Source: an uncultured Clostridia bacterium | GTDB taxonomy: Bacteria > Bacillota > Clostridia > Christensenellales > CAG-917 | Assembly: GCA_947589395.1 (NCBI GenBank) | Contig: CANQAA010000005.1 | Span: 1-38,866 of the forward strand | Direction of reading: 5' to 3' | Length of the DNA: 38,866 bases | Shown: positions 1 to 38,866 of the stretch, piece after piece | How positions within the stretch are numbered: position 1 is the stretch's first letter | How the letters are laid out: every line of letters begins with the position of its first letter | Translations under genes and position numbers: made by a program | Notes under the pieces: model-generated | What the model saw: the letters and a program-made list of their open reading frames with translations, nothing else | Database searches by the model: none | Told to the model about the DNA's origin: nothing

Positions 1-900
1 GACGTATAGGTCGTACATATTGAGCGTCTTGACGGGCAAAACGCGCTTTCTCAAGGCGACGTATCTGTGCAATGGCTCAAGTCCCTTGTCCACCGCCGCA
101 AGCAGCTTTTCGTAACACTCGGTAGGCACGTTTTCGCGATACATCGCGTACTCGAGCGAGCTTGAAAACTTTTTCGTCTTTGCAAAGAACCAATCTTTTT
201 TGACGTTGCCCGCGTAGTTTGCCGCAAGCATGTTGACGTGATCGCGATATATCGAGAACATACCGGCAAAAGCGCGCGCCCTCACCTTTTGAGAGGGACT
301 TTGCAAAAGCATTCCGTAGACGCCGTGACTGAGCTGCACCCTGTTGCCGTGCTCGTCCGTGACATGAGGAAATTTGATGTCCGCGTTGTCGAACATGCCG
401 AACACGTCCTCGTTTGTGTCCGCAAATATGCCCACTTCGCTCAATATCTTCTCCTCTTCTTTTGAGAGGATGATGGCCTTGTTCCTCAATATCTCCTTGA
501 AAAAGACGCTGTAGTTTTCAAGTTCCTTGTCGTTTGCAAGCTCCTCGAGCCGTTTTACGCTGAGTTGCGCAAGCTCGGGAACGATATATGACGTCGCCGA
601 GTCGAAGCTCACGATCAACATCTCCGCCTTTGAGGTCATGCCCTGATAGAGGGCGACGCGCGTGTCGACGTCGTGCGCAAGTTTGGCGTATTGATATAGC
701 CTCGATATCTCCTTTGAAAGCTCGGAGTTCAGTTTGAGACACGCCTTGAGGCTTTCTATGTCCTCAAGTTTGCCGTGATATTTATCCATATCCTCGAGCC
801 TGCGCTTCGCGCTTTCAAGCGCGTCCTCCCAAGCCTTGTCGCTTTCAAATATATCGCTCAGTTTCCATTTGTAAAAGCTCAGATCGTTTTTAAGTTCCAT
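1..900 (-). CDS. pepF: Oligoendopeptidase F-like M3 peptidase, N-terminal part (C-terminus runs off the window)
   Basis: Minus-strand translation from the ATG at 900 reads MELKNDLSFYKWKLSDIF...VPTECYEKLLAAVDKGLEPLHRYVALRKRVLPVKTLNMYDLYV, a PepF-like N-terminal region; open through position 1. Confidence 0.85.
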   Translation of the reverse strand, partial: MELKNDLSFYKWKLSDIFESDKAWEDALESAKRRLEDMDKYHGKLEDIESLKACLKLNSELSKEISRLYQYAKLAHDVDTRVALYQGMTSKAEMLIVSFDSATSYIVPELAQLSVKRLEELANDKELENYSVFFKEILRNKAIILSKEEEKILSEVGIFADTNEDVFGMFDNADIKFPHVTDEHGNRVQLSHGVYGMLLQSPSQKVRARAFAGMFSIYRDHVNMLAANYAGNVKKDWFFAKTKKFSSSLEYAMYRENVPTECYEKLLAAVDKGLEPLHRYVALRKRVLPVKTLNMYDLYV

Positions 901-932
901 TTTTCCTCCACACAAACATTAACAAAATATTT

Positions 933-2423
933 TTACTCGTTGAAGAGCGCGTTGTCCACGAACTCCGGCTCGCAAGTGAGATTTATGCCCAACTTTCTTA
1001 ATGGCGCTTCTTCCGTTTTTGAAAGCATATATGTCGAGTGCGCCTCGCAGCCCTGCAAAAACGTGAGTTGCTCAACCGCGCTTGCGGCGGTTGCGTCCGT
1101 AGCCGCGCAAATGGAGAGGGCGATGAGCGCCTCTTCGAGCGACAGCGTGTTGCGCTTTTCTTTGAGCACTTTGGTCTTGAGATCGAGTATCGGTCCTATG
1201 ACGTAGGGCGAGATGAGCTTTTGACGGTCGTGCATGCCGGCAAGCTCCTTCACGCTGTTGAAAATGCAAGCCGCCGCCGCGCTCATTCTTTCGCTGTTCT
1301 TGCCCGTGACGATCTTCCCGTTTGGGAGTTCGAGCGCGATCGCGCCGCGCGAATTGTTTTTCTCGTTCTTTTTGTTTGCCGCCTCGACGACGGGACGTAT
1401 GGCGGGAGTGATGGCGAGCTTTGACATCAAAAACTCCAACCTGCTTACGGTTTTTTCGTCCGCCCTGCCTATCTTCAGATCGCAAAGCGCCTTATAATAT
1501 CTCCTCAAGATCTCCTGCTTTGACGCCTCCCTGCACGCCTCGTCGTCAACAATGCAATAGCCCGCCATGTTGACGCCCATATCCGTCGGGGACTTGTAGA
1601 TGCACTCCTTGCCCGTTATCTTCGTGAGGATGCTGCTGACAACGGGGAACACCTCGATGTCCCTGTTGTAGTTGACGGTTATCTTGCCGTACGCTTCGAG
1701 GTGAAAGTTGTCCACCTTGTTGACGTCCTGAAGATCCGCCGTCGCCGCCTCGTAGGCGAGATTGACGGGGTGATTGAGGGGGAGATTCCAAATCGGGAAG
1801 GTCTCGAACTTGGCGTAGGACGCCTTCACTCCCCTCTTGCTCTCGTGATAGAGTTGACTTAGACACGTCGCGAGCTTGCCGCTTCCCGGTCCGGGCGCGG
1901 TCACGACCACGAGGGGACGGGAAGTCTCGATATACGGGTTCGCGCCGTAGCCTTGATCGGAGACGATGGTGTCTATCTCGTGAGGATAGCCCTTCGTCGG
2001 GGTGTGGATGTAGACCTTCACTCCCCTGTTTTCGAGCTTCTGTTTGAAGCTGAGCGCCCCCTGCTGATTTGTGAACATGGTTATCACGACGGAGTTGATG
2101 AAGATGCCCATTGCGGAGATGTTGTCTATCATCCTCTCAACCTCGCTGCCGTAGGTTATGTCGAAGTCCGCGCGCATTTTGTTGCGCTCTATGTCCCCCG
2201 CGTTTATGCAGACGATGAGCTCCGCCTTGTCCCTGAGCTTTTGGAGCAGCTTGATCTTTGCCGCCTTGTCAAAGCCCGGAAGCACCCTCGCCGCATGCAT
2301 ATCGTCAAAGAGCTTGCCGCCGAACTCCATATAGAGCTTGTCAAATCTGGATATCCTCTCGAGGATATGCTCGGATTGCATTTTCATGTAAAGATCGCTG
2401 TCAAAACCTAATTTCATAGCCAT
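933..2423 (-). CDS. DUF1846 family protein
   Basis: 496 aa; GFDSDLYMKMQSEHILERISRFDKLYMEFGGKLFDDMHAARVLPGF and the overall pattern match DUF1846 proteins. Confidence 0.88.
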   Translation of the reverse strand: MAMKLGFDSDLYMKMQSEHILERISRFDKLYMEFGGKLFDDMHAARVLPGFDKAAKIKLLQKLRDKAELIVCINAGDIERNKMRADFDITYGSEVERMIDNISAMGIFINSVVITMFTNQQGALSFKQKLENRGVKVYIHTPTKGYPHEIDTIVSDQGYGANPYIETSRPLVVVTAPGPGSGKLATCLSQLYHESKRGVKASYAKFETFPIWNLPLNHPVNLAYEAATADLQDVNKVDNFHLEAYGKITVNYNRDIEVFPVVSSILTKITGKECIYKSPTDMGVNMAGYCIVDDEACREASKQEILRRYYKALCDLKIGRADEKTVSRLEFLMSKLAITPAIRPVVEAANKKNEKNNSRGAIALELPNGKIVTGKNSERMSAAAACIFNSVKELAGMHDRQKLISPYVIGPILDLKTKVLKEKRNTLSLEEALIALSICAATDATAASAVEQLTFLQGCEAHSTYMLSKTEEAPLRKLGINLTCEPEFVDNALFNE

Positions 2424-2431
2424 ATTCCTTC

Positions 2432-4873
2432 TTATTGATTGAGTGTGTAAATGTGCGTCGCAAACTCGACTTTTGCGCCCTTGACGAGCTGTTTGCCCTT
2501 TGTGGTTCGGGTCTCCAACTTGATCTGCTCCGTGTTGACAGTCTGAGTTCCGCCGTTTGTCACGATCTGTATGTCATACGGCATCTTGACCGTGTCGATG
2601 AAGACTACTCTGTTGTCGCCCTCGAGCTCAATGAGCTTGACGCCCTTGAGATATCTCGAAGTGGGCTCTATGGTCGCGGTGATCACGCGCTTCATGTTCG
2701 TGGCTTTTGTTATCACGACGATCTCGCCCTCGTCGTCCGCCTGACCTCCGAACACGACGCTGTCGCCGTCGTTGAGCTTGACGCCCTTGACCCCTGCGGC
2801 GTTTCTGCCCTGAAGGGGAATTTCCGTCCCCCTGTATATCAAAATTTGTCCTTGAGAGGTCACTTCCATCACCTGCTTTTCGTCGTCGACGACTTCTGCG
2901 GAGATTACCTCGTCCTTGTCGGCTAAATTTATCGCCTTGATGTACGCCTTGTTCATCGAGGTGAACTCCGAAAGTTCCACCCTCTTGACGTAGCCGCCCC
3001 TTGTGAACAGCACGAGCTCGCCCATTATCGCGCCCTCAAAGAAGATGAGGCTCACGGGATATTCGCCGGATTGCACGTCCGGGCTCAATGTGTTGATCTT
3101 GAAGCCCTTTTCCTTGAACTTCTTTTCGGGGAAGTCCGTGACGTCGAGCTTGACAAGGCTTCCCAAATTTGTTATCGCAACGAGCGCTCCCCTGTTGTTG
3201 ACGGCAAGCGCCTGCTTTGGCAGACTATCAGCGCCTATCGCCCCCACGTCCTTCAGGGCGGCGTAATAGCTCTTTGGCGACATAAACCTGAGCTGTCCGT
3301 CCGCGCTCATCGCGAGCACACCCTCTCTATACGCCTTGACGGGCTCTTCGGGCTCGGAGGAAAAGTCAAGTTCGTCCTCCGCTCCCACGATGACGGTCGC
3401 GCGCTTGACGTCCTGATTGCGCTTTAGCTCCAAAAGCTCCTTTTTGACGACTGTGAGTTGGCGATGCTTTGAGGCAAGGATAGCCTCGTATTCCGCTATG
3501 CGCTGTTTTAGCTCTCTCAACTCCTGCTCGAGTTTTCCCACTTCGAGGCGAGCGAGGCTCTTCAAACGCATGTCGAGTATCGCCTGCGCCTGCACGTCGC
3601 TGAGCGAAAAGCGGCTCATCAACCTCTCTTTTGCCTTTGCGGTCGTTTCGGACTCCTTGATGATCTTTATGACTTCGTCGATGTTTCTTATCGCGACGAG
3701 CAGTCCCTCGACGATCTCCGCCCTCATTTTGGCGGCTTTAAGGTCATAGTTCGTGCGCCTTACGATGACTTCGCGCTGATATTCGATGTAATAGTCGAGA
3801 TATGCGGTGAGACTGAGCTGCTCCGGCTTGCCGTTTGCGATCGCGACCATGTTGACGGAATATCCGATCTCGAGGTTGGATTTTTTCATCAAAAAGTCGA
3901 GGATCTTGTTGGCGTCTGCGTCCTTTCTCAGCTTGATGACCGCGCGCATACCCTTTTTGTCGGACTCGTCCACGATGTCTACTATGCCCTGCAAGGTCTC
4001 CTTGTTCGCTTCTTTTAAGTCCGCAATGCGGGTGAGCAGGTCGGATTTGTTGACCTGATACGGAATTTCGCTGATAATTATGTTCTTCTTGCCGCCATCG
4101 TCGGGTTCGACGTGCACGCGCGACCTTATCTTTATCCTGCCCTTGCCCGTTTCGTATATACTCTCGAGGCTGTCGACGGGGATGATATAGCCCCCAGTCG
4201 GAAAGTCCGGCCCGTGAAAGACGGTGAACAAGTCCTTGATGGTGGCCTTCGGGTTTTCTATCCTCATCACGACCGCGTCTATGCACTCCCCCATATTGTG
4301 AGTTGGAATGTTTGTCGCAAGCCCGACCGCGATGCCGTTTGCGCCGTTGACGAGAAGGTTTGGAAATCTTCCCGGCAAAGTCATGGGCTCTTCGAGACTG
4401 TCGTCGAAGTTTGCCGTCCACTGCACGGTCTCCTTGTCGATGTCCCTTAAAAGCTCGAGCGCGAGAGGGTTCATTCTCGCTTCGGTATATCTCATCGCCG
4501 CCGCGTCGTCGCCGTCCACGCTTCCGAAGTTGCCGTGCCCGTCCACAAGAGGCATTCTCATGGAAAAGGTCTGAGCAAGTCTCACGAGCGCGCCGTAAAC
4601 GGAGCTGTCGCCGTGCGGATGATATTTTCCAAGACAGTCTCCCACGATCCTCGCGCACTTTTTGTGCGGCTTGTCGGGGGTGAGCCCCATCTCATGCATG
4701 GAATAAAGCACCCTGCGCTGAACGGGTTTCAATCCGTCCTCCACTCGCGGAATGGCTCTGTCCAAGATGACGTTCTCGGAGTACGGGATCATCGAGTTGT
4801 GCATGACCTCCTCGAGCACCGTGTTGAGAATTTCCTGTCTGTTTTCAACAATTTCCGTCCTGTTTTTTGCCAT
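2432..4873 (-). CDS. parC: Type IIA DNA topoisomerase subunit A, topo IV (ParC)-like variant
   Basis: 813 aa; [47 protein letters not shown], plus beta-pinwheel C-terminal repeats. No canonical QRRGGKG GyrA box. GyrA versus ParC naming is uncertain. Confidence 0.8.
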
Positions 4874-6846
4874 TATTCGTTGCTCTCCTGCGGCTGTACT
4901 TTGAAGGTGTCCACCTTGTTGAAATCCGCGTATTTATAGATATAGTCCTTGCGGATGTTGCTGTCGTCGCCCATGAGTATGGTTATGCGCTTGTCCGCCA
5001 TCGCGGCGTCGTCGATGGTCACTCGCGTGAGCGTGCGCTTTGCGGGGTCCATCGTCGTGTCCCAAAGTTGCTCGGGATTCATCTCGCCAAGCCCCTTGAA
5101 ACGTTGAAGCAACGCGTTTTTGCCCATCTTTTTTTGCCCCTCGACGAGCGCCGCGTCGTCGTAGCAATAGAGTATCTCGTCCTTTTTTTGCAGACGATAA
5201 AGCGGCGGCATGCCGATGTAGACATGCCCGTCCAAAATGAGCTGGCGCATATATCTGAAAAAGAATGTGAGCAAAAGCGCCCTTATGTGCGCGCCGTCCT
5301 GGTCTGCGTCCGCGAGAATGATGACTTTGTCGTATCTTAGCGACTCCATGTCGAGCTCGGGCTCTATTCCTATGCCGAGCGCACTGATGAGAGTTGCGAA
5401 TTCCTCGTTTGCGAGAATCTTTTCAAGGTTTGCCTTCTCGACGTTGAGCGGCTTGCCTCTCAAGGGCAAGATAGCCTGAAACATCCTGTCCCTCGCCTGC
5501 TTCGCGCTGCCGCCTGCGGAGTCCCCCTCCACGATAAACAGCTCGTTGATGGAGGGATTTTTGCCCGAACAGCTCGCCAATTTGCCGACGAGTTTCAAGC
5601 TCGCCACCTTGTTTTGCTGACGGCTCAGATCCTTCGCCCTCTTTGCCGCTTCCCTCGTTTTTGCGGCGCCCATAGCCTTTGAAATTATCTTCTCCGCCGT
5701 AGCCTTGAAGCCGCGTTGCAAAAGTAGCTCCGCCAGCGCCTCCGAAACGAGCGTCTCGACTTTTTGTCTGACTTCGGGGTTGCCTAGCCTCCCCTTTGTC
5801 TGTCCTTCGAACTGGACGTTTTGCATCCTCACCGTGACGACCGCGACCATGCCCTCTCTGAAGTCCTCGCCGAGCAAATTCGCCTGCTTGTCCTTGAGAA
5901 TGTTGTTTTTGCGGGCGAAGTCGTTGAAGACCTTTGTCACCGCGCTCTTGAAGCCGACCTCGTGCGTGCCGCCCTCCGCCGTCGGGATGCTGTTGACATA
6001 GGAATATATGCTCTCCGAGTATCCGTCCGTATGCTGAATTGCGGCTTCCACCTCAAAGTGCTCCTCTTTTGCCTGAACATAGAGGGGCTTGTCGTAAAGC
6101 ACCGTCCTTCCCTCGTTGAGATATTGAACGTAGTCCGCAATGCCGCCCTTGTAGCAAAACACGTCGTGCTTGTCCGTGCCGCCGTCGAGGGGCATGCGGT
6201 TGTCGTCGATGATTATGCTCACGCCCTTGTTGAGATACGCGAGATCCCTCATCCTCTCGGCGATAACGGAGTAGTCGAACTTCTCTCTTCCAAACACCCT
6301 TTCGTCGGGCTTGAAGATGACCGAAGTCCCCCTGCCCTTCGTCTTGCCCACTACCGTCAACGGAGTTTTGACGATGCCGCTCTTGATTTTGTTGCCTATC
6401 TGTGGAGAGTAAAATTCCGCGCGATAGAGATATCCGTCGCGCTTGACTTCAACTGTGAGCCACTCGCTCAAAGCGTTCGTCACGGACGCGCCCACGCCGT
6501 GCAGTCCGCCCGAGTAGTTATATTGCCCGTTGTCAAACTTTGCGCCCGCGTGCAACTGCGTGAAAACCACCTCGACGCCGGATATCTTCAGTTTCGGGTG
6601 CTTGTCGACGGGCACGCCCCTGCCGTTGTCCGTGACCCTCACTACGTTGTTGTCCATCAGCTCGATCGACACGGTGTCGCCGTAGCCGTTCGCCGCCTCG
6701 TCGATGGAGTTGTCAACAATTTCCCAAAGGATGTGATGCATGCCCTTTGAACCCGTCGTGCCGATGTACATACCCGGACGCTTCCTTACCGCGTCAAGCC
6801 CCTCGAGCACTCTTATATCGCCGGCTTTGTATTCTTGATTCGTCAT
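4873..6846 (-). CDS. parE: Type IIA DNA topoisomerase subunit B, ParE/GyrB-like
   Basis: 657 aa; GHKL ATPase motifs ([38 protein letters not shown]), [21 protein letters not shown] and [22 protein letters not shown]. 1-nt overlap with the subunit A gene. Confidence 0.88.
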
Positions 6847-6953
6847 TTCTTCCTTTAGAGTATATATAACTCGATTATAAAAAATATTAAAATAATTATA
6901 TCATATCTGCGTCCCCAATACAACCATACGGACGAAATTTTTTGTGATTTTGT

Positions 6954-7023
6954 CAAGCCTTGAAGGCTTGGCGACCAAACCTTGAAGGTTTGACTACAAA
7001 AGCGCGCTCGCTTTGAAAGCGAG
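6954..7023. repeat. Three consecutive hairpins, each a 6-bp stem with a TTGAA loop
   Basis: CAAGCC-TTGAA-GGCTTG (6954-6970), CAAACC-TTGAA-GGTTTG (6976-6992), CTCGCT-TTGAA-AGCGAG (7007-7023). Confidence 0.8.
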
Positions 7024-7370
7024 AGAACCTAAAGCGCGAGATGGGCTGCAGTTTGATATAAGTTCACGTTCGCTCGCTTGATAAGTTTTGGCGAGCGCAA
7101 CGAACACTTAAATCGAAGGCTTGTCTGAGCACGATGTCACTTGTTCGAAGCATAATTAACGAGCACTTATTCGGAGACTGCATGAGCACGACGGCTCTTA
7201 TTCGAAGCGTTCTTAGACCCCGCTCACTTTCTCGTTTGAAACATTGCACTCTATTCGGGGCGTAGTATGTCCTCGCCCGAGAAAGTATTTTGAAACATTC
7301 TGCTGAGACGGGGTGGAGCCGCAACGGCGGCGACCGTCGGAGTCCGAGCGGTCTTACTTGCAGTGCGCAA

Positions 7371-7403
7371 GCGGCAGGAGAGTTCTGTTTTTCCTCCTGC
7401 CGC
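7371..7403. repeat. Strong inverted repeat / hairpin
   Basis: GCGGCAGGAG (7371-7380) and CTCCTGCCGC (7394-7403), perfect 10-bp arms, 13-nt loop. Confidence 0.7.
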
Positions 7404-7786
7404 AAGCGGCATAAGCAGAGGCGACCGGCTTTGAGCGAGGCGACTTCCCCTCCCGCACACGACGAGAAGTGTATGTAGAGGATACGCTATATTTGTGTGG
7501 AGAGGGGAAAGCCCGGAGGGAAAGGGTGGGTCTTCTAATTTGGGTGCGCACATCCAACCTAAGTAGAGAACACGCTCATTTGCGTGCTTGAGCACGACGA
7601 GAACTTATTCGAAGCGTACTTAGAAATGATGGCTCTCATTCTAAGCGGGACTTGAGCATGATGGCTCTTGTTTGAAGCATAACTAACAAGCACTTAATAT
7701 GGACGCACTTAGTCTAAGTTTAGTTTGACAATCCCCTCAGTCTGCGAACGCGTGCACGCGGCGCAGCCGGTCCCCCTTCGGGGTCC

Positions 7787-7816
7787 CCAACAAATGAGCT
7801 TGCCTCGTTTGTTGGG
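7787..7816. repeat. Inverted repeat / hairpin
   Basis: CCCAACAAA ... TTTGTTGGG, 9-bp perfect arms. Confidence 0.6.
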
Positions 7817-7954
7817 TTAGACTTAGGGCGGCCTTGAGCGGATAGTTTGAACACAACGAAAGCACATTCGAAGCGAAGCGACAAGTCTGCAGTTGCGTGG
7901 AGAATCGCGGCTCCCCTGCATGCCAACTGGCAATAAAATTGCCCGTTGGCAAAC

Positions 7955-7981
7955 AAAAAAGTGCCATACAGGCACTTTTTT
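7955..7981 (-). terminator. Rho-independent terminator abutting the tRNA-Trp 3' end
   Basis: AAAAAAGTGCC-ATACA-GGCACTTTTTT; on the minus strand GTGCC hairpin followed by T6, starting at the encoded CCA. Confidence 0.85.
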
Positions 7982-8055
7982 GGCAGGGGAGACGCGATTC
8001 GAACACGCAACCGACGGTTTTGGAGACCGTTGCTCTACCGTTGAGCCACTCCCCT
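7981..8055 (-). tRNA. tRNA-Trp (anticodon CCA), CCA tail encoded
   Basis: Minus strand AGGGGAG TG GCTC AACGGTA GAGC A ACGGT CTCCAAA ACCGT CGGTT GCGTG TTCGAAT CGCGT CTCCCCT G CCA folds as a cloverleaf. Confidence 0.93.
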
Positions 8056-8066
8056 ATTGCTTGCAT

Positions 8067-8095
8067 ATTATAGCAAGCATTTTGGAATAAGTCAA
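8067..8095 (-). promoter_or_regulatory. Sigma-A-type promoter of tRNA-Trp
   Basis: Minus strand TTGACT (8095-8090), 17-bp spacer, TATAAT (8072-8067), just upstream of the tRNA. Confidence 0.85.
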
Positions 8096-8176
8096 CAAAA
8101 TACATCAAATTTTGCCGCCTTATGGAATATGGATTTTGAAGTTTACAACGCGCAAAATTTATGCTATGATTTTAGC

Positions 8177-8653
8177 ATGGACAAAAAATTTGTTGAGATA
8201 TACACGGACGGCGCGTGCTCGGGCAATCCGGGAACGGGCGGCTGGGGCGCGGTGCTCATCTACGGCGAGCACAAACGCGAAATGTTCGGCGCGGAGGAAA
8301 ACACGACCAACAACCGCATGGAGCTCACCGCGATCATCAAGGGGCTCGAAGCGCTCAAGTTCCCCTGCCGCGTCAATTTGTACAGCGACAGCTCCTACTC
8401 CGTCGATCCTTTCAACAAAAACTGGATAGAGGGCTGGATGCTTCGCGGTTGGCGGACTGCAGGTAAAGACGACGTCAAAAACGTGGATCTTTGGCAAAGG
8501 CTCGTGGAGCTCACAAGGGTGCACGAAGTCACCTTCATCAAGGTCAAAGGACACGCGGACAACGAGCTCAACAACAGATGCGACAAGCTCGCGCGCGACG
8601 CGATCAAAACTCTTCAAAAGCCCGCCGAAGTCAAGTTGCCCGAAAACATCTGA
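8177..8653 (+). CDS. rnhA: Ribonuclease HI
   Basis: MDKKFVEIYTDGACSGNPGTGGWGAVL..., NNRMELTAII, YSDSSYSVDPFNKNWIEGW, VKGHADNELNNRCDKLAR. ATG at 8177 preferred over the longer ORF. Confidence 0.95.
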   Translation: MDKKFVEIYTDGACSGNPGTGGWGAVLIYGEHKREMFGAEENTTNNRMELTAIIKGLEALKFPCRVNLYSDSSYSVDPFNKNWIEGWMLRGWRTAGKDDVKNVDLWQRLVELTRVHEVTFIKVKGHADNELNNRCDKLARDAIKTLQKPAEVKLPENI

Positions 8654-8670
8654 GCATTGAAATTCATATA

Positions 8671-8703
8671 AAAAATCCAACGACTGCTCGTTGGATTTTT
8701 TTT
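8671..8703. terminator. Bidirectional rho-independent terminator between rnhA and the EF-G-like gene
   Basis: AAAAATCCAACGA-CTGC-TCGTTGGATTTTT plus T run; convergent genes. Confidence 0.88.
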
Positions 8704-8728
8704 GTTATATTCGTTTAGATTGTCGAAA

Positions 8729-10795
8729 TTACTTCTTGTTTGCCTCTTCCTCGCGCTTCTTTGCGTCGGCGATGATCTTGTCGTTGTTGCTTGCGGGGAC
8801 TTCCTCGTAGCGCACGAGACGCATCTCGAACTTTCCTCTGCCCTGAGTCATCGAGCGAAGGTCGGTCGCATAGCGGAACATTTCCGCCTGAGGAACTTCA
8901 GCCGTGATGACCTGTTTGCCGCCAGCGGCGACGTCCGTGCCGAGAATTCTGCCGCGACGCTTGTTCATGTCGCCGAGAATGTCGCCCAAGAAGTCGTCCG
9001 GAACTGTTATCTTTGCTTCCATGATGGGCTCGAGGAAGCAGGGGGAAGCCTTCGGGATCGCCGCGTCATAAGCAAGTTTTGCGGCTGTTACAAACGCGAT
9101 TTCCTTGCTGTCCACAGGGTGGGACTTGCCGTCGTCAAGCGTTGCCTTGAGGTTGACCATAGGATATCCCGCGAGAGTGCCGTGCTTTATCGCCTCTCTC
9201 AAGCCCTTTTCGACTGCGGGAATGAACTGACGGGGAACTGCGCCGCCGACGACCGCGTCCACAAACTCGAACACTCCGTCCTCCGCGCCCGGCTCAAATT
9301 GAATGAACACGTCGCCAAACTGTCCTGCGCCGCCGGATTGCTTTTTGTGTCTGCCCTCTTCGCGCGCGGACTTTCTGATGGTCTCTCTGTATGCGACTCT
9401 CGGTTCTTGCCAAGTGATGTCGATGCCGAGCTTTGATTTGACTCGCTTGCACATGATGTCAAGTTGCGCCTCGCCCAAACCGCTGATGAGCACGTCGCCT
9501 GTTTCGATGTTCTTTTCGACCTTGAAGGTTGCGTCCTCTTCCTGCATCTTGATGAGTCCCTGAATTGCTTTTTCCTCGTCCTTGAGCGCCTTGACGGCGT
9601 AAGAGATGACGGGCTTGGGGAAATCTATCTTTTCAAACTCGATCTTGTTGTCCGCTGCGGCGAGAGTGTCGTTTGTGTTGGTGTAAACGAGCTTTGCGAC
9701 CGCGCCGATGTCGCCCGCCATGAGCGCGTCGACGGGCTCTTGCTTTTTGCCCTTGAGGACGTAAAGCGTGCCTATCTTTTCGGGCTTGCCGACGCTCGTG
9801 TTATACACGGAGTCGCCGCTTGTTATCTTGCCCTGCATGACCTTGAATATGAGAAGTTTGCCGACGTACGGGTCAACAATTGACTTGAACACCTGCGCGC
9901 TGAAGGGAGCTTTGCTGTCCACAGCGATCTGCTTGACCTCTCCGCCCACAGTCGCGGGGATCTTGTGCGCGCGATCGGGATGAGGCATGAGATCGACGAG
10001 GTTGTCCATGAGACGAACGACGCCCTTTGAAGTGAGCGCGTTGCCCGCCATGAGGGGAACGAAGATGTCGTCCGCAATTGCTGCGTGCAAGCCCTTTTGG
10101 ATCTCCTCTTCTGTGAACGCTTCGCCGTCGAAGAACTTCATCATGAGGTCCTCGTCAGTCTCGGCGATCATTTCCATGAGCTTGCCGTTGTACTCCGCAA
10201 GTTTGTCTTTGAGGTTTGCGGGAGTGGGGATCTCCTTGCCGTTAAGGTCAAAGGATTTGCCGCTGAGCACCGCCACGCAGCCCACCATTTTGCCGCCTTC
10301 CATAATGGGCAGCTCAATGGGAACGACATTGCGATATTTTGCCATGATGGCGTCCGCCGTGCCTTGAAAATCCGAATTTTCTTTGTCGACCGCATTGACA
10401 AAGATGAATGCGGGAGTCTTTTTCTCCGCGCAGAGCTCGAGAGCCTTTTCCGTGCCGACGGAAAGCGATCCGGACGCGCTCGTCACGACAACGGCGCTGT
10501 CTGCGGCATGAAGCGCCGCGACCATCTCGCCCTCAAAGTCGAAAAAGCCGGGAACGTCGAGAATGTTGATCTTCACGTTTCTGTGCAGAGCGTAGCCGAG
10601 CGCCATAGAGATGGATATCTTGCGCTTGATCTCTTCGTCGTCAAAGTCCATTGTGGACGAGCCGTCGTCGACTTTGCCGAGTCGGTCGATGGTTTTGGTT
10701 GCGAACATCATAGCTTCGGCGAGAGAAGTTTTGCCCTCGCCCGAGTGACCGATAAGCGCAACGTTGCGAATAAATTCGGTATCGAAGATCTTCAT
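8729..10795 (-). CDS. EF-G-like translational-family GTPase (EF-G2 type paralogue)
   Basis: 688 aa; GHSGEGKTSLAEAM P-loop, INILDVPGFFDFEGE, FVNAVDKEN, and C-terminal EF-G domains (VAYRETIRKSAREEGRHKKQSGGAGQFGDV). Confidence 0.9.
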   Translation of the reverse strand: MKIFDTEFIRNVALIGHSGEGKTSLAEAMMFATKTIDRLGKVDDGSSTMDFDDEEIKRKISISMALGYALHRNVKINILDVPGFFDFEGEMVAALHAADSAVVVTSASGSLSVGTEKALELCAEKKTPAFIFVNAVDKENSDFQGTADAIMAKYRNVVPIELPIMEGGKMVGCVAVLSGKSFDLNGKEIPTPANLKDKLAEYNGKLMEMIAETDEDLMMKFFDGEAFTEEEIQKGLHAAIADDIFVPLMAGNALTSKGVVRLMDNLVDLMPHPDRAHKIPATVGGEVKQIAVDSKAPFSAQVFKSIVDPYVGKLLIFKVMQGKITSGDSVYNTSVGKPEKIGTLYVLKGKKQEPVDALMAGDIGAVAKLVYTNTNDTLAAADNKIEFEKIDFPKPVISYAVKALKDEEKAIQGLIKMQEEDATFKVEKNIETGDVLISGLGEAQLDIMCKRVKSKLGIDITWQEPRVAYRETIRKSAREEGRHKKQSGGAGQFGDVFIQFEPGAEDGVFEFVDAVVGGAVPRQFIPAVEKGLREAIKHGTLAGYPMVNLKATLDDGKSHPVDSKEIAFVTAAKLAYDAAIPKASPCFLEPIMEAKITVPDDFLGDILGDMNKRRGRILGTDVAAGGKQVITAEVPQAEMFRYATDLRSMTQGRGKFEMRLVRYEEVPASNNDKIIADAKKREEEANKK

Positions 10796-11071
10796 AAATA
10801 AACCTCAAATCAATATTAAAGTGATAATAAAATTTTATAATATATTTTAAGAAATTTCAACTGTTTTTAAGCGCAAATTTGTAAGCGAAAATTTTACATA
10901 CCCAAAATTTCGAATTTAATCCAATTAGATTGCCGCATAATTGTTTTCGACACAGAAAACGGCAGGAAAAGTTATGTTCGATTAGATATACGATTTTTGA
11001 GTTAGTGCTAAATTTCGGGGCAAATTTTAACAGAATATTCCAAACGGCGAGCCTCGCGCATATTATGATAT

Positions 11072-11767
11072 ATGACGATCGGAATATTCGACAGCGGCAT
11101 AGGCGGCTTGACCACTTTGAAGCTCATTCTCGACAAATTTTCGGGCAACGACGCGCTCTATTTTGCGGACAACGCTCATCACCCTCTCGGGGTCAAAAGC
11201 GACGAGGAACTAACAATGATCGTGAAAAGCGGCATAAACTTTTTGAAGGACAACTCGGATATAGTCGTGCTTGCGTGCAACACCGCCTCCACTCTCAAAA
11301 ATTTGCCCGACGTCAAACGGCTCGTCCCGCCGTATGTCGACGGCGCGCTCGTCCTGGCGACGGAAGGAACTTTGAGGCGGCTGAGCTTTGACTCTCCCAT
11401 AAAGTGCGCGCACACGCCCGAACTCGCCACTCTCGTCGAAGAGGCGGCAGATCTTTGCTACGAGCAAAAGTCGACAAAATATTTCGATTATCTAAAGGGC
11501 TATCTTGAGCTTAAACTTTCAAAATTCAAAAACTTGCGCGATATAGTTTTGGGCTGCTCGCACTACCTATATCTCAAGCGGCAGATCGTTGATATTTTGG
11601 GCGAAGTCAACCTCTTTGACGGCAACGAAAAGTTGCTTGGCGACTTGTCAAAGACCCTCTCGCCCGTCACGGGACGGCTCGGCAAGATCTCGTTCGCCTT
11701 CAGTGGCAAAAACGAGAGCAAAAAGTACGCCTATCTTTTGACAAAGCTCCTGAACGACGAAATTTAG
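11072..11767 (+). CDS. murI: Glutamate racemase, compact
   Basis: 231 aa; IGIFDSGIGGLTTLK, VLACNTAST, VLGCSHY. Confidence 0.85.
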   Translation: MTIGIFDSGIGGLTTLKLILDKFSGNDALYFADNAHHPLGVKSDEELTMIVKSGINFLKDNSDIVVLACNTASTLKNLPDVKRLVPPYVDGALVLATEGTLRRLSFDSPIKCAHTPELATLVEEAADLCYEQKSTKYFDYLKGYLELKLSKFKNLRDIVLGCSHYLYLKRQIVDILGEVNLFDGNEKLLGDLSKTLSPVTGRLGKISFAFSGKNESKKYAYLLTKLLNDEI

Positions 11768-11776
11768 CCGAAATAA

Positions 11777-12634
11777 TCAGTTCAGCGCGAGGTTTATCGC
11801 GTTTGAAATTATCTCCGCGCTGTAGTTCACCATAAATTGAATGTCCTTTGGCGACACGACGAGGTTTGAGACGTTCTTCTCGCTCATGAGGTTTCTGAGA
11901 GTATATTCGTCTATAGACTCTCCCACACTCGATGCGTACTCCTTGATGAGCCCATAAAGCGCGGTTCGCATGGAGAGCATGAGGGGCACGCCGATCGCAA
12001 GCGTGTTGAAGCCGAGCACGCTCGCGTTTATCTTCTCCTTGTCCTGTCCGACCCCGCTTCCCGGAGCTATTCCCGCCGTCGAGATCTGAAAGGACGCGCC
12101 CACTCTTTGCACGGAGCTCGTTGCCAAGCTGTCCACCAAAATGACGTAGGATGGCTTGATCTTTTCCGCTACAGCCTGAGCGAGCAAGGCGGACTGCACG
12201 CCCGTCGTCCCCAAAACTCCCGTAGAAAACGCGCACACGCTCTGCCTCGTCCCGTCCGCGAGCGAGGAGGTGACTTGCACTCCATCGAGAGTCCGCTCCC
12301 CGAGCGCGTCCGCGATTATCTCGCCGTTGCCAAGCCCGATGACGAGCACGGGCGAGCTCTTTTTCAGCCTCCCCATCACGCTTGAAAGACTCTCGGCGAT
12401 ACGCCTTGACATAGCCCGCCTGACGTACGCGTTTTTCAAACTCTCCTTTTCGCAATCGTAGGTTATATACACCCCGCGCTCGCGATTTATGCGCTTTGCA
12501 AGGTCGTTGTTTTTGACGTTCAAGACGCGCTGAACAATCCCGCAGGAGAAGCGCTTTTCGCTCGTCAAGCCCTCAAAGGACGCGTCGAGGGCGCTCTCTA
12601 TCGCCATATCGGACACGAAATATTCGAAATTCAT
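11777..12634 (-). CDS. gpr: GPR-like germination/spore protease
   Basis: From ATG at 12634: DMAIESA..., VIGLGNGEIIADALGE, FSTGVLGTTGVQSA, YVILVDSLATSSVQRVGASFQISTAGIAPGSGVG, AIGVPLML. Confidence 0.87.
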   Translation of the reverse strand: MNFEYFVSDMAIESALDASFEGLTSEKRFSCGIVQRVLNVKNNDLAKRINRERGVYITYDCEKESLKNAYVRRAMSRRIAESLSSVMGRLKKSSPVLVIGLGNGEIIADALGERTLDGVQVTSSLADGTRQSVCAFSTGVLGTTGVQSALLAQAVAEKIKPSYVILVDSLATSSVQRVGASFQISTAGIAPGSGVGQDKEKINASVLGFNTLAIGVPLMLSMRTALYGLIKEYASSVGESIDEYTLRNLMSEKNVSNLVVSPKDIQFMVNYSAEIISNAINLALN

Positions 12635-12676
12635 ACAGATAATATGCATATAATTAAAAAATAAATGCGAAAACGG

Positions 12677-12705
12677 TTGCAAGTTTTTCAAGATTATGCT
12701 AAGAT
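12677..12705 (+). promoter_or_regulatory. Predicted promoter of rpsT
   Basis: TTGCAA-N17-TAAGAT upstream of rpsT. Confidence 0.65.
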
Positions 12706-12744
12706 AGTAAAGATTTTGAAGACACAAAAATCGAGGAGTACAAA

Positions 12745-13017
12745 ATGCCAAATATAAAGTCAGCAAAAAAGAGAGTTATCACCTCTGAAAAGAAGAATGA
12801 AATCAACACAGCCAAAAAGTCGCGCGTCAAAACCGCGATCAAAAAGTTCAACGCCGCCGTTGAGGACGGCAACGTTGCTCTTGCCGAGCAGCTCCTTCCC
12901 GAGACCATGTCGGTCATTGATTGCGCAATGAAGGACGGCATCTTCAAGCCCAACACGGCTGCAAGAAAAAAGGCGACCATCTGCCGCAGTCTTGACGCGT
13001 TGAAGGCTTCAAAGTAA
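12745..13017 (+). CDS. rpsT: 30S ribosomal protein S20
   Basis: MPNIKSAKKRVITSEKKNEINTAKKSRVKTAIKKF...NTAARKKATICRSLDALK; SD GAGGAG upstream. Confidence 0.97.
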   Translation: MPNIKSAKKRVITSEKKNEINTAKKSRVKTAIKKFNAAVEDGNVALAEQLLPETMSVIDCAMKDGIFKPNTAARKKATICRSLDALKASK

Positions 13018-13038
13018 GCCGTTTTTGCAATAAACAAC

Positions 13039-13067
13039 AAAGACTAACGAGCTTTCGTTAGTCTTTT
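13039..13067 (+). terminator. Rho-independent terminator after rpsT
   Basis: AAAGACTAACGA-GCTT-TCGTTAGTCTTT then TTC. Confidence 0.88.
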
Positions 13068-13352
13068 CTACTACCCTTTTTTATTTTTCACCCGATACGC
13101 TTGCAGGTTTGAAATTCACATTTACGTTTGAAATTTTGCGGATTTAACGTGGCAATTCGCACTTCGCCGCTTGCAATTCGCTTTTTGCTTTTTATCGTTT
13201 GAAATGCGCGTTTGCATTTAGCATTTTTACGCTTCGTTTGTATGCTTTTTGCTCTTTATAGGGCGAAGTCTCGCTTTACGCTTTGCTTCTTTAGCGAAGA
13301 TCGCTCTTTAGCGTTACGCCTTTTGGTTTTGCGCAAGGAGTATGATGACTTA

Positions 13353-15149
13353 TCAATATCTTGCGCGGCGAACGATGAGGACAATGACGACGATGACAAG
13401 CGCCGTCCCGAGCGCTGCGCCCGCCACGCCCGCGACGATGGTGATGAGCTTTGTTTGCTCGCTCTTTTCGCTTCTCAACTCAATTTTCAGTTCCTTTGTG
13501 AACACGTCGTCGGCAAACTCGCCCTTGATGACGTATGTGCCGTTCTCGGTGGGACAAAACTCAAACGTGCTGCCCACCTGCTTTGTGAACTTGCCGTTGA
13601 CGTACCAATCTATCTTTTCAAGTCGCGCGGGATCGAAGTAGTCCGCGTTCAAGATCGTCAGCGTATATTTGCCGCCCACGACGATATTGGGCACATACGG
13701 CTTGCCGTTTTCGTCGACGAAGGCGAGCTGCATGTTGGCAACGACCTCTCTTGTGAGCTTTTTGTATCCGACCGTAACGGTTACGAACTGCTCCACAAAC
13801 TTCGTGCCGTCCGACGCCGTCCATCTTGCAAGCAGAATGTGAGTTGAAACTTCATTTTTTGGGATGTACGAAAACTCGTAGCCCTCCCCTATCTTCTCGT
13901 CCTTTTCAAACCACTCGACGCTCCCCGCCTGTTTCAGATCCGCAGGCGAAATGTTGAAGGATAGCTTGACCGAGCTCACGCTCCCCGCCTCTTGCGAAAG
14001 GTTGCCGTTCGCCCCGATCGAGGAGTTGATGCCGTCGACGTCCATCACGAGTTTGACGAGGTCCAGCGCATTGAGTTTGTATGTTTTCTCGCCCGACTGC
14101 TTCTCTATCGTCCTTGTGTGCGCCGCAACGAGCCTCGCTCTTGCCTCTTGAGAGGCGCAAACTCCGCTTTCCGCTCTCATTTTCAAAGTGATGAGCGCCG
14201 CCGCAAACGACACGACGGGAGCCGCCATAGACGTGCCGGACATGAGCTGATACACGTCCCCGCTTCCCTTTGCGCTATAAATGTTGCTGCCGGGAGCGGC
14301 AAGCTCGTAGAGGTCGCCGAAGCTCGAAGTCGAGGCGAGGTTGTAGCCTTCGGCGTAGTTCATAACTCCCACGACGTTTTTTGACGCTGCAGGATAGACG
14401 GGAGTGCTCGCGCTGTCCGCCTTGTGATTGCCTGCCGCCGCGACGAACACCGCCTTGTTTGCCATATCCGCCGTCACGAAGTTGAAGGCTTCGCCGTCGC
14501 TGCCGGACGCTTCAAAGGACATATTGACGACGTCCGCGCCGTTCTTAAGGGCGAAATTCACCGCCTCTTTGACGTCCTTGATCGCAAAACTCGCGCCGTC
14601 CTTCGTGTTTTTGGCGGCTTTGATGGGCATGATCTTGATGTATTTTTCAAGGTCGAGCATGTGAATGAGCTCTGCAACTATTCCCGCGACGTGCGTGCCG
14701 TGACGATTGTCCACGTCGTCCGTGACGTTTGGCGTGCTCGAAGTCTCGTCCGTCCTCATGCCGACTGTGTTCTGGCATATGACGTTGTCGTTTGAGTCCT
14801 TCAAGAGCACATCGTAGTTCCCCTCCCCGTATGCGCCCGAAAAGAGGTTGTTTTGAGAAATTATGCCGGAGTCTATCACCGCGACGACGATCGGGTCGGA
14901 GGCGATCTCTTGCATATGCGAAAAGTCCGACGAAGTTTTCCAATCCTCAACGATGTCTTTCACCGCGTCGATGTTGAGATATTCCTCCGTCGTCCACCAA
15001 TCCTTGCCGCCTTTTGCAAGCTCCTCCTCAAATTGGGGTGGCAAAAGAGCCTGCGCCGTGAGTTCGGCAGGCAAAGCAAGCATTGCGAAAACGAATATCG
15101 CAAAAAACGCTATGCAAGCTATGCAAATTTTTTGAAAAGCTCTTTTCAT
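13353..15149 (-). CDS. Secreted, membrane-anchored subtilisin-like S8 serine peptidase
   Basis: 598 aa; N-terminal hydrophobic signal, VVAVIDSGI (Asp), NRHGTHVAGIV (His), LMSGTSMAAPVVSFAAAL (Ser), C-terminal TM LITIVAGVAGAALGTALVIVVIVLIVRRARY. Confidence 0.93.
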   Translation of the reverse strand: MKRAFQKICIACIAFFAIFVFAMLALPAELTAQALLPPQFEEELAKGGKDWWTTEEYLNIDAVKDIVEDWKTSSDFSHMQEIASDPIVVAVIDSGIISQNNLFSGAYGEGNYDVLLKDSNDNVICQNTVGMRTDETSSTPNVTDDVDNRHGTHVAGIVAELIHMLDLEKYIKIMPIKAAKNTKDGASFAIKDVKEAVNFALKNGADVVNMSFEASGSDGEAFNFVTADMANKAVFVAAAGNHKADSASTPVYPAASKNVVGVMNYAEGYNLASTSSFGDLYELAAPGSNIYSAKGSGDVYQLMSGTSMAAPVVSFAAALITLKMRAESGVCASQEARARLVAAHTRTIEKQSGEKTYKLNALDLVKLVMDVDGINSSIGANGNLSQEAGSVSSVKLSFNISPADLKQAGSVEWFEKDEKIGEGYEFSYIPKNEVSTHILLARWTASDGTKFVEQFVTVTVGYKKLTREVVANMQLAFVDENGKPYVPNIVVGGKYTLTILNADYFDPARLEKIDWYVNGKFTKQVGSTFEFCPTENGTYVIKGEFADDVFTKELKIELRSEKSEQTKLITIVAGVAGAALGTALVIVVIVLIVRRARY

Positions 15150-15369
15150 ACTCCCTCGAGGTTACAAGGATAGAATAATACAGAATTTGAAATTTGTACA
15201 CGATTTTTTTTGAAATTTCAAGGCGTAGACAAAAAAATAATACATCTGTGTTATTTTCATAGCGGCAAAATTCGCACTTGATAATACGCCGATTTTGAAA
15301 TTTTTGCTTGACTGTTTGCAATTTGCTTGACGGCTCAGCCAACTTGGCGCAAATTTCGCCGCATAACGA

Positions 15370-15471
15370 GAGTTTGCGCTCAGTATGCAGAATTTGCGCT
15401 TAAATTGCAGAGATTGCGCTTTAATATGCAGCGTTTGTGCTTAACTTGAAGAGGTTGCGCTACGATCTGAA
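15370..15471. repeat. Five tandem degenerate 20-21 bp direct repeats
   Basis: GAGTTTGCGCTCAGTATGCA / GAATTTGCGCTTAAATTGCA / GAGATTGCGCTTTAATATGCA / GCGTTTGTGCTTAACTTGAA / GAGGTTGCGCTACGATCTGAA. Confidence 0.88.
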
Positions 15472-15569
15472 AGCTGACATAACTTAAATTGGGTTATTGA
15501 CGAAAATTTTCGCCGTAAGCATGCGCTTTCTCAATATTCGGCTAAAACGCATTCTCCGGCTTGCCCGCT

Positions 15570-17141
15570 TTACGGCTTCAGTCTCACAAGTTCCCTTAAA
15601 AGATCCACGTTCGCCTCTACGTCGCTTAGCGCCCTGTGTGCTTCGGTGTGGCGGAATTTCATATCCTTTGCGATGCTCTCGAGGCGGAAGTTTGACCTGC
15701 CGGACATATACCGCCTTGCGAGCACGAGGGTGTCGATGAGTTCGTTGTCAAAGTAATAGCCAAGCGAATTTCCGACGCGTTTGATGATGGGAAAGTCAAA
15801 GTTTTCGATGTTGTGCCCCGCAAGGATCGCGCCCTCCGTAAACTTGAAAAAGTCCGGCAAGACCCTGTCGATGGACGGGGCGTCCTTGACCATATCGTTT
15901 GTGATGTGGTTGATCTCGGTCGCGTCGCGCGGGATGGGCTCTGAGGGCTTGACGAGCGCGGTGAACGTCTCAAATTCCACTCCGTCCACGAGCTTTATCG
16001 CGCCGATCTCGATTATCTCGGTGGTTGCCGCAAACTTCGAAGTGGTCTCGAGGTCGAAAACGACGACGGTCTTGCCCTTGAAAAACTTCTCCAACTTTTT
16101 GTCATCGTCGTCCACGAAGGCGCGAAGCTCGCTCATTCCCGTGTACTTTTCGGGGAAGATCGTCCTATACTCGCTCGGCGCGGGCTTTTGAATGACCGTA
16201 TGTATGCTTGAAAAGTCTATCTCGCATCTGAAAATCGCGTTGAGCATGTAGCTAAGTCCCCCCGTGTGCTGAGAGGTGGTCACTCTTCCCAAGCAGATAA
16301 CTTCGTCGCCGTCCTTCAACGCCTCGAGCGGCTTGACCTCCTCTACGGACGGGAATATGACGCTGTCGATAGACCCAGTCGTGTCGTTGAGCGAAAAGCG
16401 CACGAGCGGCTTCTTTTCGGGACCGCTCTTTTTGTCGTTTGGGTCGTACTTTTTGTTGTTGTACGTCAGCTTGGCTACGTTTGAAACCTTGCCGCACAAA
16501 ATTATGCCGTCGCCCTCCCCCTTGACGTCCACAATGTAGTTGGGAAGTTGGCTTATGGACTCTATCTTGCCGCGCGCGTACAGCTTTGAGAGCGGGCGGA
16601 CGTTGACGAGCCTCAATGAATCCGTACGCTTGACAGCCGTGTCGGGCATTGAAAAGTCCTCGTCCTTGATCTGAGTCTCGATGAGGCTGACCTTTGACGG
16701 CTCCGAAAAACTCCTCTCGAGCAAGTCCTCAAGGTCGTCGCAAAAGTTGCCGGACTCAAGCATCTTTATCGTCGCCGCGTCAAAGAAAAATTTCACCGAA
16801 ATTTGCTCGTCCACCGTGACTTTCATCGTGTCGTCCTTGACGCGCCTGAAAATCAGCTGATAATTTTTGTTGAGATACTCCAAAATTTTGTTGGAGACGA
16901 CGCCCGAGTCCGCATAGGTCTTTATGTATTGCACGCTGACTTTGACGCCGTTGAAAAGCCCGTCGAGCACGCTTTGCACCTCTTGCTTTTTTTTGTCGTC
17001 GAAGTCTTTTAGCTTGAACGCGCTGATGATAAAGCGCACGCAAAGCTCGTTCACGTCCTTATAATATATCGCGCTGTTGTACTTCAGCTCGGGAAACTTC
17101 CCGTTTGTGGCTTTGACAAATTCCTCAACAAATTTTACCAT
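15570..17141 (-). CDS. PolC N-terminal-like protein: PolC-type N-terminal region + OB fold + DEDDh 3'-5' exonuclease, no PHP or polymerase domain
   Basis: 523 aa; Exo I VVFDLETTS, NIENFDFPIIKRVGNSLGYY, Exo III HRALSDVEA; OB-like segment GIILCGKVSNVAKLTY...RFSLNDTTGSIDSVIF; sits directly downstream of ispG, where polC is found in many Firmicutes. Confidence 0.8.
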   Translation of the reverse strand: MVKFVEEFVKATNGKFPELKYNSAIYYKDVNELCVRFIISAFKLKDFDDKKKQEVQSVLDGLFNGVKVSVQYIKTYADSGVVSNKILEYLNKNYQLIFRRVKDDTMKVTVDEQISVKFFFDAATIKMLESGNFCDDLEDLLERSFSEPSKVSLIETQIKDEDFSMPDTAVKRTDSLRLVNVRPLSKLYARGKIESISQLPNYIVDVKGEGDGIILCGKVSNVAKLTYNNKKYDPNDKKSGPEKKPLVRFSLNDTTGSIDSVIFPSVEEVKPLEALKDGDEVICLGRVTTSQHTGGLSYMLNAIFRCEIDFSSIHTVIQKPAPSEYRTIFPEKYTGMSELRAFVDDDDKKLEKFFKGKTVVVFDLETTSKFAATTEIIEIGAIKLVDGVEFETFTALVKPSEPIPRDATEINHITNDMVKDAPSIDRVLPDFFKFTEGAILAGHNIENFDFPIIKRVGNSLGYYFDNELIDTLVLARRYMSGRSNFRLESIAKDMKFRHTEAHRALSDVEANVDLLRELVRLKP

Positions 17142-17192
17142 ATTTCCTCTGAGTTTTCTTGATTTCGGTCGTTTTTATAATACTTTTCACAA

Positions 17193-18281
17193 TCACATGC
17201 CGATTTTGCCAAGTTTTTTCGATTTCAGTTTCTCTTTTATCAACTTCTCGAGCGCGGGCATGAGCTCGTCGTTTTTTATCTCTCCGACAATCTTTCCGTC
17301 CTCAAGCAGAACGGACTTTTCCTTTCCGCCCGCGACGCCGATGTCGCTCTTCTTCCCCTCTCCTATCCCGTTCAAAGGACAGCCGAGCACGGAGATCTTG
17401 AGCGGCTCGTCGATTGCGGCGCACATGAGCTCGATCTTTTGGGCAAGCCCCTCGACGTCGATCTGAGTGCGCGCGCAAGTGGGACAGGAGACGACGTCCA
17501 CTCCGTCCCTGAGCTTTAGCGCCATCAATATCTTTTTCGCAGCCAAAACTTCTTCGACGACGTCGCAGCTGAGCGAAACTCTCACCGTGTCGCCTATGCC
17601 CTCCGCAAGCAGCGCTCCAAGCGAAATGGAGGATTTGACAAGCCCGCTTCTCAGCGTCCCCGCCTCCGTCACGCCAATGTGAAGGGGAAAGTCGCATTCC
17701 TTTGCAAGAAGTCTGTTTGCCTCCACGTTGACGAGTGGGTCGCTCGCCTTGATTGCAACGACGATATCTTTGAGTCCTGCCCTTTCAAAGAGATTTGCGC
17801 ACTCGAGCGCGCTCTCTTTCAAGGCAAGTTCTTCCTTCAATCCCGCAAAGCGTTTGTCAAGCGAGCCGCCGTTCACGCCCACGCGAATTGGCACTCCCAA
17901 GTCGCTCATTCTCTTTGCGAGCGGCTCAATGAGGCTATACTCGGCGCGCATATTGCCGGGATTCATCCTTATCTTTTTTGCGCCTGCGTCAAGAGCCATA
18001 TGCGCCAACTTATAGCTGTAGTGTATGTCCGCAATGAGGGGAAGTCCCGTCCTCTTTGCAATGACGCCAAACGCCTCAGCCGACGCTTCGTCCGGCACGG
18101 CGAGGCGAATGAGGTCGCAACCTACGCTCTTTAGCCTGTTTATTTGCGCTATGCACCCCTCGACGTCCGTAGTTTTGGCGTTGAGCATGGACTGGATGGA
18201 AATTTTCGCTCCCCCGCCTATCTTCACGTCTCCCACAGAGACTTGGCGCGTTTTTCTTCTCATATTCATCTCGCTTAGCAT
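17193..18281 (-). CDS. ispG: 4-hydroxy-3-methylbut-2-en-1-yl diphosphate synthase
   Basis: 362 aa; RRKTRQVSVGDVKIGGGAKISIQSMLNAKTTDVEGCIAQI, PLIADIHYSYKLA, RMNPGNM, SCPTCARTQIDVEG. Confidence 0.96.
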   Translation of the reverse strand: MLSEMNMRRKTRQVSVGDVKIGGGAKISIQSMLNAKTTDVEGCIAQINRLKSVGCDLIRLAVPDEASAEAFGVIAKRTGLPLIADIHYSYKLAHMALDAGAKKIRMNPGNMRAEYSLIEPLAKRMSDLGVPIRVGVNGGSLDKRFAGLKEELALKESALECANLFERAGLKDIVVAIKASDPLVNVEANRLLAKECDFPLHIGVTEAGTLRSGLVKSSISLGALLAEGIGDTVRVSLSCDVVEEVLAAKKILMALKLRDGVDVVSCPTCARTQIDVEGLAQKIELMCAAIDEPLKISVLGCPLNGIGEGKKSDIGVAGGKEKSVLLEDGKIVGEIKNDELMPALEKLIKEKLKSKKLGKIGM

Positions 18282-18310
18282 ATTATCACTTCCGACGTAC
18301 TATTTTCGTC

Positions 18311-19621
18311 TCACCCCTTGACGAGGTGGAAAATGTCGAGGAAAACGGCAAACACGATGAGCAAAACAAGCCCCACAGTGTGTATGACCGCCTCGACCTT
18401 GCGCGGCACGGGTTTTTTGAAGATCATCTCGATGAGCGTAAACAACATTCTCGAGCCGTCGAGCGCCGGGAATGGGAGCAAGTTCATCACCGCGAGGTTT
18501 GCGGAAATGATCGCCACCGCGTACAAAAAGCTATCGAACCCAAGCGTGGACACTTTCGCGATCGTGCCGATGGTCGTGATCGTGCCGCCTGCCGCCTCAA
18601 ACCCTATCTTGCCGGTTATCAACGCCCCGAGAGACGCAAGGATCTTGAACACTATGAAGAAGCAAAATCCAAACGACCTGCCAAACGCGAGGAAAAACGG
18701 GAGCTTTGCCCGCGTAAGGCTGTGCGTGATGCCAAAGCCGTAACAGTAATATCCGCTCGGATCCTCTTCGCTCAAACCTCTTTGCACCTTGACCGTGCTC
18801 TTTGAAACTATGTTCCCCGCCTCGTCAAAGGACGCGAGGGTCAGGTATATCTCCTCGTCGGTATCCGCTTCGCTCACTGTCGAGAGCAGATCCGGCGTTA
18901 TGGGAGACTCAAGTTCCAGCCCGTTGATCTCAACTATCATGTCTCTGATTTCAAACGGACTGTACACATGCTTTTGCATGCGGACGGTGACTCTTCGCCC
19001 CTTTCTAAGCACCTTGAACTTCGCGCTGTCGCCGAGCTTTTGAAAGACCTTGTCCACGTCCTCCTGCATCATTATGTTGACCTGCTTGGAGTTTACGGAC
19101 AAAATGACGTCGCCTTCCTGAAGGTAGCCCGCCTCACTATAGTGCGTGCCTACGACCGTAGGCAGCGCCTGTCCGTAGGCGGTGAAATATATCGTGATGA
19201 TAAAAATCGCGCTCAAAAAGTTCATAAACGCGCCCGCGAACAGCACGATGAGCCTCTTCCACGCCTTTTGATTGTTGAAAGCGGCGGGATCTTTGACGAT
19301 ATTGCCGCTCTCGTCCTTGACCTGTTCTCCGTTTTCATCGAGGAGCGCGCCGTCCGCGTCCTCGCCGTGAAACGCGCAAAATCCCCCAATCGGAAATGGA
19401 CGAATGGAAAAAATCTCCCCCGTCTTTTTGTTTGTGCGCTTGAAAATTCTCGGGCCGAATCCGATCGCGAACTCGTCTATCTTGAAGCCCAAAAGTTTCC
19501 CCGTCGCGTAATGCCCAAGCTCATGAACGACGATCATGAACATGAGCGCAAGAAGCGCCACGATCACATAGCCGATATATTTGAAAACCTCAGCGGCGCT
19601 CACCGCGATCAAAGCCTGCAC
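18311..19621 (-). CDS. rseP: RIP metalloprotease RseP (M50 site-2 protease)
   Basis: VVHELGHYATGKLLGFKIDEFAIGFGP, PDZ segment, NLLPFPALDGSRMLF. GTG start overlapping the dxr stop (TAGTG). Confidence 0.93.
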   Translation of the reverse strand: MQALIAVSAAEVFKYIGYVIVALLALMFMIVVHELGHYATGKLLGFKIDEFAIGFGPRIFKRTNKKTGEIFSIRPFPIGGFCAFHGEDADGALLDENGEQVKDESGNIVKDPAAFNNQKAWKRLIVLFAGAFMNFLSAIFIITIYFTAYGQALPTVVGTHYSEAGYLQEGDVILSVNSKQVNIMMQEDVDKVFQKLGDSAKFKVLRKGRRVTVRMQKHVYSPFEIRDMIVEINGLELESPITPDLLSTVSEADTDEEIYLTLASFDEAGNIVSKSTVKVQRGLSEEDPSGYYCYGFGITHSLTRAKLPFFLAFGRSFGFCFFIVFKILASLGALITGKIGFEAAGGTITTIGTIAKVSTLGFDSFLYAVAIISANLAVMNLLPFPALDGSRMLFTLIEMIFKKPVPRKVEAVIHTVGLVLLIVFAVFLDIFHLVKG

Positions 19622-20772
19622 TATTTCGTCCCTACCATAGAATAAGTGTATTGTCTTGCTTTTTCATCTATGCTAAGTATATTTTCAAGTTCGACTTCTT
19701 TTATACCCTTGAATTTGCTCAGCGTTTTTTTGAGCAAAAGCGGAATGTCGGTGAGCTTTATCTTTTTTTCGAGATACTTTTCGACCAAGACCTCGTCCGC
19801 CGCTGAGAGCGCGATGACCGCCCCCTCGCCCGCGTTTGCCGCCTCGTAGGCGAGCTCGAGACAGGGATATCTCTCAAAATCCGGCGCGGAAAAATTGAGA
19901 ACGCCGATCTTGTCAAGCCTCAATGCCTCGACGGAATTTACGCCCCTTTCGGGATAGTAAAGCGCGTTTTCGATTGACAGTTTCATATCCGGGACGGACA
20001 AGAGCGCCTTTTGCGCGCCGTCTGAAAACTCCACGAGGGAGTGAACGACGCTCTCCCTGTGCATGAGTACCTCAACGTCGCTCGCGCCGACCTCAAACAG
20101 CCTCATCGCCTCGATGACCTCGAGCCCCTTGTTGAAGAGGGTCGCGCTGTCGATCGTGATCTTTTTGCCCATGCTCCACACGGGGTGATTGAGAGCCTCT
20201 TCGGGCGTTATCTTCGAGAGCTTGTCGACGGGCACGTCTCTCAGCGCCCCGCCGCTTGCAGTCAGCACGAGTTTTTTGACCTGTTTTTTGCTCTCGCCCT
20301 TAAGACATTGCATGATCGCGGAGTGCTCCGTGTCGAGCGGAATGATCTTGCCGCCGTACTTTCTTTCAAGGTCTTTCAGGTGTCTACCCGCCGCGACGAT
20401 GGTCTCCTTGTTGGCGATGGCGAGCGTGCCTCCCCTCTTCAAAACCGCGACGGCAGCCCAAAGCCCCGCAATGCCGCTGACCGCCGAGATAACGATGTCC
20501 GCAGGCTTTGACGCGAGCTCCTCAAGCGACCCCACGCATTTTGTGAAGCTCTTGTCCTCGAGAATGTCAAAAAGCGAGCCCTGCACTTCGACCGCGCCGC
20601 TCGGAAAATAGTAGTGCGCGGGCGAAAATTTTTCAAGCTGAGCGCGCAAAAGTTCCTCGTTTTTGTAGGCGGAAAGCCCCACGACCTTGAAGGCTTCGGG
20701 GTGTCTTGAGACGCACTCGAGCGCCTGTCTGCCGACGGAGCCGGTGCTTCCTAAAATGGTAACAGTTTTCAT
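19621..20772 (-). CDS. dxr: 1-deoxy-D-xylulose 5-phosphate reductoisomerase
   Basis: MKTVTILGSTGSVGRQALECV, LAIANKETIVAAG, IIPLDTEHSAIMQCL, LTASGGALRD, HPVWSMGKKITIDSATLFNKGLEVIEA. Confidence 0.96.
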   Translation of the reverse strand: MKTVTILGSTGSVGRQALECVSRHPEAFKVVGLSAYKNEELLRAQLEKFSPAHYYFPSGAVEVQGSLFDILEDKSFTKCVGSLEELASKPADIVISAVSGIAGLWAAVAVLKRGGTLAIANKETIVAAGRHLKDLERKYGGKIIPLDTEHSAIMQCLKGESKKQVKKLVLTASGGALRDVPVDKLSKITPEEALNHPVWSMGKKITIDSATLFNKGLEVIEAMRLFEVGASDVEVLMHRESVVHSLVEFSDGAQKALLSVPDMKLSIENALYYPERGVNSVEALRLDKIGVLNFSAPDFERYPCLELAYEAANAGEGAVIALSAADEVLVEKYLEKKIKLTDIPLLLKKTLSKFKGIKEVELENILSIDEKARQYTYSMVGTK

Positions 20773-20818
20773 TTTTATCCCAAGCGACGCATTAGATTTC
20801 AAGTCTGAGAACGTCGCC

Positions 20819-21880
20819 TTAAAAGCCGTAGATGATCGTGAACGCAACAAGCAGCGGCACGAGACAGAACATCACGCTGTCTATCCTGTCCAAAAATCCG
20901 CCGTGACCGGGAAAGATCTTGCCGTAGTCCTTGATGCCTATCGCCCTCTTTATCGCCGACGCGCAAAGGTCGCCAAGCTCCGACGCCACGCCCATCATGA
21001 CGCCGAGCGCGAGATAGACGAGCGCGCTCTTATATAGACGCCCCTCGCCCGCAAAAAACGGAATGTAGCCGCACTTTTCGGCAAACGCGGGCGCGCACTC
21101 GAATATGGCAAAGAACACGATGGACATGACCGTCGCGCCTATCACCGCGCCTATTGCTCCCGCCACAGTCTTTTTTGGGCTTATCTTCGGGCACAGCTTT
21201 TTGCCGCCGATGAGTGACCCCAAAAAATACGCGAACATATCCCCGCCGATTATCGGCACGACGATAGCGTAAAGCACCGCAAAAAGCGCCCCGTACTTGT
21301 AGCTTGCCACCCACGCGAGCATGAAAAACGTGATGGGATACACAAGCAAAAACACGTTTGCAAAGAGGTCGTTGAGCATGAGTTTGCCGCTCGTTTCCAC
21401 TCTCTGCTCGCAATTTTCGCAAGCCCCGCCCTCAACGCTCGCTTCTGAATGAGCCTCGCACTCGACGCAATTTCCGTTTTGGGTCTCGCCCTCAACGCTC
21501 GCTTCGCCGTCAATATGTTCCATAGCGCAATACTTTTTCGAGAGAGGACGGAAAGTGAAGATCAAAAGCGCAAGGCAGGCGCTTGCAGCAAGCGCTATCA
21601 TGAGCCCCTGTATGCCCGCGCTGACAGTCCTCGCCCCGTCGCCGACATAATATTGCATTAGGTAAAACGCGGGATATGCCGTCAGCAAAAGCAAAATCGC
21701 GGGCGATTTGAACATCTTGTATCCCGCGTCCTTGAAGCAATTGTACAGCTCGTACACCGACCCCGCAAGGAAGATGAGCACGAGCATATCCATAAATATC
21801 GGGCTCACAAAATAGCTGCATACGATGAACACTGCAAGCACAGCTATGAGTATGATCCCGGTGATTATGCGTTTGAGCAT
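20819..21880 (-). CDS. cdsA: Phosphatidate cytidylyltransferase with a hydrophilic Cys-containing insertion
   Basis: Multi-TM protein; C-terminal signature DYGKIFPGHGGFLDRIDSVMF, and KISPKKTVAGAIGAVIG. Confidence 0.94.
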   Translation of the reverse strand: MLKRIITGIILIAVLAVFIVCSYFVSPIFMDMLVLIFLAGSVYELYNCFKDAGYKMFKSPAILLLLTAYPAFYLMQYYVGDGARTVSAGIQGLMIALAASACLALLIFTFRPLSKKYCAMEHIDGEASVEGETQNGNCVECEAHSEASVEGGACENCEQRVETSGKLMLNDLFANVFLLVYPITFFMLAWVASYKYGALFAVLYAIVVPIIGGDMFAYFLGSLIGGKKLCPKISPKKTVAGAIGAVIGATVMSIVFFAIFECAPAFAEKCGYIPFFAGEGRLYKSALVYLALGVMMGVASELGDLCASAIKRAIGIKDYGKIFPGHGGFLDRIDSVMFCLVPLLVAFTIIYGF

Positions 21881-21882
21881 AT

Positions 21883-22518
21883 TTATCTCCCGAATTTGCG
21901 AACGCGACCATCAAACTCCTTCAAAATCGCGTCCACGTCATCAGCGGTCATATCCCCCCAAAGTTTGTCGAGGAATATGAGCTCTGCGTACGCCGCTTCA
22001 AACAGCATGAAGTTTGAAAGGCGCTTTTCCCCGCCTGTGCGCACGACAAGATCGAGCGGAGCCGACCCTGCCGACGAAAGATTTGCGCGGAAGACTTCCT
22101 CGCTGAATTCGCCCTGCTCGCAGCAAGCCCTTGCCGCTCTCAGGATGTCCGCCTGAGCGCCGTAGCCCGCCGCGATATTGAGCTTCATTCCCTTGTTTGA
22201 AGCCGTGCGCCGCTCTATCTCGTAGGCATTGAGCTTGGACAGCGTCCTCTCGTCTCCGATATATTTCACGCGCATATCGCCGTCGTAGTTCAAATTGAAC
22301 GACTTGATGACGTCGAAGATGGCGGCGCTGTCCTCTTTGGGTCTGCCCACGTTTTCGGTCGAATATGCGAACACTGTGACCTCTTCGACGCCGCGCTCTG
22401 CGCATCTTGCCGTCACGTCCAACATGGCTTTGAGCCCCTGAACATAGCCCGATTTTTTGTCAAGCCCGTGTTTTTTCGCCCATCTGCCGTTGCCGTCCAT
22501 TATAAATCCAACGTGCAT
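21883..22518 (-). CDS. uppS: Isoprenyl transferase / undecaprenyl diphosphate synthase
   Basis: MHVGFIMDGNGRWAKKHG, VTVFAYSTENVGRPKEDSAAIF, LDLVVRTGGEKRLSNFMLFEAAYAELIFLDKLWGD. Confidence 0.95.
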   Translation of the reverse strand: MHVGFIMDGNGRWAKKHGLDKKSGYVQGLKAMLDVTARCAERGVEEVTVFAYSTENVGRPKEDSAAIFDVIKSFNLNYDGDMRVKYIGDERTLSKLNAYEIERRTASNKGMKLNIAAGYGAQADILRAARACCEQGEFSEEVFRANLSSAGSAPLDLVVRTGGEKRLSNFMLFEAAYAELIFLDKLWGDMTADDVDAILKEFDGRVRKFGR

Positions 22519-23093
22519 TATATCGACAAAATTTCCTGTTCTTTTTCTTTGAAGAGCCTGTCCACTTCGTCGATCTGCTTTGCGAGCGCCTTGTCGACGT
22601 CGGCGGTGAAAATTTTGAGGTCGTCTTCCGTGATGACTGACGATTTTTGGATCTTTTTGAGTTCGTCGATGGCGTCCCTTCTCGCGTTTCTGAGCACGAT
22701 CTTCGCTTCCTCAACGAGGTTTTTTGCCTCCTTGACTGTGGAGCGACGACGCTCTTCGGTGAGCTCCGGGAAGATGAGGCGGATGACGTGTCCGTCGTTG
22801 TTGGGATTGATGCCGACGTTTGCGGCAAGGATCGCCCTCTCTATCGCCTTGAGTTGGGATTTGTCCCACGGGGCGACGACGAGCAGCCTCGCTTCGGGCA
22901 CGGAAATGTTCGCCATATTGTTGATGGGAGTGGGCACGCCGTAGTAGTCCACCGTGATCTTGTCGAGAATATGCGGATTTGCCCTGCCAGCGCGAATGCC
23001 TCTGAGCTCGCCTTGATAATTTGCCATGACTTTTTGCATTTTGTCGTTCATATCTTCAAAGATGAGGTCGACTTCTTCTATGTTATACGCCAT
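22518..23093 (-). CDS. frr: Ribosome recycling factor
   Basis: MAYNIEEVDLIFEDMNDKMQKVMANYQGELRGIRAGRANPHILDKITVDYYGVPTPINNMANISVPEARLLVV; ATG at 23093 follows GGAGG. Confidence 0.97.
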   Translation of the reverse strand: MAYNIEEVDLIFEDMNDKMQKVMANYQGELRGIRAGRANPHILDKITVDYYGVPTPINNMANISVPEARLLVVAPWDKSQLKAIERAILAANVGINPNNDGHVIRLIFPELTEERRRSTVKEAKNLVEEAKIVLRNARRDAIDELKKIQKSSVITEDDLKIFTADVDKALAKQIDEVDRLFKEKEQEILSI

Positions 23094-23194
23094 ATTGTCC
23101 TCCAAAATGGATTTTTTATATTATAACACAAAACTCTATCATAATCAAGAGCAGAATAAAATGTATATTACATTATTTAACTATACTTTAAGGA

Positions 23195-23230
23195 CAAAAA
23201 AATGGAAGGGATACGAGGCGTATCCCTTCC
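23195..23230 (-). terminator. Rho-independent terminator of ispH-rpsA
   Basis: GGAAGGGATACG-AGG-CGTATCCCTTCC perfect 12-bp stem; minus strand continues ATTTTTTTG. Confidence 0.9.
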
Positions 23231-23264
23231 GAACGTTCCGTCGTTTGCACGACTTTGTTCAAAG

Positions 23265-25637
23265 TTATTCCTGAGTGTCGTCGGGAAGATCCAGATTGAG
23301 GCCCTTGAACAGGTCGCCGATCGACGCAGTGCCGGAGCCGGACACCCATTCTTTCGGCTCGTTTGAGGACGCGTCCTTCTTGCCGGGCTTGCGTTCTCTT
23401 CTGCCTTCGCCGTCCGCGACTTTCTGCTCGAACTTCTTCATGCGGGAGTTGCGTCTGCCCTGCTTTTCCTCATCGGTCGCCTCGCTTATCTCCTCAGCGG
23501 AAGTTTCTGTCTGCTCCGGCGGGGGCAACAGCTCCTTCATGGAGAGCGTGATGCGGTTCTCGTCAAAGCCAATGATCTTTGCCTCGATCTCTTGGCCTAC
23601 CGTGAACACTTCGTTTGCGTCCTTGACCCAGTTGTGGGAAATCTGAGAGATGTGCACGAGGCCGTCAACGCCGTCGTCGATGGAGACGAACGCGCCAAAC
23701 GGGAATATTCTTTCGACCTTGCCCTTGACGACGCTGCCGACGGGGAACTTCTCTGCGGCGAGCTCATAGGGCTTTTTCTGAAGTTGCTTGTAGCCGAGCG
23801 AAATCTTTCCGGACTCTCTGTCCAGTTTGAGCACGACAAAGTCATAGCTCTCGCCTATCTTGAGGACTGTGGAAGGATCGCTGACCCTGTTCCAGCTCAG
23901 CTCCGAGACGTGGGCGAGGCAATCGTAGCCCTTCACGCTTACGAACGCGCCGAAGTTGGTGAATCTCTTGACCTTGCCGGTCACGATGTCATGCACATGG
24001 ATGCTGTTCCAGAATGCGTCTTCTCTTTCCTTCTTCTCCCTTTCGAGGATCATGCGCTGGGACGCAAACAAATATTTGGACTTCTTTTTGGGTTTTTCGG
24101 GAGTTGCGGGCTCGGTCGTCTCCGCTGTTTCCGACGGCTCTGCGCTTTCCGCGTTTTCGGCATTCTCGACGACTTCCTTTTTCGCTTCGGGTTGCTTTTC
24201 GGGCATGAGGGTGAGACGAAGTTCCTTGTCCTTGTAGTCCTCGAGGTTGCTGACGTAGCCCATTCTTATCTGGCTTGCGGGAACGAAGATCGTGTATGAG
24301 CCCAAGTGTCCTCTCAAGCCGCCCTTGACCACTTCGGTCATCTTGAGCCTGAACTCGGATTGAGAAAGGGCCTTTTCAGCCTCAGCCTCTTCGAGCAACT
24401 TGACGTCGACCGCCTTTTTGGAGAGGGTCACTTGTGTGCCTTTGGTATCAATGATAACCGCCATGAGCTCTTTGCCAACCTCAAAATCAGCCGGGTTGTA
24501 ATTGCCGTCTACGGTAGCTTCGGACTTGTCGATGAAGCCGTCCTTTTTGCCGCCGATGGCAACATACACGCCGTCCGGAGTTGCGGACAAGACCTTGCCG
24601 AGCACGCGCCTGCCAACTTTGTACTCAACGTAATGAGCGGTATGATTTGACTTCATAATGTCCGCCATTGTAAGTTGATCTTCATTGGCGTTAGCTTTTG
24701 CGTCCTCTTGAGGAGCAGTTTGTTCTTGAAGTGTTGCCTCTTTTGTCACTTCAGTTTCGGTGGCAACTTCTGCCTGATGTTGAGTTTCACTCATAAGTTC
24801 CGATACCTCCCGTATCAATGATGGCGGAGTCGACGCTCCTGCGACTATTGATACACTTTGAAAATCCTTAAAGTTTTTTGCTTGCTGCAAAAATTCCTCC
24901 GCATTTTGAATGAAAAACGTATTTTCATTTTTAGCCCTTGCGACCTCGAAAAGCCGTCTCGTATTGGCGCTCGTTGAGCTTCCGAGCACCAAAACAGCCT
25001 GATTTTTTTCGGCCAAAGCCACCGCTTCGGACTGTTTTGCCTTAGTAGTATAACAAATAGTATTAAAAATCTCAACTAAATTTTGGCTATTTTTTTTGAA
25101 ATTCTCAACAAATTTGCTTATTTTTTCAAAATTTTCGTCCAAAACGGTCGTTTGGAACAAAATTGCGGTGGGTTCGTCGCCGATTTCGGGCATTTTGTCG
25201 GGAGAAAGTATGGTCGCTCCCCCACGACAGTAGCTGATGAGCCCAACGACCTCGTCGTGCGTCTTATCCCCGTAAATTATTATGCGCCTGCCCATCTCGG
25301 ACTGCTCTTTTGCGATATTCTGATTTCGCTTGACGACGGGACATGTCGCGTCGAAAACGTTGAGACCTTTCTCTTTCAAGCTCCTCTCGAGCTCGACGGG
25401 AACGCCGTGCGCCCTGATGAGCACGGTATCCCCCGCTTTCAGCTTGCCTATGTCCTCAACGCTCACGCACTCCGCGCCGTGCTCGAAAAGATACGCCGTC
25501 ACAAGCTCGTTGTGCACGAGCTCTCCGAGCGTATATATCTTGCCGTACTTTTTTGCAAGCTCGAGCGCCATATCTACTGCGCGCTTCACGCCGTTGCAAA
25601 AGCCCGCGCCTGAGGCTATCTCAATTTTTCTTTTCAT
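23265..25637 (-). CDS. ispH-rpsA: Bifunctional 4-hydroxy-3-methylbut-2-enyl diphosphate reductase / ribosomal protein S1 fusion
   Basis: MKRKIEIASGAGFCNGVKRAVDMA, ATCPVVKRNQNIA, SSTSANTRRLFEVA (IspH), then repeated S1 domains (GKVKRFTNFGAFVSVKGYDCLAHVSELSW, GKVERIFPFGAFVSIDDGVDGLVHISQISH). Confidence 0.94.
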   Translation of the reverse strand: MKRKIEIASGAGFCNGVKRAVDMALELAKKYGKIYTLGELVHNELVTAYLFEHGAECVSVEDIGKLKAGDTVLIRAHGVPVELERSLKEKGLNVFDATCPVVKRNQNIAKEQSEMGRRIIIYGDKTHDEVVGLISYCRGGATILSPDKMPEIGDEPTAILFQTTVLDENFEKISKFVENFKKNSQNLVEIFNTICYTTKAKQSEAVALAEKNQAVLVLGSSTSANTRRLFEVARAKNENTFFIQNAEEFLQQAKNFKDFQSVSIVAGASTPPSLIREVSELMSETQHQAEVATETEVTKEATLQEQTAPQEDAKANANEDQLTMADIMKSNHTAHYVEYKVGRRVLGKVLSATPDGVYVAIGGKKDGFIDKSEATVDGNYNPADFEVGKELMAVIIDTKGTQVTLSKKAVDVKLLEEAEAEKALSQSEFRLKMTEVVKGGLRGHLGSYTIFVPASQIRMGYVSNLEDYKDKELRLTLMPEKQPEAKKEVVENAENAESAEPSETAETTEPATPEKPKKKSKYLFASQRMILEREKKEREDAFWNSIHVHDIVTGKVKRFTNFGAFVSVKGYDCLAHVSELSWNRVSDPSTVLKIGESYDFVVLKLDRESGKISLGYKQLQKKPYELAAEKFPVGSVVKGKVERIFPFGAFVSIDDGVDGLVHISQISHNWVKDANEVFTVGQEIEAKIIGFDENRITLSMKELLPPPEQTETSAEEISEATDEEKQGRRNSRMKKFEQKVADGEGRRERKPGKKDASSNEPKEWVSGSGTASIGDLFKGLNLDLPDDTQE

Positions 25638-27117
25638 GCTCGACGTATTCGTTGACAAGCCTTCTTGCCTCGTCCATTTTTTGCTTGATGAGATCGGTCG
25701 CTTCCTGCATCGCCTCGCTCCCCTTCTTGCCGTAAAACTCCTCGAGGGTGAAGGGCTCGCCGACGTACAGCCAATTCTTTTTGAACGCCTTAGGCGAGGA
25801 GTAATACATCATTGGGATTATAGGAGCTTTCGTCTTGATCGCAAACCTCGCCGCGCCCTGTTTCAGCTCCGCCATATCCTCCGTGCCCTGTCTGTTGCGA
25901 GTGCCTTCGGGGAAGATGAGCAGCTGTTTGTCAGCGTTGAGAACGCTCAGGATGCACTTCACGGAGCTCACGTCCGCGCTCCCCCTCTTGACGGGTATTG
26001 CGCCCATATGATACAAAAACCACGCGGGAATGGGAGCCTCGAACAGTTCCGCTTTGGCAAGTATATGTGCCTCGCGCTTAAATAGTGCCACGCAAGGCAA
26101 AAACGTGTCGACTTTTGAGTAGTGATTGCAAATATATATGGCTCTTCCCTCGATCTTTCTCGCGTTTTCGGGGTTGATGAGCTTTATCGGCCACACGAGC
26201 TTTTGCACGGGCTTCATGACGGTCCTGATAAAGCGGAAAAAGCCGAAGGACTTTAGCGGCGTATAATATTTTTTCAGTCTGTCGCTCGCGCCCTTCTTTT
26301 TTTGATCTTCTTTGATTTCACTCGGTTTGTTCGCCTCTTTTTCCTCTTCGTGAGCTTCGGAATTTGCCGCTTCGTGGGCTTCACGGTTTACCTCTTCGGG
26401 AGTCTCTTTGACTTCCTCGCCTTTCGCCTCTTCCGCCTGTTTTGCAAGCTCTCTTTGCACCTTGTCTATCACATAGCTCACCACGCTTTGCACGTCCATA
26501 TCCGACGTGTCCAAAAGCTCGGCGTCCTCAGCTTGCTTTAGCGGCGCGACCTCGCGGTGGGAGTCGTTGTAGTCCCGCTGCACGATGTCGGCAAGCAACT
26601 TGTCAAAGTCCACCTGCTCCCCTCTTGCGAGAAGCTCGTCGTAGCGGCGCTTTGCGCGAACTTCGGGAGTGGCTGTCAAAAACAGCTTGCAGTTGGCGTT
26701 TGGAAGCACGAACGTGCCTATGTCCCTGCCGTCGAGCACGACGTCGTGCGTCTTGCCAAACTCCCGCTGAAGCTCGACCATCTTGTATCTCACGCACTTC
26801 AGAGCCGATATATCGCTCGCCGCCTTTGACATGCGGTGCTCTCTGAGATACGGCGTCGCGTTTACGCCGTTGACGTAAATTTGTTGAACGCCGTCTTCGT
26901 ATTCTATCTTCATATCGAGCGTTTCGAGCATCTTTTGCACCCTCTCCTCGTCCTTGACGTCAATGCCGCTTTCAAGCGCCAAATACGCCGTCGCGCGGTA
27001 CATCGCGCCCGTGTCGAGGTATATGAAGCCCAGCCTTTTTGCAAGCTCCTTTGCCACCGTGCTCTTGCCTGCGCCCGCAGGACCGTCTATTGCAACGTTG
27101 ATCATATCTATCTCCAA
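25621..27117 (-). CDS. cmk: Cytidylate kinase fused to a 1-acyl-sn-glycerol-3-phosphate acyltransferase (PlsC-like)
   Basis: NVAIDGPAGAGKSTVAKELAKRLGFIYLDTGAMYRA ... RDIGTFVLPNANCKLFLTA (Cmk); acidic linker; ICNHYSKVDTFLP (NHxxxxD), FPEGTRNRQG (PlsC). One continuous ORF. Confidence 0.93.
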   Translation of the reverse strand: MEIDMINVAIDGPAGAGKSTVAKELAKRLGFIYLDTGAMYRATAYLALESGIDVKDEERVQKMLETLDMKIEYEDGVQQIYVNGVNATPYLREHRMSKAASDISALKCVRYKMVELQREFGKTHDVVLDGRDIGTFVLPNANCKLFLTATPEVRAKRRYDELLARGEQVDFDKLLADIVQRDYNDSHREVAPLKQAEDAELLDTSDMDVQSVVSYVIDKVQRELAKQAEEAKGEEVKETPEEVNREAHEAANSEAHEEEKEANKPSEIKEDQKKKGASDRLKKYYTPLKSFGFFRFIRTVMKPVQKLVWPIKLINPENARKIEGRAIYICNHYSKVDTFLPCVALFKREAHILAKAELFEAPIPAWFLYHMGAIPVKRGSADVSSVKCILSVLNADKQLLIFPEGTRNRQGTEDMAELKQGAARFAIKTKAPIIPMMYYSSPKAFKKNWLYVGEPFTLEEFYGKKGSEAMQEATDLIKQKMDEARRLVNEYVEHEKKN

Positions 27118-27121
27118 AAAA

Positions 27122-28345
27122 TTATTGTTTCAGTATATCTAATGCGGCGATTTTTGCCGTCGACCACGCAATTTGCAGGTTGAACCCGCCCGTCAGCGCG
27201 TCCGCGTCGATGACCTCTCCTACAAAATATAAGCCGCCCATGTTTTTGCTCTCGCACTTGGGTGTGAGCCCCGAAAGCTCCACTCCTCCCGCCGTTATCA
27301 CCGCTTCGCTAAAGGGCGCGGGAGACTTGACGGAAAACTCCAGCCCCTTCATGGTTTTCACAATTCGGCTTCTTTGCTCCTTTGTGAGGGAGTTTCCCTT
27401 GATCGTCCCGTCAATTTGCGCTCTTTTCAGCACATACATATTCAGCCTCTCGGGAAGCACGGAGCGCATTATGTTTTTCAGCTCCTGATTTGCTCTTTCT
27501 GCGAGCTCCCTTTGAAGGCGGGCGTCGAGGGTCTTTTCATCGAGCGCGGGTTTTAAGTCCAACGAGAGCTTTATCTTTTCAAGCCTTGCGCCGTAGGAAG
27601 AGACGGTGAGCACGATCGGTCCGCTCACTCCCTTGTCCGTGAAAAGCATCTCTCCCTGCTCGCGTGCAAAGCGTTTGCCTTCCGAGTACGCGCTCAACTC
27701 GACGTTTTTCAGCGACAAGCCCTGAAGCTCCTTCACGTTTTCGTCCGTGATGAGGGCGACAAGAGACTGTCGTGGCTCAACGACGCTATGTCCAAAGCTC
27801 TTTGCAAACTTATAGCCGTCCCCCGTCGAACCCGTGAGCGGATAGCTCGCTCCGCCCGTTGCAATTATCACCCTGTCCGCCTCGACGCTTTGAACTTTGC
27901 CGTCCTCGCCCTTAAATGACACGCGAAATTTGTCGTCGAACTTTACGCTTTGAACTTCCGCTCGCAAGCGCACGTCCACATTTTGCATATATAGCTCCCT
28001 CTCGATCGCGCGAATGACGTCTGAGGACTTGCCCGATGTTGGGAACACGCGATTTCCCCTCTCCACAGTGAGGGGCACGCCCAAGCTCTCGAAAAACTCC
28101 ATGACGGAGGCGGGCAAAAAGCCGTAAAACGCCGAGCGCAAAAACTTTTCCCCTCTCACGACGTTTTGAAAGAGGGTCCGCTCGTCGCAGGCGTTTGCAA
28201 GATTGCATCTTCCCTTGCCCGTTATGAAAAGCTTTTTCATGAGCTTTTCGTTTTTTTCCAAAAGGACGACGTCCGCTCCGCCGCGCGCGAGGAATATCGC
28301 CGCAAGCGATCCCGCCGCTCCGCCGCCCACGACAGCCACTCTCAT
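27122..28345 (-). CDS. BaiN/HI0933-like NAD(P)/FAD-dependent oxidoreductase
   Basis: VAVVGGGAAGSLAAIFLARGGADVVLLEKNEKLMKKLFITGKGRCNLAN, ATGGASYPLTGSTGDGYKFAKSFGHSV, GGLYFVGEVIDADALTGGFNLQIAWSTAKIAA. Confidence 0.93.
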   Translation of the reverse strand: MRVAVVGGGAAGSLAAIFLARGGADVVLLEKNEKLMKKLFITGKGRCNLANACDERTLFQNVVRGEKFLRSAFYGFLPASVMEFFESLGVPLTVERGNRVFPTSGKSSDVIRAIERELYMQNVDVRLRAEVQSVKFDDKFRVSFKGEDGKVQSVEADRVIIATGGASYPLTGSTGDGYKFAKSFGHSVVEPRQSLVALITDENVKELQGLSLKNVELSAYSEGKRFAREQGEMLFTDKGVSGPIVLTVSSYGARLEKIKLSLDLKPALDEKTLDARLQRELAERANQELKNIMRSVLPERLNMYVLKRAQIDGTIKGNSLTKEQRSRIVKTMKGLEFSVKSPAPFSEAVITAGGVELSGLTPKCESKNMGGLYFVGEVIDADALTGGFNLQIAWSTAKIAALDILKQ

Positions 28346-29094
28346 AACTTGAGCTCCGCCGCGTTTATGTCGTTCATGCTCTCGTCGGTCGCGAGCATCT
28401 GCACGGGAGTGACGGTTATGTAGCCCTCGTGAATGAGCTTCACGTCGCTGTCGTTTGCGTACGGATAGTCCTTTATGGGATATCCGTCTATGAAATATCT
28501 CTCTCTTCCGTCCTTTTTGAAGAGGACGTAGCGCTCCTCGTAGGGGTGATAGGCGAGCCTTGCCACCCTCACGCCCTTTATCTTGCTCGGATCGGACGAG
28601 GGGAAATTGACGTTGACCGTGACGTTTTCCTTCGCGTACGACGCCAACTTTTCGAGGTTTTTCACGACGAACTCCGCCGCGTAGGAATAGTCGTCGTCGC
28701 CGGACTCTTTCAGAGACACGGCAATGGACGGGATCCTGTTGAAAGTCCCCTCCTGCGCCGCGCCGAACGTGCCTGAAAACAAGATGTCCGAGCCGATGTT
28801 CAGCACGTTGTTTATCCCCGTCAGCACGAGATCTATCTTTTCATCCTTGAAGAGGTGCTTTGAGGCAAACATAATGCAGTCTGCGGGAGACCCGTCGACG
28901 GCGTACGTCTTTATGCCGTCCTCCATCTTTACCTCTCTATACGCCACGCCCTGGAAGAAGCCGACCATGTGCGAATAGCCCGACCTCTCCCCTTCGGGAG
29001 CTACGATAGTCACGTTGTGAGCGCAAAGCGCCTTTGCCAGCGCCCTTATTCCGCGCGCCTCATATCCGTCGTCATTTGAAATTACGATATTCAT
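28342..29094 (-). CDS. surE: 5'/3'-nucleotidase SurE
   Basis: MNIVISNDDGYEARGIRALAKAL, VVAPEGERSGYSHMV, YAVDGSPADCIMFASKHLF, VLTGINNVLNIGSDILFSGTFGAAQEG. Confidence 0.95.
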   Translation of the reverse strand: MNIVISNDDGYEARGIRALAKALCAHNVTIVAPEGERSGYSHMVGFFQGVAYREVKMEDGIKTYAVDGSPADCIMFASKHLFKDEKIDLVLTGINNVLNIGSDILFSGTFGAAQEGTFNRIPSIAVSLKESGDDDYSYAAEFVVKNLEKLASYAKENVTVNVNFPSSDPSKIKGVRVARLAYHPYEERYVLFKKDGRERYFIDGYPIKDYPYANDSDVKLIHEGYITVTPVQMLATDESMNDINAAELKL

Positions 29095-29903
29095 ACATTC
29101 CTCTCGCCAATTCCCGCAATATTCAATAGATACGCGATCTCGACGTCGTTCAGTTCTCTGTATCCGCCTCTCGACAGTCCGCCGAGCCTTAGATCCGCAA
29201 CGGCTACGCGCTTCAAGAATATAACGTTTTTTTCCACCGCTTCGAACATGCGGCGTATCTCCCTGTTTTTGCCCTCAGTGAGGGTGACCTCGAGGCGGGT
29301 GTTGCCGTCCTCCACGCCCGTCACTTTGACCTTGCAACGGTTGAACTTGACGCCGTCCACCTTCACGCCCTTGCGCAATATCGCGAGGTCGCTCTCCTCT
29401 ATCATGCCCTCGATCTTCACGACGTAGGTCTTTGGGATCTCATTCGAGGGGTGCGTGAGAGCGTAGGTGAGAGCCCCGTCGTTTGTCAAAAGCAACAAGC
29501 CTTCGCTGTCAAAATCAAGTCTCCCGACCGGAAACACGCGGCGCTTTTTGAAGTCCTCGCCGATATAGTCCATGACGGTGCGCCTCTTTCTTCTCGGCTC
29601 GCCCTCCGTCGCGGGGTCGCTTTCGAGTTTTTTCTCCTCGCCCTTTCTTCCGCTCTTGTTGTCGAGCTCGTCGTTCATCGTGGTCACGCAGCCCTTCGGC
29701 TTGTTGAACATGAGATAGTCAAAATGGGTGACCCTCGTCATTTTTTTGCCGTCGACGTACACGACGTCGCGAGTCTCGTCGATATCCACGCCCAATTCCT
29801 TGACGGGCTTTTTGTTTACGCTCACTCGTCCGCTAAGAACAAGCTCGTCCGCTTTACGCCTCGAGCACACGCCGCATTCCGCAAGATATTTGTTTATTCT
29901 CAT
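29091..29903 (-). CDS. 16S/23S rRNA pseudouridine synthase (RsuA/RluB family)
   Basis: MRINKYLAECGVCSRRKADELVLSGRVSVNKKPVKELG (S4), FPVGRLDFDSEGLLLLTNDGALTYALTHPSNEIPKTY, EGKNREIRRMFEAV. Confidence 0.95.
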   Translation of the reverse strand: MRINKYLAECGVCSRRKADELVLSGRVSVNKKPVKELGVDIDETRDVVYVDGKKMTRVTHFDYLMFNKPKGCVTTMNDELDNKSGRKGEEKKLESDPATEGEPRRKRRTVMDYIGEDFKKRRVFPVGRLDFDSEGLLLLTNDGALTYALTHPSNEIPKTYVVKIEGMIEESDLAILRKGVKVDGVKFNRCKVKVTGVEDGNTRLEVTLTEGKNREIRRMFEAVEKNVIFLKRVAVADLRLGGLSRGGYRELNDVEIAYLLNIAGIGERNV

Positions 29904-29916
29904 AGTTTCCTTTTGG

Positions 29917-30015
29917 CATACGCCGATGCTTGTACGCCGAGTTGATTCCCGACATACGCCTATGCGCCATACGCCGAGATATAATTCCCGGCATAAGCAA
30001 ATTCACGGCATACGC
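29917..30015. repeat. Tandem imperfect 36/39-bp repeats (CATACGCC... ATTCCCGR) with a partial third unit
   Basis: 29917-29952 CATACGCCGATGCTTGTACGCCGAGTTGATTCCCGA; 29953-29991 CATACGCCTATGCGCCATACGCCGAGATATAATTCCCGG; 29992-30008 CATAAGCAAATTCACGG; 30009 CATACGC. Confidence 0.82.
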
Positions 30016-30147
30016 TAAAATATATTATACAAGAAGAATTATAACATTTCAAGCGATATCGCTCATTCTTTTTGCGCGGCGCATTTTGCCCTATGAGAAT
30101 GAACAGCTAAGTTTTGAAAATTTACCGCAAAACGCCGAGATTTTGAG

Positions 30148-30186
30148 AAAAGTATTCCGAAAAAATCGAAATTTCGGAATACTTTT
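30148..30186. terminator. Rho-independent terminator, downstream of rsfS
   Basis: AAAAGTATTCCGAAA (30148-30162) / TTTCGGAATACTTTT (30172-30186), perfect 15-bp arms. Confidence 0.8.
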
Positions 30187-30263
30187 ACCAACATTTTCTT
30201 ACTTTTTAATATTAAAAGATTTTTCGGACTCCGCGCGACATACTGTCGTTCATCTTGGAAGTC

Positions 30264-30623
30264 TCAATTTTTCTCTTCGGGAACGAACTTTTCGAGGTTG
30301 CTTCCGTCAGACCACAGCTTTTCAAGACAATAAAACATCCTCGTCTCGTCGTTGAAAACGTGAAGTATCACGCTGCCGTAGTCCAACACGCTCCACTTCC
30401 CCTCTCCCACGCCGTCTGTGTGCAACGGGGTGACGCCGACTTCCTCGAGTTTGTCCATGACGAGCTCGGCGAGCGCCTTGACTTGTCTTGTGCTCTTCGC
30501 CGTGCAAATGACAAAGTAGTCCGTGAGGACGGTCATCTTCTCGACGTCAAGCACGGTTATGTCCGCTGCCTTTCCCTCGTCGAGAATGTTGCATATAGCG
30601 TTCTTCAATTCTCTTGCTTCCAT
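30264..30623 (-). CDS. rsfS: Ribosomal silencing factor RsfS
   Basis: AICNILDEGKAADITVLDVEKMTVLTDYFVICTAKSTRQVKALAELV ... WSVLDYGSVILHVFNDETRMFYCLEKLW. Confidence 0.95.
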   Translation of the reverse strand: MEARELKNAICNILDEGKAADITVLDVEKMTVLTDYFVICTAKSTRQVKALAELVMDKLEEVGVTPLHTDGVGEGKWSVLDYGSVILHVFNDETRMFYCLEKLWSDGSNLEKFVPEEKN

Positions 30624-30633
30624 ATTTCCTCCT

Positions 30634-31767
30634 TTATTTCCTGTCGTTTTTTATGTAATATTCATACGCCTGTTCTGTCAAAGGATACATCTTGCTCTTG
30701 TCCACTTTTTGATAGGTATACTCGAGCACCGACTTGAACCCCTCTTCGAAGTTTTCAAAAACTTTCTCCCTCAGCTTTGGGATGGGCTCGTACGTCCTGT
30801 CGTAGGACACGCTGTCCGCCGTGTAGATGAGCTTTTCAAACTCGCTCATGTTTTTCTTTGCGCTCGTATGGCAGGAAATCGCGCTCAAGACCTCCTCGTC
30901 CTCAACGCCGAAGTCCCGCTTCGCCTTTTGCGCGCCCAAAAATTGATGTAGCACGGGGCTGCCGATAGCGTCAAAGGGGACGGACAGCCCGTCGAGTGAC
31001 TTTCGCTGCTTGGCGTTGTCGTGAAGAAGCGCCGCCGTGAATACCTTGTCAAACGCGAACCCCATTCTGAAATCGCTGTTGAGATCGAGCGCGGTCATCA
31101 CCACCGCCTTCGTGTGCTCAAAAAGCGCGTCATCCTCAAAACGTCTCACCTTTTTCACCATCTCGTGAAAGTCGGCGTACAATTTGTTTTTCTCGATATA
31201 CTCCGCAACGCCTTCGGGCACGTCGTCGAAGCAGGAAAACGCCATCTGCGCCCTGACGCGCGTGGAGCTCACGTCGCCGCCGAGAATTGGCAAAATCGAA
31301 AACTTCCCGCCGAACTTTTTCTTCAGCTCCTCTATCTTCTTTTCGAGCCTCTCGCCGCAAAATTCCTCTCTCCCCGCTCTTGGCACGACGGCTATCTCGC
31401 AAGTATCGAGAATTTTTTTGGGCATATACCACTCGTCGAAATAGTCGAGGCTGTCGCCGCCTATCATATAGGTTATCTCGCCGTACTTTTTTTTGAGTTC
31501 GGGGAGCACGAGCGCCGCGTAGTTGTCCTTTTCGCGCCTCTTTTCTATCTCGTCAACGACCACCCTGTCGTCGCCCGCGAAGGCTAACTTTGTCAGCTCA
31601 ACTCTGTCCTCGAAGCTCAAAAGACTGTTCCGTTTGTAGGCGGGAAGATACGTCGGCACGACGACGAGCTTTGAAAGACCAAGATAATTCAGCGCAAAAA
31701 GCGCTATCCTCACATGCTCGTTGTGCGGCGGATCGAACGTCCCTCCAAACACCAAAACCTTTTCCAT
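30634..31767 (-). CDS. nadD: Nicotinate-nucleotide adenylyltransferase fused to a YqeK-like HD phosphohydrolase domain
   Basis: MEKVLVFGGTFDPPHNEHVRIAL ... DVSSTRVRAQM (NadD), then EHTKAVVMTA ... AALLHDNAK ... SAISCHTSAKKNMSEFEKLIYTADSVSYDRTY (YqeK-like HD). Confidence 0.92.
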   Translation of the reverse strand: MEKVLVFGGTFDPPHNEHVRIALFALNYLGLSKLVVVPTYLPAYKRNSLLSFEDRVELTKLAFAGDDRVVVDEIEKRREKDNYAALVLPELKKKYGEITYMIGGDSLDYFDEWYMPKKILDTCEIAVVPRAGREEFCGERLEKKIEELKKKFGGKFSILPILGGDVSSTRVRAQMAFSCFDDVPEGVAEYIEKNKLYADFHEMVKKVRRFEDDALFEHTKAVVMTALDLNSDFRMGFAFDKVFTAALLHDNAKQRKSLDGLSVPFDAIGSPVLHQFLGAQKAKRDFGVEDEEVLSAISCHTSAKKNMSEFEKLIYTADSVSYDRTYEPIPKLREKVFENFEEGFKSVLEYTYQKVDKSKMYPLTEQAYEYYIKNDRK

Positions 31768-31836
31768 AATTATATTATATCCCAAATTTTATGCGAGCGC
31801 AAGCATAAACGGCGAGAGCTTGGCAATAATCGACGT

Positions 31837-32628
31837 ATGGCAAAAGTTATAGACCTCATATCACTCACAGTCCTCATATTCTTTTTGACATTTCTTTGGT
31901 CGGCGTACCTCTTTCACGGCTACATAGGCGCGCTCATCTTTTCAAGCGCGATGACTCTCATCTTCGTCATCACCGTGCGCTATGTCAAGGCAAAACTCTC
32001 AAAGCCCTATTCCTACGATCGCCTCGCGCTCGAGTTTTCTTTGCGCGGCAACGAATACGTCATAAGTCTCTTCAAAAAAATATTGAAAGGCTGCGAAGGC
32101 GGCTCGAATTACATCGTTATGAAAAACGCCGTGCTCATTTCCGCATTCAAATTTTCAAATCTCACGCTTGCCGATATGCCGCCCATCATAAACCTTACAA
32201 AGCAAAACTTCAAAAAGACCGCCTACGTCATAACTCGCGGGATAGAGAGAAAGGCGTATTCCGTCCTTAGATTGGAAAACGTGAGCGTCGTCATCGTAAA
32301 GACAAAGACGGTCTTTCGCTTTTTGAAAAAGCACGGCGAGCTTCCCTCCCTTGCGCCCGTCAAGGAAAAAATCTCGCTCGGAGGAGTGTTCGAGGCGATC
32401 TTCAACAGGGCGAACTTCCGCTCGTACGCGTTTTCCGGGACTGTCTTGACGCTCGTCTCCTTTCTCACTCCCATGCGAATATACTATATGGTTTTCGGCT
32501 CCATCCTCATACTTCTTGCCCTTCTCACCCTCACCCCGCTCGGCAAAGGGTCTATATTTTCTAAAAAGGTCGAGAGCGAACTCGAAAACGAAATTGACGA
32601 CGCGCAAATCTCAATAGACGAACTGTAA
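31837..32628 (+). CDS. Uncharacterised membrane protein: two N-terminal TMs, central soluble domain with possible restriction-endonuclease-like (Mrr-like) fold, two C-terminal TMs
   Basis: MAKVIDLISLTVLIFFLTFLWSAYLFHGYIGALIFSSAMTLIFVITV ... KTAYVITRGIERKAYSVLRLENVSVVIVKTKTVFRFLKK ... AFSGTVLTLVSFLTPMRIYYMVFGSILILLALLTL ... DDAQISIDEL*. Confidence 0.75.
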   Translation: MAKVIDLISLTVLIFFLTFLWSAYLFHGYIGALIFSSAMTLIFVITVRYVKAKLSKPYSYDRLALEFSLRGNEYVISLFKKILKGCEGGSNYIVMKNAVLISAFKFSNLTLADMPPIINLTKQNFKKTAYVITRGIERKAYSVLRLENVSVVIVKTKTVFRFLKKHGELPSLAPVKEKISLGGVFEAIFNRANFRSYAFSGTVLTLVSFLTPMRIYYMVFGSILILLALLTLTPLGKGSIFSKKVESELENEIDDAQISIDEL

Positions 32629-32772
32629 AGTTCACAACTTCAAGCAAAAAGCGCGAGCGTAAAAATACGACACACAAATCTCCATCGACGAGCTGTAAAA
32701 GCTCACCTCGTCAAAAGCAAACGAGGAAAAATCAAAAAGTCAACGCGCAAATTTCAATTGATAATTAAAAAA

Positions 32773-32801
32773 CTCGCGACTTGCCACAAACAAGTTGCGA
32801 G
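32773..32801 (-). terminator. Rho-independent terminator downstream of obg
   Basis: CTCGCGACTTG-CCACAAA-CAAGTTGCGAG, 11-bp stem with one wobble; minus strand continues TTTTTTAATT. Confidence 0.82.
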
Positions 32802-32973
32802 CATTAGTAAGCATAAAATTTTGCACATGCGTTCGCGCCATGCAAGCAAGCCGCACGCTTTTACGCGCAGAAGTTGGGCGATCGCAACTTACATGCGAAA
32901 GCCTCAAAAAACTCCCAACGCATATCCAAAATTTATATGATTTTTTCAAAAAAAAACTCAATACAGGTGCAAA

Positions 32974-35630
<2,657 letters not shown>

Positions 35631-35641
<11 letters not shown>

Positions 35642-36458
35642 ATCTTTTCAATCTGCAATTTTTTTCGTGTTCAAGATAGGTTTTGCTTCTTTTTATCGCC
35701 TCGTCGAAGTCTATCTCGCTTCCGTCGAACTCAGGTCCGTCAATGCAGGCGTATTTCACCTTTCCCGCCACCTTGACTCTGCAACAGCCGCACATTCCCG
35801 TGCCGTCCACCATCAATGAGTTCATGCTTACGATCGTCCTTATCCCCCGCGACGAAGCGAGCCTGACTACCGCCTGCATCATCCTTAGAGGTCCTACCGC
35901 AAACACGCAGTCGTACTGCTTTTTGTCGAGCGTCTCGCTGAGGGCGTCCGTCACGAGACCCCGCTTTCCGTTCGAGCCGTCGTCGGTGACAAACGTCGCC
36001 TCGTTTGCGAGCGCTTTCACCTCGTCGGAGTATATGAGCAAGTCCTTCGTTCTCGCCCCGACCACGACGTCCGCGCGCTTGCCCTCAAAGCTAAGTTGTT
36101 TCAGTTGCGGATAAATGACGGCAATGCCTATCCCGCCCGCAACGAGGCATATGTTTTTGAACTCGGATAGCTCCGTCGGCTTGCCGAGAGGCCCGACCAC
36201 GTCCTCGAGCCGCTCGCCGACGCTCATATCTTTCAGCCTGTCCGTCGTATATCCGACCGTTTGAATGAGAAGGGAAACGCTTCCCTCCTCGCGGGAGAAA
36301 TCGCAGATCGTGAAAGGCACGCGCTCGCCGTCTATATCCGTGCGAACTATCACAAATTGCCCCGCAAGGCAATGTCTTGCCACGAGCGGCGCGAAAACTT
36401 TGAGCTCAACGACGTCCTTTGCGAGCATTCGCTTTGAGAGTATCTCATAATCAACCAT
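35631..36458 (-). CDS. nfnA: NfnA-like FAD/NAD and [2Fe-2S] subunit (sulfide dehydrogenase / ferredoxin-NADP reductase family)
   Basis: CLVAGGIGIAVIYPQLKQL, VGPLRMMQAVVRL, MNSLMVDGTGMCGCCRVKVAGKVKYACIDGPEFDGSEIDFDE. Confidence 0.9.
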
Positions 36459-36460
36459 AT

Positions 36461-37108
36461 CTATTTGCTCTTTTTGCTTATATTATTTTCGTTTTGCTTG
36501 AAGAACTTGCAAAAGTCCTTGAGCAGGCAGCTCTCGCAAGCGGGCTTTTGAGAGTGGCAGACGTATCTTCCGTGAAAGATGAGAAGATGATGCAAGTGCG
36601 ACCACTTGTCCTCGTCAAACGCCTGCATGAGCCCCTTCTCCACGCCTTCGGGAGTTTTTTCGTCCACGAGCCCCAGCCTGTTTGCCACCCTGAAGACGTG
36701 CGTGTCGACAGCGATCGCGTTGCCCTTGTACGCAACGGAGTAAACCACGTTCGCCGTCTTTCTGCCAACGCCCGTCAATGTCATGAGCTCGTCGCGAGTG
36801 GTCGGCATATAGCCCTTTTGAACTATGCTTGCGCTGAGCTCCTTTATCGCCTTCGCCTTGTTGTGATAAAATCCGCATGAATATATCAACCCTTCAAGCC
36901 GCTCTAAAGGCATTGCGACGAACTGTTCGGGAGTCGACGCCTCTTTGAAGAGCTTTTTTGTGACCTCGTTGACGCGCTTGTCCGTGCACTGAGCGGACAA
37001 AACCACAGCCACGAGCAGCTCAAACGGCGTGCCGTAGTTCAGCTCGCAATCGGCGCTCGGATGCGTCTTTTCAAGCAATTCCAAAATTTTGATATTGTCG
37101 TCGCTCAT
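36461..37108 (-). CDS. nth: Endonuclease III
   Basis: LVAVVLSAQCTDKRVNEVTKKLF, LTGVGRKTANVVYSVAYKGNAIAVDTHVFRVANRLGLV, Fe-S motif CHSQKPACESCLLKDFC (C-x6-C-x2-C-x5-C). Confidence 0.96.
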   Translation of the reverse strand: MSDDNIKILELLEKTHPSADCELNYGTPFELLVAVVLSAQCTDKRVNEVTKKLFKEASTPEQFVAMPLERLEGLIYSCGFYHNKAKAIKELSASIVQKGYMPTTRDELMTLTGVGRKTANVVYSVAYKGNAIAVDTHVFRVANRLGLVDEKTPEGVEKGLMQAFDEDKWSHLHHLLIFHGRYVCHSQKPACESCLLKDFCKFFKQNENNISKKSK

Positions 37109-37197
37109 GCAAGTATTATCGCACAAAACCCGCCGATTTGCAAGACATTGCGGCATATGCTTTTGCAAAGTTGAATTATTTTGCGTCGTTTCAAGAC

Positions 37198-37221
37198 AAA
37201 AGGCAGCGCTTGCTGCCTTTT
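37198..37221 (-). terminator. Terminator-like hairpin downstream of the DUF3343 gene
   Basis: AAAAGGCAGC-GCTT-GCTGCCTTTT; weak T tract. Confidence 0.6.
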
Positions 37222-37238
37222 GGGGCGCATACTCGGGC

Positions 37239-37487
37239 TCACAGCTTTATGACGCTTCCCGACTGCGAAAAGTAATAAAATCCCGCCGCAGATTTGAACT
37301 TCCCCCTGTCGAGGGCTATCCGCGCCTGATGCATATCCTTTGCAAACAGCTTGACGGACAGTCCGCAGCCAATGCCCACCGACGACGGAGTGTTGATGAT
37401 CCTGCAAGATATCCTATAGCTCAGCATCAACTCGTAAAAGCGTATCGCCTCCGAGCGTGAGCGGAACGCAATAAAAAATTCTCTCAT
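37239..37487 (-). CDS. DUF3343 family protein (putative Se/S carrier-like)
   Basis: 82 aa; MREFFIAFRSRSEAIRFYELMLSYRISCRIINTPSSVGIGCGLSVKL; GxGCGLSV Cys signature. Confidence 0.85.
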   Translation of the reverse strand: MREFFIAFRSRSEAIRFYELMLSYRISCRIINTPSSVGIGCGLSVKLFAKDMHQARIALDRGKFKSAAGFYYFSQSGSVIKL

Positions 37488-37604
37488 GGCTCCTCCAATT
37501 ATATGTATCCGCCCAAATCATTATATTTGTCGACAAAATTTTGCGTGCGAAAAATTTGTCGAACACATCGCTATCGCGCGGCATAGTTTGAATATGGAGT
37601 GAGT

Positions 37605-38735
37605 ATGCTATATCTTGACAACGCGGCGACGTCGCGCTTTAAGCCGCAAGCCGTCGTAGACGCGATAAATTTCGATCTTCGCCACAGCGCAAACGGCGGA
37701 AGGAGCGGACACAGCGACGCGATCGAGGCAAACCTCAAAATCGAGGCATGTCGGGAATATCTGAAGAGCGCCTTGAACGCAAAAAGCGCGGACGTCATCT
37801 TCACAAAAAGCTGCACGGAAGCTCTCAATCTTGCGCTCTTCGGACTGATAAAAGGCGGCGAAAAGGTGGTGACGACGGCGCTCGATCACAACAGCGTCCT
37901 TCGCCCGCTTTTTCATCTCAAAAACAAAAACCTGATATTCTTGAGAGTCGTGGGGCTCACGCGCGAGCACAAAGTCGACGAAAAAGAGCTGCTTGAAGCG
38001 ATAGATCAAGCTGACATAATAGTTCTCACTGCGGCGTCGAACGTGCTTGGCGAGAGCGTAAATTTGAAAGAAGTGGGAGAGGCAGCACGCAACGCGGGCG
38101 CGATTCTCATCGTGGACGGAGCGCAAGGAGTTCCCTGCGCGAATATCGATTTTGACGAGTGCAACGTCTCAATGCTCGCGCTTGCGGGACACAAGGGACT
38201 TCACGGCGTTCAAGGCACGGGCGCGCTGGTAAAAAGAAAAGATATAAAACTTTCTCCCCTCATATTCGGCGGCACGGGAACGAGCTCGTCCGACGTCATT
38301 CAACCCGCGTCCTCACCCGAAGATTTTGAGGCGGGAACTCAATTTGCGGGCGGGATCGCCGCATTGCATCAAGGCGCAATGTGGTCGTTTTCTCACGTCG
38401 ACGAAACAATCAAAAATTATCTTAATTTGACAAAATCGACGGTTTATAACCTCAAAAATATGGGATTAACAGTTTATTCCGAGCAAAACCCTTACGGCAT
38501 AGTCTCATTCAACTTGAATGACGCGGACAGCGCGATCGTCGCCCAACTTCTGGACTTTGCGGGAATTGCCGTAAGAAGCGGGCTTCACTGCGCTCCCCTC
38601 GTTCACGAACATTTGGGGACGACCATGCAAGGCGCAGTCCGCATAAGTTTCGGCGTTGAAAACACAAAAAGCGACGTCCTTCGCTTCTCATCCTCCCTCG
38701 AGAAGATCATCCGCAAATTCTCCTCCCGCGCATAG
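37605..38735 (+). CDS. Cysteine desulfurase / class V aminotransferase family protein
   Basis: MLYLDNAATSRFKPQAV, TKSCTEALNLAL, TALDHNSVLRP, VDGAQGVPCANIDF, LAGHKGLHGVQGTGAL (PLP Lys), AVRSGLHCAPLVHEHLGT (active Cys). GGAG precedes ATG 37605. Confidence 0.93.
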   Translation: MLYLDNAATSRFKPQAVVDAINFDLRHSANGGRSGHSDAIEANLKIEACREYLKSALNAKSADVIFTKSCTEALNLALFGLIKGGEKVVTTALDHNSVLRPLFHLKNKNLIFLRVVGLTREHKVDEKELLEAIDQADIIVLTAASNVLGESVNLKEVGEAARNAGAILIVDGAQGVPCANIDFDECNVSMLALAGHKGLHGVQGTGALVKRKDIKLSPLIFGGTGTSSSDVIQPASSPEDFEAGTQFAGGIAALHQGAMWSFSHVDETIKNYLNLTKSTVYNLKNMGLTVYSEQNPYGIVSFNLNDADSAIVAQLLDFAGIAVRSGLHCAPLVHEHLGTTMQGAVRISFGVENTKSDVLRFSSSLEKIIRKFSSRA

Positions 38736-38791
38736 AGAAAATCAGTCTTTATCCGACGCCGCATTTGTTTATTATAGTTTAATGTTCAAGA

Positions 38792-38866
38792 TTACTTCAA
38801 TCGAAATATCCTCATGCCGTCCTTCAAAAAACTGCTGCCGACTATCATCGCCTTTGCCTGTCGCGG
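38792..38866 (-). CDS. Possible C-terminal end of a minus-strand gene running off the window
   Basis: Open frame PRQAKAMIVGSSFLKDGMRIFRLK* with codon usage like neighbouring genes; only 24 codons visible. Confidence 0.3.
   Translation of the reverse strand, partial: PRQAKAMIVGSSFLKDGMRIFRLK

Follow-up and report, generated by a model that had tools for sequence, protein, structure and literature searches.

The window, by which we mean the whole stretch of 38,866 nucleotides analysed (contig CANQAA010000005.1 of an uncultured Clostridia bacterium), carries on its minus strand a gene encoding a protein of 523 aa. The reading frame is intact at exactly 15570-17141, and its stop codon comes right after an exonuclease domain. 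A plus-strand reading of the same positions gave no protein. The gene, its domains and its neighbours are as follows:

13353..15149 (-): S8 peptidase, downstream of the 523-aa gene
15570..17141 (-): NTD-OB-exonuclease gene derived from PolC, 523 aa; start codon at 17141, stop at 15570
15588..16073 (-): DEDDh 3'-5' exonuclease, residues 357-518; catalytic residues D363, E365, D449, H502 and D507
16074..16193 (-): disordered linker, residues 317-356, in the place of the N-terminal PHP part of PolC
16116..16130 (-): degenerate clamp-motif position, ELRAF, residues 338-342; relatives have Q-x-x-L-F
16194..16574 (-): OB fold, about residues 190-316; Pfam OB match at residues 243-292, E 4.5e-5, below the curated cut-off; hhalign P 99.2 against PolC OB
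16665..17141 (-): NTD, residues 1-159; two alpha-beta-beta-alpha-alpha-beta units, type II KH-like; AF2 pLDDT 93.7; homologous to the PolC NTD
17193..18281 (-): ispG (GcpE), directly upstream of the 523-aa gene, as it is for both polC and the short form elsewhere in the order
18311..23105 (-): rseP, dxr, cdsA, uppS and frr, the usual polC surroundings in clostridia

Further downstream, beyond the S8 peptidase, lies a germination protease. The peptidase occupies the place where most relatives have nusA, indicating that the downstream side of the locus has been rearranged in the window genome. Adjoining the frr-uppS-cdsA-dxr cluster, a gene at 23265-25658 (-) encodes IspH (LytB) fused to several S1 domains.

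Only the exonuclease is readily recognised by family models. Residues 360-514 match Pfam RNase_T (E 8e-32), the NCBIfam polC-type models NF001688 and TIGR01405 cover residues 351-518 alone, and TIGR00573 scores 82.4 bits (cut-off 71.5). The remainder was assigned by profile-profile comparison (hhalign), which set 49 short proteins against the N-termini of 12 PolCs, with 20 shuffles as a control. NTD, OB fold and exonuclease align collinearly with PolC, and each domain also matches its PolC counterpart when taken alone: the NTD with P 96.8 and a score of 66.7 (shuffles at most 11.4), the OB fold with a score of 107.7 (at most 16.5) and the exonuclease with P 100 and a score of 399 (at most 21.4). 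The same comparison found no PHP similarity in the linker of about 45 residues.

A full-length AlphaFold2 model (pLDDT 86, pTM 0.50) leaves two linkers disordered, with pLDDT below 50 at residues 337-347; given this pTM, the relative positions of the domains are unreliable. The closest fold in the PDB is that of PolC 9qpc, matched over 406 columns. The PolC NTD has been described as a double type II KH-like domain (PMC3919608), and the modelled NTD of the short protein agrees. Foldseek searches with the NTD alone returned generic KH, BON and ring-type folds with low TM scores and did not return PolC; this result supports the topology only, and the case for homology comes from the profile comparison. 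The 523-aa gene is thus a PolC remnant consisting of a double KH-like NTD, an OB fold and a DEDDh exonuclease, without PHP and without polymerase; we refer to this architecture as the short form.

The window genome (1.32 Mb, 97 contigs, 92.7% complete) yielded no PolC polymerase. Its only C-family polymerase is DnaE, encoded on another contig; the PHP signature of this DnaE is intact and its clamp motif reads QLSLF. Since the assembly is incomplete, absence of PolC from this genome alone is no proof, and the pattern across relatives supplies it. We surveyed 198 genomes, each at least 90% complete, of the order, which we take to be Christensenellales. The short form was present in 103 and full PolC in 69, and no genome held both; carriers of the two belong to different families. 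Among the remaining 26 genomes, 25 contain the short gene, with a decayed active site in 24 of them. Genome G079 is the sole one without PolC and without the short form. A 307-aa match there was considered as a further-reduced short form and rejected, as it sits among CRISPR genes and resembles a Cas2-DEDDh fusion. In G079, L231:4505-5335 (+) encodes a 276-aa DEDDh-domain protein among apparent CRISPR type I-E genes, probably such a fusion.

The complement of replicases follows the same division. Among 80 relatives, genomes with full PolC hold PolC and DnaE, and those with the short form hold DnaE only, bar a few divergent or fragmentary extra matches. DnaE1 is therefore the only C-family replicase in the short-form genomes surveyed, and its PHP signature (HHDHEHCDH) is intact in all 22 of those examined. 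Clostridia that hold DnaE1 only have been reported before (PMC3919608). A PHP-Pol fragment hidden elsewhere in the genome was considered and rejected after this survey of C-family polymerases. Short-form genes end in clean stop codons on contigs of up to 411 kb. Nearly all named loci are titled Clostridia, Clostridiales or Bacillota, and they include Christensenella, Ca. Limadaptatus, Ca. Faecicola and Ca. Onthoplasma. Other orders of the class (about 277 genomes) gave no full-length short form among the listed matches, and the exonuclease matches listed there lie mostly inside full-length PolC frames.

Some small or chimeric polymerase-like frames were seen along the way. Proteins of 339-359 aa are encoded at L237:425-1444 (+) and L236:1662-2741 (+), the former matching two C-family polymerase domains, PF07733 (palm) and PF17657 (finger), in fragments only; similar frames of 295-375 aa are present in at least six short-form genomes. 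In genome G004, L238:903-3323 (+) encodes an 806-aa protein that combines a metallo-beta-lactamase domain with part of a C-family polymerase core (PF07733, PF17657).

Full PolC and the short form share one chromosomal slot, between ispG and nusA. Of 110 short-form loci, 68 have ispG as the immediate upstream neighbour; of 76, 60 have nusA within 3 kb on the downstream side. Full polC also has nusA after it. A DnaE tree with other Clostridia as the root places every one of the 22 short-form genomes sampled, along with G060 and G071, in one clade (SH-aLRT 100); G060 and G071 have the short-form gene as well. G060 had been a candidate case of gene loss, rejected because a decayed copy is present. 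The clade is nested among PolC carriers and adjoins family f10. A tree of the NTD, OB fold and exonuclease likewise recovers the short form as one clade (SH-aLRT 99), again adjoining f10 PolC. Both are quick-search trees without bootstrap; they replaced an exonuclease-only tree, which was too short to resolve. As the short form is a single clade nested among PolC carriers in both trees, PHP and polymerase were lost once, by descent, in the ancestor of a large Christensenellales clade.

These results bear out the initial annotation, which had proposed a polC locus reduced to a stand-alone OB-exonuclease with a PolC-like N-terminus: the slot, the collinear homology and the mutual exclusion with PolC all support it. 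Its reading that the linker holds no PHP and that no polymerase coding follows held as well (profile comparison and ORF end), as did the option of replacement by a DnaE-type enzyme; its other option, a polymerase or PHP-Pol fragment encoded elsewhere, was not found in the genome search. Neither of the outcomes named as refuting it, a lack of similarity to the PolC NTD and OB fold or a separate, unrelated full polC in relatives, was observed. The clamp motif and the decayed-exonuclease lineages described below go beyond what it had seen.

The linker that replaces PHP carries a putative beta-clamp-type motif in most members; this assignment is inferred from sequence alone, without clamp binding data. 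We searched for Q..[LIMV][FLM] in the 48-residue stretch leading up to the first catalytic Asp, with 200 shuffles as a control, and found it in 78 of 115 short-form linkers (shuffles: mean 6.3, maximum 14). The commonest forms are QxDLF, QxSLF, QSGLF and QMDLF. About one third of members have no recognisable motif; the window's own family has weaker versions (QSLLD, EQGFLD), and the window protein itself only the degenerate ELRAF. Most full PolCs of the order have a QxSLF-like motif at their very C-terminus, and the pre-exonuclease linker of every PolC read is without one. The short form ends after the exonuclease and so lacks the PolC-type C-terminal motif. The clamp motif therefore appears to have arisen anew at the former PHP site.

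The exonuclease itself is strongly conserved. Of 116 distinct short proteins, 114 have intact DEDDh residues; of the two exceptions, one is truncated by a contig end and the other, from G057, is decayed. In twelve close pairs dN/dS is 0.02-0.10, lower where dS is saturated. Catalytic residues are replaced in family f16, most of f19 and genus g250 of f32 (e.g., HNIVT, or deletions). The decayed copies (L264-L288) keep the NTD-OB-exonuclease fold and stay between ispG and nusA, and their pairs show dN of 0.18-0.32 against saturated dS, exonuclease part included. At least three lineages have thus lost the exonuclease site with the gene kept under purifying selection. Another DEDDh exonuclease (E <1e-20) occurs in 16 of 24 decayed-site genomes versus 4 of 42 intact-site ones (Fisher 2e-6); the test is not corrected for descent and the genomes are related, so the p-value makes the evidence look stronger than it is. 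The separate DEDDh proteins of decayed-site genomes measure about 190-450 aa. It is possible that catalysis was handed over to a small DnaQ in these lineages.

Among known systems, the short form resembles PolC-type DNA polymerase III (TIGR01405 / NF001688) in the order of NTD, OB fold and DEDDh domain and in having ispG upstream and nusA downstream, but it lacks PHP, the Pol3 core and HhH, and its clamp motif, in most relatives, lies between OB fold and exonuclease instead of at the C-terminus. With DnaQ/epsilon of Pol III it shares a separately encoded DEDDh exonuclease and DnaE-only replication; a putative clamp motif outside the exonuclease core would be a further parallel in the 78 of 115 members that have it, the window copy being degenerate. 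The E. coli epsilon subunit has such a motif and a C-terminal DnaE-binding tail. Unlike DnaQ, the short form is PolC-derived, keeps NTD and OB fold, has its motif N-terminal to the exonuclease and has no C-terminal DnaE-binding tail. Additional DnaQ proofreaders have been reported only in mycobacteria-like and Treponema cases (PMC12926913). PolCs without the exonuclease insertion exist in Clostridia and Negativicutes (PMC3919608), likewise a PolC dismantled within Clostridia, but the reverse case: there the polymerase is kept and the exonuclease gone. The short form is therefore neither a PolC nor a typical DnaQ, and we infer that it works like an epsilon subunit.

We consider it likely that the short form is a clamp-tethered proofreading subunit acting in trans for DnaE1, a function inferred without any DnaE or clamp complex modelled or measured. 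In this view, a PolC descendant lost PHP and polymerase once, leaving DnaE1 as the sole C-family replicase. The double KH-like NTD and the OB fold would keep the protein at the fork and on the single-stranded template; contact of the NTD with the clamp loader is a proposal made for PolC. The QxxLF motif at the old PHP position would tie most members to the beta clamp, and the DEDDh domain would remove mispaired 3' ends left by DnaE1. With the PHP site of DnaE1 also intact, the short form would be a second proofreader. Later catalytic decay in at least three lineages may have left a non-catalytic adaptor, often beside a small DnaQ. The separated proofreading subunit, already an option in the initial annotation, remains an inference, strengthened by the clamp motif and by the precedent of B. 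subtilis, where the PolC exonuclease proofreads DnaE in trans (PMC5627055). Against it stand the degenerate motif in the window, the third of members without one, the tolerance of catalytic loss in several lineages and the intact PHP of DnaE1, owing to which a second proofreader is not obviously needed. KH-like, OB and DEDDh domains could possibly act on RNA too. A bolder joint reading would have PolC dismantled once, the freed half re-evolving a clamp motif and proofreading DnaE1 in trans, and at least three lineages turning it into a non-catalytic replisome adaptor with a small DnaQ; we offer it tentatively, judging it more likely to fail than to hold as a whole.

Other explanations remain. 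The remnant may be a repair or damage-response nuclease, a possibility raised at the outset, that works at the clamp to repair gaps or mismatches or to remove primers, and not to proofread DnaE during replication. Many repair proteins carry clamp motifs, a PHP proofreader is already intact in DnaE1, and several lineages do without catalysis. However, the position, domain set and conservation fit the part of PolC that proofreads, trans-proofreading of DnaE by the PolC exonuclease is established, and a single further RNase_T protein, a weak match, is present in the window genome; we keep this rival as unlikely. Less likely still is a mainly structural adaptor, in which NTD and OB fold would connect the clamp loader, SSB-coated DNA and DnaE1, the exonuclease being secondary. 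The three lineages without an active site, which keep NTD, OB, exonuclease fold and locus with dN far below saturated dS, speak for it, as does the excess of second DEDDh exonucleases in them, with the caveat on descent given above. The invariance of the catalytic residues in 114 of 116 other members, however, implies that catalysis matters in most. Arrival of an unrelated exonuclease at the polC site, or truncation of polC by assembly, is all but excluded: only the incompleteness of the window assembly speaks for it, and the homology of NTD and OB fold, the neighbouring genes on either side, clean stops on long contigs and a single clade of more than 100 genomes all speak against it. A trans-acting proofreader of DnaE1 remains our preferred reading.

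We found no description of the short form in the open-access literature searched, although absence there is not proof of novelty. The survey of PMC12926913 covered complete genomes, a sampling that would overlook most of the lineages described here, which come from metagenome assemblies. The reason for Clostridia to retain PolC alongside a fully equipped DnaE1, and the part played by each, has been stated as an open question (PMC3919608). Gut bacteria with the short form are predicted, by inference, to be without the target that PolC inhibitors like ibezapolstat act on; sparing of commensals has been explained by PolC variants (PMC11963600). The clade represents a natural experiment in which the PolC polymerase proved dispensable and the proofreading module and N-terminal region did not. 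It would allow direct tests of trans-proofreading and of the role of the PolC NTD and OB fold, and would also test the claimed link of PolC with strand-biased gene layout (PMC4070872).
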